Both the position numbers and the translations under genes were made by a program. The notes below the pieces were generated by a model. The model was not told where the DNA came from, searched no databases, and was given only the letters and a program-made list of their open reading frames with translations. Shown in pieces: positions 1-64,000 of a stretch of 64,000 bases of DNA (position 1 is the first letter of the stretch; every line of letters starts with the position of its first letter). This DNA is from Spirochaetales bacterium (lineage in GTDB: Bacteria > Spirochaetota > Spirochaetia > Treponematales > Treponemataceae): positions 434,001 through 498,000 of the forward strand of contig QKEL01000009.1 of NCBI GenBank assembly GCA_003252395.1. Direction: 5' to 3'.

Positions 1-986
1 TGAGCTTTAACCTGTCGCTCTCCCATCAGCAGCTCTTCGCCTATCAGGACAGCCTCTATCCCATCTTCTCGGATAGCGATTACGAGGACATCGGCATGGT
101 TCCCGACCCGTTTACCTCGGTGGCCGAATATAAGGCGGCTACCGCCATAGACGATTCCTTCCGCATGAAGTATGACCGGTGGAAATACGGGGCGGGCACC
201 TCTACCGGCTATCGATGGAACCCGAACTTCGCCATGGTCACCCTTCGCGGCGGCCTCAATTTCTCCGTGGTTCAGAATTTCTACGACGATAAGCTCTACC
301 GTCCGGCGGACAAAAGCATTCGCGATCAGCACGGCGGGTGGGGCTGGAGCAACTCCGTCTGGTCAAGGCTGTCGCTCGACGACCGCGACCTGAATTACGA
401 TCCCTCCAAGGGGTGGTTCGCCAGCGAGCAAGTCACGTTTTACGGCATCCTTCCCGGCATTGAGACCGATTACTACATGCGCTCTGACCTGAAGGGCGAG
501 GCGTATTTCACCTTGCTCGATTACCCCCTTACCAACGTCTGGAACCTGAAACTGGTTCTGGCCGGCTATACGGGGCTTTCTTTCCTCAGGAGCGTGGACG
601 GAAACGAGATCGGCGATACCAGCAAGCTCTACGTCGACGGAATGTTTACCGGTCGCGGATGGAGCGGCCTGTATTCCACGGTACGGGGCGATCTTGAGGT
701 CAATCACTGGCTTGAATTGCGGGTTCCCCTCGCGCCCGGCGTCATCGCGGCCGATCTGTATCTCGACGCGGTGGCGATCAAGGACCGCCTTGAGGATATA
801 GGCTCGCTCACGTTGGACGATTATTATTTCAGTTACGGGCCGAGTTTGCGGTTCTCGATTCCGCAATTTCCCTTGCGCCTGATGTTCGCCAATACGTTCA
901 GGATTCAGGACGGGAAGTTCGAATGGGGCAACGGTGTCGGACCCGACTGGAAATTCGTCCTTTCCTTCAATATCGCGAATCTGTAA
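1..986 (+). CDS. bamA: BamA/Omp85 outer-membrane assembly protein, C-terminal part
   Basis: The reading frame is open from base 3 and its start lies before the window, so only the C-terminal ~327 residues are visible. The sequence is rich in alternating aromatic/polar beta strands typical of a 16-strand barrel. A G-R-G-W element near base 650-661 sits where Omp85 proteins carry the loop-6 VRGF-type motif. The protein ends in a hydrophobic strand (FNIANL) after a W-K-F strand, compatible with a terminal beta-signal. BamA inserts barrel proteins into the outer membrane. The skp-like gene 18 bases downstream fits this job, since bamA-skp is a widespread pair. Identity rests on barrel character plus neighbour; the POTRA domains are outside the window. 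Confidence 0.8.
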   Translation, partial: SFNLSLSHQQLFAYQDSLYPIFSDSDYEDIGMVPDPFTSVAEYKAATAIDDSFRMKYDRWKYGAGTSTGYRWNPNFAMVTLRGGLNFSVVQNFYDDKLYRPADKSIRDQHGGWGWSNSVWSRLSLDDRDLNYDPSKGWFASEQVTFYGILPGIETDYYMRSDLKGEAYFTLLDYPLTNVWNLKLVLAGYTGLSFLRSVDGNEIGDTSKLYVDGMFTGRGWSGLYSTVRGDLEVNHWLELRVPLAPGVIAADLYLDAVAIKDRLEDIGSLTLDDYYFSYGPSLRFSIPQFPLRLMFANTFRIQDGKFEWGNGVGPDWKFVLSFNIANL

Positions 987-1004
987 GTCCCAAGGAGTAT
1001 CGAA

Positions 1005-1526
1005 ATGAAAAAGGCATTGCTTATAGCCGTATCCCTCGCCCTCTTTGTCGGGGGCCTCGGCGCCCAGCAGATCACGAAATTCGCGGTAGTGGATACGGCC
1101 CGCATCTACGCCGCCTTTTACCGCGATTCCCGTAACGTACGCGATTACGAGGCCAAGAAAACCCAATACCAGGGCGAGATCAAGAGAATGTCCGACGAGA
1201 TCAAGAAACTCCGCCAGGACAAGGTCGACGCCGATACCCTGGGCGATCAGACGAAGGCCGCCCGGCTTGAGTCCGAAATCAATACGAAGACGAGTTTTCT
1301 CGTGGAGTATTCCCGGGTGAAAAACGCGGAATTGGACACGTTGAAAAAGAAACTCATTACCGACGACGATTTTTACTCAAGTCTGTACGAGCAAATTCGA
1401 AAAATCGCCGAATCGGACGGGTATAGCATGGTATTAAGCCTTCAAGAGGACAATTCCATTATTTGGTATAGTCCGACGGTAGATCTCACCGAAAAGGTCC
1501 TGCGGGCCATGACCAACCTGCAATAG
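1005..1526 (+). CDS. skp: Skp/OmpH-family periplasmic chaperone
   Basis: 173 residues, with a cleavable signal peptide (MKKALLIAVSLALF, Ala-rich end near residue 20) followed by the family's beta-strand VVDTARIYA. A long charged helix (about residues 45-120, many K/E/D heptads) would form the coiled-coil tentacle. Skp holds unfolded outer-membrane proteins in the periplasm for delivery to BamA. An AAGGAG site lies 8 bases before the ATG. Length matches the family (about 160-180). It directly follows bamA and precedes mutS by 15 bases, so the three may be cotranscribed. The C-terminal segment (LVLSLQEDNSIIWY) forms the expected strand that closes the body domain. Confidence 0.85.
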   Translation: MKKALLIAVSLALFVGGLGAQQITKFAVVDTARIYAAFYRDSRNVRDYEAKKTQYQGEIKRMSDEIKKLRQDKVDADTLGDQTKAARLESEINTKTSFLVEYSRVKNAELDTLKKKLITDDDFYSSLYEQIRKIAESDGYSMVLSLQEDNSIIWYSPTVDLTEKVLRAMTNLQ

Positions 1527-1541
1527 CCATAGATCGTATCC

Positions 1542-4175
1542 ATGTCCGACGTCACCCCCATGATGGCCCAGTACCTCGGGATTCGGGAACAGTACCGCGA
1601 CGCGGTATTGTTTTTCCGGCTTGGGGACTTTTACGAGATGTTCAACGAAGACGCCGTCGAGGTGAGCCGTTTATTGAATCTTACCCTCACGAAGCGGGGC
1701 GGGAGTCCCATGTGCGGGATTCCCTATCACGCCTCCCGGGTATATATCGCGCGGCTCTTGCGGGTGGGCAAAAAAATCGCGATCTGCGAACAGGTCGCGC
1801 TAAACGCCCCCGGGAAGGGATTGGCCGAGCGAAAGGTCGTGGAGGTAATCACGCCGGGCACGGTAGTCGACGACGATTACCTCGAGAGCGGATCGAATAA
1901 CTATCTCGCCTCCCTTGCCGTAGCCGAATCGGGCGGCGTTCGGCGTTTTACCCTTTCCTGGATCGACATTTCTACCGGGGAACTCTCGGCCGCCTCGGCG
2001 CCGGAACCGGAAGCCCTTGAATTCGTTCGAAGGGAAACCGGGCGGTTGCAGCCCCGGGAATTATTGGCGCAACAGTCGGTCTTGGAAGAATGGCCCGATA
2101 TCGCGGAATCATGCGCCGCGATTCCCGGGATGGTGGTAAATCGGTATCCCGATTGGAGTTACAATCGGGAGAGCGCCTACCGCCGGCTTTGCTCGCATTT
2201 CGGAACCGCGAGCCTCGCCGCGTTCGGGCTCGGGGAAAAAGACCCGGTCATTCCGGGCATGGGCTTGCTCCTAGAGTACCTTGAGTCCACCGCCGGCGGT
2301 TCCATCGCGCATATCGACACCATAAGAATCGGCATCGAGGGGGAATTGGTCTCCATCGACGACGCGACCAGGAAGAACCTTGAGCTTACCAAGAACTTAC
2401 GGGACGGGTCGGAACAGTATACCCTGCTCGAAAGCCTGGACTATACGCGAACTTCCATGGGCAAAAGGCTCCTTCGGTCCTGGATTCTCTCTCCCTTGAC
2501 CGATCGAACGGCAATCGCCGCGCGGGTCGATAGGGTAGAGCGGCTTTATCGCGACCAACGGAACCTAACGAAAATCCGGGAAGTACTATCGGGCATCTTG
2601 GATATCGAACGGCTCGCCGCCCGCATCGGGATGTCCCGCGCCCACGCCAAGGATTTGGTCGCGCTCTGCCGTAGCCTTTCGTCATACCTGGAGTTGGCGG
2701 ATTTAACGCAATGCGAAGGTGTCGACACCGAATTGGATCCCTCCTCAAAACAGGGCTTGCTCGAAGTGGTGGAACTGCTCAACGGCTCGCTGCTCGAGGA
2801 CGCGCCGGTCGCGCTCAACGAGGGCGGCATGATCAAATCCGGATGGTCGAAGCGCCTCGACGAGCTTCGCGGCCTCCGGGACAATTCCCGTGCGGTCTTG
2901 GAGTCTTATTTAGACGAGGAACGCCGGATAACGGGCATACAGAACCTGAAAATACGCTACAATCGCATGCTCGGCTATTATCTCGAGGTTTCCAAGGGCA
3001 ATCTCGATTCAGTCCCCCCCCATTTCATTCGACGCCGGTCATTGGCCGCGGGAGACCGCTATACCACCGACCGTTTGGTTGAGCTTGAAACCGAATTAAA
3101 CGGCGTATCGTCGGGCATCACCGAATTGGAACAGGAACTCTTTCTCGAAATACGGGCAAAGGTCGCCGAACATTTACCGGCGTTGTCTCGCGCCGCCCGT
3201 GCCATTGCCCGCATCGACGTATATCAATCCTTCGCGCGGGCTGCGACGGTTTCGGCGTGGGTTAAACCGGAATTTACCGACGACGGGATAATCGACATCG
3301 TGGACGGAAGGCATCCCGTGGTCGAAGCACACCTGCCCAGCGGGGATTTTGTCCCGAACGGCATATGCCTTTCCGGAGCCACGTCGGGCGACATACCCTC
3401 TTTCGCCTTGATTACCGGGCCGAATATGGCCGGAAAAAGCACTTTCCTGCGCCAAACGGCCCTCATCGCCATAATGGCCCAGATCGGTTCGTTCGTTCCC
3501 GCTTCGGCGCTTCGCATCGATCCCGTGGATAGAATCTTTTGCCGGGTAGGGGCGACCGACAATCTGGCCCGAGGCGAATCGACTTTTCTCGTGGAAATGA
3601 CCGAAACGGCGCTGATACTCCGTTCCGCCACGCGGCAAAGCCTCGTAATCATGGACGAGGTTGGACGCGGTACCTCCACGGAAGACGGACTTTCCATCGC
3701 CCAGGCAGTGACCGAATACCTCCTCGAACATATTGGCGCCCGAACACTCTTCGCCACCCACTATCATGAATTGTCCCGTATCGAGCATCCGCGACTTGCC
3801 GACTGGTGTCTCGACGTGCTTGAGACCGAAGGAAACGTGGTGTTCCTGAAAAAGGTGAAGCCAGGCGCTTCCGGCAATTCGTACGGAATTCACGTAGCGA
3901 GGCTCGCGGGAATACCCGAGCCGGTTTTGAGTCGAGCCATGGCCCTTTTAAAAAGCCATGCCGAGCATACGGTTGCGTATCCGCCGTCGAGCCGCGCTAT
4001 CGAGGCGCCTATCGCTCACGCTTCCGCTCCCGGGCCAATGGCGGCGCAGTCCGGCCTCTTCCCGGAAGAAGAACTGATCTTGGACGAAATCCTCTCTACC
4101 GACGCCGACCGTTGCACGCCCTTGGAGGCGTTACAGCTTATTGACCGTTGGAAAAAAAGGCTTTCAGGTACCTAG
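1542..4175 (+). CDS. mutS: DNA mismatch repair ATPase MutS
   Basis: 877 residues, full length for MutS1. The mismatch-recognition Phe-x-Glu motif is present as GDFYEMF (residues 28-34). The ATPase core has Walker A GPNMAGKST (626-634), a Walker B/signature stretch with MDEVGRGTS near 704, and the ATHYHEL switch motif. The C-terminal end (TPLEALQLIDRWKKRL) resembles the MutL/dimer helix found at MutS C-termini. MutS finds base mismatches and small loops and recruits MutL. It starts 15 bases after the skp-like gene. No key residue appears missing. Confidence 0.97.
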   Translation: MSDVTPMMAQYLGIREQYRDAVLFFRLGDFYEMFNEDAVEVSRLLNLTLTKRGGSPMCGIPYHASRVYIARLLRVGKKIAICEQVALNAPGKGLAERKVVEVITPGTVVDDDYLESGSNNYLASLAVAESGGVRRFTLSWIDISTGELSAASAPEPEALEFVRRETGRLQPRELLAQQSVLEEWPDIAESCAAIPGMVVNRYPDWSYNRESAYRRLCSHFGTASLAAFGLGEKDPVIPGMGLLLEYLESTAGGSIAHIDTIRIGIEGELVSIDDATRKNLELTKNLRDGSEQYTLLESLDYTRTSMGKRLLRSWILSPLTDRTAIAARVDRVERLYRDQRNLTKIREVLSGILDIERLAARIGMSRAHAKDLVALCRSLSSYLELADLTQCEGVDTELDPSSKQGLLEVVELLNGSLLEDAPVALNEGGMIKSGWSKRLDELRGLRDNSRAVLESYLDEERRITGIQNLKIRYNRMLGYYLEVSKGNLDSVPPHFIRRRSLAAGDRYTTDRLVELETELNGVSSGITELEQELFLEIRAKVAEHLPALSRAARAIARIDVYQSFARAATVSAWVKPEFTDDGIIDIVDGRHPVVEAHLPSGDFVPNGICLSGATSGDIPSFALITGPNMAGKSTFLRQTALIAIMAQIGSFVPASALRIDPVDRIFCRVGATDNLARGESTFLVEMTETALILRSATRQSLVIMDEVGRGTSTEDGLSIAQAVTEYLLEHIGARTLFATHYHELSRIEHPRLADWCLDVLETEGNVVFLKKVKPGASGNSYGIHVARLAGIPEPVLSRAMALLKSHAEHTVAYPPSSRAIEAPIAHASAPGPMAAQSGLFPEEELILDEILSTDADRCTPLEALQLIDRWKKRLSGT

Positions 4176-4213
4176 ATTCGGGCAAAAAGACGCGCCTGCG
4201 CGACGAGAAAGCC

Positions 4214-4942
4214 ATGATACCCAGTGTCACAGGAATCGCCTCGAGGGGCTTGGCCGCCCTTTTGGCGCCGCAAACGTGCGCGGTATGCGGCGGGGCGGCT
4301 GAAGCGGGTATTCCCGTTTGCGACCGCTGTCTTGAACAGCGGTATTATCGGGAAGCCGTAAGCCCCCGCCTTCCCCGTTGCTCGGTATGCGGCAGGCCGC
4401 TCCTTTCCGCCAAAAACCGATGCGTGTGCTGCAGGACCGATACGAGCCCATCCTCGCCGTTGGACGGAATCCATGTCCTGTATCCCTACGACAGCGCGAA
4501 TCAACTTTTGCTGACGGCCTGGAAAATAGCCGGCTTACGCGGGCTTTCCCCTTATTTCGCGCGGTGCTTTGCCCTCGCCCTAAGCCGACTGGATGCCGGC
4601 GAGCGGGCCGTGATCCCGGTTCCGCCGCGCCCGGGAAAGATCCGCGAACGGGGTTGGGATCAAATGGAGGAAATCGCGGCAATTCTCCGGAAACGACATC
4701 GGGTCAACGTAGTGCGGCCCTTGACCAGAAAATCGGCGATACAGCAAAAAAAACTGGGGCATGAGGAACGCCTTATGAATTTGAAGGGCGCGATTCGCTG
4801 CGGGCGTTTCGAATCCTTTCCTCCCGCTATCTACGTGATCGATGACCTAACGGCGACGGGGTCAACGCTGGAAGCCTGCGCCGAAGCCCTTAAATCGGCC
4901 GGCGCTGGAAAAGTTTACGGTTTGGCGCTGTTCTATGATTGA
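4214..4942 (+). CDS. comF: ComF-family phosphoribosyltransferase-like protein
   Basis: 242 residues from the ATG at 4214; a TTG at 4148 would overlap mutS and is less likely. The N-terminus carries a zinc ribbon-like Cys set (CAVCGG, CDRC, CSVCG, CVCC). The C-terminus has the PRPP-binding loop YVIDDLTATGST (about 211-222) of type I phosphoribosyltransferases. In naturally competent bacteria ComF aids DNA uptake, and comF homologues are widespread in non-competent bacteria with unclear roles. It is the last gene before a new promoter, and a terminator-like hairpin at 5016-5042 would end its transcript. Whether this organism is competent cannot be judged here. Confidence 0.85.
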   Translation: MIPSVTGIASRGLAALLAPQTCAVCGGAAEAGIPVCDRCLEQRYYREAVSPRLPRCSVCGRPLLSAKNRCVCCRTDTSPSSPLDGIHVLYPYDSANQLLLTAWKIAGLRGLSPYFARCFALALSRLDAGERAVIPVPPRPGKIRERGWDQMEEIAAILRKRHRVNVVRPLTRKSAIQQKKLGHEERLMNLKGAIRCGRFESFPPAIYVIDDLTATGSTLEACAEALKSAGAGKVYGLALFYD

Positions 4943-4955
4943 TATTCCGGATTGC

Positions 4956-4984
4956 TTGACATTTTAAGTGGCATATGCTAATTT
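4956..4984 (+). promoter_or_regulatory. Sigma-70-type promoter for the rimP-nusA-infB operon
   Basis: A consensus -35 TTGACA (4956-4961), 17-base spacer and TAATTT as -10 (4979-4984). Transcription would begin near 4991, before the terminator-like hairpin at 5016-5042, giving a roughly 100-base leader ahead of the rimP GTG at 5095. The -10 is weak (3 of 6), so this is a probable rather than certain promoter. Confidence 0.5.
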
Positions 4985-5015
4985 CTTTATTGAACATTAC
5001 TAGATTCTGTATTTT

Positions 5016-5042
5016 AAGGAGTCGTTCGAGCGGCTCCTTTTT
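5016..5042 (+). terminator. Intrinsic terminator or attenuator ahead of rimP
   Basis: Stem AAGGAGTCG / CGGCTCCTT (9 pairs, one G-T) around loop TTCGAG, followed by a short T-run (5038-5042). It can end the mutS-comF transcript. Because it lies after the promoter at 4956-4984 and before rimP, it could also act as an attenuator in the leader of the operon that encodes NusA. Confidence 0.65.
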
Positions 5043-5094
5043 CATATACGGACCCAATCGTTCATGACCAAAAGGTCGGGGGAGTCATTCGGCA

Positions 5095-5547
5095 GTGGAA
5101 TTCATTGCTCCGGAAAACATTCCGTATTTTCAAGACTGCGAACCCTTAATTCAGGGGCTTGGCTGTAGTCTCGTGGAGCTTGTCGTTTTCAAGCGTCATA
5201 CAACCTGGCACATCAAGGTTGTCATAACCGGGCCCGAAGGCGTGGGCATAGCAGAATGCACCCGGGTACACCGCGCGCTTTTACCGCGGCTAGAAGCCAT
5301 ACTGTCCTCCCAGGATATGTACGTAGAAGTAACTTCGCCCGGATTGGATCGCATACTGAAAAACGCCGCCGAGTTTTCCATTTTTACCGGTAAACAGGTG
5401 AAGGTCTGGAACTCCGATATATCGGACTGGATGGCCGGAACCGTCGTATCTTCCGATCGGGAAGCGGTGACCTTGCGCACAGACGACAAAGATATGCGGA
5501 TCCCCTATGGAAAAATATCAAAGGCGAAATTGGCCGGCCCCCGATAA
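5095..5547 (+). CDS. rimP: Ribosome maturation factor RimP
   Basis: 150 residues, the usual length. The N-terminal alpha/beta domain contains the family segment IKVVITGPEGVGIAECTRV and VEVTSPGLDR, and the C-terminal SH3-like barrel follows (FTGKQVKVW onwards). RimP helps assemble the 30S subunit. The GTG start at 5095 is chosen because a GGGGGAG site lies 11 bases upstream and the only nearby ATG (5064) is out of frame. rimP leads the conserved rimP-nusA-infB-rbfA-truB cluster. The 241 bases between it and nusA are filled by a tandem repeat, which is unusual because these genes are normally nearly adjacent. Confidence 0.95.
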   Translation: MEFIAPENIPYFQDCEPLIQGLGCSLVELVVFKRHTTWHIKVVITGPEGVGIAECTRVHRALLPRLEAILSSQDMYVEVTSPGLDRILKNAAEFSIFTGKQVKVWNSDISDWMAGTVVSSDREAVTLRTDDKDMRIPYGKISKAKLAGPR

Positions 5548-5550
5548 TTC

Positions 5551-5780
5551 GAGTCGGCGTAGTTTCAAGGGATTTACCGACAAGCCGACGGTGAGTCGGC
5601 GTAGTTTCAAGGGATTTACCGACAAGCCGACGGTGAGTCGGCGTAGTTTCAAGGGATTTACCGACAAGCCGACGGTGAGTCGGCGTAGTTTCAAGGGATT
5701 TACCAACAAGCCGACGGTGAGTCGGCGTAGTTTCAAGGGATTTACCAACAAGCCGACGGTGAGTCGGTGTAGTTTCAAGG
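5551..5780 (+). repeat. 42-bp tandem repeat array between rimP and nusA
   Basis: Five full 42-base units (5551-5592, 5593-5634, 5635-5676, 5677-5718, 5719-5760) plus a 20-base partial sixth (5761-5780). Each unit begins GAGTCGGCGTAGTTTCAAGG. Units 1-3 are identical; units 4-5 share one G-to-A change (ACCGACA to ACCAACA). The partial copy has one C-to-T change and then diverges. Each unit junction makes a perfect hairpin, GCCGAC - GGTGA - GTCGGC (first at 5584-5600); the fifth ends in a G-T pair. Each unit also carries AAGGGA, and in the truncated last copy the same place reads AAGGAG, the nusA ribosome-binding site. The period is a multiple of three, so frames stay open through the array. Confidence 0.95.
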
Positions 5781-5782
5781 AG
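5777..5782 (+). promoter_or_regulatory. nusA ribosome-binding site within the last repeat copy
   Basis: AAGGAG, 6 bases before the nusA ATG at 5789. It occupies the position held by AAGGGA in the five full repeat units, so repeat expansion has placed SD-like copies every 42 bases upstream of the real one. Confidence 0.85.
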
Positions 5783-5788
5783 TCTTGA

Positions 5789-7252
5789 ATGTCCGCAGAA
5801 ATGGCAGAAGCGATACGCCAACTAGTTCAGGAAAAAGGCATTGACGAGGATCTCGTATTCAGGATGATTGAGGATACCCTCAAGGCCGCATATAAGAGAA
5901 AATACGGGATGAACGACAACGCGGTCGTTTCCTTTAACGCCGAGCATACCGACGTTTCCATATATTCCAGAAAGACTATCGTGGACGGCGTTTATAACCC
6001 GGTGGTGGAAATAGAGTTGGAAGAGGCGCTCGAGCTTGATCCTGAATGCGAAGTAGGCGATGAACTCCTAATCGAGGTAGACCCCCGTGAGTTTGACCGC
6101 ATTTCCGTCCAGTCGGCGAAACAGACCGCGCATCAATCCATTCGAGACATACAGAAAGACAGCCTGTATTCCGAATACAAGGATAAGGTGGGCGAGATCA
6201 TCATCGGTTATTACCAGCGCGAGCGAAACGGCAATATCTACGTCGACCTGGGCAAGGTTGAGGGAATTTTCCCCAAGAAATTCCAGTCGCCCCGCGAGAC
6301 CTATCGCCAAAACGACCGCATTAAGGCGATGATCTCGGAAGTCCGAAAAACGCAAACCGGCCTCCAAATCGTCCTTTCCCGGACGGATCCCGATTTCGTG
6401 AGGCGCATCCTGGAACTTGAGGTTCCCGAGATTTACGACCGGACCGTGGAAATCCATAAGATCGTCAGGGAACCCGGATACCGTACCAAGGTGGCCGTTT
6501 CTTCGCATCGCGAGGACGTTGACCCCGTTGGCGCCTGCGTGGGCCTTAAGGGCGTACGCATTCAGGCCGTAATACGGGAGTTGGAGGGCGAAAAGATCGA
6601 TATCCTCAAATTTGATCCCGATCCCCGCGTCTTTATCCGAAACGCGCTGTCCCCTGCCGAGGTTAACGATGTCGTGATCCTCGATGAGGTGAAACGAACT
6701 GCCCTTGCCGTCGTTTCGGACCAGCAGTTCTCGCTTGCGATCGGCAAGCAGGGCCTGAACGTGCGCCTCGCCAACCGGCTTGCGGACTGGAGCATCGACG
6801 TAAAAACCGAGGAACAGTTCGCGGAGCTGGACCTTACGGCCGAGTCGCGCAAGGCCGTCGAGAACCTCTTTAGCGACGAGCCTCCCGTGGAGGAGATATC
6901 CGACGTCGCCGAGTTGCCCGGCGTATCCGAAGAGCTTGTCTCCGTGCTCCGCAACAACGGAATTGATAAAATAGAAAGCCTGCTTTCGATGGATAACGCT
7001 GCCATCGAAGCCCTTGACGGCATGAACGGCGAACTATCGACCGCCCTTGAGGGAATTATCAAGGAAAACCTCGAAGTCGTGGAGGACGCGCCCGATACGG
7101 AAGCGGTTCTCGCGGCGGAACAGGGAGCGGTGGAAGATACTGATTCCGAAGAATATGAATGTCCCGAATGCGGGGCTTCAATTACGATCGATATGACAAC
7201 GTGTCCCAATTGTGGTATTGGTCTCAGCTTTGAATATGAGGACGAAGAATAG
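5789..7252 (+). CDS. nusA: Transcription termination/antitermination factor NusA with C-terminal zinc ribbon
   Basis: 487 residues. Order: N-terminal RNA-polymerase-binding domain (1-~125), S1 domain (~130-200, GNIYVDLGKVEGIFP), KH1 and KH2 (~205-345, including VGACVGLKGVRIQAV and AIGKQGLNVRLA), then a helix-hairpin-helix-like segment (~370-430, DVAELPGVSEELVSVL). The unusual part is the end: CPEC at 458-461 and CPNC at 472-475, a four-cysteine zinc ribbon that E. coli NusA lacks. NusA binds RNA polymerase and nascent RNA and controls pausing and termination. Start fixed by AAGGAG 6 bases upstream. It sits between the repeat array and infB, 8 bases before the latter. Confidence 0.96.
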   Translation: MSAEMAEAIRQLVQEKGIDEDLVFRMIEDTLKAAYKRKYGMNDNAVVSFNAEHTDVSIYSRKTIVDGVYNPVVEIELEEALELDPECEVGDELLIEVDPREFDRISVQSAKQTAHQSIRDIQKDSLYSEYKDKVGEIIIGYYQRERNGNIYVDLGKVEGIFPKKFQSPRETYRQNDRIKAMISEVRKTQTGLQIVLSRTDPDFVRRILELEVPEIYDRTVEIHKIVREPGYRTKVAVSSHREDVDPVGACVGLKGVRIQAVIRELEGEKIDILKFDPDPRVFIRNALSPAEVNDVVILDEVKRTALAVVSDQQFSLAIGKQGLNVRLANRLADWSIDVKTEEQFAELDLTAESRKAVENLFSDEPPVEEISDVAELPGVSEELVSVLRNNGIDKIESLLSMDNAAIEALDGMNGELSTALEGIIKENLEVVEDAPDTEAVLAAEQGAVEDTDSEEYECPECGASITIDMTTCPNCGIGLSFEYEDEE

Positions 7253-7260
7253 GATACTGT

Positions 7261-10062
7261 ATGGCCGAAGATCTTGAGAATACGCAGAAACCGAAGGTAA
7301 TTCTGAATAAACAGAAAAAATCCGATCCCTCAATGGCTGACCAGTCCACTGCCGGCGCTTCGCAAGGCGAGAAGAAAAAGGTTGTCGTGGTGAAAAAGAA
7401 AACACCGACTTCCCATATTCCCGAGCCTCAGGAAGCACCGGTCAAGAGGACCGTTCACGTTATACCGGTGCATGGAAGCGACGCGGATAAACCCGCTGCC
7501 CCCGCGGCGGCGGAACCGGCTCCCAAGGCATCGGGAGAGAAAACCGAAGAGGTTTCGCGGGAACGCCGCAAGCCTCAATCGATAGAATTAAGCCCCCCTC
7601 GGCCCAACGTTAAGGTCGGCAATCTCGCCGACCGCGGGCGGCCTGGTCCCAGGACGGGCGGCAATTATAACGGACCTCCTCGCGGCGGTTACGGCAACCG
7701 TGATAATTTCTCGGGTACCCAGGCCCGCGAAGGCGCCGGTTCCCGCGGACCCGGCGGCTACCAGGGCGGTTCGTCCGGACCCGGCGGCTACCAGGGCGGA
7801 CCCGGGCGCGGACCCGGCGGCTACCAAGGCGGTTCCGGCGGCTACCAAGGCGGACCCGGCGGCTACCAAGGCGGACCCGGGCGCGGACCCGGCGGCTACC
7901 AAGGCGGACCCGGGCGCGGACCCGGCGGCTACCAAGGCGGACCCGGACGCGGACCCGGCGGCTACCAAGGCGGACCCGGACGCGGTCCCGGCGGCTACCA
8001 AGGCGGACCCGGACGCGGACCCGGCGGCTACCAAGGCGGTCCCGGGCGCGGACCCGGCGGCTACCAAGGCGGCCCCGGGCGCGGTCCCGGCGGTCCCGGC
8101 GGATCGCCGATGCCCCTCGCATCCGGGAAAGGTCCCGCCAAAAAGCAAACTTTCAAGGGTAAAAAGAGCTCGTCCTATCGGAAGGACAAGGAACTTGATT
8201 TTGAGGAAAAACTTCTTCAGCAAAAGAAGAAGGCTCAAGACAAGGCCAACGCGATTCCCAAGGAAGTCGAAATCATGGAAACCATATCGGTTTCCGAACT
8301 CGCGAGAAAGATGAACCTCAAGGCTTCCGAGCTCATCGGTAAGCTTATGGGTATGGGCATGATGGTGACCATGAATCAATCCATCGACGCCGATACCGCC
8401 ACGATACTCGCGTCTGAATACGACTGCACCGTCCATATCGTCAGCCTGTACGACGAAACCGTTATCGAAAGCGAAAGCGACGCCGGGGCCGAGCTCATGC
8501 ACCGTCCGCCCGTGGTTACGATCATGGGTCACGTTGACCATGGTAAGACCAAGACGCTCGACGCCATCAGAAGCGCCAACGTCGCCGGCGGAGAATTCGG
8601 GGGTATTACCCAGCATATCGGCGCCTACACCGTGGATACGCCGAAGGGAAAGATTACCTTCCTCGATACGCCCGGTCACGAGGCATTCACCATGATGCGC
8701 GCCCGCGGCGCCGAAATCACCGATATCGTGGTTCTCGTCGTGGCGGCAGACGACGGCGTCATGCCCCAAACCATCGAGGCGATCAATCACGCCAAAGACG
8801 CGAAGGTGCCCATCATCGTCGCGGTCAACAAGATCGATAAGCCCGAGGCGAATCCGGACCGTTTGAAGACCCAGCTCTCCGATTACGGGCTCATCCCCGA
8901 AGAGTGGGGCGGAGAAACCCAGTTCGTGCACATAAGCGCGTTGCAAAAGACCGGTTTGGACGAACTGCTCGACGCGATTCTCATCCAGGCCGAAGTGCTC
9001 GAGCTCACCGCCAATTACGATTGCCGCGCCGAGGGCAAGGTTATCGAATCGCGCATCGACCACGGTCGGGGTATCGTCGCGACCATTATCGTGGAACGCG
9101 GTACCCTGCGTACCGGGGATCCCTACGTCGCGGGCGTGTATTCCGGGCGGGTTAGGGCGATCTTTAGCGATCGGGGCGATAAACTCGAGGAAGCGACCCC
9201 GAGCATGCCCGTGGAAATCCTCGGTCTCGAGGGTATGCCCAATGCGGGCGATCCCTTCCAGGTTACCGAATCGGAACGGCATGCCCGTCAGATTTCCTCG
9301 AAGAGACTCGAGCTCAAGCGGTTCGAGAATTCGAGGAACGTTAAAAAGGTTACGCTGGACAATCTGTACGATACGATTCACGACGGCGAAGTCATGGAAC
9401 TCAAGGTCATCATCAAGGGTGACGTGCAGGGTTCCGTCGAAGCGCTCAAGTCCTCGCTGGAAAAGCTTTCCACCAAGGACGTCCGCCTGAACGTTATCCA
9501 CGCTTCCGCGGGAGCCATCAACGACTCGGACGTTATGCTCGCGGCCGCAGACTCCAACGCGATCATCATCGGCTTTAACGTGCGCCCCACCCCTCAGGCG
9601 AAGATCCTCGCCGACCAGGAAAAGGTGGATATCCGAAAGTACAACGTCATTTACAAGGCGGTCGAGGAAATCGAACTCGCCATGGAAGGGATGCTCAAGC
9701 CGGATATCAAGGAAGAGGTTATCGGTTCCGTCGAGGTTCGGGAGGCCATCAAGGTACCCAAGATCGGTACCATCGCCGGTTCTTACGTGCTTCAGGGAAT
9801 GATAAAGCGCAGCTCCACCGTGCACGTTATCCGCGAGGGTATCGTCGTGTACACCGGAAAGCTCGCCTCGCTCCGCCGGTTCAAGGACGACGTGAAGGAA
9901 GTGGCCGCCGGCTTCGAATGCGGTATCTCGGTAGAGAATTACAACGACGTGCGAGTCGGTGACCAGTTTGAGGTAATCGAGTTCGTAGAGGTCGCCCGCA
10001 AGCTGAAGGATAGCGAGAAGCTAAGTTCTGACAAGCCAAAGGCCGAGGGACAGAAGGAATAA
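7261..10062 (+). CDS. infB: Translation initiation factor IF-2 with Gly-rich repeat N-terminus
   Basis: 933 residues. After a charged start comes a low-complexity region at about 163-281 with eleven copies of YQGG, mostly in 11-residue units [11 protein letters not shown]. Then a lysine-rich linker, the short IF2_N helix domain (~345-395), and the GTPase domain: G1 GHVDHGKT (~423), G2 with GGITQHIG, G3 DTPGHEAF, G4 NKID. Domains II-IV follow. IF-2 brings initiator tRNA to the ribosome. The catalytic core looks intact; only the N-terminal repeat is unusual. It follows nusA by 8 bases and its stop touches the rbfA ATG. Confidence 0.97.
7750..8101 (+). repeat. 33-bp coding minisatellite inside infB
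   Basis: Near-identical 33-base units encode [11 protein letters not shown]. Eleven YQGG cores are present; the first four are irregular ([16 protein letters not shown]) and later ones regular. Codons alternate between CCAGGG (first two) and CCAAGG, and GGGCGC versus GGACGC, suggesting successive duplications. The run stays in frame throughout. Confidence 0.9.
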
Positions 10063-10452
10063 ATGGGCGAATATCGACTGGATCGGCTCGGCGAGCAGAT
10101 TCGCGAGGAAATTTCCAAATTGATTCTCGGGGGTCGGATAAAGGACCCCCGGGTTTCCACCTTCCTTACCGTTCACCGGGTTGAAGTATCCGGCGATCTC
10201 GCGCACGCGAAGGTATACGTATCCAGCTTTCTGAGCCCTGGCGAAACCCGTCAGGGAGTAAAGGGCCTGGAGCGAGCCGCCGGCTTTATCCAGGGCACGA
10301 TCGGCAAGAAACTCAGAATTCGGCAGTTTCCCCACCTGACTTTTATTTTCGATGAAAGCATCCGCGAGGGTTTTGAAATGGTCCAGAAAATCAATAAACT
10401 TGAAATTTCGGACGTTGAAACCCCCGACGGAGAAGACGGGTCGGACGAATAG
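10063..10452 (+). CDS. rbfA: Ribosome-binding factor A
   Basis: 129 residues, normal length. The family pattern is visible: RLDRLGEQIREEISKLILGGRIKDPRV at the N-terminus (read as two motifs, EQIREEISKLI and IKDPRV) and the KH-like VYVSSFLSPGE, then the conserved end R-Q-F-P-H-L-T-F with DESI. RbfA acts in 16S rRNA 5'-end maturation and 30S assembly. Its ATG follows the infB stop codon directly and its stop is 2 bases before the truB start, so translation is probably coupled through the operon. Confidence 0.95.
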   Translation: MGEYRLDRLGEQIREEISKLILGGRIKDPRVSTFLTVHRVEVSGDLAHAKVYVSSFLSPGETRQGVKGLERAAGFIQGTIGKKLRIRQFPHLTFIFDESIREGFEMVQKINKLEISDVETPDGEDGSDE

Positions 10453-10454
10453 AT

Positions 10455-11429
10455 TTGGGCAGCTCAAACGAGGGAATCGTATTGCTGGCAAAACAGCCCG
10501 GCATTACGAGTTTTTCCGCACTCTGGCAAATTAAGGACGCGCTAAAAACCAAGAAAACCGGCCATACGGGAACGCTCGATACCTTTGCGGACGGGCTTCT
10601 CGTTGCCCTTACCGGTCGGTATACGCGCCTGGTTCCCTTTATTACCGATTGCGATAAGGAGTATATCGCCTTTGTCGCCTTCGGTTCCGAAACCGATACC
10701 CTGGATCCCGAAGGAACGGTAACTAAAACCGGTCCCCTTCCGGATTTGCCTTCCGTTACGGGCGCGCTCAATGCCTTCAGGGGCGAAATTGAGCAAACGC
10801 CTCCCTTGTATTCGGCGGTCCACGTAGACGGTAAAAGAGCCTCAGACCGGACGCGGGGAGGGGAGACCGTCGCCCTTGAACCGAGGAAAATCGTCATTCA
10901 CTCCATAGAAATCGAATCTACCGTTACCGTTCGGGATAATGAACGTGAACTCATTCAAGGCGCCGTGCTACGGGTCGTTTGCTCCAAGGGCACCTATATC
11001 CGCTCCCTCGCCCGCGATATCGCGGCGGCGTGCGGTACCTATGCCCATTTGGCGGCGTTGCGCCGAACCCGAATCGGACCCTTTCCCCTGGAGAAGGCCG
11101 CCGGAGCGGCGATGCTTCCTCCCTTTTCGCCCGAGATTCGCTATCAATTCGGAAAAGGCGAACGTCCCCCGCGCGCGGAGGCCTCGGACATCCGTTCCTC
11201 ACTGATTCCCTTTACCCGTGATATTTCCGCGATCATCGGTTTGCCTCCCCTCGAATTGGTTCCTGATAAACGGGAAGCCTTTTTACGCGGCATGAAAATG
11301 GATACAAGCTGGTTTCTCGCCGCCCCCTGTAACCGCCAGGCCGTATTTTGCGGTCCTGAATTCATGGGCGCCATAGTCGCCAGCGAAGATCGCCTTACGT
11401 ATGGTTTCGTGTTCGGGGGACCCCCTTGA
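10455..11429 (+). CDS. truB: tRNA pseudouridine-55 synthase TruB
   Basis: 324 residues from a TTG at 10455, chosen because the conserved N-terminus (LLAKQPGITSF) starts only eight residues later and no ATG fits. The catalytic motif is GHTGTLDTFADGLL with Asp in G-T-L-D (about residue 42). Downstream, Q-T-P-P-L-Y-S-A-V-H and GTYIRSLARDI match the family. TruB makes the TPsiC-loop pseudouridine in tRNAs. It overlaps ribF by 4 bases. The C-terminal ~100 residues are less conserved, as in other TruB proteins. Confidence 0.94.
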   Translation: MGSSNEGIVLLAKQPGITSFSALWQIKDALKTKKTGHTGTLDTFADGLLVALTGRYTRLVPFITDCDKEYIAFVAFGSETDTLDPEGTVTKTGPLPDLPSVTGALNAFRGEIEQTPPLYSAVHVDGKRASDRTRGGETVALEPRKIVIHSIEIESTVTVRDNERELIQGAVLRVVCSKGTYIRSLARDIAAACGTYAHLAALRRTRIGPFPLEKAAGAAMLPPFSPEIRYQFGKGERPPRAEASDIRSSLIPFTRDISAIIGLPPLELVPDKREAFLRGMKMDTSWFLAAPCNRQAVFCGPEFMGAIVASEDRLTYGFVFGGPP

Positions 11430-12253
11430 AAACGATACTATGGGATTCCCTCGATACCGAAGAAACCCAGTGCCTGATCGATACCCTGTGCCGTAACCGC
11501 TCTGGAACGGCATTGACCATCGGCGGTTTTGACGGTCCTCACCGTGGCCATAAGGCCTTATTCGACGCGGTTATGAACAATGCGTCCCTTCATCGGCACG
11601 TTCCGGGCATCGTCACCTTTCTCCGTTCGCCGAGAACCCTTAAAAAGGGCGACCAATACCCGGGAGACGTTTCGACGCTTCACCTTCGCCTATCCCGCTT
11701 TGAGGAATTAGGCTTTGAATTCGCCCTCCTGATTGACTTTTCCTCGGATTTCAGTAGAATATCAGGAGGTGTATTCTTTGATATTCTGGTAAAAAAGGTT
11801 CGCATGCGGTATGTGGCCGTTGGCCCCGATTTCCGTTGCGGGCATCGCCTGGATACCGGAATGGCGGAAATTTCCGCCATTGCCCACCGGGATGGTTTCC
11901 GCCTCGATTCCATTCAGCAGATAGAGCTAGACGGACTGAGAATAAGTTCCAGCGCCGTGCGCAAAGCGGTTCAATCTGCCGATTTCTCCCTCGCGGAACG
12001 TTTTCTCGGTCATCCATTTTTACTGGACTTCATGGCATTGAAATGGCTGGATACCGGGCTTTCGTTGGAAGTCCCCGTTTCCGACATTACCCAGGCCCTT
12101 CCCGGAGAAGGTCTGTATACCGTGAGCCTCATTCTTACCGAGGGACGGGAATGCGCCGCGAAACTACGGGTATCCCCGCAGTCAGTCGTTTTGAGTCCCC
12201 TTGAGGGACAAACGCTGCCGGGCGAGAACGAAATACTCGCGGTTCGATTTTAG
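11426..12253 (+). CDS. ribF: RibF-type FAD synthetase domain lacking a recognisable riboflavin kinase domain
   Basis: 275 residues. The nucleotidyltransferase half is clear: GGFDGPHRGHKALF (the GxFDGxHxGH site), VTFLRSP, VGPDFRCGHR and ISSSAVR. Bifunctional RibF proteins then continue into a riboflavin kinase barrel of about 125 residues with a PTxN motif. Here only ~80 residues follow FLGHPF, without that motif. The protein may only make FAD from FMN, or the C-terminal part may be a degenerate barrel. It overlaps truB by 4 bases and precedes rpsO, a common order (truB-ribF-rpsO). Confidence 0.85.
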   Translation: MKTILWDSLDTEETQCLIDTLCRNRSGTALTIGGFDGPHRGHKALFDAVMNNASLHRHVPGIVTFLRSPRTLKKGDQYPGDVSTLHLRLSRFEELGFEFALLIDFSSDFSRISGGVFFDILVKKVRMRYVAVGPDFRCGHRLDTGMAEISAIAHRDGFRLDSIQQIELDGLRISSSAVRKAVQSADFSLAERFLGHPFLLDFMALKWLDTGLSLEVPVSDITQALPGEGLYTVSLILTEGRECAAKLRVSPQSVVLSPLEGQTLPGENEILAVRF

Positions 12254-12288
12254 GTTATCATGATGATATTGATAGAGAAGGAGTAAGT

Positions 12289-12558
12289 ATGGCACTTACA
12301 AAAGAAGAAACCACCGCGGTGGTCTCGAAATTCGGCGACAACGAAAAGGATACCGGAAATACCAAGGTTCAGATCGCGCTTCTTACCGAGCGCATCAAAC
12401 AGCTCACGGAGCACTGCAAGACCTTCAAGAAAGATAAGAACAGCAATCGCGGTCTTATCATTCTGGTCGGCCAGCGCCGCCGCTTGCTGAAGTACCTGCA
12501 GCGCAGGGACCTCGCGGGTTACCGTACCCTTATCCAGGAACTCGGGCTCCGCAAGTAA
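12289..12558 (+). CDS. rpsO: 30S ribosomal protein S15
   Basis: 89 residues, exact family length. Conserved features include DTGNTKVQIALLTERI near the start, RIKQLTEH, and the C-terminal RRRLLKYLQRRD motif. S15 binds 16S rRNA helices near the central junction. AAGGAG lies 6 bases before the ATG. The gene ends the long operon: a strong intrinsic terminator starts 5 bases after the stop. pnp follows, the usual rpsO-pnp order. Confidence 0.98.
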   Translation: MALTKEETTAVVSKFGDNEKDTGNTKVQIALLTERIKQLTEHCKTFKKDKNSNRGLIILVGQRRRLLKYLQRRDLAGYRTLIQELGLRK

Positions 12559-12563
12559 GATCA

Positions 12564-12598
12564 AAGTTACCTGCCTAACTCGGGCGGGTAACTTTTTT
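12564..12598 (+). terminator. Intrinsic terminator after rpsO
   Basis: Stem AAGTTACCTGCC / GGGCGGGTAACTT (8 perfect outer pairs, a T-G pair, then 3 more) with a short loop, followed by six T residues (12593-12598). It separates rpsO from pnp, though read-through may still feed pnp. Confidence 0.9.
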
Positions 12599-12637
12599 CA
12601 TTTTCGGGAATAACATCAACTTTAAGGAAATAACCAT

Positions 12638-14731
12638 ATGTCTACTAGAGTAACGTACCGGATCGGGAATGAGGATCTCATTCTCGAGACCGGGCACCTC
12701 GCCAAACAGGCGAACGGTTCTGTTTACGCTCAATACGCGGGTTCCGCGGTATTGGCCACGGCCTGCGCCTCTTCCTCCAGCCAGGAAGGCCTCGATTACG
12801 TGCCGCTTACCGTGGATTACAACGAAAAGTACTATGCCGCGGGAAAAATCCCCGGCGGGTTCATCAAGCGCGAGAGCAGGCCCAAAGACAAGGAAATTCT
12901 CGTTTCCCGCCTGATCGACCGCCCAATGCGCCCCTTGTTTGACAAGGCCTTCGGCCGCGATATCCAGATCGTTCCGACCACCATTTCGTCGGATATGATG
13001 AATCCCCCCGACATCCTCGCCGTGATCGCGAGCTCTGCCGCGGTTACCATTTCCGACATTCCCTTCAACGGCCCGGTCGCCGCTGCGCGCATCGCGTATT
13101 TGGACGGGGAATACGTCATTAACCCGACTTTCGAGCAGATCGAGAAAGCCGACATGGAAATCGTGGTCGCCGGTACTGCCGACGGCATCACCATGGTCGA
13201 GGGCGGCGCCCATGAGGTTTCAGAAGAGGTAATGCTCGGAGCCCTCGACAAGGCCAGCGAGTTCATCAAGGTGATTTGCAAGCTTCAGGACGAATTGCGC
13301 GCGAAAGTGGGCAAGGAAAAACTGCCGCTCAATCCCATGAAGGTCGAGCTTGTAAACCGCGACGCGATTCACGCCGCCGCCTATCCGCGCCTTTCCGAAG
13401 CCCTGTACGTAAAGGGTAAATTCGAGCGCCGCGACGCGTGCGACGCGGTCAAGTCGGAATTGGCGGCCAAATACGCGGAACAGCTTGAAGACGGCGTCCA
13501 GAAAAAACTGTTCGACGCCCTTTTCGAGGAAATGGAATACAACATCCTCCGCGGGACCATCTTGGAAAAAGGCGTGCGCGTCGACGGACGCGGAACCGAG
13601 GATATCCGGGACATAACCTGCGAGATCGGCGTGTTGCCCCGCCCGCACGGTTCTGCGGTGTTTACCCGCGGCGAGACCCAATCGCTCGCGGTCGCCACGC
13701 TCGGCACCGTTTTCGACGAACAGATTTACGACGACATCGAGGGCGATCGCCGCGAGAATTTCATTCTCCACTACAATTTCCCTCCCTATTCCGTCGGCGA
13801 AGTCGGCCGCATGGGTACCGGACGCCGCGAAATCGGCCACGGGTATCTGGCCCGCCGCTCTCTCGAACCGATGGTTCCTTCCCGGGAAGCGTTCCCCTAT
13901 ACGGTTCGCGTGGTATCCGAAATTCTCGAGTCCAACGGATCGTCCTCCATGGCCAGCGTCTGCGGCGGCACCCTTTCGATGCTTCACGCGGGCGTACCCA
14001 TGAAGGCTCCCGTTGCCGGAATCGCGATGGGGTTGATCACCGAAGGCGACAAGTACGCCATCCTTTCGGACATCCTCGGCGAGGAAGACCACCTCGGCGA
14101 CATGGACTTTAAGGTTGCCGGTACCGAGCGCGGAATCACCGGGTTCCAGATGGACATCAAGATCGCCGGCGTTTCCACCGAGATCATGAAGAACGCCCTC
14201 GCCCAGGCGAAACGCGGTCGCCTCCATATCCTCGGCATCATGAACAAGACCATTTCCAAGCCCTCCGCCCAGATCTCCGAGTACGCGCCCCGCATCGAGG
14301 TCATGAAGATCGACACCGACAAGATCGGCGCACTCATCGGCCCGGGCGGCAAGAATATCAAGGCGATTTCCGAGCAGTATTCCGTTACCATCAATACCGA
14401 AAACGACGGTACCGTGACGATTTACGGCAAGACCGCGAAGCACGCGCTTGGCGCGAAAGACGCCGTCAAGGGAATCGTGGAAGATCCCGAGGTCGGCCGC
14501 ATATACGATGGAACGGTCAAGCGGATCATGGATTTCGGCGCGTTCGTCGAAATCCTCCCGGGAAAGGAAGGGCTTTGCCACATTTCCAAACTCTCCCGCA
14601 CCCGCGTCGCAAACGTTTCCGACGTGGTTAAAGAGGGCCAGCGAATTCCCGTGAAGCTTCTTGAAGTCGATAAAATGGGACGCCTCAACCTCTCTTATAT
14701 CGATGCCCTCGGGGACGATGCCGATAAATAG
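12638..14731 (+). CDS. pnp: Polyribonucleotide nucleotidyltransferase
   Basis: 697 residues, full length. Two RNase PH domains are separated by a helical segment; the second contains FTRGETQSLAVATLGT and the active-site region DILGEEDHLGDMDFKVAGT. A KH domain (~553-610, with IGPGGKNIKAI) and an S1 domain (~620-690, DGTVKRIMDFGAFVEI) finish the protein. PNPase degrades RNA from the 3' end by phosphorolysis as a homotrimer. A TTTAAGGAAA site precedes the ATG. It overlaps the next gene by 14 bases. Confidence 0.98.
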   Translation: MSTRVTYRIGNEDLILETGHLAKQANGSVYAQYAGSAVLATACASSSSQEGLDYVPLTVDYNEKYYAAGKIPGGFIKRESRPKDKEILVSRLIDRPMRPLFDKAFGRDIQIVPTTISSDMMNPPDILAVIASSAAVTISDIPFNGPVAAARIAYLDGEYVINPTFEQIEKADMEIVVAGTADGITMVEGGAHEVSEEVMLGALDKASEFIKVICKLQDELRAKVGKEKLPLNPMKVELVNRDAIHAAAYPRLSEALYVKGKFERRDACDAVKSELAAKYAEQLEDGVQKKLFDALFEEMEYNILRGTILEKGVRVDGRGTEDIRDITCEIGVLPRPHGSAVFTRGETQSLAVATLGTVFDEQIYDDIEGDRRENFILHYNFPPYSVGEVGRMGTGRREIGHGYLARRSLEPMVPSREAFPYTVRVVSEILESNGSSSMASVCGGTLSMLHAGVPMKAPVAGIAMGLITEGDKYAILSDILGEEDHLGDMDFKVAGTERGITGFQMDIKIAGVSTEIMKNALAQAKRGRLHILGIMNKTISKPSAQISEYAPRIEVMKIDTDKIGALIGPGGKNIKAISEQYSVTINTENDGTVTIYGKTAKHALGAKDAVKGIVEDPEVGRIYDGTVKRIMDFGAFVEILPGKEGLCHISKLSRTRVANVSDVVKEGQRIPVKLLEVDKMGRLNLSYIDALGDDADK

Positions 14732-15977
14732 GCACGCGCTCGATAACGGGATTACCCTACTATCAGAACCGGTTGCCGCGACGAAAGCCGCGGCGATCGG
14801 TTTTTGGTTTTATACGGGCTCCCGCGACGAAACGGTTTCCAATTCCGGAATAACCCATTTTATCGAGCACATGCTTTTCAAGGGCACGAACGCGTTCTCC
14901 GCGAGGGACATCGCCCGCTTTTTCGATCGAACGGGCGGTTACGTGAACGCCTTTACGGATCGCGAAATCGTTTGCCTATACGCGGTCGTTCCCGGTTCCG
15001 CCGCTACTGCCTCCCTTCGAATGATGGTAGAGATGCTGGCCGCAAGCTCATTCCGCAACGAGGATATCGAAACGGAACGCTCGGTCATTGAGAGCGAAAT
15101 TCTTTCGTATCTCGACGACCCGGAAGAATCCTGCGCCGAGTGGTTCATGGAAACCAGTTTCGCCGGAGCGGGCCTTTCGCTGCCGATCGCCGGGACCGTC
15201 GAGTCGGTAAGCGCCATAAGGCCCTGCGACCTTCGCCGATACCATGCCGAAATCGTGATGCGACGCCTGGCATGCGTAACCCTATCCGGGTCTTTCGACG
15301 AGAATCCCTGCGTTCGCGAGCTGGAGGCTTTACCCCCGGCGAACGATGGGCCAAGCGACCGTCGTATCGGGGAGCTTCCCTCCCTGTGGGTACCGGGAAC
15401 GCGGGTCAAGAAAACCCGATTCAATCAGAGTCAGATCGTCGCGGGATGGAAATTGCCGCCGATAAAAACCACGGTCGACTGGTTTGAATGGTCCGCGATC
15501 AATGATATACTTTCCGATACGGTAAGTTCGCGCCTGTTTCAGGAGATGAGGGAAGAACGGGGCCTTTGCTATTCGCTTTCCGGATCCGTCAACGTGTTTA
15601 GGGATTTATCGTTCCTCGGCGTTACCCTTTCGGTACCGCCCGAAAAAACCCGGGAATCGGTCGAAACCCTGAACGAACACGCGGCAGCCTTCTTTGAGAA
15701 AGGGCCTACCGAACGGGAAGTTTCAGACGCCAGGGAGCGGGAGATCGGCGCTATCACCCTCGCGTCAGAGGATCCTGAATATCGAATGAAACGCCTGGCC
15801 AGGCAATTCTTTCGTGAAGGAAGGGTACAGGATCTTGAGCACGACTTGGAAGCGGTTCGACAATGGTCCTCAGAGGCTTTGATGTCCCGTTTGGCCTCGG
15901 TCTCATGCCAGGCCGACCGAGCGCTCTGCGTGTACGCGCCGGGTAAGTACGGTAAATCCTTGGTAAGGAGTAGGTAA
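14718..15977 (+). CDS. M16-family zinc metalloprotease
   Basis: 419 residues from the ATG at 14718, chosen because it gives the family N-terminus (LDNGITLLSEPV) and has GGGGA just upstream; earlier starts lie inside pnp. The inverted zinc motif HFIEH with the distal Glu in ERSVIESEI marks an active M16 peptidase. A second, inactive-type half follows (REERGLCYSLSG). M16 peptidases cut small peptides within a clam-like chamber. pnp followed by an M16 peptidase and dut is a common bacterial arrangement. Confidence 0.93.
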   Translation: MPINRHALDNGITLLSEPVAATKAAAIGFWFYTGSRDETVSNSGITHFIEHMLFKGTNAFSARDIARFFDRTGGYVNAFTDREIVCLYAVVPGSAATASLRMMVEMLAASSFRNEDIETERSVIESEILSYLDDPEESCAEWFMETSFAGAGLSLPIAGTVESVSAIRPCDLRRYHAEIVMRRLACVTLSGSFDENPCVRELEALPPANDGPSDRRIGELPSLWVPGTRVKKTRFNQSQIVAGWKLPPIKTTVDWFEWSAINDILSDTVSSRLFQEMREERGLCYSLSGSVNVFRDLSFLGVTLSVPPEKTRESVETLNEHAAAFFEKGPTEREVSDAREREIGAITLASEDPEYRMKRLARQFFREGRVQDLEHDLEAVRQWSSEALMSRLASVSCQADRALCVYAPGKYGKSLVRSR

Positions 15978-15983
15978 GGTATC

Positions 15984-16424
15984 ATGGACTGCACAATTCT
16001 CATACGCGCGGAACGGGGAGCCCGTATACCGGAATACAAGACAAAAGACGCCGCGGGCGCCGATATTTGCGCGAGAATCGACGCTCCGCGGGTAATCCAT
16101 CCCGGCGAGCGCTATTTGGTCCCAACCGGGCTTTTCATGGAAATCGAGCCGGGATTTGAGGTTCAGGTACGCCCCCGCTCGGGGCTCGCCTTAAAGCACG
16201 GCATTACCGTATTGAATACGCCCGGTACCATAGACGCGGACTATCGCGGTGAAATAGGCGTCTTATTGATTAATCTCGGTGATGCGCCTTGGACGCTCAC
16301 CGACGGGGAGAGAATCGCGCAAATGGTCGCCGCCCCGGTTACCCGCGCGGTTTTTCGGGTCGCCGATTCGCTTTCGCGGACCGCGCGCGGCACGGGCGGA
16401 TACGGTTCAACGGGAACCCATTAG
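15984..16424 (+). CDS. dut: Deoxyuridine 5'-triphosphate nucleotidohydrolase
   Basis: 146 residues, typical for the homotrimeric dUTPase. All five motifs are recognisable: [25 protein letters not shown], the Gln-containing GERIAQM, and the Gly-rich end [10 protein letters not shown]. It turns dUTP into dUMP, keeping uracil out of DNA. TAAGGT lies just before the ATG. It follows the M16 gene by 6 bases and precedes lptF by 2. Confidence 0.97.
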
Positions 16425-16426
16425 CC

Positions 16427-17530
16427 ATGAAGGGCACTTTTTTCAGGTACGTATTCCGCGAGATGCTGATATATTTCGCGGTTTGCTTCCTTTTCTTTTT
16501 TCTCATTTTTTTCGTCAATCAAATTCTCTACATGGCGGAGGACATCCTTTCGAAAAAAGCGCCCTTAGGCGACGTCGCGTTGCTGATGTTTTATTCCCTT
16601 CCGGCGATAATCGCCACGTCGGCGCCCTTCGCTGCCCTAGTGGGCACCCTTATGGGCATCGGAAGGATAGTCAGCGATCGGGAGTTAATCGCGGCCAACG
16701 CCCTCGGCATTCCCCTTCGAAGCGTATTCCTTCCCGTCTTGCTCGCGGGCGCGCTCATCTCGATCGGTTCCTTCTTCACCAATGACATTCTACTGCCCGC
16801 GGGGACGATCCGGTTTTCCAAACTGTACCGCTCCATCCTTACTTCGACCCCGGCCCTCGAACTCGAGGCCAACTCCATAAAAAAGAACCAAAAGGCTATC
16901 GTGGTTACCGGCGGCATAACCGACCGGGCCATGGACGGTCTATTGGTCATAGATTCCACCGGAAGCGGAGAAAGGAGATTCATCGCCGCTCCCAAGGCCA
17001 CGATCAGGGAAAGCAATGACCCGGCGGTACTCATGAGCCTTGACATGGAAACGCCTCAGATCGTGTCCCTCGACCGGAAGAATCGCGCCGACTATGACGT
17101 TATTTCCGCGGAATCCATTTCGTACCAAATGCTCATGAAGCAGGTCGCGCCGAATTACTCGGCGTCCATTACCCCGAGGGAAATGAGCTCTCGGGACTTA
17201 TTGGGTGAATTGATAAAAAAGAAAAAAGAGGGAAACGGGCGCGAGATTAACCTCTATAGGATGGAATTCAATAAAAAGTTTTCCATTCCCTTCGGCGCCT
17301 TTTTCTTCGTTATCCTTGCCTTTCCCCTGGGACTTTCGGCAAAAACCAACGGGCAAAGCGTTGGCTTTATACTGGGGCTCATCATCGCGGTTTTATACTG
17401 GGCAATGCTCATCGGCGGCCAAACCCTGAGCACGCGGGTCGGTTTTGACGGCGCGGTGATGATGTGGCTTCCCAACGCGGTCATACTTTTTTTCGGGGTT
17501 GCCATATTGGGAAGGCGGGCGATGCGATGA
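16427..17530 (+). CDS. lptF: LptF-like YjgP/YjgQ-family permease
   Basis: 367 residues from the ATG at 16427 (earlier in-frame codons lie within dut). Three N-terminal membrane helices (about 14-37, 51-77, 96-118), a periplasmic beta-jellyroll region (~130-250) and three C-terminal helices (~280-365) give the LptF/G topology. LptF and LptG form the inner-membrane channel that, with LptB, moves lipopolysaccharide out of the membrane. Treponemes generally lack classic LPS, so the cargo could be another glycolipid. It overlaps lptG by ATGA. Assignment of F versus G rests on order only. Confidence 0.85.
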   Translation: MKGTFFRYVFREMLIYFAVCFLFFFLIFFVNQILYMAEDILSKKAPLGDVALLMFYSLPAIIATSAPFAALVGTLMGIGRIVSDRELIAANALGIPLRSVFLPVLLAGALISIGSFFTNDILLPAGTIRFSKLYRSILTSTPALELEANSIKKNQKAIVVTGGITDRAMDGLLVIDSTGSGERRFIAAPKATIRESNDPAVLMSLDMETPQIVSLDRKNRADYDVISAESISYQMLMKQVAPNYSASITPREMSSRDLLGELIKKKKEGNGREINLYRMEFNKKFSIPFGAFFFVILAFPLGLSAKTNGQSVGFILGLIIAVLYWAMLIGGQTLSTRVGFDGAVMMWLPNAVILFFGVAILGRRAMR

Positions 17531-18597
17531 AACTGGTACAGCGCTATCTAATCACGGAGTTCCTGCCCGTTTGTCTCGTGGCCCTCCTATTCTTCGTGCT
17601 GATGCTTGAACTGGGCGACCTATTCGCCAATCTATGGAAGTATCTCAATAACGAGGTGTCCCCGCGCGATATCCTGAAGGTAATGCTCCTGTACGTTCCA
17701 AAGTGCGTTTCCTTTTCCTTGCCACTATCGGTTCTTTTCGGGAGCGCCTATACCATGGGAACATTGTACGCGCGAAACGAACTGACTTCCGTTTTCGCGT
17801 CGGGTTATCCCCTCCATGCGCTGGTCGCGCCGCTTATCGTCCTCGGCGGCATACTTTCCGTGGCCATGTTTTTTTTCGAGGACAAGGTCGTGATTCATTC
17901 CTATGCGCAGCGCAAACAGCTGACCAAAGAGCTATTAAAAGAGGATGAGTCGCTCAGCAACGCGAATATCGTCGTGAAAACCCAAGACGGCCTTACCGTA
18001 TACACGGCGGATTATTATCAGGATCAGGACGCGCGGTTGTTTTCCGCGTATATCGTCGTCCGCAATCCGGATCTCTCCATATCGGCCATAATTCAGGCCC
18101 CGAGCGCGACCTGGAATGGCGATGAGTGGGCGCTCGACGACCCGCGCTCGTACCGTTTCGATTCTGACGGAACCGTGTCGACGGTTCCTGACGCGTCGGC
18201 GTACCGCTTTACCGAACCTCCCATCTCGTTTAGGAAGAACGTGACATCGGTCGACGAGCTTGAGTCCGCGGACGCGAAACGGTTTATCGACGGAATGCGC
18301 AGGGCAGGGCAGCCTTACGCGGAACAGCAGGCGAATTACTACAAACGGTTTTCTTTCCCCTTTACCGTCTTTATCGTAATCTTCTTCTCCATTTCGCTCG
18401 GCGGTCGTTTTAAGAAAAACATAATACTTATGAGCCTCCTGATAAGCCTATCCATCGCGGTTTCCTATTACGTTACCCAAATGGTGACCATGCTGTTCGC
18501 GAAATGGGACTATATTTCCCCGCTGGCCGGGGCATGGTTCCCCGTGCTATTATTCACCGCCCTTTCGGCGGTCATTCTCAAATTCGCAAGGACGTAA
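17527..18597 (+). CDS. lptG: LptG-like YjgP/YjgQ-family permease
   Basis: 356 residues; the ATG at 17527 overlaps the preceding stop (ATGA), and the family start MKLVQRYLITEFL supports it. N-terminal helices (~12-32, ~50-75, ~100-122), a periplasmic jellyroll (~140-265, with DGLTVYTADYY) and C-terminal helices (~285-355, including PFTVFIVIFFSISLGGRFKK) match LptG. It is the partner of the gene before it. An LptD-like protein is encoded at 46570-49701, so several parts of an Lpt bridge are present in this window. Confidence 0.85.
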   Translation: MKLVQRYLITEFLPVCLVALLFFVLMLELGDLFANLWKYLNNEVSPRDILKVMLLYVPKCVSFSLPLSVLFGSAYTMGTLYARNELTSVFASGYPLHALVAPLIVLGGILSVAMFFFEDKVVIHSYAQRKQLTKELLKEDESLSNANIVVKTQDGLTVYTADYYQDQDARLFSAYIVVRNPDLSISAIIQAPSATWNGDEWALDDPRSYRFDSDGTVSTVPDASAYRFTEPPISFRKNVTSVDELESADAKRFIDGMRRAGQPYAEQQANYYKRFSFPFTVFIVIFFSISLGGRFKKNIILMSLLISLSIAVSYYVTQMVTMLFAKWDYISPLAGAWFPVLLFTALSAVILKFART

Positions 18598-18602
18598 GGT
18601 TT

Positions 18603-19742
18603 ATGAATAAGACCGATTCTATTTATTCGTTACAGCATCAGGACGCGGCCTGCCGCGCCAGGACAGGCGTAATCCAATTGCCGCATGGTCCCGTACGGAC
18701 GCCGGCTTTCATGCCCGTGGGAACCAATGCCACGGTTAAGGCAATGACGAAGGACGGGCTCGAGGAAATCGGTTTTGATATAATCCTCGCCAATACCTAT
18801 CACCTCTACCTTCGCCCCGGCGTCGACGTGCTCAAGGCCGCGGGCGGGCTCCACGGCTTTTCCGGTTGGAAGGGCAATTTCCTTACCGACTCGGGCGGAT
18901 ACCAGGTATTCTCCCTTTCGCAATTTCGGAAGATAACCAACGACGGCGTGAAGTTCAGGAGCCATATTGACGGGTCTTCCCATTTTCTCACGCCCGAATC
19001 GGTGGTTGCCCTGCAAACCGCCTTCAATAGCGACATTCAGATGCAATTGGACGTCTGTACCGGCTTTGGCACTACGTGGAAGAAAGCGAAGGAAGCCTTG
19101 GTAATCACCACCGACTGGGCGAAACGCGCGATGAACGCTTGGAAAAACGCCGGGGACGAATACCAGGGCAAGTTATTCCCGATAGTGCAGGGAAATTTCT
19201 TCGAGGATTTGCGCAAGGAGAGCGTCGAATCGGTGATCGACCTTGATCCACCCGGAATCGCCATCGGAGGCCTTTCGGTCGGCGAGCCGGCAAATGTATA
19301 TTCCGACTTTCTGGCTTCTACCTCCGCGCTATTGCCCCCCGAAAAACCCCGGTACGTCATGGGTATCGGCACGCCCGATTATATCCTCGAGGCGGTATAT
19401 AACGGTATCGATATTTTCGACTGCGTCTTGCCCACGCGAAACGCCCGAAACGGGTCGCTTTTTACCCGGGACGGCCAGATCTCAATTAAAAAAGAACGCT
19501 ATGCGTCCGATTTCGGGCCTATCGATCCCGAATGCGGTTGCAAGGTATGCAGGGAATACAGCCGTTCCTATTTGCGGCATTTGTATAAAAACGACGAGAT
19601 ACTCAGCTCAATGTTGGCCACCTGGCATAATCTGGCGTTTCTCCACGGAATGATGGGGGAAATCCGAACGGCCATAGAGGAAGATCGCTTTCCCGCGTAC
19701 AGAAAGTCCTTCCTCGGGAGATTTTTCGGTAACAAAGAATGA
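18603..19742 (+). CDS. tgt: tRNA-guanine transglycosylase
   Basis: 379 residues from the ATG at 18603. Catalytic Asp residues are visible in LTDSGGYQVFSLS (near 95) and FDCVLPTRNARNG (near 275). Zinc ligands are in CGCKVC plus a downstream His in TWHN. Tgt swaps guanine for preQ1 at the wobble position of GUN-anticodon tRNAs, on the way to queuosine. The start is supported by GTAAGG just upstream and the conserved HQDAACRARTG stretch. Its end overlaps the next gene by ATGA. Confidence 0.97.
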   Translation: MNKTDSIYSLQHQDAACRARTGVIQLPHGPVRTPAFMPVGTNATVKAMTKDGLEEIGFDIILANTYHLYLRPGVDVLKAAGGLHGFSGWKGNFLTDSGGYQVFSLSQFRKITNDGVKFRSHIDGSSHFLTPESVVALQTAFNSDIQMQLDVCTGFGTTWKKAKEALVITTDWAKRAMNAWKNAGDEYQGKLFPIVQGNFFEDLRKESVESVIDLDPPGIAIGGLSVGEPANVYSDFLASTSALLPPEKPRYVMGIGTPDYILEAVYNGIDIFDCVLPTRNARNGSLFTRDGQISIKKERYASDFGPIDPECGCKVCREYSRSYLRHLYKNDEILSSMLATWHNLAFLHGMMGEIRTAIEEDRFPAYRKSFLGRFFGNKE

Positions 19743-21136
19743 AAAAACTGTATTGGATACTGCCGCGCGTTTTTTTGATCTCTTGCGCCCTCTCTACTCC
19801 TTTTTCGGAAGAACCGAAGACGCAACGGGAAAGCCGGCTAGACATTATCAACTACGGCATAGAAAGCGAGTTGATTTCCCTGGTGGAAACCCTGGGAAAG
19901 GAAGATACCAAGGAATTTACGCCGGAGCTCACGGCCCTATTTTCTTCAACCAGAAGCGTCGGGGTGCGGGAAAGCATTATAACGCTCTTTTCAAATCAGG
20001 CAGTGGATACGCTGAAAGATTGGACCGAAACCCTTCTCGAAGACCCCTGGGACGAACGGTCTTCCACGGTTACCCTTGCCCTTACGTACGCGTCGAAACT
20101 TTCTCTTAAGGAATGCGCGCCCTCCGTTAGGGCGTTGCTGGAAACGGAAAATACCCAGTTTCGGGGACCGGCAATCGCTGCCTTGGGTAAAATCGGCGGA
20201 ACCGAAGACGCGGCCTTCCTGTCGGACATGCTGGATGACGAAATCTCGGGAGACGAAAAGCAGCGCCTCGTGACGAGGCAAGCGATTATGACGGCCCTCG
20301 CCGAACTAAAGGACCCGTCCCAATGGGATAGATTCCTGGAAATCGCGGAAAATGAGGACGAGAACGGGGTCATCCGGGCGACGGCTGCCAAGGCGCTCGC
20401 CGCCATCGGGGGCGACCGAGCGTACGACGCGTTGGCGAAAATTTACGAATCCACCGATCCGGTGCTGCGGGAAGCCGCCATGTCGGGAGCGGCGAAGTTG
20501 GAGGGGAGGGGATCCGAAACCCTCATCTCCGACGGGCTTCGCGATTCGTATTACAAGGTACGCATTCAGGCGCTGGTTTCAGCCAAGGAGAAAAAGCTTA
20601 ACGATATCACGCCGTTGGTCTTGTACCGCGCCAAGACCGATCCCGTCGAGTCCGTTCGGGACGCGGCCTACGAAACGCTTGCGGTACTGGGGAATAAGGA
20701 GGGCCTGGATTGGCTTTCATCCCTCGTGAGTGACGATAAGGCCACAGACGCGAGACGGGTCAAGGCGGCGAAGGCCCTCTCTCAGTATCAAAAGGATATT
20801 GCCTGGTCGGTCATACCGACCGTGGCGCGAAAGACGCTTGCGGACGATAAAAAGACCTGGCTACGCTATGAGTTGGGAAAAATCGTCGCATCGGCCGCTG
20901 ACTCACGCTATGCCGATTTGGCCTTGGAATACCTTTCCCATAAGGATACGCTTACGAGAAGCCTTGGCCTGGATATGTACGAAAAACAGCGTTACGCCTC
21001 GGTAAAGAGCAGGATAGAGACCATCGCGGAAGACGATAAACAGGGCGCGCTTCAAAAGCGGGCAAAAACCATACTGGAAAAGGATCGCGCGGTTGCCCCG
21101 GATTCCCCAGAGACCGGTAATCCGGCTACCGAATAA
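19739..21136 (+). CDS. HEAT-repeat exported protein, probable lipoprotein
   Basis: 465 residues. The N-terminus has two Lys and a hydrophobic run ending in LISC (Cys16), which fits a lipobox, though a Pro-Arg interrupts the hydrophobic run. The body is a series of ~35-residue helix pairs of HEAT/PBS-lyase type (for example REAAMSGAAKLEGRG, VRDAAYETLAVLG, RGPAIAALGKIGG). Such solenoids bind proteins. No specific function is assignable. It overlaps tgt and ends convergent with the vWA gene; the two stop codons lie within one palindrome (TAAGGCCTTA, 21134-21143). Confidence 0.75.
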   Translation: MKKLYWILPRVFLISCALSTPFSEEPKTQRESRLDIINYGIESELISLVETLGKEDTKEFTPELTALFSSTRSVGVRESIITLFSNQAVDTLKDWTETLLEDPWDERSSTVTLALTYASKLSLKECAPSVRALLETENTQFRGPAIAALGKIGGTEDAAFLSDMLDDEISGDEKQRLVTRQAIMTALAELKDPSQWDRFLEIAENEDENGVIRATAAKALAAIGGDRAYDALAKIYESTDPVLREAAMSGAAKLEGRGSETLISDGLRDSYYKVRIQALVSAKEKKLNDITPLVLYRAKTDPVESVRDAAYETLAVLGNKEGLDWLSSLVSDDKATDARRVKAAKALSQYQKDIAWSVIPTVARKTLADDKKTWLRYELGKIVASAADSRYADLALEYLSHKDTLTRSLGLDMYEKQRYASVKSRIETIAEDDKQGALQKRAKTILEKDRAVAPDSPETGNPATE

Positions 21137-21140
21137 GGCC

Positions 21141-23258
21141 TTAAAAGCGGATGGACGTAAGGAGCCGGTTCAGTTTCACGACCGGATCCTCATACTCTTT
21201 CAGGGTGAAGCGAACCTCGTAATCGCGGTCCGAAACGATAACGAATTCCCGGCCAACGCAGTTGTCCACGATATTCTCGCTTTCATACGGGAAATACTCT
21301 GGCTTGAGGATAGCGAGGCTGCATTGCTTCCCGTCAAAGCGTACGTCCGCGATGCGATGGGGGAATTTGACCAGGAAGACGAGGAACGCGGAATTGCCGC
21401 CGCCCAGGGAAAGCTTCGATCCCGCCTTCATCACGTGGACGTTCCGTTTGCCGATCATCCTCGTCTGATATCGGACCTGGAGTTCGAACATAAGAGAGCG
21501 CCGTTCCAATACCGGAACCGCGGTGTCCGGATCGGCGCCAGCGGGTATGTGGGAATGGTGAATCGGCTTTCTGGCCGATTCGGTGAGCGTATTGTACCGA
21601 TCCCGTTTCTGCTGCTCCTGAATCGCGGCAAAATCGTTAACCTCATGGTTAAGGTCAATCGACCGCGGCGCGTTGAACGCGATTTTTTTATCCGCTTCAT
21701 GCGCGAAGGCGATATTCTTATCCGCCTTTTCCCTCTTGAGTATTTCAGAACCGCTCCAGGCGGAGGCGGCCATATCCGCCGCGATTTTCTTGTCTGCGGC
21801 GGTACGGTACGCGTCGGTCGCCATCGTCTTATTCGAGTCGGCTGAAGCCGCGGCCGCGTAATCGTCCAACGATTTTTTGCCGGAACGGTCAGCGTTCGCG
21901 GTAGCCGATAAGCCCGGACCGAAGGTATTCGAGGCAGCCGTCTTCTTATCTTGATCGCGCTCCCGAATGCCGATAGCCGACGCGCCTTCCTCCGCTTGCA
22001 CGGAACGGAGGGCCTTGTGCGCGGGCGCGGCGGTATGCCGAATAACCAGGATAATGAGCGTGAGCACGAACGCGGCCGCCAAGGCGATCAATAAAATCGC
22101 GAACGCCACGCTTCCGCCTTGCCGGAAGGCGATGAGGGGGGAAAATCCGGTCACGAACATGGTCACGGTGCCTTCTTGGGGGTGAACGCGGGCATTTCCG
22201 GCGAATTGCAGGGAAAACCTGAGGGATTGATCGCCGTTCGCGATGGAATCCGGAAGCTTGATTTCCGCCCTGAGGGTTCCCTTATCGTTCTTCCCCAAGC
22301 TCACGAAGGCGTGCTTTTGGAGTACCTCCGCCGCGCCGACGGTTACGCCGGTCAGCTCGAGATGCACGTCCTTATTTCCCTTGTTGCGGATCCCCAGGGG
22401 AAGAATGAAGGTCCTGCCCGTTTTTCCGAGGGACGAAGGAAAGCTTACCTCCGGAAGGTCAAATACGGAATCGATAAAGTCGAGCGGAATATCCCCTTCC
22501 GGTAAGCTCGTCGTGCCTATTCCCACCGCTTCCGTGAAGCTTCCGGAAACGTCCACGTACTCGGTGGCTTTCGCGGGAGCTGAGCCATCCCTGCCGTCCT
22601 GGGCCTTGCTGGCCGTCGCGTTCTGGCCGTCGGCGGCGTTTTCGGTCTGTTTAACGTCCGGAGCCGTTGAACCGGCGGGAATCGAGACGGTTGAACCGTC
22701 CAGCGCGGTGATAGTGGCGTTCTCGGGAAAGGGAAGCTTGATGTAATAGACGCTCCACCCCGCGCTTCTAATCTTTTTCGCGTAAGATTCGAGCTCCGAG
22801 GTGACTTGCTCGTTGCTATAGGAGGCGAACTGGCTGGAGGAGGGAGGATTGAAGATGCCGTCAGAGATGACGATCACGATTTTCTGCTTGAGCTGATCGA
22901 GGGTATTGATGTATTGCCACGTGTATTGCAGGCCGGTAAGAAAATCGGAATTTTGCCCGATCGGATACAGGAGCATGAATCGGGATACGATCCGAGATAC
23001 GTCTGCCTCTCCCAGCACGGGTTGTACTATTTCCAGATTGGACCTTGAATTGAAGGATATGAGGTGAAAGGTATCGCCCGTCCTCACGAACTTTTTCGTA
23101 ATGTCCGTGAGGATTCTCCCGTTGATTTGGTCAAACCATGGCAGAATGGTGCCCGAAGCGTCCATCAAAACGACTATGTCGGCTCCGGCGGCGCGGGCAG
23201 TGCCTCCCGCGCCGGCCAACAGAAATAGTGTGAGGAAAAGGATGCAGACTTTTTTCAT
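21141..23258 (-). CDS. von Willebrand factor A-domain membrane protein
   Basis: 705 residues. Signal peptide (1-~24), then a vWA domain beginning DIVVLMDASGT, a MIDAS-like site (D-x-S-x-T), through VIVISDGIFNPP. After a beta-rich middle and a single membrane helix (~383-407), a ~180-residue Ala/Asp/Lys-rich cytoplasmic linker leads to a C-terminal beta domain (~590-705, SLGGGNSAFLVFLVKFP) that faintly recalls FHA folds. vWA domains bind protein ligands through a metal ion. It is last in a minus-strand unit after the TPR gene and greA. AGAGGA precedes its ATG. Function unknown. Confidence 0.8.
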   Translation of the reverse strand: MKKVCILFLTLFLLAGAGGTARAAGADIVVLMDASGTILPWFDQINGRILTDITKKFVRTGDTFHLISFNSRSNLEIVQPVLGEADVSRIVSRFMLLYPIGQNSDFLTGLQYTWQYINTLDQLKQKIVIVISDGIFNPPSSSQFASYSNEQVTSELESYAKKIRSAGWSVYYIKLPFPENATITALDGSTVSIPAGSTAPDVKQTENAADGQNATASKAQDGRDGSAPAKATEYVDVSGSFTEAVGIGTTSLPEGDIPLDFIDSVFDLPEVSFPSSLGKTGRTFILPLGIRNKGNKDVHLELTGVTVGAAEVLQKHAFVSLGKNDKGTLRAEIKLPDSIANGDQSLRFSLQFAGNARVHPQEGTVTMFVTGFSPLIAFRQGGSVAFAILLIALAAAFVLTLIILVIRHTAAPAHKALRSVQAEEGASAIGIRERDQDKKTAASNTFGPGLSATANADRSGKKSLDDYAAAASADSNKTMATDAYRTAADKKIAADMAASAWSGSEILKREKADKNIAFAHEADKKIAFNAPRSIDLNHEVNDFAAIQEQQKRDRYNTLTESARKPIHHSHIPAGADPDTAVPVLERRSLMFELQVRYQTRMIGKRNVHVMKAGSKLSLGGGNSAFLVFLVKFPHRIADVRFDGKQCSLAILKPEYFPYESENIVDNCVGREFVIVSDRDYEVRFTLKEYEDPVVKLNRLLTSIRF

Positions 23259-23282
23259 ACCGTCCTCTTAAGGCGAAGGGAA

Positions 23283-25964
23283 TCAGAAGGTCGCGGCGGT
23301 AATCGCCTTGATCGTGTAATTATACTCCCGATCGTTGATGGTGAATACCAAATTTTCCCCTTCCCGGTGGTTCATGATCGCGTTGCCGAACGGCGACATG
23401 TATGAAATGACCTTATTGTCCGGATCGGATTCCCAGGGCCCGAGAATGGTATAGGATTCCTCGTCCTTCGTGTTGTTGTTCATCAGATGAACCACGGTGC
23501 CGAAGGAAACCCTCGCGACGGTAACGGTCGTGGGGTCGAATATCTGCGCTCGGTCAATCTCTTCCTGGAGCCTCGTCGCCGTGGAATTAAGGATCGTTTG
23601 GCGTTCCTTTGCGGCCTTATACTCGGCGTTTTCGCGGAGGTCTCCCAGCGAAAGGGCATAGCCGATTTCCTTGGAGTTCGCGGGCATATCCACGTCAACG
23701 ATGTTTTGGAGCTGCTTCTTCTTCTCTTCCATCATCTTGGAAGTGACGATTAGGCCGCGGGAGACCACGGTCTTTTCCTCGGTTCCGAAGAACTTGAAGC
23801 CCTTGTGGATCTCAAGGATCTTATTGCGCAAATGCATCTTTACCGCCGGGTCCAAGTCCTTCACGTCGTCGATAAGGGTATAGAGCCGGGTAATGGTGTC
23901 CACGTCGCTGGCGAGAATGTACGTTTCGAGGAGGGCGTCCTTGCCGAAAAGAATCGTATGAACCTGTCGGTTGATCTTCCTGTTTTCGGTGGTTTCGCGA
24001 TGGTTCGCGATCTCGCGGAACGTCACGTCGAGCACGTGAATGAGCGCGATAAGCTGCTTCTCGTACGGAATCGCGATTTCCTTAAACCAGTCGGCTTCCT
24101 GCGCGTTCTTGAAGAACCAGATGACCGCCTCGCGGTAATCGCGGTAATTATCGAAACAGGCGAGGGTAAGGGACTTTACCTTGTCGGTATAGCCCTCGCG
24201 CAGTAGGGAATCGATGATGTCCGTGGTAAGGACCGTGGGGAACAGCTTGATGTAGATATCGGCCCAATCGGGAAGGAAATTCTTGATATGCTGGAGATAG
24301 CTCTTCTTGAGGTCAGAATCCTTGATCTCGGTATAGACGATGGAAGGATTCTCGATCTCGGCGAAGAGGTCGGCGAAATTGTACTGGATCCCGGGATTGA
24401 GATGGGGATGCTTCGCGACGATCTGCTTCACCACGAGGTAGGAGGCGATAATCTGCTCGTTGACCTGATTGAATGCCTTCAGGTAGCCCGCGAAATAGCT
24501 GAACATCTCGGAGAAGAACTCGGAATCGGGATCGGCCTTTTCGGAGAATTCCATGAGTATATTGATGCGGGCGAAAAAGTTCTTCTGAGCCTTAAACTCA
24601 TTAAACATCTTCTCCTCTTGGGAGATCGGGCGGTCGCGAACGGTGTAAATGTCAATATTATTCGGGTTAACCCCGAAACTCGCGTCTTCCTTCAGGAGCT
24701 TGCGGGCCTTGGTGCTCCAACTGGTCCACTCGTTTACGGTTAGGACGCCGGGAACGAGCTCCGCCTTGATATGCTTGAGATCGCAGTTGTTGTCGTAGCT
24801 TCGAATAATGGTCTTAAGCGCCCAGGTCGGGTCTTCCTTGACTTTCTTCGCGAGCTTTTCCTTTTTCCAAATGGATTTCAGTACCCAAATATGGTCCTTA
24901 CTCAGGGTTTGCAGCGCGTTTACGCCCATCTTGAGGCTCATGGTATGCGCGCGCTTTTTCGCGAAATCGATGGTGATTTCGTCGTTCTTGACCTCGGAAA
25001 TCCTGCCGACGCCCCACGAGCGATGGAAGACGAAGTTGCCCGCGTCAAAGGAAATGTGCTTTTCGAATTCGGCGATCGCCTCGAACACGTTGCGCCAGCC
25101 CTGGTTCAGGTTGGAGGCCTTCACGTATTCGTCGAGGAGGCTGTGATCGGCGTATTTGCCGCGGAAGCATTCGACGATTTCCTTTCGCGCCCAACTGTCC
25201 TTGTCGTCGTAGGAAAGAATGATTTTCAGGATATCTATGGAAGTATTCCAGTCTTTTTTATCCTTATAATGGACGTAGACTTCCTGCATCAGCATGGCGC
25301 TGCGGTCGTCGCCCATATTCTTGGAGATTTTCCGCTGAACGTGGTAGAAGAAGTCGATTTCTTCGGGGATAAGCGTTACGAGATGGGTCCAGATCTCCTT
25401 AACGGAATTGGACTGACGGCGGTTGATGTAGCGATAGAGCGCCTTCTTGTAGAAATCGATGGCGTTTTCCATATCGCCGTCTTTCTCGTACTTCTCGGCG
25501 AGAAGCTTCGTGATGTCCGCCTCGTCGTAATCGATCTTGACCAACCGCTCGTATATCTCGTAAAGGGCGGTATTGCCTTCTTCCTTGTAGCAGTCGGCGA
25601 GCGTTCGCAGGGCGAACCGGGATTCGCCGAAATCGAGGATTCGGAGACAGAGGTGTTCGACGATTTGGGTCCGGTGGTTGTCTATGAAGATATTGATGAG
25701 ATTTACCAGGGCCGAATCGTCGAGAAGCTGCTTGGAGAGCGCGATGACGCCCGAAAGATACAGGGCGATGATGCTGTTCTTCGTGTGGGCAAGGTGTTCG
25801 TCGCAGAGGGTTTTAATCTCGTCGAGACTCTTGTCCAGTTGCGATTCGCGGATGATGGCGTCGAGATCCTTGAAATTGTTAATGGAATAATTGCTGATGG
25901 TGGCGCGAGTCCACTTTTCCTCGTTCAGCATTTCCTGGACGGATTTAACCAACGACTCAGACAT
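23283..25964 (-). CDS. greA: Giant GreA transcript-cleavage factor with long helical N-terminal extension
   Basis: 893 residues from the ATG at 25964 (AGGAG 8 bases upstream; a TTG two codons earlier is too close to it). The last ~150 residues are GreA: the coiled-coil tip GDLRENAEYKAAKERQ with its conserved acidic residues, then the FKBP-like C-domain ending in a beta strand set (TILGPWESDPDNKVISY). The first ~700 residues are helical TPR-like repeats. E. coli GreA has 158 residues; very large GreA proteins are a spirochaete feature as I recall (Borrelia). GreA rescues backtracked RNA polymerase. The extension may tether it to a partner. Confidence 0.9.
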   Translation of the reverse strand: MSESLVKSVQEMLNEEKWTRATISNYSINNFKDLDAIIRESQLDKSLDEIKTLCDEHLAHTKNSIIALYLSGVIALSKQLLDDSALVNLINIFIDNHRTQIVEHLCLRILDFGESRFALRTLADCYKEEGNTALYEIYERLVKIDYDEADITKLLAEKYEKDGDMENAIDFYKKALYRYINRRQSNSVKEIWTHLVTLIPEEIDFFYHVQRKISKNMGDDRSAMLMQEVYVHYKDKKDWNTSIDILKIILSYDDKDSWARKEIVECFRGKYADHSLLDEYVKASNLNQGWRNVFEAIAEFEKHISFDAGNFVFHRSWGVGRISEVKNDEITIDFAKKRAHTMSLKMGVNALQTLSKDHIWVLKSIWKKEKLAKKVKEDPTWALKTIIRSYDNNCDLKHIKAELVPGVLTVNEWTSWSTKARKLLKEDASFGVNPNNIDIYTVRDRPISQEEKMFNEFKAQKNFFARINILMEFSEKADPDSEFFSEMFSYFAGYLKAFNQVNEQIIASYLVVKQIVAKHPHLNPGIQYNFADLFAEIENPSIVYTEIKDSDLKKSYLQHIKNFLPDWADIYIKLFPTVLTTDIIDSLLREGYTDKVKSLTLACFDNYRDYREAVIWFFKNAQEADWFKEIAIPYEKQLIALIHVLDVTFREIANHRETTENRKINRQVHTILFGKDALLETYILASDVDTITRLYTLIDDVKDLDPAVKMHLRNKILEIHKGFKFFGTEEKTVVSRGLIVTSKMMEEKKKQLQNIVDVDMPANSKEIGYALSLGDLRENAEYKAAKERQTILNSTATRLQEEIDRAQIFDPTTVTVARVSFGTVVHLMNNNTKDEESYTILGPWESDPDNKVISYMSPFGNAIMNHREGENLVFTINDREYNYTIKAITAATF

Positions 25965-25984
25965 ATTCAAAACTCCTGCACAGT

Positions 25985-26941
25985 TTACATGGTATACCGG
26001 TTGTAGACTTCGGCATCCAGCAATTTGATTTTTAACAAGACCTCGTTGATTCGGGCCTGATCGTCATGCACGTTTATATAATGATCGATCAGCCAAAAGT
26101 AGCGATTGATCAGCCGTGGCACCAAAACGCCGACGGTTTCCCGGGGCGCGTCGCGTATCTCGTTCTCCAGGGCAAAAATGGCTTGCTTTAGCTTACCGAA
26201 TTCCAAAGCGCGGAGCTCGCGCTTGACGTTCAGTACCCCGTATAAAAGGCCGTACACGGGTATCCATTCAAGCTGTTCCGCGCCGGTATAACCGAGGGCG
26301 CGGACCTGATCGACGAGCCGGTTTATTATGCCGGACTCAAGAAAATGGAGCTCCACCGAAGATGCTCCCTGAAAGAAAGCCTCGCGGAAGAGCACTTTGG
26401 AAAGCCGAACCTCGCCGCACAGGGCGTAGCAGTCAGCCAATTCGGCGAGTATCGCCGGTGATTCCCGATCGCGGTCCTTGGCGAGCTCTAGCAGCTGAAG
26501 AGCCCGTTCGTAATCGCCGAGTTCCTTGTAACAAAGCCCTATCTTGCGATAGAGCTCAGGCTCCCCGGCGGTGTCATCCTCCCGGTACAGGGATTGGTAG
26601 AACCGGAGCGCCAAGGTAAAAGCGCATTGCTTCAGGGCGTACATCACTGCTTCCCTGGATCGCAAGCCTTCCGGCTCTCCATCCAGTTTTCGCATGTATG
26701 CGGTGAACGGCTTCCATTGGGAAACCAGGTATTCGCCCCTTTCGAAAGCGGTGGAGGCGAGCTGCGCTTTTTTCAGTTTGTCCGACCAGAAATTAACCCC
26801 GGTAAGGGCATAAATGACTTCCGAATTCTCGAGATCCTGCTCTAGTATGGCCGCCAGATCCCTATTTGCCTGTTCCAGTTCGCCCAATTTGAGTAGTTCG
26901 TAAACTTGTTGAATCGAGCCGAGAACAGATTCGTTAATCAT
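25985..26941 (-). CDS. TPR-containing protein
   Basis: 318 residues, no signal peptide. TPR-like helix pairs occupy the middle: LYRKIGLCYKELGDYERAL and AILAELADCYALCGE are clear repeat units (about 130-200). The N-terminal ~110 residues and C-terminal part are also helical. It is first in the minus-strand unit, 20 bases before greA, whose N-terminus is likewise helical and TPR-like, so the two products might interact. A strong promoter (26954-26981) would start transcription only about 5 bases before the ATG. Confidence 0.75.
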   Translation of the reverse strand: MINESVLGSIQQVYELLKLGELEQANRDLAAILEQDLENSEVIYALTGVNFWSDKLKKAQLASTAFERGEYLVSQWKPFTAYMRKLDGEPEGLRSREAVMYALKQCAFTLALRFYQSLYREDDTAGEPELYRKIGLCYKELGDYERALQLLELAKDRDRESPAILAELADCYALCGEVRLSKVLFREAFFQGASSVELHFLESGIINRLVDQVRALGYTGAEQLEWIPVYGLLYGVLNVKRELRALEFGKLKQAIFALENEIRDAPRETVGVLVPRLINRYFWLIDHYINVHDDQARINEVLLKIKLLDAEVYNRYTM

Positions 26942-26953
26942 ACTACTGTTCCT

Positions 26954-26981
26954 ATTATACTCATTCCCCGCGTTTAGTCAA
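26954..26981 (-). promoter_or_regulatory. Strong promoter of the TPR-greA-vWA unit
   Basis: On the minus strand: TTGACT (26981-26976), 16-base spacer, perfect TATAAT (26959-26954). The start point would be near 26946-26947, leaving about five untranslated bases before the ATG at 26941, with no room for a normal SD. Confidence 0.75.
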
Positions 26982-26993
26982 TTGAGGCTTGTA

Positions 26994-27022
26994 TTTACAG
27001 GTTTGGGCGAGTTTGCTAATAT
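26994..27022 (+). promoter_or_regulatory. Promoter of rpe, back to back with the minus-strand promoter
   Basis: TTTACA (26994-26999), 17-base spacer, TAATAT (27017-27022). A TATAAT also occurs at 27020-27025. The start point would be about 27029, essentially at the rpe ATG (27030). The two -35 boxes are 12 bases apart. Confidence 0.65.
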
Positions 27023-27029
27023 AATGCAT

Positions 27030-27671
27030 ATGACTCGAACGTATCTACTGGCCCCATCCATATTAAGCGCAGATTTTTCCGATCTTGGTTCGTCGCTTGA
27101 CGAAATTCGTCGCAAAGGCGGCGATTGGATCCATATCGACGTAATGGACGGGCACTTCGTTCCCAATTTGACCCTGGGACCGCCTATCATAAAGGCTCTA
27201 CGGAGAAAGTCCGACCTTCCCTTCGACGTTCATTTAATGGTGAACGACCCCGCCTCTATGGTCGACCAGTTTATCGACGCGGGCGCGGATTGGTTAACCT
27301 TTCACGTTGAGGCGGAGACCCATGCCCACCGTTTGGCGGCGAAAATTCGTGAATCGGGCATAAAGGCGGGCATCAGCATCGTCCCTTCCACTCCCGTATC
27401 GGCGATTATGGAACTATTGCCCTTCGTCGACCTTGTGTTGGTCATGACGGTCAATCCCGGTTTCGGCGGCCAAACCCTCATTCCGCGTTGCTTGCGAAAG
27501 GTCGCCGAGCTGAAAAAAATCAAGCATGATCTTGGTTTATCGTATATAGTATCAGTAGACGGAGGGGTAAACCGGGAAACTTTGGGCGCGGTGGTAGAGG
27601 CTGGAACCGACGTGGTAGTCTCGGGTTCGGCGTTTTTCTCGGGAACCCTGCTGCCGGATGGTGACGCTTAA
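27030..27671 (+). CDS. rpe: Ribulose-phosphate 3-epimerase
   Basis: 213 residues from the ATG at 27030, which gives the standard start (four residues, then LLAPSILSADF). Active-site and metal residues are present in HIDVMDGHFVPN, DVHLMV, MTVNPGFGGQ and VSVDGGVN. Rpe interconverts ribulose-5-P and xylulose-5-P in the pentose phosphate pathway. There is no SD upstream and the predicted promoter places transcription start at the ATG, so a leaderless message is likely. An ATG six bases earlier is an alternative. It heads a plus-strand set with three exported or membrane proteins. Confidence 0.95.
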   Translation: MTRTYLLAPSILSADFSDLGSSLDEIRRKGGDWIHIDVMDGHFVPNLTLGPPIIKALRRKSDLPFDVHLMVNDPASMVDQFIDAGADWLTFHVEAETHAHRLAAKIRESGIKAGISIVPSTPVSAIMELLPFVDLVLVMTVNPGFGGQTLIPRCLRKVAELKKIKHDLGLSYIVSVDGGVNRETLGAVVEAGTDVVVSGSAFFSGTLLPDGDA

Positions 27672-27684
27672 TAGGAAGAGGCCG

Positions 27685-28629
27685 ATGAAAAAAACGACGT
27701 TCGTAATACTCCTTCTCGCGGTTATATTGCCGTTGTATGCCGCCGATCCCCTGGTCTCAGGGCTTGATTCCTACGCCAAATCGGATTGGCCCGGAGCCAT
27801 GCTCGCCTTCCGCAAGGCGGCCGCCTCCAATCCCGGCAGCCCCGAGCCCGCCTACTGGCTGATCATGGCGGAAATATCGGCGGGAGAACAGGATTCCGCC
27901 CTGGCAGACATGAAACGGTTTCTGAAATCCTTTCCCGACGAGAGCCGCGTGCCCGACGTGACCTATCAGCTTGGCCGGGTCCTATACGCCCAAAAAAAAT
28001 ACGAGGATTCGATATCCACGCTCTACGATTTTTTAACCCGATGGCCCTCGCACGAACTCGCTTCCTCCGCATACTACTGGATTGGCGAGAGCCTTTTTGC
28101 GGTGGGACGCTTTACCGAGGCTCGCTCGGTGTTCCTTACGGTCCTCGAACGGTACCCGAATTCGGTTAAAAGGGAAGCCTCATGGTATCGGGTCGCCCTG
28201 ATCGACCAGGGTTCCCGGGAAGACGAGCTTCTAAGGCTTTTAAAGACGAGCCATGAAGAATCGTTACGCATTATCGAAGACTATCAGCGCAGGGAAAAAA
28301 CCTACGAGCAGGCCATTACCGCATACCAGAAGCGCATTTCCGACCTAATGAAGGACACGCGGCTCGGCGACCTGGAAAAACAGGTATCCTCGCTTCAGTC
28401 GACCAACGCTGACCTCGCCGATACCGTGGCTGAACTTAAAAAGAAAAACGCGGAACTGGAAGAAATGCTTTCCCTGACCGGAACCTCGAAAGGCGCGTCC
28501 ACCGGCGTTATCAATGCCGGCGACCTTGATGACGCGTCAAAACGCCAGCAAATTCTTGAGGAATTGAGAAAGAAGGCGACTGCCCTACAGGGTATGTACA
28601 ATGAATCGCTTCAGGAGAGTGCCCCATGA
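27685..28629 (+). CDS. Exported TPR/coiled-coil protein, YbgF/CpoB-like
   Basis: 314 residues from the ATG at 27685, with AGGAAGAGG upstream. Signal peptide MKKTTFVILLLAVIL ending around residue 20. TPR units (~25-165) include VTYQLGRVLYAQKKYEDSI and SSAYYWIGESLFAVGRF, typical of the outer-membrane lipoprotein/YbgF TPR type. A coiled coil follows (~205-270, LEKQVSSLQSTNADLADTV). In CpoB the coiled coil precedes the TPRs; here the order is reversed. It is probably periplasmic. Function is inferred only by architecture. Confidence 0.75.
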   Translation: MKKTTFVILLLAVILPLYAADPLVSGLDSYAKSDWPGAMLAFRKAAASNPGSPEPAYWLIMAEISAGEQDSALADMKRFLKSFPDESRVPDVTYQLGRVLYAQKKYEDSISTLYDFLTRWPSHELASSAYYWIGESLFAVGRFTEARSVFLTVLERYPNSVKREASWYRVALIDQGSREDELLRLLKTSHEESLRIIEDYQRREKTYEQAITAYQKRISDLMKDTRLGDLEKQVSSLQSTNADLADTVAELKKKNAELEEMLSLTGTSKGASTGVINAGDLDDASKRQQILEELRKKATALQGMYNESLQESAP

Positions 28630-29636
28630 TAAAGCGCCTCGCCGCGGTTTACGCATTGGTCTTGGCCGCCATGCTCCCCGCGTTCACGGCAAATCCGGAA
28701 TTGATTTCCGGAAACCTAAAACTGGTGGTGTATGCGGACTCAGGGCGATTTACCCTTTATAAACTCTCTCCGGTGGGAAAAAACCGGTTTGAACCCCTTT
28801 TTGATGACCGCAACGGGAGTTCCACCAGTTGGTTTTCGGTATTGTCCAATGGCCGTATATTCAACTTGATGCCTCGTGCCGGCCGAAAACCCGAAGTAAT
28901 CTCTGAGGATGCGTCCATCCGGGTCGTTTTTACCCCTTCCGACGACTTTCAAGTTGTTCAACGGTATTCATTCGGCGGCTTTGCCGCGGATAATACGCAG
29001 TCCCTGACAATAATAACCACCGTGGAAAACACGTCCGGAAAGCCGGGGGATTTCGCGGTGAAGGCCTTAATCGACACCAATCTCGGGGAGAACGCGGGCA
29101 TTCATTACCGTACGAACCTAAAGGACCGTATCTCTTCGGAGACCCGTTTGATTCCTTCGGAATCCATGGATTCCTGGATCGTGTCGTCGGGGAAGGACGC
29201 GTCGCTCATGTTCCCCTTCGCTTCGTGGTCGCCCGTCCCCGAGACGGTTTTCGTGGCGAATTGGGAACGCCTCAAAACCCTTAGTTGGGCGCCGAGCATT
29301 TCCGAGGGTCGCTCCTTCAACACGATCTATTCCGTAAATGATTCCGCTTTGCTCTTCCTTTGGCCTACGCAAACGCTGGGGGCGAATAAAACACTCACGG
29401 TCAAAATGTCGATCGGGGACCAAGAAAGGCTAAGCCTTAACCAACTTCCGCCTGCCGCGTCCGCCGCCGAAACGATCCCAAATCTCGACCGCAGCGGTTC
29501 CAGAAACGAGGTGATCGAGCGAATCCTCACGAGAATCGCGGAAATCGAGCAAAACCCCGGATCGGCGTCTGATACCGAACTTCTAGAACTGAACGAGCTA
29601 CTCGATACGTATCTTTCCGAGACGGGGGCACCGTAA
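28626..29636 (+). CDS. Exported protein of unknown function
   Basis: 336 residues; the ATG overlaps the preceding stop (ATGA). A signal peptide (1-~22, ending AFTA) precedes a beta-rich mature region (~25-285) with many Ser/Thr/Phe strands, and a helical tail (~295-336). I recognise no domain. Tight overlap with the YbgF-like gene and 5 bases to the next gene suggest all three act together in the envelope. Confidence 0.7.
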   Translation: MIKRLAAVYALVLAAMLPAFTANPELISGNLKLVVYADSGRFTLYKLSPVGKNRFEPLFDDRNGSSTSWFSVLSNGRIFNLMPRAGRKPEVISEDASIRVVFTPSDDFQVVQRYSFGGFAADNTQSLTIITTVENTSGKPGDFAVKALIDTNLGENAGIHYRTNLKDRISSETRLIPSESMDSWIVSSGKDASLMFPFASWSPVPETVFVANWERLKTLSWAPSISEGRSFNTIYSVNDSALLFLWPTQTLGANKTLTVKMSIGDQERLSLNQLPPAASAAETIPNLDRSGSRNEVIERILTRIAEIEQNPGSASDTELLELNELLDTYLSETGAP

Positions 29637-29641
29637 CATCA

Positions 29642-30733
29642 ATGTCGATCTCTGTCTTGGACAGGGCAAAACGTTCGTTTTCGCGCAAGCGGTATTACGA
29701 CGTTATTAGCCTTCTTGAACCCGAGGTAATCAACTATCGCGATTCCTTTATTTTCTATTATATCCTCGGACTTTCCTGCCTCTATACCGGCGATATCGGC
29801 GGCGCGGGATCGTATTTTCAAAGGGCTCGCCAGATCAAGATGCGTGATCCCGATCTATTGGCCGCCCAGGCCGCCTTATACTTACGGCGGGGAAATACGC
29901 AGCAGGCCGTGGATTATTATCTGGAAATACTGGAATACGCCCCAAAACACGCGATCGCGAAAAAAGCCCTCCGGTTTTTGCGGTTAAAGGCCGACGAAGA
30001 CACCATTTCCGATTTGGTTTCCACCGGGAAAATAACCCGCTTTTATCCGCGGCTTCGCTTTGGCCTCCCTAAGGCGGTGCCCGTCGCCGTCGTTTCCGTC
30101 GTCGTCCTATCGCTGATCGCCTGGCAGCTCGTCGTACCCGTTATTGCGGGACCGGGAACAAAGAATCGCCGGGCGGACTTGAGCGCCTTCGAGCTGAGTA
30201 ATGAAGAGAAGCAGCACCTCGTCGTAAACGGCGGTAGCGCGCGGTACATCCTCACGTCCAAAGAAATCGAATCCGCCTGGGCGCGCTCTCGCGCTTATTT
30301 TCAGTCCTGGCGCGATAACGCGGCCCAGGTGGAAGTGAATAGGCTCTTAAACTCAAACGCCAGCGCCCCGGTCAAGCAAAAGGCCCGCTTGCTCATGTCG
30401 TGGTTTACCGCACCCGGATTCGATACGTTTAAGGATAATTACGAATACGCGGCGGTAATGGCCGAACCTTCCCTGTATCTTGATTGCTGGGTCCGGTGGA
30501 AGGGGATGGCGACTAACCTCGCGATAACCCAAACCGGCACGAATTTCGATTTTCTGGTCGGCTACGACACGCGAAACCGGTTGGAAGGGATTATACCGGC
30601 AACCTTTGAGGGCGGTTTCGCCTTGGATACGGATACGCCCCTGGAGGCCCTGGGTCGGCTATACCTTGAAGACGGGCATTTAGCCCTCAGGGTAACCGCC
30701 ATCCACCAGACCGGAAAGCCCGTAAACCCGTAA
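29642..30733 (+). CDS. Single-span membrane protein with N-terminal TPRs
   Basis: 363 residues. N-terminal TPR units (~5-115, for example FIFYYILGLSCLYTGDI and QQAVDYYLEILEYAPKH), one membrane helix (~143-167, Val/Leu-rich) and a C-terminal domain of ~190 residues that would lie outside the membrane. No signal peptide, so the TPRs should be cytoplasmic. The outer domain is not recognised. It is the last gene of the rpe cluster, ending 17 bases before the convergent PRPP synthetase gene. Confidence 0.7.
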   Translation: MSISVLDRAKRSFSRKRYYDVISLLEPEVINYRDSFIFYYILGLSCLYTGDIGGAGSYFQRARQIKMRDPDLLAAQAALYLRRGNTQQAVDYYLEILEYAPKHAIAKKALRFLRLKADEDTISDLVSTGKITRFYPRLRFGLPKAVPVAVVSVVVLSLIAWQLVVPVIAGPGTKNRRADLSAFELSNEEKQHLVVNGGSARYILTSKEIESAWARSRAYFQSWRDNAAQVEVNRLLNSNASAPVKQKARLLMSWFTAPGFDTFKDNYEYAAVMAEPSLYLDCWVRWKGMATNLAITQTGTNFDFLVGYDTRNRLEGIIPATFEGGFALDTDTPLEALGRLYLEDGHLALRVTAIHQTGKPVNP

Positions 30734-30750
30734 TGGGTACCCGTCTTATT

Positions 30751-31842
30751 TCATTCCAGATTCGAAAGATAGTCTCGGGGATTGAAGGTATCGATTAAAT
30801 CGGACATCGGTCGTTCCTGGGAAATGGTCAGCACGATCCTGGAGCTTAATAGCTTTGACGATATTACTTCCATAAACGGGAGCGCTTCTTTCGCGTCGCT
30901 ACAGTCAACGGTATCGCATACCACCAACCTTCCGAGGGCCCCGGCTTCCCAAAGCTCTTTCAGGCGCGCCACGGCGGGGTCGGAAAGGACGGGATGGACG
31001 ATGATTATGTTGACCGAGCCGCATCCCCGCGCCGAGAGTTCCTTTACCAGGCCGTACACCGAACCGGCGGTATCTATCATGTCGTCCACGATCCAAACGG
31101 TCTTTCCCTCGATCGGCACGGCGGAAAGGATGTTGATGCATTCAATGGTATTGGCCTGAAGTTGGCTTCGCTGTTTATGGGCCACCACGAGTTGCGTCCC
31201 GAAGGAAACGGCGAACCGCCGGGCGAGTTTTTCTCCTCCCGCGTCTACCGAACAAAACAGCCATGAATCGCTGACTTCGCGATCGAGGCTTTCCAGCGTG
31301 CGTATCGCGGTATCGCACAAGTATTTCTGCAATAGGGCGACCGCGGGAACGTCATCCATGGAACAGAGGCAGGGATCGAAAAACGACTTTGATTTATCGG
31401 AATGGAGCTGATAGGTCACCAGGTGATCGATTCCCAGGGAAACCATGATTTTATAGTGAATCCATAAACCGACGGAATTCCGACGGGTCGTCCGGTCGGA
31501 ACGGCTACAGGAAATATAGGGCTCGAAGATGACGATTTCCGCCGCATGGGACCGCTGAAGTACGTCTATCGTATGGTACAGCTCGATTTTGCAGGTTTCC
31601 ACCGGTAATCCCGCATCGTTTCGGGCGTTGGTGGCAAACAAAAAAACCCGTTTCCCTCGTACCGAACGGTGCAGCGTGACCTCGATTTCCCCATCCGCGA
31701 AATCCAACACCGACAAAGCGTCGATATAGTCTATCGACTCCGGGAAAAGTATCCGCTCGGGGTTCTCGTTGAGTTCTGTCACGACTTGCCGCGCGTACGT
31801 ACGGCAGGAGCGGGTAGCCATGACGAGAAACGGCTCTATCAT
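30751..31842 (-). CDS. prs: Divergent ribose-phosphate pyrophosphokinase (PRPP synthetase)
   Basis: 363 residues from the ATG at 31842; a longer frame exists but would cross into the recA leader. Family signs are FADGEIEVTLHRSVRG in the N-terminal half and the PRPP loop VDDMIDTAGS near residue 268. The usual A-R-Q-D-R ATP-site motif reads SRSDR here, and the protein is ~45 residues longer than the standard 315. PRPP feeds nucleotide, histidine and NAD synthesis. It is divergent from recA. Another PRPP synthetase elsewhere in the genome cannot be excluded. Confidence 0.85.
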   Translation of the reverse strand: MIEPFLVMATRSCRTYARQVVTELNENPERILFPESIDYIDALSVLDFADGEIEVTLHRSVRGKRVFLFATNARNDAGLPVETCKIELYHTIDVLQRSHAAEIVIFEPYISCSRSDRTTRRNSVGLWIHYKIMVSLGIDHLVTYQLHSDKSKSFFDPCLCSMDDVPAVALLQKYLCDTAIRTLESLDREVSDSWLFCSVDAGGEKLARRFAVSFGTQLVVAHKQRSQLQANTIECINILSAVPIEGKTVWIVDDMIDTAGSVYGLVKELSARGCGSVNIIIVHPVLSDPAVARLKELWEAGALGRLVVCDTVDCSDAKEALPFMEVISSKLLSSRIVLTISQERPMSDLIDTFNPRDYLSNLE

Positions 31843-31898
31843 AGACGAATCATACAACGAAACCGCCGGTCGCGCTATTTTTTTTCGCCGTTTTTTGG

Positions 31899-31904
31899 TA
31901 GAAT
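31899..31904 (+). promoter_or_regulatory. Probable -10 box of recA
   Basis: TAGAAT (5 of 6) 48 bases before the recA GTG, preceded by T-rich sequence without a good -35 box. I see no clear LexA-type operator in the 109-base prs-recA gap. Confidence 0.35.
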
Positions 31905-31910
31905 ACGGGC

Positions 31911-31964
31911 ATGATCCAATGGTTCGCCTATATGAGTAGAGGGAGGGAAAGGTGGCTAAAGTGA
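31911..31964 (+). other. 17-codon leader open frame overlapping the recA start
   Basis: ATG at 31911, at the expected transcription start for the -10 at 31899-31904, encodes 17 residues starting [15 protein letters not shown] and stops at 31964, 12 bases past the recA GTG in another frame. It could couple or regulate recA translation, or be chance. Confidence 0.15.
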
Positions 31965-33103
31965 CGAATGAAATCAATCCGAACGCGGATATGAGCGAAA
32001 AGCTGAAGGCGCTGGAGATAGCGCGCCTTCAAATCGAAAAGCAGTTCGGTCAGGGTTCCCTTATGAAGCTCGGCAACGGTACCGAAACCGCCGGCATCGA
32101 CGTCGTTCCCTCCGGGAGTATATTGCTCGATGAGGCCCTTGGAATAGGGGGATACCCCCGCGGACGCATCATTGAGGTGTATGGGCCGGAGTCTTCCGGT
32201 AAGACGACACTGGCGCTACACGCTATCGCCGAAGCCCAGAAACTGGGTGGCATTGCGGCATTCGTAGACGCAGAACACGCCCTCGACCCCATTTACGCGA
32301 AAAATCTCGGCGTAAACATCGATGACCTCTGGGTTTCCCAACCCGATACGGGCGAACAGGCCTTGGAAATCACCGAAAGCCTCGTCCGTTCCGGCGCCGT
32401 AGATATCATCGTCGTAGACTCCGTCGCGGCCTTGACGCCGCAGGCCGAAATTGAAGGGGATATGGGCGATTCGCACATGGGCCTCCAGGCTCGACTCATG
32501 AGCCAAGCCCTCCGGAAATTGACCGGAATCATCGGGAAATCGAAGTGCATTATCATTTTCATTAACCAGATCCGCATGAAAATCGGCGTGATGTTCGGGA
32601 ATCCCGAAACCACCACCGGCGGTAACGCGTTGAAATTCTACGCCTCGGTACGCCTGGAGGTCCGCAAGATCGAAACCTTCGACAAGGGCGAGGAAGACGC
32701 CGTAGGCAATCGCGTACGGGTAAAGGTCGTGAAGAACAAGGTCGCGCCGCCGTTCCGCAAGGTTGAGATGGACGTTATATTCGGCAAGGGCGTATCCGCC
32801 GTTTCCAGTTTGCTGGATTCCGCCGTCAAGCATGAGTTCATCGACAAAAAGGGCGCTTGGTACGCCTTTGGCGAGGAAAAAATCGGGCAGGGCCGGGAAA
32901 ACGCGATTAAATTCCTGGAAGACAACGCCGACATTCGCGAATCCGTGGAAAAGAAGATTCGGGAAAAGCTGTTCCCTGGACAGGTCTTGAAAAAGGCCGC
33001 GAAGCCCGCCGCGAGTAAGGAAGCGGTTCCGGAGCAAAAGACTGCCCCCGCGCGCAAGGCAAAGAGCGAATCCGCTGCCGTCGAGGACGGAGGCTTGTTC
33101 TGA
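31952..33103 (+). CDS. recA: Recombinase RecA
   Basis: 383 residues from a GTG with GGGAGGG 5 bases upstream. Walker [10 protein letters not shown] (78-86), the Walker B region with [10 protein letters not shown], and loop 2 [26 protein letters not shown] (cited as INQIRMK and [10 protein letters not shown]) are all intact. An ATG at 31991 would also give a normal-length N-terminus but lacks an SD. RecA forms filaments on single-stranded DNA for strand exchange. The C-terminal tail (~345-383) is Ala/Lys-rich and variable, as usual. It is followed by folK at 14 bases. Confidence 0.98.
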
Positions 33104-33117
33104 GCCTGAAACGCGGG

Positions 33118-33603
33118 GTGACCGTCGTTCTTGGCTTGGGTTCCAATCGGGGCGATTCCTTAGGCGCCCTGAGGGGAGCGGTCGCGTCGCTCGGGGAAGT
33201 GTTGGAAGATATGCGCGTTTCTTCCCTGTACGTGACGAAACCGATGGATTACCTGGCGCAGCCGGATTTTTTGAACGCGGCGGTGGCCGGACAATACCGG
33301 GGAACCCCCAGAACCCTTCTTGAAGCCGTCGGAGCCATCGAGAAGCGCTGGGGAAGGGATCGGGCAAACGAAATTCCGAAGGGTCCGCGGACCCTTGATA
33401 TCGATATCGAGCTATTCGGGGATTCCCTCATCCGCGAGACGGACCTGGTCATTCCCCATGAACGGATGGGCGAACGGCTTTTCGTGCTCGTTCCCCTTCT
33501 TGAGTTGCTGCCGGATTCCGCCGATCCTGTTACGGGAGAACCGTTACGGGAGATAGCCGGACGGCTTTCCGACCAAGGCGTGAAAAAGGCAGGAGCATTA
33601 TGA
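33118..33603 (+). CDS. folK: 2-amino-4-hydroxy-6-hydroxymethyldihydropteridine pyrophosphokinase
   Basis: 161 residues from a GTG at 33118. Conserved elements: LGLGSNRGD at the N-terminus, KPMDYLAQPDFLNAAV and the metal/ATP motif GPRTLDIDIELFG, then IPHERMGER. HPPK transfers pyrophosphate from ATP to the pterin in folate synthesis. The start lacks a strong SD and may be coupled to recA. Its end overlaps scpA (ATGA). This recA-folK-scpAB order is not the usual setting for folate genes. Confidence 0.93.
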   Translation: MTVVLGLGSNRGDSLGALRGAVASLGEVLEDMRVSSLYVTKPMDYLAQPDFLNAAVAGQYRGTPRTLLEAVGAIEKRWGRDRANEIPKGPRTLDIDIELFGDSLIRETDLVIPHERMGERLFVLVPLLELLPDSADPVTGEPLREIAGRLSDQGVKKAGAL

Positions 33604-34385
33604 CGGACGTTGAAGCGGAACAGTCGGCGATTGAAGACGGAAACACCTTCAAGATTAACGAATTCGAGGGCCCTCTCGATCTTCTTCTCTTCTTGATAAA
33701 GAAAAACGAGGTTAATATTTACGATATTCCGATCGGGCACATAACCGAACAGTACCTTGAGTACCTCGATTATACCGTTTCCACCGACCTCGCGAGCCTC
33801 ACCGATTTTTACGCCATGGCGGCATCCCTTCTGTACATAAAAAGCCGCATGCTGCTTCCCGTGGAAATCGCCGCCGACGACGATGAAATAGACGACCCCC
33901 GCCAGGAATTGGTGGATAAACTGATCGAATACCAGAAATTCAAAAAACTGTCCGAGCTCATGGAACGGAAAGAGGACGAAGCCGAGTGGGTATTTGAACG
34001 CAAGAAAATACAGCGCGCGCTTCCGTTCGGCGACGAGGAATTGTGGGAGCGGGTCGATACCTGGGACCTGCTGAAAACCTTCTCGAACCTCGTGTCCTCC
34101 TACAACTCGGAACGCATTCTCGATTTGTACGAGGAAGTATCGGTTAACGAGAAAATCACCCTGATGAACGAGCTCTTAGAGGAACGGGGCGAATGCCTTT
34201 TCACCGACCTAATCGTTCGCAAGGGAAACCTCATGGATGTCGTATGCGCGTTCATGGCGATCCTCGAGGCGGTGAAATTCCGCATGGCGAGCATTTGGCA
34301 AAACCGCATGTTCGGCGACATAAAGATTAAGCCTTGGGAGAAAATTTCACCCTCGGACATAGAAATAACGGTTGAAGGCGATTGA
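33600..34385 (+). CDS. scpA: Segregation and condensation protein A
   Basis: 261 residues, family length. The kleisin N-terminal region is typical: FEGPLDLLLFLIKKNEVNIYDIPI (cited as FEGPLDLLL and EVNIYDIPI), then FYAMAASLLYIKSRMLLP. The C-terminal winged-helix part contains LEAVKFR. ScpA bridges the SMC heads and ScpB in chromosome segregation. It overlaps folK by 4 bases and adjoins scpB. Confidence 0.96.
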   Translation: MTDVEAEQSAIEDGNTFKINEFEGPLDLLLFLIKKNEVNIYDIPIGHITEQYLEYLDYTVSTDLASLTDFYAMAASLLYIKSRMLLPVEIAADDDEIDDPRQELVDKLIEYQKFKKLSELMERKEDEAEWVFERKKIQRALPFGDEELWERVDTWDLLKTFSNLVSSYNSERILDLYEEVSVNEKITLMNELLEERGECLFTDLIVRKGNLMDVVCAFMAILEAVKFRMASIWQNRMFGDIKIKPWEKISPSDIEITVEGD

Positions 34386-34438
34386 CGATGGCCCAAGCCG
34401 AGAAACCGGCGGAAGACCGGCGTAACTTGAAGGGGTAC

Positions 34439-34975
34439 ACTATGGAAAAAGAAGCCGCCCTCGTGGAGGCGATTTTATATCTCGAGACCGATCCCATAGA
34501 CGAAGCCTCGTTAATGAGAATTACGGGGTTTTCGAAAGACGTGGTAGACGCGACGATCGAGCTGCTCAAGGACCGCTACTCGGATGAATCGCACGGCATT
34601 GAGCTCGTGCAAATTTCCGGCGGTTGGACAGTCAGCCCGAAACGGGAATTATGGGAGAGCCTGAAAGACCGCTACGGCAAAAAAAACGACAACCGCCTTT
34701 CCCGGGCGGCCATGGAAACCCTATCGATCATCGCGTATTCCCAGCCGATAACCCGCGCGGAGATCGAGGCGATTCGGGGCGTATCGGCCGACAATATGAT
34801 CCGCCTGCTCGCCGAGCGGAACCTCATTAAGGAAGTGGGCAAAAAGGACATCCCCGGAAAACCCGTCCAATTCGGCACTACCAAGGATTTCCTGAAACTC
34901 TTCCGGCTGAACAGCATCGCCGACCTTCCGAAGCTGGAGGAGGGCGAAATTGACCGATTCGAACTCGCCCGATAA
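34439..34975 (+). CDS. scpB: Segregation and condensation protein B
   Basis: 178 residues from the ATG at 34439, chosen because AAGGGG lies 6 bases upstream and the protein then starts MEKEAALVEAILY, as in the family. An ATG at 34388 would add 17 atypical residues. Two winged-helix domains are recognisable, with LSRAAMETLSIIAYSQPI and RAEIEAIRGV as the signature. ScpB dimers bind ScpA in the SMC complex. It is 6 bases from the rluB-like gene; scpB-rluB adjacency is common. Confidence 0.93.
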   Translation, partial: TMEKEAALVEAILYLETDPIDEASLMRITGFSKDVVDATIELLKDRYSDESHGIELVQISGGWTVSPKRELWESLKDRYGKKNDNRLSRAAMETLSIIAYSQPITRAEIEAIRGVSADNMIRLLAERNLIKEVGKKDIPGKPVQFGTTKDFLKLFRLNSIADLPKLEEGEIDRFELAR

Positions 34976-34981
34976 CCGATC

Positions 34982-35722
34982 ATGAACGACGCCGATAAAA
35001 CGGAATCCATGCGCCTGCAGGTATTCCTCGCGCATTCGGGAGTCGCATCCCGACGGACCGCGGAAGCCATAATCCTGTCCGGCCGGGTAACCGTAAACGG
35101 CTCGACGGTAAGCTCCATGGGGTCAAAGGTCTCTCCCGGCGACGACGTACGGTTGGACGGGAAGCGAATCGAGCCGGAACGGGAAAAAAGGTACGTCCTG
35201 CTCAATAAACCCGCGGGGTACGTTTCTTCCCTGGCGGACGAGAAGGGGAGGCCGGTGGCGGCTGACCTTTTAAAAAACGATTATGCCGAGCGCCTGTACA
35301 ACGTGGGCCGCCTGGATATGTTTTCCTCGGGAGCGCTCCTGTTCACGAATGACGGGCAATTCGCCCTCCGGGTCGGGCATCCCTCGGCGGGAATAGAGAA
35401 GGAATACATTATTGAGGCGAGTTTACCCTTCAACGACGAGGTTATCCGCTCATTCGAGCGGGGCGTGCGGGTCGAAGGGGTTTTTTACCGGTGCGAACGC
35501 GCCGAACGGCTCTCGTCACGGCGGCTCAGGGTCGTTCTCGTGGAGGGCAAGAACCGGGAAATTCGCCGGGTTCTGGACCATTTCGGCATACGGGTGAAAC
35601 GCCTGACCCGGGTGAGGATCGGCCCGGTTTCCCTGGAAAGCCTGCAGCCCGGGGAATTCCGCCCCCTTACTCCCGTCGAAATCAACGAATTACTCGCGGC
35701 GGGCGAAATGAAGGAGCAGTGA
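34982..35722 (+). CDS. rluB: RluB/RsuA-family pseudouridine synthase
   Basis: 246 residues. N-terminal S4 RNA-binding domain (~10-70, RLQVFLAHSGVASRRTAEA), then the synthase domain with the catalytic Asp in VGRLDMFSSGALLFTNDG (near residue 110) and the closing motif KNREIRRVLDHFG. Members modify 23S (RluB) or 16S (RsuA) rRNA. RluB is favoured by the scpB neighbour, but the sequence alone does not settle the target. Its TGA overlaps the cmk ATG. Confidence 0.88.
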   Translation: MNDADKTESMRLQVFLAHSGVASRRTAEAIILSGRVTVNGSTVSSMGSKVSPGDDVRLDGKRIEPEREKRYVLLNKPAGYVSSLADEKGRPVAADLLKNDYAERLYNVGRLDMFSSGALLFTNDGQFALRVGHPSAGIEKEYIIEASLPFNDEVIRSFERGVRVEGVFYRCERAERLSSRRLRVVLVEGKNREIRRVLDHFGIRVKRLTRVRIGPVSLESLQPGEFRPLTPVEINELLAAGEMKEQ

Positions 35723-36387
35723 TGGTAGTCGCCATAGACGGTCCGGCCGGATCCGGGAAAAGCACGATAGCCAAAATGTTGGCGGAAAAACTGGGCCTCA
35801 TGTTCATGAATACGGGAAGCTTCTACCGGGGCGTTACCCTTGCCCTGCTCCGCGCCGGCGGCGGCGGATTGGACGGTTCCGGCGGGACAAAGCCCGATTT
35901 GTCCGATGAAGGGGCGATCATAGCCTTCGCGGGGTCCGTGCCGCTGGATTACCGAAACGGGCATCTTTTCCTCGGGGAAGAGGACGTGGACGCCCTCTTG
36001 CGGGGCGACGCCGTGGAATCCATCGTGGCCCCCCTTTCGGCCATCGTGGGCGTTCGCCACATCGTAAACCAAAAAATCAGGGCGGTCGCTCAAACGTCCG
36101 GAATCGTCTGCGAGGGAAGGGATATGACCACCGTGGTATTCCCCGACGCGGAGTATAAGTTCTTCTTGGACGCGAGCCCGGCTGCGCGCGCGAAAAGACG
36201 GTACGAGCAGGGCACGAGCAGCCTTTCCTTAAGCCAAATAGAGAAGAGTATCGCCGAACGAGACGAGGTTGACCGCAACAAAAAGGAAGGAAGCCTCAAA
36301 ATAGCTCCCGATGCGGTCTATTTGGATACATCGGACTTGACCATAAACGGCGTTTGTGACATCATAGTAAGCAAAATTCACTTATAA
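35722..36387 (+). CDS. cmk: Cytidylate kinase
   Basis: 221 residues from the ATG overlapping the rluB stop. P-loop AIDGPAGSGKST (4-15), NTGSFYRG for nucleotide binding, the CMP-binding region EGRDMTTVVFPDA and the LID segment with RDEVDRNKKEG. It phosphorylates CMP and dCMP. It ends 9 bases before rpsA. The cmk-rpsA pair is conserved; in T. pallidum the two are, as I recall, one fused gene, but here they are separate with a stop and a new SD. Confidence 0.96.
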   Translation: MVVAIDGPAGSGKSTIAKMLAEKLGLMFMNTGSFYRGVTLALLRAGGGGLDGSGGTKPDLSDEGAIIAFAGSVPLDYRNGHLFLGEEDVDALLRGDAVESIVAPLSAIVGVRHIVNQKIRAVAQTSGIVCEGRDMTTVVFPDAEYKFFLDASPAARAKRRYEQGTSSLSLSQIEKSIAERDEVDRNKKEGSLKIAPDAVYLDTSDLTINGVCDIIVSKIHL

Positions 36388-36396
36388 GGGTTGGTT

Positions 36397-38118
36397 ATGG
36401 ATCAGATGGAAGTGGCAAAGGATGTATCTAAAAACTCCGGAGATGACATCCAGCAGACACGATTACAGGAGGAGTACCTTAAGTCGTTCCAGTCGCTTGA
36501 AGAGGGACAGCTCGTTGACGGCGTCGTCATTCAGGTAACTCAGGACCAGGTATTCGTAGATGTCGGCTATAAGTCCGAGGGGAAAATTCCGGTTTCCGAG
36601 TTTACCGAATTGCCCAAAGTTGGAGATACCGTCAGCGTCGTTCTCGAAAAGAAAGAGAACCGCAATGGCGAGGTAATCGTCTCCAAGCAGAAAGCCGACG
36701 TGAAAGTATTCTGGAAGAACCTTCGTCAGGCTTTCCAGGACAAAGCGTCCGTGGAAGGCACTATAGATAAAACGGTTAAGGGCGGTTTCGAGGTAGATCT
36801 CGGTTCCGGCGTTCGCGCCTTCCTGCCCATTAGTCAGTCAGACAGTCAGAAAGTCGAAAAACCCGAGAAGCTCTTGGGAATGAAGAGCAAGTTCTATATC
36901 GAGCGGCTCTACTCGGACAATAAGGTGAACGTGGTCGTCAACCGCCGCAAGTACCTGGAAGAGCAGACCGAAACGAACCGCGAGGCTTTCTTCCGCGACA
37001 TCCAGATCGGCGATTCCGTTACCGGTACGGTCAAGAGCTTTACCAGCTTCGGCGCTTTCATCGATCTTGGCGGCTTCGACGGCTTGCTCCACATTAACGA
37101 TATGAGCTGGGGCCACGTTACCCGCCCGAAAGACTTCGTCAAGAAGGGTCAGGAAATCACCCTCAAGGTGATCCGCCTCGATCCCGAGGAAAAGAGAATC
37201 AACCTGTCCCTGAAGCACTTTACCGAGGATCCTTGGCTTCATTTCGAGACCAAGTACCACGTTGAAGACGTCGTGAAGGGTAAGGTTACCAAGCTCACCG
37301 AATTCGGCGCGTTCATCGAGCTCGAAGAGGGCATTGAAGGCCTGGCGCATATCAGCGAATTCAGCTGGGTCAAGAAGGTCAACAAGCCCGAAGACATGGT
37401 CAAGATCGGCGACGAAGTCGAGTGCATGATCCTCGGTTACGACATTCAGGCCGGTCGCGTTTCCCTGGGACTTAAGCAGGTTACCGCGAATCCCTGGGAC
37501 GGGCTTGTCGAGAAGTATCCCGTCGGAACCCGCCTAACCCGCAAGATCGTAAAGGTTACCAATGCGGGAGCCTTCGTTCAGCTTGAGGAAGGCATTGACG
37601 GATTCCTTCACGTCGACGATCTTTCGTGGACCAAAAAGGTGAAGCACCCGGGCAGCGAGCTGACTCAGGACGAGGAAATCGAGTGCGTGGTAATCGAGAA
37701 CGATCCTGAATCCCACCGCATCCGCCTCGGCGTAAAGCAGCTCTCCGACGATCCGTGGGTAGCGTTCGCGGAAACCTATAAGCCCGGCACCTATATCGAG
37801 GGCGAGGTTACTTCCATTACCGACTTCGGTATTTTCGTGCGCGTTCCCGGCGGGATTGAGGGGCTCATCAACAAGATGAACCTTACCGAGAGCCGCGAGG
37901 AAACCTACGAAGACGCCGTCAAGAAATACACTGTCGGCGATAAGATCAAGGCGGTTGTCGTTGAAATCAGTCCCGAGAAGCAGAAAGTCGCTTTCTCGAT
38001 CAAAGACTACAAGAAGAAACTGCAGCGTGACGAAATCTCCCGCTACATGACTTCGGAAGAGGAAAAAGGCGATGGGGCTTATACCCTCGGAGACTTCCTC
38101 AAGAACAAGAACAACTGA
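36397..38118 (+). CDS. rpsA: 30S ribosomal protein S1
   Basis: 573 residues from the ATG at 36397 (AAGGG 6 bases upstream; a TTG two codons earlier is less likely). Six S1 domains can be followed: ~37-105, ~120-185, ~205-275, ~290-360, ~377-447 and ~463-535, with SFGAFIDLGGFDGLLHI, EFGAFIELEEGIEGLAHI and DFGIFVRVPGGIEGLI marking repeats 3, 4 and 6. S1 binds mRNA on the small subunit and helps initiation. Full length for six-domain S1. Confidence 0.97.
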   Translation: MDQMEVAKDVSKNSGDDIQQTRLQEEYLKSFQSLEEGQLVDGVVIQVTQDQVFVDVGYKSEGKIPVSEFTELPKVGDTVSVVLEKKENRNGEVIVSKQKADVKVFWKNLRQAFQDKASVEGTIDKTVKGGFEVDLGSGVRAFLPISQSDSQKVEKPEKLLGMKSKFYIERLYSDNKVNVVVNRRKYLEEQTETNREAFFRDIQIGDSVTGTVKSFTSFGAFIDLGGFDGLLHINDMSWGHVTRPKDFVKKGQEITLKVIRLDPEEKRINLSLKHFTEDPWLHFETKYHVEDVVKGKVTKLTEFGAFIELEEGIEGLAHISEFSWVKKVNKPEDMVKIGDEVECMILGYDIQAGRVSLGLKQVTANPWDGLVEKYPVGTRLTRKIVKVTNAGAFVQLEEGIDGFLHVDDLSWTKKVKHPGSELTQDEEIECVVIENDPESHRIRLGVKQLSDDPWVAFAETYKPGTYIEGEVTSITDFGIFVRVPGGIEGLINKMNLTESREETYEDAVKKYTVGDKIKAVVVEISPEKQKVAFSIKDYKKKLQRDEISRYMTSEEEKGDGAYTLGDFLKNKNN

Positions 38119-38148
38119 TTTTACATACGATTTCGATGAGCGGTATTG

Positions 38149-39678
38149 ATGAAACTCTCGAATAGCATCGACGCTGAAAAACTCAATGCCCTCATCGAAA
38201 TCAACACGCTGATCAATTCCAATTACTCCGATATCAACGCATTGCTGGCTCATATCCTTGACTCGGCAATGCGTCTCGTTTCCGGGGAAGCTTCCTCCCT
38301 CTTGCTCGTCGATCGTAATAAAAAGACCCTTCGGTTCGAGATAGCCTTGGGCCCAAAGGGCATTGAGGCGAAAAAATTCGTCGTGAAAGCCGACGAGGGA
38401 ATCGCGGGTTGGGTAGTGCACAATAACCGCAGCCTGATCGTTAACGACGTCGCGAACGATCCCCGATTCAGCCCGACCGTACAGCAGTCCACCGGCTATA
38501 AGACCCAAAACATGCTCGCCGTTCCCATGCGCGTCAAGGACGAGTGCATCGGCGTGATCGAGATCCTCAACAAGGGCATGAACGACGGGTTCAGCCACGA
38601 AGATCTCGAGGTGCTGGAAATACTCGCCAATCAGGCAGCCATCGCGTACGAGAACGCGAAGCACTTTCAGCGCTCACGCGACGAGATAGTCGCGCTCCAA
38701 GACCAAATAGTCACCGATCGCGGCTATCATACGATGATCGCGAAAAGTCCCGTGATACTCGAAAAGCTCGATATCGTGGAGCGGGTAGCCCGCTCGGAAT
38801 CGTCGGTCCTGATTTTGGGCGAAAGCGGCGTGGGGAAGGAATTGTTCGCCGAACAGCTTCACCTGAAAAGCGAACGGGCGTCGGGACCCTTCGTTCGGGT
38901 AAATTGCGCCGCCTTGCCTGAGGGCCTCCTGGAAAGCGAGCTATTCGGTCACGTAAAAGGAGCCTTTACCGACGCGATCAGCAATCGCAAGGGCCGCTTC
39001 GAGATGGCGGATAAGGGCACGATCTTTCTTGACGAAATAGGGGACCTGCCCTTGTCTCTCCAGTCTAAGCTGCTGCGGGTGATCCAGAATAAATCCTTCG
39101 AGAAGGTCGGTTCCAGCGAAACCATAACGGTAAACGTGCGGATCGTGGCGGCCACGAACCGCGATATTGAAAAACTGGTTGAAGAGCAGAAATTCCGGTC
39201 CGATCTTTATTATCGCCTTAACGTATTGCCCTTATATATCCCCCCGCTGCGGCAGAGGATCGAGGATATACCCGAGTTGGCCTTGTTCTTCCTCAATAAA
39301 TTCCGCCATGAGGTGAAAAAGGAATTCGTCGGGTTTTCCGAATCCGCCATCAGCGCGATTTTATCTTATTCGTGGCCCGGTAACATCCGTGAGCTGGAAA
39401 ACACCATCGAGCGCGCTTGCGTCATCGGCAGGCCTCCCTACATTCAGGAAGAGGATCTCCTCTTGAAAAACCGCTCAATGCCTGATAATAATACATATTC
39501 CGACAAAAGCCTAAAGTCGGTCATTAATCTTTTCAAAAAGCACTACATACAAAAAGTGCTCGAAGAAACCGATTGGAATCAGACTTCCGCGGCGCAGGTT
39601 CTTGAAATACAAAGAACCTATCTTTCTCGACTGATCAAAGAACTGGAAATTAAGGATTCGTCTAGCAAGGCGACCTGA
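38149..39678 (+). CDS. GAF-domain sigma-54-dependent transcriptional activator
   Basis: 509 residues. N-terminal GAF sensor (~20-170), AAA+ domain (~195-430) with Walker A GESGVGKE (224-231), Walker B FLDEIGD, and arginine-finger region, then a Fis-type HTH (~465-503, QTSAAQVLEIQRTYLSRLI). The sigma-54 contact loop reads GAFTDA (271-276) rather than GAFTGA. Such proteins open sigma-54 promoters using ATP; the GAF ligand is unknown. It starts 30 bases after rpsA; no strong SD is seen. Targets cannot be told from this window. Confidence 0.9.
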   Translation: MKLSNSIDAEKLNALIEINTLINSNYSDINALLAHILDSAMRLVSGEASSLLLVDRNKKTLRFEIALGPKGIEAKKFVVKADEGIAGWVVHNNRSLIVNDVANDPRFSPTVQQSTGYKTQNMLAVPMRVKDECIGVIEILNKGMNDGFSHEDLEVLEILANQAAIAYENAKHFQRSRDEIVALQDQIVTDRGYHTMIAKSPVILEKLDIVERVARSESSVLILGESGVGKELFAEQLHLKSERASGPFVRVNCAALPEGLLESELFGHVKGAFTDAISNRKGRFEMADKGTIFLDEIGDLPLSLQSKLLRVIQNKSFEKVGSSETITVNVRIVAATNRDIEKLVEEQKFRSDLYYRLNVLPLYIPPLRQRIEDIPELALFFLNKFRHEVKKEFVGFSESAISAILSYSWPGNIRELENTIERACVIGRPPYIQEEDLLLKNRSMPDNNTYSDKSLKSVINLFKKHYIQKVLEETDWNQTSAAQVLEIQRTYLSRLIKELEIKDSSSKAT

Positions 39679-39757
39679 TAAGATAACGACGAATATCGAC
39701 GAATACCCGTCCGGCCTTTTCGTAAGGTTGGCGTAATTATCAAGGAGAAGCATCATC

Positions 39758-40438
39758 ATGGCCAAAGTCACCCAGCAAAAACACGAAGAGGTAACCCTTC
39801 AGCATCGCATTAGCGGATTGATCGTTAAAAACAGGACTTTCATCATCGCCGGCTTAGCCGCCGTTTTCGCGGTCATTACGGCGCTCATCGTCGTTACCGC
39901 GGTATCCGACGGGAAACGCGAAAGCGCGTACGAGAAGATAGATAGCCTGATAGAGAAGTGGAACGGCGAGAAAAACGCCGGTTCCGACACGCTCTCGGCC
40001 GCCGAGGACGGAATCCTCGCGGATCTGGAAAAAATCGCCTCGGCGAACAGCAGATCATTCGCAGGCGCCCGGGCGAATATGGCGGAGGCCGAGATTTATT
40101 TCACCCGAAAGGATTGGGCTAACGCCAAAGACAAGTACCTGGCCGCCGAGAGCGCCGCTCCCGCCGCCTATACCGCCGGTTTGAACCTATTCAACGCCGC
40201 CGTATGCGCGGAAGAGATGGGCGATTCCGATAGTGCCGTGGAATACCTGGAGAAAGCGGTGTCCCTCGAGAATTTCTCCCTGAAAACCAGGGCCCTATTC
40301 AACGTCGGGCGAATTCAGGAAAACCTTGGCCAGGTGGAGAAGGCAATCGCCGCCTACGAACGCCTGACCGGCGATTACGCCGAGGACGAATGGACCAACC
40401 TCGCGAAATCGAGACTGATCGAGCTGTCATTGAAGTAA
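39758..40438 (+). CDS. Membrane-anchored TPR protein, YfgM-like
   Basis: 226 residues. A cytoplasmic head of ~25 residues, one membrane helix (~26-50, FIIAGLAAVFAVITALIVV), then an outer domain with TPR units (LNLFNAAVCAEEMGDSDSA, ALFNVGRIQENLGQVEKA). YfgM/Tol-like anchored TPR proteins act with translocon chaperones, but the name here is by architecture only. AAGGAG precedes the ATG at 8-9 bases. The 79-base gap from the previous gene holds a 10-base direct repeat (CGACGAATAT) and no clear promoter. Confidence 0.75.
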   Translation: MAKVTQQKHEEVTLQHRISGLIVKNRTFIIAGLAAVFAVITALIVVTAVSDGKRESAYEKIDSLIEKWNGEKNAGSDTLSAAEDGILADLEKIASANSRSFAGARANMAEAEIYFTRKDWANAKDKYLAAESAAPAAYTAGLNLFNAAVCAEEMGDSDSAVEYLEKAVSLENFSLKTRALFNVGRIQENLGQVEKAIAAYERLTGDYAEDEWTNLAKSRLIELSLK

Positions 40439-40495
40439 TTCGTTCCGAAGGCCCCGTACCGATATCCCGGGAGGGGCTTATTCGCTTTTCCTTTG

Positions 40496-40504
40496 AGGAG
40501 GTGA
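40496..40504 (+). promoter_or_regulatory. Perfect nine-base ribosome-binding site of the cyclase gene
   Basis: AGGAGGTGA, full complement of the 16S anti-SD, ending 3 bases before the ATG at 40508 (6 bases from AGGAGG). The strongest SD seen in this window. Confidence 0.85.
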
Positions 40505-40507
40505 CCC

Positions 40508-42778
40508 ATGGGATCGTGGCAAAGCAAGCGGCTATTTAAAACCCGCAATTTCGGTTTGCTGATCGGGCTCGCGGTTTCCGTCATCGCGTGCGTGGCGGGT
40601 TTCTCCTGGGGTCTCCTCGGAAACGTGGAGGCAAAGCTCCTCGATTCCTATTTCTCGATAAAGCTACAGTCCGAAAAAAACGCGATCCAAAAGGGCGTTT
40701 GGAAGTCGGAAGCGAACGAAGCGGTCAATCCGGACATTCTTATCGTCGGCGTGGACATAAAAGCCCTTCAGAAATTCGGCCTTTGGCCCTTCCGAAGGGA
40801 CGTACACGCGGACCTCCTCAATTCCTTTACGCGCATAAAGAACCAGGACGAGCGGGAAAAGGCGGTTTTGCTCGACTTTTTCTTCGTCGACGATTCCGGG
40901 GATCCCGTCGCCGACGGGAAACTCATGGACAGCATGAGCGAATCCGGCAGGGTGTTCCTCGAGAGCATGCTCGATCGCCTTTCTTCCGGTTATACCATCG
41001 AAGAGGAAATGTTCGCGCGCCAACAAACGCTTCTCGACAACTACGGCTCTTTCGTGAACGTGAAGGGCGATTGGAAGGCGATCGCCTCGTACCGCGGGCT
41101 CCAAACGAACCTGGAAATGTTCAACGCGCGCGTCGCGGGGTATGGGGTCGCAAACGTGGAACCCGATACGAGCGACAACGTGGTGCGCCGCCAGCCGCTC
41201 GTACTGAAATATTCCCGGCTCGCCTATGAGGTTCCCTTTGAGGCCCTCAGCCCGGAAAGCTATACGGATGAAGCTTCGTTTGAACGATTGGCCTGGTTTG
41301 ACTCCCGCGGGGAAGAGCACCAAATCGTACAGCCCCTGACGGCGGAATCGCTCGCGAAGCTGAAAAAGCAGATATACCGACAGGCGCCACCGCAGGAATA
41401 CGATTCGGACGGCGACGGGATTCCCGACGCCGAAACGAGGGCGGTGAGCGTGATCCAAGACGTTTTCGAGCCCTCCACCACCATGGCCCTGGCTCTCAGA
41501 TATTGGGGGGCGTCGGTTTCCGATTGCGTTATCGAGCCCGGAAAGAGCATTACCGTAACGCCGCCCGGACGCGATCCCATCGTCATTCCGGTGGATTCCC
41601 AATGCGCCATGATAATCAATTATGCCGGGTTCCCGTCTTCCTCCGCCGCGGACGGCTACAGAACCTTTCCCGTGCGTTCATACGCGGGCTATTGGCGCCA
41701 AACCCCCGAAGATCCGGAAACGTGGCCCGAAACCCGCGCGGTAAAGGATAAAATCATCCTGGTGGGGGCTTTTGACAAGGGAATGGCGGACGATCAAAAG
41801 CAAACTCCTTTCGGCATGATGTTCGGGATAGAGATACACGCCAATTCCCTGAATACCATGCTGACCGGTAACTTCATACGGCATGTGCCCTTATGGATTT
41901 CGGTGGTTTTCTCCTTCTTCTCGATCATGCTGGTTTCCTTTGCCGCCGCGCGCATGAAGAACCTCTGGTCCATGCCGGTTTCGCTCCTGTACGCGATCCT
42001 CGTTTATATCGGGAGCAGCACCCTCTTCGACGCGAAAGGGATTCTCGTCAATTTTAGCGTACCGTTTCTCGGGATGGTTTTTTCGTACATCATCATCATC
42101 CTGTATCGTTCGAGCACGGAGGAACGCGACAAGCGGAAAATTCGCGCGATGTTCGGGAAATACGTCAGCCCCGAGGTCGTGGCGCAGATGGAAGACAACC
42201 CCCCGGAACTGGGCGGCGTTGACCGGGAACTCACCGTATTCTTCTCGGATATCCGCGGCTTCACGAGCCTCTCGGAAACCCTGACTCCCCAGGAACTGGT
42301 TAAGCACCTCAACGAGTATCTTTCGGCCATGACCGATATTATCCTTGAAACGGGCGGTACCCTGGATAAATACGTGGGCGACGAAATCATGTGCTTCTGG
42401 GGAGCGCCCATAGAAGTGAAAGACCACGCGTACCGGGCCTGTAAGTGCGCGCTTTTGCAAAAGGCCGAACTGGAACGCCTGAACTCGACGTGGCCGCCGG
42501 AAAAAAGGCTCGCCATCGGCATCGGCTTAAATACCGGCATAATGACCGTTGGCAACATGGGTTCCGAGGGCCGAATGAATTATACCCTTATGGGGGATAA
42601 CGTAAACCTTGGCGCCCGCCTGGAGGGTACCAATAAGGTATACGGAACCATGATCATCGTGAGCGAGTATACCTACGCCCTGGTGAGCGACCGATTCGTA
42701 TTCAGGGAGCTCGATACCATCCGCGTAAAGGGAAAGAACCGGCCCGTGGTTATATACGAGCTATTGGACGAACGGTGA
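40508..42778 (+). CDS. CHASE2-domain membrane class III nucleotide cyclase
   Basis: 756 residues. A first membrane helix (~17-38), a large outer CHASE2 sensor (~40-450), three helices (~455-535) and a class III cyclase domain (~572-750). The catalytic parts are visible: FFSDIRGFTSLS (first metal Asp), DKYVGDEIMCFWGAP (second Asp) and MGDNVNLGARLEG. It should make cAMP or possibly cGMP inside the cell when the sensor is triggered. Residues 299-307, DSDGDGIPD, form a calcium-type loop within CHASE2. It is expressed from a perfect SD and its stop overlaps the next gene. Confidence 0.93.
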   Translation: MGSWQSKRLFKTRNFGLLIGLAVSVIACVAGFSWGLLGNVEAKLLDSYFSIKLQSEKNAIQKGVWKSEANEAVNPDILIVGVDIKALQKFGLWPFRRDVHADLLNSFTRIKNQDEREKAVLLDFFFVDDSGDPVADGKLMDSMSESGRVFLESMLDRLSSGYTIEEEMFARQQTLLDNYGSFVNVKGDWKAIASYRGLQTNLEMFNARVAGYGVANVEPDTSDNVVRRQPLVLKYSRLAYEVPFEALSPESYTDEASFERLAWFDSRGEEHQIVQPLTAESLAKLKKQIYRQAPPQEYDSDGDGIPDAETRAVSVIQDVFEPSTTMALALRYWGASVSDCVIEPGKSITVTPPGRDPIVIPVDSQCAMIINYAGFPSSSAADGYRTFPVRSYAGYWRQTPEDPETWPETRAVKDKIILVGAFDKGMADDQKQTPFGMMFGIEIHANSLNTMLTGNFIRHVPLWISVVFSFFSIMLVSFAAARMKNLWSMPVSLLYAILVYIGSSTLFDAKGILVNFSVPFLGMVFSYIIIILYRSSTEERDKRKIRAMFGKYVSPEVVAQMEDNPPELGGVDRELTVFFSDIRGFTSLSETLTPQELVKHLNEYLSAMTDIILETGGTLDKYVGDEIMCFWGAPIEVKDHAYRACKCALLQKAELERLNSTWPPEKRLAIGIGLNTGIMTVGNMGSEGRMNYTLMGDNVNLGARLEGTNKVYGTMIIVSEYTYALVSDRFVFRELDTIRVKGKNRPVVIYELLDER

Positions 42779-43503
42779 AAGCAGTGCGTACTACCGCCTT
42801 ATCGATAACCGGCGCCGCATTGTGCCTCCTCGCGTGCCTCGCCGGATGCGGCATCGACGAATATATTTACCTAGAGCCGGTTACCAACGTGACCAATAAC
42901 CCGACCGATACTCCCGACGCCTCCTTCAGGTATTACTCGTTCATAACCAAAGACGCCGATAACGCCGCCAATGCCTCGGGGTACTTCAAGGGCTGGGAGA
43001 TCTATTACCGGATATATAACTCCCTCACGGACCGGAATACGGATACGGCCTCTATCGCGGCGAAAATTGACGCCGATCCGGCCAACGCGTTTTACTACGT
43101 CCGCACCACCAAGAAGTATAGAAGGATGACCTTCATTCACGGCAACGATACTTCCGCACCGTATTCCGCCCCGCTTTTGACCGGAGATACCGTCGATAGG
43201 GCCATAATGATCAGGCCCTATACCATAAACGAGACCTATCCGGCCGCATTTACCGTCAATGCGGTTCCCTGGACGATTTCAGGCGAAAACGTCCTGGTTT
43301 GGCGTTCCGTGAGCGAAGTTCTCGCCAAGTCTTTTGAATACGCGGATATTGATTCGACCGACGCTGACGTTCAGTACAATTCGGGTTCGTCTACCGGATC
43401 ATGGTACGCGCAGGCATATGCCTTCGCCTACGGTTTTGACACCTCCTTCAAGGTAATATATAGTAAGCCCGTCAGTCTTGGGTCCATAACCATAGAACCT
43501 TGA
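42775..43503 (+). CDS. Exported lipoprotein of unknown function
   Basis: 242 residues from a GTG overlapping the cyclase stop (GTGA). The signal ends in LAGC (Cys25), a good lipobox. The mature part is Tyr/Thr/Asp-rich and likely beta; there is no recognised domain. Translational coupling to the CHASE2 cyclase suggests it could act with the sensor at the membrane, as a ligand-binding partner for instance, but this is inference. It is the last gene before the tRNA. Confidence 0.75.
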   Translation: MKAVRTTALSITGAALCLLACLAGCGIDEYIYLEPVTNVTNNPTDTPDASFRYYSFITKDADNAANASGYFKGWEIYYRIYNSLTDRNTDTASIAAKIDADPANAFYYVRTTKKYRRMTFIHGNDTSAPYSAPLLTGDTVDRAIMIRPYTINETYPAAFTVNAVPWTISGENVLVWRSVSEVLAKSFEYADIDSTDADVQYNSGSSTGSWYAQAYAFAYGFDTSFKVIYSKPVSLGSITIEP

Positions 43504-43507
43504 GTTA

Positions 43508-43536
43508 TTGACCTTTTCGTCGGTTTTCTGTATAGT
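43508..43536 (+). promoter_or_regulatory. Promoter of tRNA-Val
   Basis: TTGACC (43508-43513), 17-base spacer, TATAGT (43531-43536). The start point would be near 43543, about three bases before the mature tRNA 5' end. Confidence 0.8.
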
Positions 43537-43545
43537 GGTTTTCAC

Positions 43546-43618
43546 GGGCGCTTAGCTCAGCTGGCAGAGCGTTTGGTTTACACCCAAAATGTCGGCGGTT
43601 CGATCCCGTCAGCGCCCA
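43546..43618 (+). tRNA. trnV-UAC: tRNA-Val (anticodon UAC)
   Basis: 73 bases fold as a normal cloverleaf: acceptor GGGCGCT / AGCGCCC, D stem GCTC / GAGC, anticodon stem TTTGG / CCAAA around loop TTTACAC (anticodon TAC), T stem GGCGG with TTCGATC. Discriminator base A at 43618. The 3' CCA is not encoded, so it must be added by an enzyme. It stands alone with its own promoter and terminator. Confidence 0.97.
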
Positions 43619-43623
43619 ATTCG

Positions 43624-43658
43624 CCGTCACGCTCGTGACGGTTTTTTTTTATTTTTTT
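43624..43658 (+). terminator. Intrinsic terminator after tRNA-Val
   Basis: Stem CCGTCAC / GTGACGG around GCTC, followed by nine T residues (43642-43650), an A and seven more. Very strong by form. Confidence 0.93.
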
Positions 43659-43705
43659 GGCCCAGACGTCTTGAAGGACCGATGCGAAAGGGATAGTATT
43701 AGGCC

Positions 43706-46573
43706 ATGGGTAATAAGCAAAATGCTTCTTTTCACGGACTGACGAAGCTCGTGGTCAAAGGGGCCAGAGAACACAATCTGAAAAATATAGATATCGAGCT
43801 TCCTCGGGACAAATTGATCGTCATATCCGGGCTTTCCGGGTCGGGCAAGAGTTCCCTCGCGTTTGATACCATTTTCGCGGAGGGACAAAGGCGGTACGTC
43901 GAGTCGCTTTCCGCCTACGCGCGACAGTTTCTCGGCCGCATGGATAAACCCGATATCGACTATATCGAGGGCCTTTCCCCGGCCATATCCATCGAGCAGA
44001 AAACCACGCATAAAAACCCACGGTCCACCGTGGGAACGGTCACCGAGATTTACGATTACTATCGGCTCCTGTTCGCGCGCATCGGAAAGGCACACTGCCC
44101 GGAATGCGGAAAGGAAATACAGGAACAATCGGTCGATCAGATAATCGGAACCATTCTATCCTGGCCCGAAGGGACGAAGGTGCAAATTCTCGCTCCGGTG
44201 GTCAGGGGAAAAAAGGGCGAGCACAATAAGATCATTCAGGACGCGAAAAACGCGGGTTACGCGCGAGCGCGGATAGACGGTTTATTGGTAAGCCTTGAGG
44301 ATGAGATCAAGCTCGATAAGCAAAAGAAGCATACCGTAGAATTGGTAATCGATCGCATCAAACTGGGTCCCGAGGTACGAAAGCGCCTTGCCGAATCGGT
44401 TGAAACCGCCCTGGAGGGCTCCGGCGGGATATTGCTCGCCACGCGCCAAGACGGGGAGGGCCCTGAATCCGAGGTATTTTTCTCGCAAAAAAACGCCTGT
44501 CCCGACTGCGGCATATCCATTCCCGAGCTGCAACCCCGTCTCTTTTCCTTTAATAACCCCTTTGGCGCCTGTCCGGAATGTACCGGCCTGGGCGCAAAAA
44601 TGGAATTTGACCCCGACTTGCTCATTCCCGACCCGGACCTATCCTTCGAGGAAGGCGGTATCGCCCCGTACAATCCCGATGCCGCCTGGAATCGGAGCCG
44701 GTTCGAGGCGTTGGCCCGACACTTTGAGTTTTCCCTCTCAACGCCTTGGAAGGATTATCCGAAGAAAATCAAGGCGCTCATCCTGAACGGTTCCGGCGAT
44801 ACGGCCATCGATTTTACCTATAAAAATAGGGAAGGTACCGGGCAATTCAAGTATCACCAACCCTGGCCAGGAATCATTTCCGACTTAAAGCGGCGCTATA
44901 ACGAGACCTTCTCCGATTCCCAGAAGGAGAATTTCGAGCGGTATATGTCGAATAGGGACTGCGAGGTGTGTCACGGGAAACGGCTCAAGCCCGAGGCCCT
45001 CGGCGTGACCGTGGGAGGGATAAATATCCACGACCTTTCCAGTTTGTCCGTCGGGGAGTCAATTGATTTCTTCGAGAAAATCCGGTTTACGGATACCGAA
45101 AAAAAGATCGCCGAACAGATTCTCAAAGAAATCCGGGCAAGGCTCAGTTTTATGCAAAACGTCGGCTTGGATTATCTTTCGCTTGAACGAAAGGCCTCGA
45201 CGCTCTCCGGCGGCGAGGCGCAACGCATACGGCTCGCCACGCAAATCGGTTCAAGCCTCATCGGCGTGCTCTATATCCTGGACGAGCCCTCGATCGGCCT
45301 CCATCAACGGGACAATCAAAGGCTGATAGATACGCTGGTCTACCTACGGGATTTGGGCAATACCCTTATCGTGGTGGAACACGACGAGCAAACCCTCCGC
45401 ACCGCCGACCATATCGTGGATCTCGGCCCGGGCGCGGGCGTTCATGGCGGCTATATCGTCGCGCAAGGATCTCCGGAAGAGGTCATGAAGGTTAAGGAAA
45501 GCCTGACCGGCCAATATCTGGCGGGTACGCTGAAGATGGACTTGCCCAAGGAGAGACGGGCAGGGAACGGGAATACGATACGGCTCTTGGGCGTTGCGGA
45601 GCATAACCTGAAAAACGTGGATGTAGAGATTCCCCTCGGCGCCTTTACGTGCATAACCGGCGTTTCCGGTTCGGGAAAGTCCACCCTGCTTTCGGACGTG
45701 CTCTATCCGGCAATCTCGAACCGCGTATCCGGGACCTCGTATCCCGAAGGATCGTTCGGGGCTATCGAGGGCATCGAGGCGATCGATAAGGTAATCAATA
45801 TCGATCAGAGTCCCATCGGGCGTACTCCCCGTTCGAATCCGGCAACCTACGTGGGCGTCTTTACGGCCATTCGCGATCTATTCTCCAATCTGCCCGATTC
45901 GAAGGCCCGGGGTTACAAGCCGGGACGGTTTTCCTTTAACGTTAAGGGCGGGCGCTGCGAGCACTGCCAGGGAGACGGCACGATAACGATCGAGATGAAT
46001 TTTCTTCCCGACGTGTATATCACCTGCGACGTATGCCACGGGCATCGGTTTAACCGCGAAACCCTCGAAGTGAGGTATAAGGGCAAAAATATCTCCGAGG
46101 TCCTCGATATGACCATCGAGGAATCCGCGGAGTTTTTCGCGCCGGTGCCGCAAATCGCGCGAAAGCTCGAAACCCTTCTTTCGGTGGGGCTCGGGTACAT
46201 AAAGCTCGGGCAATCCGCCCTAACCCTTTCGGGCGGCGAAGCGCAGCGGGTAAAGCTCGCGAACGAGTTGGCGCGCCGTTCTACGGGCAAGACCCTGTAT
46301 ATCCTTGACGAGCCGACCACCGGCCTTCATTTCGCGGACGTAAAGCAGTTGATGACCGTGATTCATCGCCTGCTCGACCAGGGAAATACGGTCATCATGA
46401 TAGAGCACAACCTGGACGTAATACTGCAGGCCGACAAACTGATCGATCTCGGCCCCGAAGGGGGCATTCGGGGCGGCACCGTCGTGGGCACGGGAACGCC
46501 GGAGGAATTGGCGCGGAATAAGAAATCCCATACGGGGTATTACATTAAAGAAATGCTGGATCGCATGAAATGA
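43706..46573 (+). CDS. uvrA: Excinuclease ABC subunit A
   Basis: 955 residues, full length. First ATPase: Walker [10 protein letters not shown] (near 42) and SAYARQFL. Zinc modules CPECG, CPDCG...CPEC, CEVC and the DNA-binding CEHCQGDG...CDVCHGH. Signature motifs [12 protein letters not shown] and [12 protein letters not shown], each followed by ILDEP. UvrA with UvrB recognises bulky DNA damage. No promoter is obvious in the 47 bases after the tRNA terminator. The stop overlaps the lptD-like ATG (ATGA). Confidence 0.98.
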
Positions 46574-49500
46574 CCGTCCGCCGCCGCTTATTCGCCGCCT
46601 GTTTTTTAATCGCAATCCTCGGGATCGCAGGGGCGGAAGAGCGGACGGTGCGGATTGAAACGGCGCGATCCACGGAGTATTCGGGGAAGACGGACGAAAC
46701 CGGCATTGAAACGGTTCGCTTCACCGGCGGCGTGAGCCTCGTGGTTACGGAAGGAACGACGGTGTCCCGCATTTCCGCGGACGAAATCGTGTACGATAAG
46801 ACGAACGAAACCCTTATGGCCCGGGGTAACGTCACGTATGAAAGAAAAACCGGGCAGAAAGGCGGCCAGACCTTTACCGGAGAGGCGCTTTTTTTCAGTA
46901 TACGCGACCAAGAGGGAGAATTTCTCGCCGGTTCGGTCACCCAAGATTCCGGGAAGAAAAACGGGGATCCGTATATCGTGCATGCCGAAATATCCGGCCG
47001 CGATTCCGGCACGACCATGGCGTTCAAGAGCGGTGTACTGACTACCTGTGACGATCCCGATCCCCATTGGTCGATTAAGGCCTCACGGATATGGCTATTG
47101 CCCGGAAACGAAATCGCCTTGTTGAACGGGATTTTCTTTATCGGACCCCTACCGTTGCTGTATATCCCCGCGTTTTATTATCCGTCCGACGAAATGATCG
47201 TTCATCCGGTATTCGGCGTCCGCAACCGACAAGGCGCATTCGTTCAAACCACCACGTACCTGGCGGGGCGTAAGCCCATAGAGCCCGATACCGGTAACGG
47301 CGCCAAGACTTTTTCCAATTTCTTGCAAAGCGATACCCTAAAGGAACAGGAGCGCAACGGGCTCTTCCTCAAGAATCTCGAGACCGACGCCAAGGATACT
47401 TCGCCGGATTACGTAAAGCTGATGGTGGACGCGTATTCGTCATTGGGCGGAATGGCCGGATTGGAAGGTCAATTCACGCCGAAATCGTCCTATATCAGGT
47501 CGCTCTCGTTTTCATCACTGTTCGGCGTTTCTCGAACCCTTTATCCGCCCGTTTCGGGAATCGCCTACCTTACCTACGATCCCACCGGGGAGCAAAATCT
47601 CGATTCCGGGTGGATCGCCGGCGAGAAAATCCCCTTTCGGTACCGTTTCGATTTCTCCCTGTCCATGGACAAGGCCCCCTTTAACGTGACGGTAAAGCTT
47701 CCGTTCATCTCGGATCCCTACTTTAAGCAGGATTTCATGGACCGAAGCGAAAACCTGAATTGGTTTAACTACATCTTGAACCAGGAAGATTTGGCGAAAG
47801 GCGCTTCCACGGCGACGGAAACGTCGTTCGCCTGGAATCTCTACGCGACGGTCACCCCGCAAGTCGCCCGATTGAACCCCTGGATAACCACCCTTTCCAT
47901 AAGCGATTTATCCGGTACAATGACGTTCAGCTCGAAAAAGAACGCGTCGCTAACCGGTTATTCCTCAACGTATACGAGCGAGCGGTCTTTTTTCTATCCC
48001 GAGGTATTAAAACCCGCCATAACCCTATCCCTCGGCGGGACGCTCCTTTCCGGAGGGGATAACCGCTCCGCCGCGCCTTCCGCGACCGCACGGGTCGATA
48101 CGGGCTCGCTCCCCGATCCCTTCGCGGAAAAGACCGATCCCGACGCGGAGGAAGTCCCGTCGGATTCTGAGGATACCGAATCGATAAGCATGTATATACC
48201 GCTCGTTCCGGTATCGGGAAGCCTGAACGTTCAGTCATTCGATCCGAAATGGTCCTTAGTCTGGACGTATAAGCCCTCCCTGCTCGAAGAGATACGTTAC
48301 GATTCCGCCTCATGGAACGAGCCCTCAGACGTGGATTGGAACGAGTTCTCGTCGGTTTTTTGGCAATTAAAAAACAGCGCTTCCCTGAATGGGAAATATT
48401 CGGCAGGCTCGCTCTATTCGCTTTCCTCCGCATTGAATTTCACGTCTACGAATCAGGAGAGACCCTGGGTATCGGATAGCCTGGATACGAATACGAAAAA
48501 CGCGAATAAGCTCGCCGACTATAAAGCCTCGACCTGGCTGCTCTCATCGTCGGACAATGCGACCTTTTCGCCCTTTCCGAAGCCTTCCGCGTTTTATCCG
48601 ACCAGCGTTTCATGGGATCTTACCGGCAAGGTATATCAGTCGGAGTTTTCGGGTACGCTCGATAATCCGACCTGGAAGATAAAACCCTTTCGTTGGGAGA
48701 AGGATTACGTTACCGCGCATAAAACGACCGTTACCGCCGGCGTGAGCATCGCCGAAAACGTGCAAACCCTAACATTGGTTAGCTCGCTTGACCCCCTGCT
48801 TCAGTCGTATGAAGGCGACGCAACGCTGAGTTGGGCCCCCTTTTCGGTGGTAGCGGGATCAAAACTGTTCGAAAAAGAAAAACAGGCGAAACGTTGGTAC
48901 TGGGATCCCTTTACCTCGGTCGTAACGGTTTCGCTTCCGTATTCAACGACATTCAAACAATCCTATACCTACGATATCGAGGAAGGTGAATCCAAAAGCC
49001 TGGTCTATACCCTCTCCGTCCCGTACGTTACCGCAACGTACGAGATGAATTATACCCTGCCGTACCGATTGGATCCCTTAAAGGGTTGGAATGCTTACGG
49101 GACTGATAAGAAATTTATGCCGACCCTGGCTTCATTGCGCTATACCAATGTCGCAAATCCCCTGAGGGTCTCTTCATGGAAGAATAGAATCGCGTTGCAG
49201 GCGGCCATTTCCTCGAACCTAAATATGGACCTGTTACGAACGACGAATAGCTCCCTGGATTTCGTTCCCCAAATCACCCTTAAGGTTCACGATTTTCTCG
49301 ATCTGAGCTTTTCCACTACCAGCAGAAATGACGTGATAGCCCGATATTTTCAGGATTACGTGGAGCTTCCCACCGTATTACCGGGCGAAACGAACCCTTT
49401 TCTCGATTTAGCGCGTTCCTTTTGGTTTTGGGACACGAAAGCGCGCACCGATTCCGGTTTTAAGCTAAAAAGCCTCACATTGAAAGCCACCCACTATGTG

Positions 49501-49701
49501 CACGACTGGACCGCGACGCTCGATACTTCGGTTCAACCGGACCTGGTTCAGGATGGCGCGAAATTTTACTACGATTTCAAGCCGACCATATCCTTCATGG
49601 TGCAATGGAAACCGATATCCGACATAAAAACCAGCGTTAAGTCCGAAAAAGGCGCGTTTACCCTCAATACCGCCAGTTCCGATTCGGTGAAGACGAAGTA
49701 A
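46570..49701 (+). CDS. lptD: LptD/OstA-like outer-membrane barrel protein
   Basis: 1043 residues. Signal peptide (1-~22), an OstA/LptA-type jellyroll (~35-175, with TRFTGG-like and [21 protein letters not shown]), a linker containing [14 protein letters not shown], the conserved motif at the jellyroll-barrel junction of LptD, and a long beta-barrel to the end. LptD inserts LPS into the outer leaflet. Treponemes are thought to lack typical LPS but keep this protein (T. pallidum TP0515 type, as I recall), so the cargo is uncertain. It is coupled to uvrA by an overlap. Confidence 0.85.
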
Positions 49702-49712
49702 AATGGCCCGCC

Positions 49713-49742
49713 TTGACGACACGAGCTGGTTCTATGTACACT
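49713..49742 (+). promoter_or_regulatory. Probable promoter of the phoH-pgpH-ybeY operon
   Basis: TTGACG (49713-49718), 18-base spacer, TACACT (49737-49742). The start would be near 49749, leaving a 10-base leader that includes the AAAGAGG SD. Confidence 0.45.
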
Positions 49743-49759
49743 GATTCAAAGAGGTTTTC

Positions 49760-50701
49760 TTGGACTTAGGCTATACCATTGTCGTTGACGATTCTGAGAT
49801 TCTTTCTGCCCTCTGCGGCGCAAACGATCGGAACCTACGGTCTATCGAGGACTATTTGGGCGTCACGGTAGTAACCAGGGGAAACGAGCTCACCGTCGCC
49901 TCGAACGACGCCGAAACGTGCCGAAAGTTTCAGGTTCTCATGGACAGAATCGTCACCGGGCACGACGCGGCAAACGGCATTGACCGAATTGCGGCGATAA
50001 TCGGAAACCTCGAATCCGATGATACCGCGTCGCTGACCGATTATTTCATACACATACCGAACGGACTCAGGCGAATCTATCCAAAATCCCAAAAACAGGC
50101 GGAAATGATCGCCCTTTTGGAAACGAAGCAGCTCACTTTTTGTCTCGGTCCCGCGGGAACGGGCAAAACCTATATTGCCGTGGCCTCGGCCCTTTCCCTG
50201 GTTCTCTCCCGCACGGTAAGGAAACTCGTTCTAACCCGCCCGGTGGTCGAAGCGGGCGAAAGCCTGGGATTCCTTCCCGGAGATCTGGAACAAAAAATTA
50301 GCCCGTATCTCAGGCCCCTATACGATGCCATGGAGAGCCTCGTCTCTCCGGAGACCGTCCGAAAGCTCGAGGATTCCCGCATGATCGAAATTGCGCCGCT
50401 AGCGTACATGCGGGGCAGAAGTCTCGACAATTGCGCGGTAATCCTCGATGAGGCGCAAAACACGACCAAAGAGCAAATGAAGATGTTCCTTACCAGACTT
50501 GGGGAAGGCTCCCGGGCTATCATCACCGGGGATCCCACACAAGTCGATTTGCCTACCAGGGCAGAGTCGGGACTTTCCCACGCGGTCAGGGTTCTCGCGG
50601 GAATTCCTGATATCGGAATTATTGCGCTGGATAATCGGGACGTGGTCAGGAGCCCGCTCGTGAAAAAAATCGTACAAGCCTATGAACAACAAAACGACTG
50701 A
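49760..50701 (+). CDS. phoH: PhoH-family ATPase
   Basis: 313 residues from a TTG start with AAAGAGG (49748-49754) upstream. N-terminal KH-like part (~15-80), then the P-loop CLGPAGTGKTYIA (near 130), LTRPVVEAGESLGFLPGD and Walker B VILDEAQNTT, all typical for PhoH (PhoL). Thought to work in RNA/ribosome metabolism; it is nearly always near ybeY, as here. It overlaps the pgpH-like gene by 20 bases. Confidence 0.95.
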   Translation: MDLGYTIVVDDSEILSALCGANDRNLRSIEDYLGVTVVTRGNELTVASNDAETCRKFQVLMDRIVTGHDAANGIDRIAAIIGNLESDDTASLTDYFIHIPNGLRRIYPKSQKQAEMIALLETKQLTFCLGPAGTGKTYIAVASALSLVLSRTVRKLVLTRPVVEAGESLGFLPGDLEQKISPYLRPLYDAMESLVSPETVRKLEDSRMIEIAPLAYMRGRSLDNCAVILDEAQNTTKEQMKMFLTRLGEGSRAIITGDPTQVDLPTRAESGLSHAVRVLAGIPDIGIIALDNRDVVRSPLVKKIVQAYEQQND

Positions 50702-52946
50702 ACACCCCCTCGCGAAACCGGAGTCCCGGTTCCTTGCCTTTTTTTACGAATACCGTTGGCACGCGTTATTGATCGCCTCCGCCTATTTTCTGCTCTGCCT
50801 TTCGACTTGGTTCGCCTTTTTGCAGTCTACCGGCTTCAGGCAGCTATCCCTCATGGATTTCGAGATCGGGAGGGTAGCGGAGCGCGACGTGGTCGCCAAC
50901 AGGGAGATCTCCTACGTCGATGAAGCTTCCACGAAACTCAGAAGGGACGCGCGGCAAAAGCTGGTTACGGCGGTTTTTCGCTATGACCGGCTCACCTCGG
51001 CTTCCATGCTGTCGGAATTTTCCTCTTTTATCGACCGCGCCCAGGAAATGCTCAGGAACGCCGCCTCGTCTGAGCGTTTCGTGCTCGAGATGCAACAGCA
51101 ATATCCCGGTTATTTTGACCTGAAGGTCATGCAAACCCTGTTTGCCCTCAAGGACCGGTCTACGGCCCTCCAATCGGCAAAGAACCTCTTCACCCAGCTG
51201 GTGTCCGAGGGTATCGCGGAATTCCCCGACGCGGGAATGGACCAATTCAATAAGACCAACGTCGAGGTGGTAACCTGGCGGAACGACCGGCAGGAAAGAA
51301 ACGAGATGCCCATCGGCGACGTCTTGCTTATCGCGGACGTTCGTTCGCGGATAGCCGATTATCTGACCCTGCAAAAACGTGCCCCAATAAGCGCGGATAC
51401 CATGACCGGTATCGTTCTGCCGTTTATCCGGGTAAACCTGATGTACCAGGCCGAAGAGAGCGAGGCAAAGCTGGAAAACGCACTCAAGCAGGTACAGCCG
51501 GTTTTGGTGGTTATACAGAAGGGGCAAAAGATCGTAAAACGCGGATTCATCGTTACCGAAGAGCAGTATACGCAACTCAAGGCTTTGTCCGAGTCCGGCG
51601 TTCACGTCGACGCCCGGCAGTTCCTGGGGAGCATCCTCTTTCTGGCGCTGGTCATCGTCATGGCGGTATTTCTCTTGCTTCCCAAGCTATCGGGCATTAC
51701 GCTCGGGTTTCGCAACGCCTGCGTTATTACCGTCGCGTTTTCGGTACTCTACATCCTGTCGCTTATCGCGAGCCGCGCCCGGGCCACCTCGGATCCCTAT
51801 TACCTGGCCGTGTTATTGCCGGCCTCCCTCCTTACCATGCTCATAACGGTATTGGTTCACCAGCGCGTAGCGGCGCTTTCCTCGTTCGTGCTGACGCTGG
51901 GCGTGCTTTGCGCGACGTCGTTCGCGGTCGTACCCTCCCTATTTACCCTTTTCTCGGCCCTCGCGGGCGTCGCAGTGATGCGCATTACCGGAAAGCGGAT
52001 TGACCTCGTAAAGTCGGCCTCCTTTTTGGCCCTGATCAATCCGCTTATCCTGCTCGTCATGTACCTTCTCGCGCCTACGCCCACCGTCGAGCTATCCCGG
52101 TCCCTTGCCCTCGCCTCGGTCAACGGGTTTATGGGGGGGATACTCGCGCTCGGTTTTCTCCCGATACTCGAGTCCCTGCTCAATACGTCTACCAGTTTCC
52201 GGCTTATGGAATTTTCGGACCTGAATTCGCCCTTAATGAAGAAAATGCTCTTATCGGTTTCGGGGACCTATAACCACTCGATCATGGTGGCGACCCTCGC
52301 GGAAAGCGCGTGTCGGGAAATCGGCGCCGATCCCCTGATAGCCAGAGTCGGCGCCTATTATCACGATATCGGCAAAATGGACCAGGGCGAGTATTTCGTG
52401 GAGAACCAAACGGACTACAATAAGCACCTCGATATCAATCCGCGGCTTTCGGCGACCGTCATCCGCAGCCACGTAAAGCAGGGTCTCGAAAAGGCCCGCC
52501 AGATGCGGCTTCCGAAAGAAGTTATGGAAATAATCGCGGAGCATCACGGGAATAGCCTCATTTCGTACTTCTATAACGAGGCGAAAAAACGGGAAGAATC
52601 CGTGGATCCAGAGGATTTTACCTATCCGGGGAATCCCCCGACAAGCCGGGAATCCGCCGTGGTAATGCTCGCCGACGTGGTAGAGGCCGCCTGTAGGACG
52701 TTGGATAAGCCCTCGGTGCCGCGGCTCGAGAAATTCATCGGCGAATTGGTGACCCATAAGATCGAAACGCACCAGCTGGACAATTCCGACCTGACCTTCC
52801 GGGAAATCGGGATAATCAAGCGAACCTTCGTTAATATACTTGCGGGATACTACCACTCCCGGATAGAATATCCCAATCAGAAGGATCCCGATTCCGGCGA
52901 TCAGTCGCCGAGGGAAAGCGTTTTGAAAGGAAAGAAACATGAGTAA
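50682..52946 (+). CDS. pgpH: 7TM-HD phosphohydrolase, PgpH-like (c-di-AMP phosphodiesterase)
   Basis: 754 residues. One N-terminal helix (~25-48), a large outer domain (~50-305), seven membrane helices (~308-500), and an HD domain with the metal motif YNHSIMVATLA, the HD pair YYHDIGKMD and later AEHHGNS. Members of this type cleave c-di-AMP in Listeria. It lies between phoH and ybeY, the normal place. Overlap with both neighbours indicates coupling. c-di-AMP activity is by family, not shown. Confidence 0.92.
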   Translation: MNNKTTEHPLAKPESRFLAFFYEYRWHALLIASAYFLLCLSTWFAFLQSTGFRQLSLMDFEIGRVAERDVVANREISYVDEASTKLRRDARQKLVTAVFRYDRLTSASMLSEFSSFIDRAQEMLRNAASSERFVLEMQQQYPGYFDLKVMQTLFALKDRSTALQSAKNLFTQLVSEGIAEFPDAGMDQFNKTNVEVVTWRNDRQERNEMPIGDVLLIADVRSRIADYLTLQKRAPISADTMTGIVLPFIRVNLMYQAEESEAKLENALKQVQPVLVVIQKGQKIVKRGFIVTEEQYTQLKALSESGVHVDARQFLGSILFLALVIVMAVFLLLPKLSGITLGFRNACVITVAFSVLYILSLIASRARATSDPYYLAVLLPASLLTMLITVLVHQRVAALSSFVLTLGVLCATSFAVVPSLFTLFSALAGVAVMRITGKRIDLVKSASFLALINPLILLVMYLLAPTPTVELSRSLALASVNGFMGGILALGFLPILESLLNTSTSFRLMEFSDLNSPLMKKMLLSVSGTYNHSIMVATLAESACREIGADPLIARVGAYYHDIGKMDQGEYFVENQTDYNKHLDINPRLSATVIRSHVKQGLEKARQMRLPKEVMEIIAEHHGNSLISYFYNEAKKREESVDPEDFTYPGNPPTSRESAVVMLADVVEAACRTLDKPSVPRLEKFIGELVTHKIETHQLDNSDLTFREIGIIKRTFVNILAGYYHSRIEYPNQKDPDSGDQSPRESVLKGKKHE

Positions 52947-53406
52947 CAGAATCGCGGTCGACTGCGAAGAGGGCATGGACGTTCCGTCGTGGATTGACCG
53001 GGTTGAACCGTTCGCGCAAAAAGTACTCGCCAGGCTCGACATAGAGGGGTGGGAACTATCGATACTTTTTTGCGGCGATTCGTTCATTCAGAAACTCAAC
53101 GCCCAATATCGCGATATCGATTCCGCGACGGACGTGTTATCCTTCGAACAGGGCGACGAGTACATAGACGACGAAGACAGGACCTGGTTCAACGCGGGCG
53201 ATATCGTCATAAGCCTCCCCGCCTTGGATAGAAACGCCGAGGATTTTTCGGTTCCCCGGGACGAGGAACTGAAAAGGCTTATCGTCCACGGCATATTACA
53301 TTTAGACGGGATGGACCATTCAGACAATTCCCCTGAGCAGGAAATGCTTCAATTCCAGGAACACCTGCTTGCCGGTTTTACCGGCGATAAAGTCTGCGGA
53401 GACTGA
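52939..53406 (+). CDS. ybeY: Endoribonuclease YbeY
   Basis: 155 residues, normal length. The zinc motif H-x3-H-x5-H is intact in HGILHLDGMDH (near residue 115), preceded by the family's SATDVLSFEQGD-like segment (TDVLSFEQGDEY) and GDIVIS. YbeY matures rRNA ends and takes part in ribosome quality control. Start ATG at 52939 overlaps pgpH. Its end is 4 bases before the corC-like gene. Confidence 0.96.
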   Translation: MSNRIAVDCEEGMDVPSWIDRVEPFAQKVLARLDIEGWELSILFCGDSFIQKLNAQYRDIDSATDVLSFEQGDEYIDDEDRTWFNAGDIVISLPALDRNAEDFSVPRDEELKRLIVHGILHLDGMDHSDNSPEQEMLQFQEHLLAGFTGDKVCGD

Positions 53407-53410
53407 CCGG

Positions 53411-54181
53411 ATGGGATTATTTTTCAAGAAAAAAAGGCCCGTTGACGAGCTACTGGACGATAAGATCGAGGAAAACCTTAACGAAGAAAAGCGGGACATG
53501 ATTCAGGGCATCGTTGACTTATCGAATACTTCGGTCAAGGAAGTCATGATCCCCCGGATAGACGTCGATTTCCTTCCCCTGGACGTAACGCCCCAGGAGA
53601 TGCTCCAGAAAGTGGCGTCCAGCGGGCATTCGCGCTTTCCCGTATACCGCGAGTCCATTGACAACGTGGTGGGTATCCTCTACGTCAAGGATCTCCTAAA
53701 AAACGCCGCCAAGCTCGATTCCGTGGAGCTCGAGAAGATCATCAGGAAACCGTATTTCGTCCCCGAGTCAAAACGCATCGACGGGCTATTGCGCGAATTC
53801 AAGCGGCGCCACGTCCATATCGCCATCGCCATCGACGAGTACGGCGGCGTTTCCGGCATCGTATGCATGGAAGACATAATCGAGGAGATAGTCGGGGACA
53901 TTCAGGACGAATTCGATAACGAACGGGAAGACGCCCTTTCGATCGGGGACGGGGTTTGGCTCTGCGACGCCCGGATCAATCTCGGCGATCTTTCGGAAAT
54001 ACTTTCCATGGCCTTGCCGGACGAGGAATTCGATACCCTGGGCGGTTTCGTTTTCGACTTATTCGGAAAAATCCCGGTAAAATACGAAAAAGCCTCCTGG
54101 AACGGGGTAGACTTCATAGTGCAGGATATGGACGGTCACCGAATCAATACCGTCAAAATCGTAATCAAAAAGGAAGGCTAA
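53411..54181 (+). CDS. corC: CorC/TlyC-like CBS-domain protein
   Basis: 256 residues from the ATG at 53411. Two CBS domains (~45-170, containing EVMIPRIDVDFLPLD and GILYVKDLLKN), then the CorC/HlyC C-terminal domain (~180-256, with DALSIGDGVWLCDARI and FDTLGGFVFDLFGKIP). There is no membrane segment, so it is the CorC form rather than a CNNM transporter. It is often placed after ybeY. Annotated widely as magnesium/cobalt efflux or hemolysin-like; real role unclear. Confidence 0.92.
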   Translation: MGLFFKKKRPVDELLDDKIEENLNEEKRDMIQGIVDLSNTSVKEVMIPRIDVDFLPLDVTPQEMLQKVASSGHSRFPVYRESIDNVVGILYVKDLLKNAAKLDSVELEKIIRKPYFVPESKRIDGLLREFKRRHVHIAIAIDEYGGVSGIVCMEDIIEEIVGDIQDEFDNEREDALSIGDGVWLCDARINLGDLSEILSMALPDEEFDTLGGFVFDLFGKIPVKYEKASWNGVDFIVQDMDGHRINTVKIVIKKEG

Positions 54182-54186
54182 CGCCC

Positions 54187-56172
54187 ATGGTATTCCGCGG
54201 AAGGTTCGGTCCGATCGCCATTATCGCATTCCTCGGCTTTCTTTGCGCGAATCTTGGGGCCGATCCCGTATCGTTCGCCGCGCAGGGGCGCGAGAGCCAA
54301 AACCGGGAAGATTGGTATTCGGCGATCGAATTCTACCAAGAGGCGATTCGGGAAAACCCCTCCTACGTCATTGCCTATCAGGGAATGGCGGAATGCTTTT
54401 ATGCGCTGGGGGAGTACGATAAGGCGCTCGCCGAGGTCGATAAGGCCATCGCGCTGAAAAAGACGGATACCTCCCTCGCTGACCTGCGGGGCTTCATACT
54501 CATAGGACTTGGTCGGTTGGACGAGTCGCGTACCGCATTCGAGGCCGTTTTGCGCTCGGTGCCCAACGACCTCGACGCCCGGTTCGGACTCGGCGAGATC
54601 GAGGTCGCCTCGGGTCGGCTGGGCGCCGCCAATTCCCAATACGAGGAAGCGCTGCGCCGGAATCCGATGAACCGGAAAGCGTTGCTATCCTTGGCTCTTC
54701 TAAGCAGGGAAGCGGGTAACCAAAAACTTGCAAGGGAATACGCAGACAAGGCGCTGCGGTATTACAGCGACGATCCGCAAGCCTATTATATTTCGGCCTG
54801 GCTTTCCGCTGCGGCGGGAAACGACGGGGAAGCGGAAAAAGCGGCGCGAAGCGCCTTGGCTATCAAGCCAAATTACGATGACGCGCTCTCTCTTTTAGCC
54901 ACGGTTTTGTACGGTAAAAACAGGCTAACGGAGGTTATACAGATATGCGACGCCCGTATCGCGGATAACCGAAACGCCGCGGGCTCATGGTATCTTCGGG
55001 CCCTCTGTTTGGAGGGCCTCGGCAAGGTTCAGGAAGCGCTTTCTTCCGCCCTGACGGGCCTGGGCATCGATCCCAACGACGAGATTCTACGAGCCCTGTA
55101 TGAACGGATACTCTTAGCCCATTACGACCTTGAAAGCCCGCTCCGAGCGCCGGCCGCCGCCTGGCATTCGAAAAAGGCCGCCGAATTTGAGACGAAGAAC
55201 CTTTCCGATCAGGGAATATTCGAATATCGAAGGGCGCTTACGCTCAATCCGTATAACGCGGAAACCCGATTCGCTTACGCGAAGCTCCTGCTTACGCGGG
55301 GCTATCCCGCGGCCTATTTGGCGCAACTGGAATTCATCCAATCACAGGGTAAGGGCAGTACCCCGATAAACGATTCCGTCGAGGCATACCGCAAACTGCT
55401 CGCCTCCTCGGCGGCCGTAAAATGGGGGATTGACCCCCTTTACCTAAATAGGGACTCGGTCAGGATAGGCCTCTATTGGACAGGCTCCGGGATTCCGGCG
55501 CTTCATGCCGACGCCACGGGCTTGACCGCCGCAATGATTGCGGATGCGTTCGTATCGGAATCCCGATTCTCGGTCACGGAGGCTAAAAATCCCGTATCCA
55601 GCTACTCCGAGGCCTTCAGGCTATCCAGAACGTCCGGGGAAGACTATTTTGCCCTGGTATCGTTCGCGGAAGGGGAGCGGGAAATTCAAATAAACGTGGA
55701 TATGTACGTTTCGGCCACCGGGTCTCCCGCGAAGAAATTCAGCGTGTATCGCACCGGAAACGACCGTTATGCCAACGCCCTTCGCCGCTTGGTGAGGACC
55801 GTGGCCGACTCCATGCCGATCCGCGGAAAGCTCCTTAAGCGCTATCAGGGAGAAGGAGTCATTAATCTCGGAAAAATCGACGGCGTCGCGGCGGGCGCTT
55901 CATTCGACATACTCTCCGTTCCTTCGGTGCGATTCGCCGAGGAGGGCCTCTCGCTCAAATACGATCAGGCGGGAGTCCTGGGAACCTTCACGGTCACGAA
56001 CGTGGAGGGCGAAATATCGCAAGGCTCTATCGCCCGGCTCGGTTTCTTTGACCGGGTTAATGAGGGAGACGTAGTGGTCCTAAAGCCGAAAGACGCGAAC
56101 AACGAGACAGCGGCTGCGGAAGCGCCGCAAGCCAGGCCGCCCTTACTGGATTTGCTTCGGCAAATACGGTAG
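54187..56172 (+). CDS. Exported TPR-repeat protein
   Basis: 661 residues from the ATG at 54187 (GGAAGG upstream; the longer upstream frame lies within corC). Signal peptide (1-~25). About eleven TPR units follow (~30-420), such as AYQGMAECFYALGEYDKAL and ARFGLGEIEVASGRLGAA. The C-terminal ~240 residues are alpha/beta, with DSVRIGLYWTGSGIP, then a last beta part (~610-640). Likely periplasmic scaffold. T. pallidum has, as I recall, a TPR gene in the same corC-ybeY setting. Function unknown. Confidence 0.8.
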   Translation: MVFRGRFGPIAIIAFLGFLCANLGADPVSFAAQGRESQNREDWYSAIEFYQEAIRENPSYVIAYQGMAECFYALGEYDKALAEVDKAIALKKTDTSLADLRGFILIGLGRLDESRTAFEAVLRSVPNDLDARFGLGEIEVASGRLGAANSQYEEALRRNPMNRKALLSLALLSREAGNQKLAREYADKALRYYSDDPQAYYISAWLSAAAGNDGEAEKAARSALAIKPNYDDALSLLATVLYGKNRLTEVIQICDARIADNRNAAGSWYLRALCLEGLGKVQEALSSALTGLGIDPNDEILRALYERILLAHYDLESPLRAPAAAWHSKKAAEFETKNLSDQGIFEYRRALTLNPYNAETRFAYAKLLLTRGYPAAYLAQLEFIQSQGKGSTPINDSVEAYRKLLASSAAVKWGIDPLYLNRDSVRIGLYWTGSGIPALHADATGLTAAMIADAFVSESRFSVTEAKNPVSSYSEAFRLSRTSGEDYFALVSFAEGEREIQINVDMYVSATGSPAKKFSVYRTGNDRYANALRRLVRTVADSMPIRGKLLKRYQGEGVINLGKIDGVAAGASFDILSVPSVRFAEEGLSLKYDQAGVLGTFTVTNVEGEISQGSIARLGFFDRVNEGDVVVLKPKDANNETAAAEAPQARPPLLDLLRQIR

Positions 56173-56173
56173 T

Positions 56174-56202
56174 GGCCTTACCGACCCTCAGCCGTTAAGG
56201 CC
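56174..56202. terminator. Possible bidirectional hairpin at a convergent gene end
   Basis: GGCCTTA (56174-56180) and TAAGGCC (56196-56202) form a 7-pair stem with a 15-base loop, overlapping the stop of the minus-strand gene. There is no T-run on the plus side, so termination is uncertain. Confidence 0.3.
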
Positions 56203-57398
56203 CCAAGGGTATACTGTATCCATTCCCCCGCCTGATTGGCGTAAATATCCCGCGCGAGCAAAAATTCCAAGAGGGCATCCTCGTATTTGCCGGAGAAATA
56301 AAGGGCCTCACCTCGATAGAACCTTGCCCGCGCGGCGGCTTGGTCGCCCCTGCGCAAGGATAGGTATTCGTCCAGCGCGGCGAGGGTGGCGGTGATTTTC
56401 TCGCTTTTAAAGCCGTCCGCAACGATCTTTCGCAGGGCATAATCGTCGCCGCTCGAACTCTGGGACTCAAGGTCCGATCGGAAAACGTAGGGAACTTGGG
56501 CTTTTACCGTCGGACGCGAAGCGCCGGCGAGCGACGCTATTTTCGCCTCGGTGCCGCGGGAGAAAACGTGGGCGGGCAATGCGGGTTCCATCGTGGGATT
56601 GAGAAGGGGGAGGGGCATCGGGCGAACCGGTTGAACCGAGGCCCTCTGTATCACGGCGAGCTCGGAAGGAATCTCTACGGGCACTGCATTGGTGTTTTTC
56701 CCGTCGGCGAAGGCCACGGTACCGGTGTGCACGTCGTCTTCGTCGAGAAGCGCGTAATAAAAGGGCACCCCCGGGACCGGATAATCGGTAAACGTATTAC
56801 CCCTATCAGAGATAACCGATACGAGAACGGCGCGAAGAAGGCTCGAAAAGGCGGTAAAGGGCTCGGTTGAACGGTACAGTACGAGGTTTTTCTCCCGTGA
56901 CGTTTCGTTCCAGGTCGCGATTATCGCGTCGTTGCGGATACGGAGGGAAAACGAGTCTATGTCAGCGCTGACCGCGACAGTCTGCGGCTCCGCGCTGACG
57001 GGTAAAATGAGCGAGTTGCTCGCGGGAAGGAAAAAGGCGTAGCGGGTGCCGTCCGCATCGATTGAGACCACCGCATACCAGTATTCCTGACCGCTTTCAA
57101 GGGAATCCACGAATTCAGTTACGTTCCAGTCTACCGTTCCCCGGACTTCCGCGGAAGCCTCGTTTGCCGCGGTAATGGGAAAAGCCGCGCGCAGAATTTC
57201 GCTTTTCCCGCGGATTCCCGGCGCCGCCGACCAGCGCAAGCCGACGCTCCCGTCCTGAACCGTAGCCGAAAGGGATGAGACCACCGGCGCTGGCGGTACT
57301 CCCAAGCCCGAAAAGGCGGTATCCGATTCCTGAGACCCAAGGGCGAAAACGGGAAGAAATAATAAGCAAAAAAGTCGCTTTGCGCGCCTGGATATCAT
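56178..57398 (-). CDS. Exported FN3-like protein
   Basis: 406 residues. A signal peptide (1-~20, basic start then LFCLLFLPVFAL), then two fibronectin-type-III-like modules: SVGLRWSAAPG to SGQEYWYAVVSID (~45-120) and IIATWNETS to YYALLDEDD (~155-220), followed by a Pro-rich linker and a helical end with a TPR-like stretch (GEALYFSGKYEDALLEFL). Such proteins are envelope adhesive or scaffold parts; nothing more can be said. It is divergent from the Cas2-like gene, 79 bases apart, and convergent with the TPR gene. Confidence 0.7.
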   Translation of the reverse strand: MISRRAKRLFCLLFLPVFALGSQESDTAFSGLGVPPAPVVSSLSATVQDGSVGLRWSAAPGIRGKSEILRAAFPITAANEASAEVRGTVDWNVTEFVDSLESGQEYWYAVVSIDADGTRYAFFLPASNSLILPVSAEPQTVAVSADIDSFSLRIRNDAIIATWNETSREKNLVLYRSTEPFTAFSSLLRAVLVSVISDRGNTFTDYPVPGVPFYYALLDEDDVHTGTVAFADGKNTNAVPVEIPSELAVIQRASVQPVRPMPLPLLNPTMEPALPAHVFSRGTEAKIASLAGASRPTVKAQVPYVFRSDLESQSSSGDDYALRKIVADGFKSEKITATLAALDEYLSLRRGDQAAARARFYRGEALYFSGKYEDALLEFLLARDIYANQAGEWIQYTLGALTAEGR

Positions 57399-57443
57399 TG
57401 GTACGTCCCCTTACCTTTTTTATTTTCGCAGTTAATCGATGAT

Positions 57444-57472
57444 TTGACAAGACAATTCGTTTCTCGTATGCT
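57444..57472 (+). promoter_or_regulatory. Promoter of the Cas2-like gene
   Basis: Consensus TTGACA (57444-57449), 17-base spacer, TATGCT (57467-57472, 4 of 6). Start point would be about 57478, the A of the ATG. Confidence 0.65.
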
Positions 57473-57477
57473 AGGCT

Positions 57478-57774
57478 ATGTTTGTTTCCGTTATGCTGGA
57501 TCCAGGCGGGGAAGAATCGGCGCGGCTGCTTGCCGATACCCTCGCAACCTGGGGTTTCGACAAGGTACAGCGCGCGTGCTGGGAATCCGCCTCCGTCGCA
57601 GAATCCTCTCTCGTCCAGATTAAGCAGGAGATCGACCGCGTCACCGATTACTACGATACGGTGCGGCTCTATCAATTCCCGGTAGACGGCGTGTTAGCCA
57701 TAACCGTTCTCTCAAAGAAACGATGGAAACGCATTCTCGTGCGCCCACCGGCGGGCGGAAAGCCGAAACGATGA
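57478..57774 (+). CDS. Cas2-like small protein, not near any CRISPR
   Basis: 98 residues. The pattern follows the Cas2 ferredoxin-like fold: strand MFVSVMLD with Asp8 at the metal position, helix (~12-24), strand FDKVQRACWES (compare V-Q-x-S-V-F-E of Cas2), helix (~40-53), strand DTVRLYQF (compare S-V-R-I-Y), then a last strand pair to RILVRP. Cas2 pairs with Cas1 in spacer integration; other members are nucleases or VapD-like. No cas1, other cas gene or array lies in the window. Start at the ATG, with no SD but a good promoter, implies leaderless expression. It may be a domesticated nuclease. Homology is by eye. Confidence 0.6.
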   Translation: MFVSVMLDPGGEESARLLADTLATWGFDKVQRACWESASVAESSLVQIKQEIDRVTDYYDTVRLYQFPVDGVLAITVLSKKRWKRILVRPPAGGKPKR

Positions 57775-57823
57775 CCGTTTGCCCGCCAAGGGCTATTTCA
57801 AGGCATTGTCCAAGGAGCGACTA

Positions 57824-58955
57824 ATGATACTCGCAGAGTTCAAGACCCCTATCAACGAGGTGAAAAACCAGGTTGAGGAAATTTGGGGGCGTCTTTGACC
57901 CGGCCGCGATAAAGGCCAAAATTGCGGAGAAAGAGGATTTTTCCGCCTCTCCGGGCTTTTGGAACGACAGCAAAAAGGCCGAGAAAACCATGAGCGAACT
58001 ACGCTCGCTCAGGAGCCGCATAGATCCCTGGGAGGGACTCAGGGCGGAGATAGGCGACCTTGAGGCGCTTTTCGAGCTTGCCGAGGAATCGGGCGACGAA
58101 TCCATGGCGGCGGAGATCGAGTCAGCGTACAAGGCCATCGTCGAAAAATACGAGAAGCTGAACATTCTCAACCTGCTCTCCGATGAGGTCGACCGAAACG
58201 GCGCCTTTCTCGAGATTCACGCGGGCGCCGGCGGAACGGAAGCCTGCGATTGGGCCTCCATGCTTTCCCGCATGTACCTTCGCTGGGCGGAACGCCGCGG
58301 TTTCAAGGTAGAGACGGTGGACCTGCTTGAGGCCGACGGCGGCATTAAATCCGTGACCTACCAGATAACCGGCGATTACGCCTTCGGGTACCTGAAAAGC
58401 GAGTCGGGAGTCCATCGGCTGGTCCGGATTAGCCCGTTCGACGCGAACGCCCGTCGCCATACCTCCTTTACCTCCGTTCACGCGTTCCCGATCCTGGACG
58501 ACACCATCGAAGTGGACATTCGGCCCGAGGACCTTCGGGTCGATACGTATCGCTCAGGCGGGGCCGGGGGCCAGCACGTCAACAAGACCGACTCGGCGGT
58601 GCGTTTTACCCACCTTCCCACGGGAATTGTGGTTGCCTGCCAGAGCGAGCGAAGCCAGATCATGAATCGCCAGTTGGCGATGAACGTCTTGCGCGCGAGG
58701 CTCTACGAGTATTACAAAAACAAGAAAGAACAGGAAAACCAGAAATTCGCCGCCGAGAAGAAGGATATCTCCTGGGGCAACCAGATTAGGTCCTACGTAT
58801 TTCAGCCGTATACCATGGTCAAAGATCACCGCACGAAGCACGAAACCGGCAACATACAGGCGGTGATGGACGGAGATCTCGATCCCTTTATGGAATCCTG
58901 GCTGAATTCCAAGTGGAAGGGCCTTGACCTGGACAGCGGGGACGATGACCTATGA
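57824..58955 (+). CDS. prfB: Peptide chain release factor 2 (programmed +1 frameshift)
   Basis: Frame 0 starts at ATG 57824 (AAGGAG 6 bases upstream) and runs 24 codons to an in-frame TGA at 57896-57898. The stop context is GGGGGC GT CTTTGAC, the classic RF2 shift site: an SD-like GGGGG, slippery CTT, TGA, C. A +1 shift at CTT (skipping 57896) continues in the frame to 58955, giving ~376 residues. The GGQ motif (SGGAGGQHVNK) and RF2 tripeptide SPF (RISPFDAN) are present, so it reads UGA/UAA. Falling RF2 raises frameshifting, an autoregulatory loop. The stop overlaps the next gene. Confidence 0.96.
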
Positions 58956-59284
58956 TTCTCGTATTGTGCCGTTCCGCGCTTTTTTTCGAAACCCTTGCCT
59001 CCATGGCGCCCGATGAGGAATTTCGGCGGTCCCCGGATGGGGACCTTGCGCTTTTCGCGCGGGAGCTAGAGCGCACTAAACCGGAACTGGCCATTTACGA
59101 GGCCTCGTATTTCATCGATCCCGCGCCCTACCGGCTCGCCTCCGCGGCTACCCGGTTCGTGGTGGCAGGCGATCCCGGGGACGAGCGGCGTACCGATGAA
59201 GCCTTGCGTTACGGAGCCGTCGCAGCGCTTCATAAACCGCTCGTGCCGGGGGAGACCCTCGCGGTACTCGCCCTTGCGCGATAA
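58952..59284 (+). CDS. Degenerate receiver-domain-like protein
   Basis: 110 residues, ATG overlapping the prfB stop. The order of strands and helices and the C-terminal ALHKPL (the conserved Lys-Pro of receivers, near residue 95) suggest a CheY-like fold. The phospho-acceptor strand reads LAIYEASYF, with Glu in place of Asp, and the usual acidic pair at the N-terminus is absent. It may be a phospho-independent adaptor. No kinase or output domain is attached. Assignment is tentative. Confidence 0.5.
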   Translation: MILVLCRSALFFETLASMAPDEEFRRSPDGDLALFARELERTKPELAIYEASYFIDPAPYRLASAATRFVVAGDPGDERRTDEALRYGAVAALHKPLVPGETLAVLALAR

Positions 59285-60785
59285 TAAGCGGAAGCTCGCG
59301 CGGAGGAGCCTCGCGGCGGCTTTGTGCGCGCTTATTTCCCCGGTTTGGGCGGAAACGGCGCCCTTGTCCGCGCTCGCTCACGCCGACGATTGGAAACTTG
59401 CCGCTTCGCGTTTTACGGTAGCGGAACTGCCAACCTTTTATTCAGCGTACGCGGAGACGGTACCCCTCATGGTGCTGCAAAAACTTACCGGCACATTCAA
59501 GCGAAACGTGCAGAACGTCGAGATACGGGCGCGAGCCCTGCAATCGTACGACCAGGGCCTCGAAAAGCTCTTGCAGGAGAGATCCGCCTTGGTCTCTATC
59601 CGGGATAAGATTCTTTTCGAGACGGTTTCGCCCGCGACGAGGACCAAGCGCCGTAAGACGGCGGACGCGAACATTCGCGCGAAGGAATCCGAAATACGCC
59701 AATACCAGAAAACGGGAGTCTCCTTCGAAACCCCTGCCGGGAGTACCGATCGGGGAGCAGGGGAAACGGGCATTCCCGCGTTGGTTAGCCTCTGGGAAGG
59801 CGGGATAAAGCTTTTCGACCCGGGAACGGCGCCCTTGGCCCAATCCCTCCGAAACTCGGGGATTCAGGGTTTGTTAACGGGTTCCCTGGAAGACATTGCG
59901 GGCTATCTCGTGGTAACCCTTTCGCTCGAGACGGGCTTACCGGGCCTAGACCCCCTGGTAACCAAGGCCGCGGGGCCGTACGAAGAGCTGGATTCCATCG
60001 TAGACGCGCTCTCGTCCGCCGTAAAGACGACCCTTTCCTTCGTCGACCCCGTTACCCTGCGCTTTTCCGTTACGCAGGAAAACGTCTCTATTTACGTGGA
60101 CGGCGCGAAGCTTCCCCCCGGCATGGGTGAATTTACCGTCGCCGAGGGCTATCATCGAATCGAGGCATCGGCGCCCGGATTTCTCCCGTCCTCGGAGGAA
60201 AGCGATTTTTCGGGGGCATCGGCCTTTTCGGTCGCGATTGACCTTGAAATCGAAACCCTTGTTTCCGCGGGGTTTTCCTCATCCGTTACGGGGTCGCTCC
60301 TATACTTGGAAACGGTGTATTTGGGGGAATCTCCCCTGCAAGCGCGCATTCTTCCCCGCATTTCGCTGGGACGGGCGGTTGCGGGAGACGTTTCCACTTG
60401 GTATTATCTTGACGCGACGGAGTACGCGACCGCGTACCGAATAGAGTCGAACAAGGTAAACACGAAGACCTTGATCGATAAACGGCGTTCGGTTCTGTAT
60501 TGGTCTTTGGGGGCGCTCTATATTTCGCTGCCATTCGCCATGCTCACCCACGGGGTAACCCAGGACATGCTACGCGCGTACGACGCCGATTATCTGACCA
60601 AGGATCAGTCGACGATCAACGAGATAAACGGATGGTTCTTGGCGTCTAACGTAACGACCGGGATAAGTATAGGTTTGGGGATAAACTATGCGGTGCAACT
60701 CGTCCGTTATTTGCTCGCGGCCGATCAGGCCTTGCCGCAACGGGCAAGGCCGGTGAAGCATGCAAACCCCGTACCAGGAGAATAG
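59274..60785 (+). CDS. Exported PEGA-domain protein
   Basis: About 503 residues from a TTG at 59274, just before a basic/hydrophobic signal (RDNKRKLARRSLAAALCAL, ending near VWAE). A longer frame from 59196 would overlap the previous gene heavily. The mature part has a helical region with coiled coil (~60-150), an alpha/beta part, and a PEGA-like module (~265-310, VSIYVDGAKLPPG...YHRIEASAPGF). Two membrane helices near the C-terminus (~405-430 and ~455-480) may anchor it. PEGA domains bind cell-surface polymers or proteins. Start codon uncertain. Confidence 0.65.
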   Translation: MRDNKRKLARRSLAAALCALISPVWAETAPLSALAHADDWKLAASRFTVAELPTFYSAYAETVPLMVLQKLTGTFKRNVQNVEIRARALQSYDQGLEKLLQERSALVSIRDKILFETVSPATRTKRRKTADANIRAKESEIRQYQKTGVSFETPAGSTDRGAGETGIPALVSLWEGGIKLFDPGTAPLAQSLRNSGIQGLLTGSLEDIAGYLVVTLSLETGLPGLDPLVTKAAGPYEELDSIVDALSSAVKTTLSFVDPVTLRFSVTQENVSIYVDGAKLPPGMGEFTVAEGYHRIEASAPGFLPSSEESDFSGASAFSVAIDLEIETLVSAGFSSSVTGSLLYLETVYLGESPLQARILPRISLGRAVAGDVSTWYYLDATEYATAYRIESNKVNTKTLIDKRRSVLYWSLGALYISLPFAMLTHGVTQDMLRAYDADYLTKDQSTINEINGWFLASNVTTGISIGLGINYAVQLVRYLLAADQALPQRARPVKHANPVPGE

Positions 60786-61664
60786 ATGGCACGCTTTTCG
60801 CTTGCGGAAGGGCTTAAAAAGCTCTTCGGCGCCCACACACGATTAGACGACGATTTTTTCGACGATCTCGCCGACAGCTTGATCGAGGGAGACCTTGGCC
60901 CGAAGACGGCCTTTGAGGTTTGCGAGACCCTGCGCGCCCGATGCATGAAAGACGGGATTACCGACCGAGATTCGATGTCGGCCCTTTTGGCGGAACTCCT
61001 TTCGCCCTGGATACTGGAGTACCGATTCGAGCCGCCCGCCGGTCGCGTATCGGTGGCGCTCATGTTGGGCGTAAACGGCGCCGGAAAGACGACGACCGCC
61101 GCGAAAATGGCGGTATGGTATAAAAAGAACTTCGGCTCTCCTATCGTTCTCGCCGCTGCAGATACCTTCCGCGCGGCGGCCATAGAGCAGTTACAAACAC
61201 ACGGAGAGCGGATTTCCGCCCGCGTCGTCGCCCATAAGCACGGAGCCGATCCGGGCGCCGTGGTATTCGACGCGGCGGAAGCGGTCAGGGGCGCCGGCGG
61301 CGGCCTGGTTATAGCGGATACCGCCGGTAGGCTCCACAATAAGGATAATTTGATCCGCGAGCTCCAAAAAATCGACAGAATCGCGGCGTCGCGCTCGGAC
61401 GAGGGGTGTTACCGTAAATTCCTCGTGATAGACGCCACCACGGGGCAAAACGGTCTGCGTCAGGCGGAAGTATTTCACCAGGCAATCGGCGTGGACGCGA
61501 TCGTGCTCACCAAGTACGATTCTACCGCCCGGGGCGGAATCGCCGTCACGGCCGGAAAGGAACTCTCTCTTCCGGTAATATTCGTCGGGACCGGCGAAAC
61601 CTATGGGGACTTCATGCCCTTCGAGCGGTCAGCCTACCTTAAAGACTTTTTGGGAAACCCATGA
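60786..61664 (+). CDS. ftsY: Signal recognition particle receptor FtsY
   Basis: 292 residues; the NG core only, lacking the long acidic A-domain of E. coli FtsY. N-domain (~1-80), then G1 GVNGAGKTTTAAKMA (near 96), ADTFRAAAIEQL, DTAGRLHNKDNL and G5 GTGETYGDF. G4 reads TKYD where most have TKLD. FtsY docks SRP-ribosome complexes at the membrane. Short FtsY forms are common outside proteobacteria. It overlaps the next gene (ATGA). Confidence 0.96.
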   Translation: MARFSLAEGLKKLFGAHTRLDDDFFDDLADSLIEGDLGPKTAFEVCETLRARCMKDGITDRDSMSALLAELLSPWILEYRFEPPAGRVSVALMLGVNGAGKTTTAAKMAVWYKKNFGSPIVLAAADTFRAAAIEQLQTHGERISARVVAHKHGADPGAVVFDAAEAVRGAGGGLVIADTAGRLHNKDNLIRELQKIDRIAASRSDEGCYRKFLVIDATTGQNGLRQAEVFHQAIGVDAIVLTKYDSTARGGIAVTAGKELSLPVIFVGTGETYGDFMPFERSAYLKDFLGNP

Positions 61665-62266
61665 ACCCCCCGTACCGTTCCCTTCACGTAGCCCTGCTTT
61701 TCTCAGGCTTTTTCGCCGCGCTTCCCGCCGCCGAGAACGCCTATTCGCGAATCGGGCAAGATTCGATGACCGTGATAGACGATACCGGGTGGTACCTCGA
61801 GGAATACGACGGGCTCGGAAGGCCGTTCCGCGGCTCCCGGTGGGAAAACGGCGAGATCGTTTCCCGCACCGATTGGACATACCCGGGAGATTCGGCCCAA
61901 TGCGAAACGAGCGTCACGACCGGCCCATCCGGGAGCGAGGAAACCGCGTACGATTCCCGGGGCAGCGAAATTAGGGTAACCCGGAAAGACGAGGGCGGGA
62001 ACGTCGTCTCCCAGACCGATCGTCACTGGGATGAGGAGCGCCGGGAAATCGCGAGGGAGACCAGGACGGGAAAGACGACGACGCGCGAGGAATGGCAGTA
62101 CGCCGATGACGGGGCGCTTACCGCCAGAAAGCTTTACAAGAACGGCGTCTGCGTTTTTACGGCGGACTACGAAACCGAAACGGTCTGGACGGAGACCGTA
62201 TACTCGGACGGATCGCCGCTTCACTCGCAGCGGTTCGTAGACGGTAAAAAGGCGGCAAAACCGTGA
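61661..62266 (+). CDS. Small exported YD/MORN-type repeat protein
   Basis: 201 residues. Signal peptide (1-~24, ending LPAAE). The mature part consists of short beta repeats with Tyr/Asp/Gly turns (GWYLEEYDGLGRPF, TAYDSRGSEIRV, QYADDGALTARKLY), like RHS/YD or toxin-immunity MORN-variant repeats, about six units. It is sandwiched with overlaps between ftsY and lolC/E, so it is co-expressed with membrane targeting genes. Function not known. Confidence 0.6.
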   Translation: MNPPYRSLHVALLFSGFFAALPAAENAYSRIGQDSMTVIDDTGWYLEEYDGLGRPFRGSRWENGEIVSRTDWTYPGDSAQCETSVTTGPSGSEETAYDSRGSEIRVTRKDEGGNVVSQTDRHWDEERREIARETRTGKTTTREEWQYADDGALTARKLYKNGVCVFTADYETETVWTETVYSDGSPLHSQRFVDGKKAAKP

Positions 62267-63540
62267 AGAACAATAACGCCTGGCTTCTCTTCGTGGCTTC
62301 CCGATTCGGTTCGGTGGACCGCAAGGGCCGTTCGGCCGCGACCAACCTGCTTTCTTCGCTCGGAATCGCCTTTGGCGTCACGGCGCTTATCGTTATCCTC
62401 GCGGTGATGAACGGCTTTCAACAGGGCTATATCAAAAGCATTTTGGAGACCAGCTCGTACCACGCCCGGCTTAACCTTCCCTCCGGCGCGGTCGAACAGG
62501 TACTGGGCATGGACGGGGTTAGGGCGGCGGTTCCCTTTCGGGACATACAAACGCTGATACTGGGGAATTTTTCGCGGCAGTCCGGATGCGTGCTTCGCGC
62601 CCTTCCACCCGATACGGAAGCCCGGGACCCTGCTTTCGCGGCGGAAACGTCCATGGTCTCGGGCGCGTTCGACCTTGACGACGATCATTCCATCGTCCTC
62701 GGATACGAACTGGCCTGGGCCTTGCGGTCCAAGGTTGGCGATACGGTATCCCTCGTCGCGGTTGCCGGCGGCGCCGACGCGGACCTTTTCCCCGCCGACG
62801 CGGACATGACGGTGCGGGGAATCTTTAAGACGGGGTACGGCCCTATCGACGCGGGCTACGCATACGTTTCGACCGATGCCGGAATACGGCTCTCGGGCGA
62901 ACTCGATACGAGGGTGATCGGGGTGAAGCTGGAAAATCCTGACAACGATTCCCGTTTTTTGCGGGAAGCGGAAAGGGCGTTCCCCCAAAGCGCGCCGGAG
63001 TCGTGGAGGGTATTCAACCGCGCGTACTTCGGCGCGTTGAAGATCGAGAAAAACATGCTGATGTTCCTGGTCATTCTCATATTCGCCGTCGTGGCAGTGA
63101 ACATATTCCATGGCATGCGCCGTTCGGTGCTAGAAAGGAAGGAGGAAATCGCGGTGCTTTCCGCGCTGGGCGCCCGTCCCCTTTCCATTCGCCTGGTTTT
63201 CCTTTTAAACGGGCTCGGTACGGGCCTTGCGGGAAGCTTTCTCGGGCTTATCGCGGGGCTGTTCATTTCGGTGCATATCAACGGGGTTTTTTCGCTGGCT
63301 GAACAGGCCGTGAACTTCGCGAACCTGATCGCAGCCGCGGTGGCGGGCACGGATCCCAAGACGGATTTCGCGCTTTTCAGTCCCCAGTACTTTTATATGG
63401 ATTTCATTCCGATCCGTATCTTCCTTTCGGAGACGGTCGCGGTGTTTACTTTCGGAATTCTTTCGGCGGCGGGTGCCGCATGGTTCGCGAGCGGCTCCGT
63501 GCTCCGAATGAAACCCGCGGAGGTAATGCGTTATGAGTGA
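62263..63540 (+). CDS. lolC: LolC/LolE-type lipoprotein-release permease
   Basis: 425 residues from a GTG overlapping the previous stop. One N-terminal helix (~25-50, ATNLLSSLGIAFGVTALI), a large periplasmic domain (~60-265) and three C-terminal helices (~270-410) give the MacB/LolCE topology. The cytoplasmic coupling stretch KEEIAVLSALGARP is clear. With LolD it frees lipoproteins for transfer to the outer membrane. Single LolC/E gene, so a homodimer is likely. It overlaps lolD by 8 bases. Confidence 0.9.
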   Translation: MKNNNAWLLFVASRFGSVDRKGRSAATNLLSSLGIAFGVTALIVILAVMNGFQQGYIKSILETSSYHARLNLPSGAVEQVLGMDGVRAAVPFRDIQTLILGNFSRQSGCVLRALPPDTEARDPAFAAETSMVSGAFDLDDDHSIVLGYELAWALRSKVGDTVSLVAVAGGADADLFPADADMTVRGIFKTGYGPIDAGYAYVSTDAGIRLSGELDTRVIGVKLENPDNDSRFLREAERAFPQSAPESWRVFNRAYFGALKIEKNMLMFLVILIFAVVAVNIFHGMRRSVLERKEEIAVLSALGARPLSIRLVFLLNGLGTGLAGSFLGLIAGLFISVHINGVFSLAEQAVNFANLIAAAVAGTDPKTDFALFSPQYFYMDFIPIRIFLSETVAVFTFGILSAAGAAWFASGSVLRMKPAEVMRYE

Positions 63541-64000
63541 GACCGCGCTTTCCGTTTCTAACCTTTCAAAACGATTCCATACGGGTTTCGAGGAATTGGT
63601 TATTTTCGAGAACCTGAACTTCAGCGTGCCCCGCGCCAGTAAAATTGCCATAACCGGGGAATCGGGGTGCGGAAAAAGCACGCTGCTAAACATTCTCGGT
63701 GGACTGGAATCGCCCAGCGAGGGGACGGTGCGCTCGGGGCCCTACGAGGTTTCATCCCTCGACGAAAAGGGCCTTACCGCCTATCGAGGAGGGTATCTCG
63801 GGCTCGTTTTTCAGTTCCATTATCTGCTGAAGGATTTTACCGCCCTGGAAAACGTCATGCTTCCCGCGCTGATGGCGGGGCTAAGCCGCCGAGAGGCGAC
63901 GGAACGCGCCAGACAGCTCCTCTCGGACGTCAGGCTGGAGCATCGTCTCGACCATCTGCCGTCGCGGATGAGCGGCGGCGAGCGGCAAAGGGCGGCCGTC
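63533..64000 (+). CDS. lolD: LolD-type ABC ATPase, cut by the window end
   Basis: 156 codons visible, open at the end. Walker A GESGCGKST (~43-51), Q-loop VFQFHYLL and ABC signature MSGGERQR are present; the Walker B lies beyond the window. It would drive the lolC/E permease just before it. ATG at 63533 overlaps that gene. The spacing between Walker A and signature is normal for LolD/MacB. Confidence 0.93.
   Translation, partial: MSETALSVSNLSKRFHTGFEELVIFENLNFSVPRASKIAITGESGCGKSTLLNILGGLESPSEGTVRSGPYEVSSLDEKGLTAYRGGYLGLVFQFHYLLKDFTALENVMLPALMAGLSRREATERARQLLSDVRLEHRLDHLPSRMSGGERQRAAV

Follow-up and report, generated by a model that had tools for sequence, protein, structure and literature searches.

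Nuclease activity is common to many Cas2 proteins yet dispensable for CRISPR adaptation, and the published view is that Cas2 descends from VapD-like interferases (both from the accessible part of PMC6452270). For two Cas2 proteins of Leptospira, the accessible part of PMC9510766 gives mutant results: a change of the Asp in LinCas2B abolished DNase but not RNase activity, mutants of LinCas2C retain much RNase activity even when the Asp is replaced, and the Tyr7-to-Ala form of LinCas2C has nearly unchanged RNase activity, while substitutions in that set compromised its DNase activity. Leaderless mRNAs, moreover, are reported to be common in Leptospira (accessible part of PMC5243855).

Here we describe a Cas2-like gene located directly ahead of prfB in a window of 64,000 nucleotides, the whole stretch of DNA that was analysed. 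We found no description of this prfB-linked gene in the literature, most subscription journals lying outside the coverage of the search, and no transcription start-site map for Treponema among the papers listed; the accessible portion of PMC5294841 makes no mention of Treponema.

Identity and constraint of the gene

The window gene (Table 1) encodes a 98-residue protein in which Asp8 closes strand 1 (residues 2-8), VQRACWE occupies residues 30-36 and VRLY residues 62-65, confirming the Cas2-like order (Asp8, V-Q-x-x-x-W-E, V-R-L-Y) pointed out in the preliminary description. At E ≤ 1e-3, 293 relatives came up in a protein search. Compared with the two nearest of them, dN is 0.085 and 0.084 and dS is 1.3 and 1.5, the latter near saturation, and dN/dS is about 0.06; the ORF is a real gene under purifying selection.

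Table 1. Position of the Cas2-like gene, its promoter and its neighbours in the window
Feature	Position	Strand	Basis
-35 hexamer TTGACA, conserved	57444..57449	+	promoter scan, related upstream regions
-10 hexamer TATGCT; predicted transcription start at or beside ATG 57478	57467..57472	+	promoter scan
Cas2-superfamily stand-alone protein, 98 aa	57478..57774	+	translation, profiles, fold, residue signature
prfB (release factor 2), Shine-Dalgarno site, +1 frameshift; predicted second operon gene	57824..58955	+	sequence, related loci
CTTTGAC, prfB +1 frameshift site after 24 codons, GGGGG before	57893..57899	+	read from sequence
Divergent neighbour, 406 aa	56178..57398	-	relative upstream in many loci

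The PADLOC Cas2 model matches all 19 aligned family members (E ≤ 0.01), TIGR01573 matches 15 and PF09827 matches 11 of these 19, and six orphan members of the order exceed the PF09827 cut-off. The window protein itself matches PADLOC Cas2_IIIa at 3.3e-7, but its NCBIfam Cas2 score of 19 bits lies under the cut-off of 24.5 and a Pfam profile search with this protein alone gave no match. Its structure, modelled as a monomer, has a predicted ferredoxin-like fold with solved Cas2 chains as the top fold matches. On the basis of the family profiles, the PADLOC models and the fold, the gene belongs to the Cas2 superfamily. The identity first proposed therefore stands at the level of the family, whereas the window protein alone is a marginal match; the profile and structure comparison suggested at the time does reach Cas2, and the absence of any match, named there as contrary evidence, did not occur.

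Residue conservation and possible activities

Conservation was counted in an alignment of 265 rows, 261 of them distinct, which supersedes an earlier count in 170 rows (Asp8 in 168 of 169). E36, D57, D60, Q66, P68 and W83 are each found in all 264 rows with a letter, R63 in 260 and Y65 in 255 rows, and the family signature is D..D..R.YQ[FY]P...W. Residue 8 is Asp in 250, Glu in 12 and Ala in 1 of 263 rows and thus acidic in 262; K or R occupies position 29 (the RVQ Arg) in 255 of 265 rows, and position 35 (the SVF Phe) is aromatic in 263 of 265. Other positions have changed. Tyr7 is nearly always lost (Tyr in just 6 of 265 rows), the Ser of the SVF motif is mostly substituted (A 138, N 82, S 7 of 265), and no conserved pair at residues 15-17 matches the Arg pair of SsoCas2 in the 265 rows, equivalence being judged solely by position. 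D57, Q66, P68 and W83, the strictest residues, fall outside the classical Cas2 set; these invariant positions may form a surface for RNA or a partner.

We tentatively favour, as one possibility among several, a stand-alone homodimer of the Cas2 superfamily that serves as a housekeeping RNA-cutting enzyme and is made together with release factor 2. Two Asp8 residues are predicted to come face to face in such a Cas2-type dimer, its putative substrate would be RNA, and the target may lie within translation or mRNA turnover. Cutting is proposed because of the conserved character of residues 8, 29 and 35, and RNA is weakly preferred to DNA since Tyr7 is nearly always lost and the Tyr7-to-Ala form of LinCas2C keeps its RNase while DNase is compromised. 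The retained Asp is by itself no argument for an RNase because the Leptospira Asp mutants keep RNase activity (accessible part of PMC9510766), and these mutant results together with the Glu8 rows weaken the RNase reading. It is unlikely that the stronger version holds, namely that this is a housekeeping Cas2 of Spirochaetota that was never part of CRISPR, a translation-machinery RNase tied to release factor 2 by a leaderless transcript and a survivor of the pre-CRISPR function of Cas2.

Close behind the housekeeping RNase, though also doubtful, ranks a non-catalytic dimer of Cas2 fold with RNA or another protein as its partner and with an effect on translation or the prfB operon; it would resemble a scaffold, the part that Cas2 plays in the CRISPR integrase. 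The loss of Tyr7 and of the SVF Ser and the tolerance of Glu at residue 8 argue for it, and the position of the strictest residues outside the classical set fits a binding role too; catalysis by Cas2 is, moreover, dispensable for spacer acquisition (PMC6452270 and PMC11980593, accessible parts). A pure scaffold, however, has no obvious need for a residue 8 that is acidic in all rows but one. Much less probable is a housekeeping DNase of Cas2 type: Asp8 is widely retained and the Asp is required for the DNase of LinCas2B, but Tyr7, one of the set of residues on which the DNase activity of LinCas2C depends, is rarely present here (both Leptospira results from the accessible part of PMC9510766).

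Position ahead of prfB and distribution

The ATG of prfB lies 49 nt past the stop of the Cas2-like ORF. Among 80 related loci (the best 80 of 107 relatives), prfB, matched at E ≤ 1e-4, is directly downstream on the same strand in 77, so the synteny check confirms the housekeeping setting next to prfB that had been described at the outset. One of the three exceptions stops at a contig edge (L019) and two have other neighbours (L011 and L068). On contigs of sufficient length, the arrangement ybeY, corC, TPR gene, divergent gene, cas2, prfB, ftsY, lolE is repeated in large part. The distance from the cas2 stop to the prfB ATG has a median of 25 nt and is at most 200 nt in 69 of the 70 loci that were measurable of 76 taken; all 70 have a Shine-Dalgarno match of at least 4 ahead of prfB. 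CTTTGA is present in 71 of 77 related prfB loci, and the frameshift site follows after 22-25 codons in 70.

The gene is found in 99 of 194 genomes of the order, as one copy per genome in 98 carriers and as two partial pieces in the remaining one (G073). It is dispensable, because the other 95 genomes gave no match. A survey of 296 genomes of the phylum yielded 49 matches. The order accounts for 39 of them, the rest of its class for 3 and other classes for 7. The three in the same class also adjoin prfB, while in the seven carriers of other classes prfB is on a different contig from the Cas2-like gene; the family thus seems to predate its position ahead of prfB. No relatives outside Spirochaetota appeared among the taxon-named entries in the matches listed (120 of 293, 120 of 549 and 106 of 106; few of them named) or among 80 titles.

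A toxin-like role had also been suggested in the preliminary description. The likeness to VapD is taken up below, but a VapD-like toxin, acting alone or in a toxin-antitoxin pair, is not supported, given the single copy per carrier, the fixed place at prfB and the lack of a match in phage or plasmid records, and is in our view very improbable. There is no adjacent small antitoxin gene either, the neighbours being prfB and the divergent ORF. With a threshold of E 0.01, the searches covered 50,697 records of phages and 72,556 of plasmids, and a phage or plasmid origin of the gene is rejected on this ground.

A promoter at leaderless distance

The spacing in the window is TTGACA-17-TATGCT with 5 nt between the -10 hexamer and the ATG. 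We counted a promoter as leaderless in position if it had at least 9 of 12 matches and its -10 hexamer ended 4-9 nt before the ATG. Such promoters occur in 74 of 82 related upstream regions, against a mean of 1.55 and a maximum of 3 in 20 dinucleotide shuffles, which bears out the earlier observation that the gene has its own consensus promoter with a predicted start on the ATG; a Shine-Dalgarno match of at least 4 is present upstream of cas2 in 4 of the 82. With alignment-based starts, the leaderless-position promoter is found at cas2 in 75 of 80 loci, compared with 0 of 67 for lolE, 0 of 31 for ybeY, 2 of 8 for the divergent gene, 0 of 2 each for HDIG and corC, and 0 of 67 for ftsY (1 when every start up to 12 codons away is allowed). 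Shine-Dalgarno matches at the same starts number 2 for cas2, 64 for ftsY, 55 for lolE, 25 for ybeY and 4 for the divergent gene.

The eight regions that fail the count are of several kinds. In L017, L071 and L072 the script chose an ATG 2-3 codons ahead of MFVS, in L012 and L076 the promoter, judged by eye, stands some 10-12 nt ahead of the ATG, L020 lacks a matching -10 box, and L011 and L066 possess Shine-Dalgarno-like sites instead. A further member of the class that stands outside the count (L190) shows no such promoter by eye, and members in other classes show Shine-Dalgarno-like sites, likewise by eye.

The promoter of prfB was also compared in 17 of the 95 genomes without the gene (18 taken, minus G122, which has no prfB match). 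Four of them from two families (L163, L165, L169 and L175) have prfB at leaderless distance from a promoter with at least 9 of 12 matches, the ATG following 6-7 nt after the -10 hexamer; two (L164 and L171) reach 8 of 12, and the remaining eleven have no promoter at this distance. The occurrence of prfB on such a promoter in 4 of 17 suggests that the conserved promoter serves the prfB operon, and we infer that genomes without the Cas2-like gene lost it. A 1.1 Mb genome of the same family (L176, G013) has a Shine-Dalgarno-like site at prfB and no Cas2-like gene, possibly a loss by genome reduction.

From the position of the promoter, the cas2-prfB transcript is predicted to be leaderless. The Cas2 ORF would be read first, with no Shine-Dalgarno site, and prfB second, by way of its own Shine-Dalgarno site and the frameshift. 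A first ORF on such a promoter with prfB close behind could also be chiefly a translated leader that tunes prfB, its protein being unimportant, but the protein-level constraint and the retention of the gene without an adjoining prfB in L068, L011 and other classes make this highly improbable. At this locus, a promoter in leaderless position ahead of a translation gene is widely conserved.

Two other promoter-like sites were observed in the window. One belongs to the divergent gene (57422-57450, minus strand, with TTGTCA on the other strand) and overlaps the -35 region of cas2; the other has 9 of 12 matches at leaderless position and precedes an ORF that by eye resembles ribulose-phosphate 3-epimerase (27030-27671, plus strand).

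Separation from CRISPR

Cas1 has no match in the source assembly (3.41 Mb, 92.9% complete). Cas9 has none either, in a search in which no control genome exceeded the cut-off, the five matches to cas3_core are all under the cut-off, and there is no CRISPR-like array among the direct repeats of the window. The claim that the window holds no cas1, effector gene or array is thus upheld; of the nearby cas1 and array that would have spoken against the non-CRISPR view, no Cas1 turned up in the assembly and no array in the window. Among the other repeats of the window are a tandem repeat with a 42-nt unit in roughly five to six copies and no spacers between them (5551-5802) and a coding-like, glycine-rich repeat (7729-8133).

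Across the 194 genomes of the order, 76 carry Cas1: 48 have the orphan gene and Cas1, 51 the orphan alone, 28 Cas1 alone and 67 neither (odds ratio 2.25, p = 0.008, uncorrected for kinship and with many incomplete assemblies). Four of the ten carriers outside the order have Cas1, on other contigs. A tblastn search with 20 ORFs from Cas1 regions covered flanking DNA of up to 7 kb at 120 orphan loci, which overlap in organisms, and gave no Cas1-like match, although distant Cas1 types could escape it. In the phylogenetic tree, 37 orphan proteins split from 28 CRISPR Cas2 of the same order (support 100/99); with 28 of about 94 CRISPR Cas2 hits, few columns and no root, the tree speaks for separation and not for direction.

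A CRISPR remnant is rejected on the combined grounds of the missing Cas1 in the assembly, the 51 of 99 carriers without it, the split in the tree and the Cas1-free flanks. An adaptation protein that works in trans, or what remains of a CRISPR locus since lost, is hardly credible and close to refuted, for the same observations and the fixed position ahead of prfB outweigh the Cas1 matches in 48 of 99 carriers and the database labels of many members as CRISPR-associated Cas2. The early view of an orphan Cas2 relative is borne out, and its role is likely to lie outside CRISPR immunity. The label CRISPR-associated Cas2 is misleading for many spirochaete database entries, which are members of this prfB-linked family. 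A strongly selected subfamily at a fixed non-CRISPR place also allows the purpose of Cas2's own nuclease activity to be tested alone.

Relation to described systems

Autoregulation of prfB by a +1 frameshift is known from E. coli. The window prfB resembles this type in its frameshift site and the G-rich stretch before it, but differs in being preceded by a Cas2-like gene in a predicted operon.

VapD ribonuclease toxins belong to the same superfamily, and their strand 1 ends in an Asp (accessible part of PMC11980593), as in the window protein. LinCas2C of Leptospira interrogans (7f84) sits in an I-C cas locus without an array, whereas no cas genes adjoin the window gene; the acidic residue 8, K/R29 and aromatic residue 35 correspond, through the RVQ and SVF motifs, to its Asp8, Arg33 and Phe39 (PMC9510766, accessible part). 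With CRISPR Cas2 (TIGR01573 / PF09827) the family shares the predicted ferredoxin-like fold and the residues D8, G26, E36, K49, D60, R63 and Y65, all of them common to four CRISPR Cas2 of the order. In contrast to CRISPR Cas2, it has no Cas1 or array beside it and is conserved before prfB, and it has lost Tyr7 and possesses its own D57, YQ[FY]P and W83 and a different C-terminal part. The prfB-linked family, placed in an unrooted tree, is a candidate for a non-CRISPR branch of Cas2.
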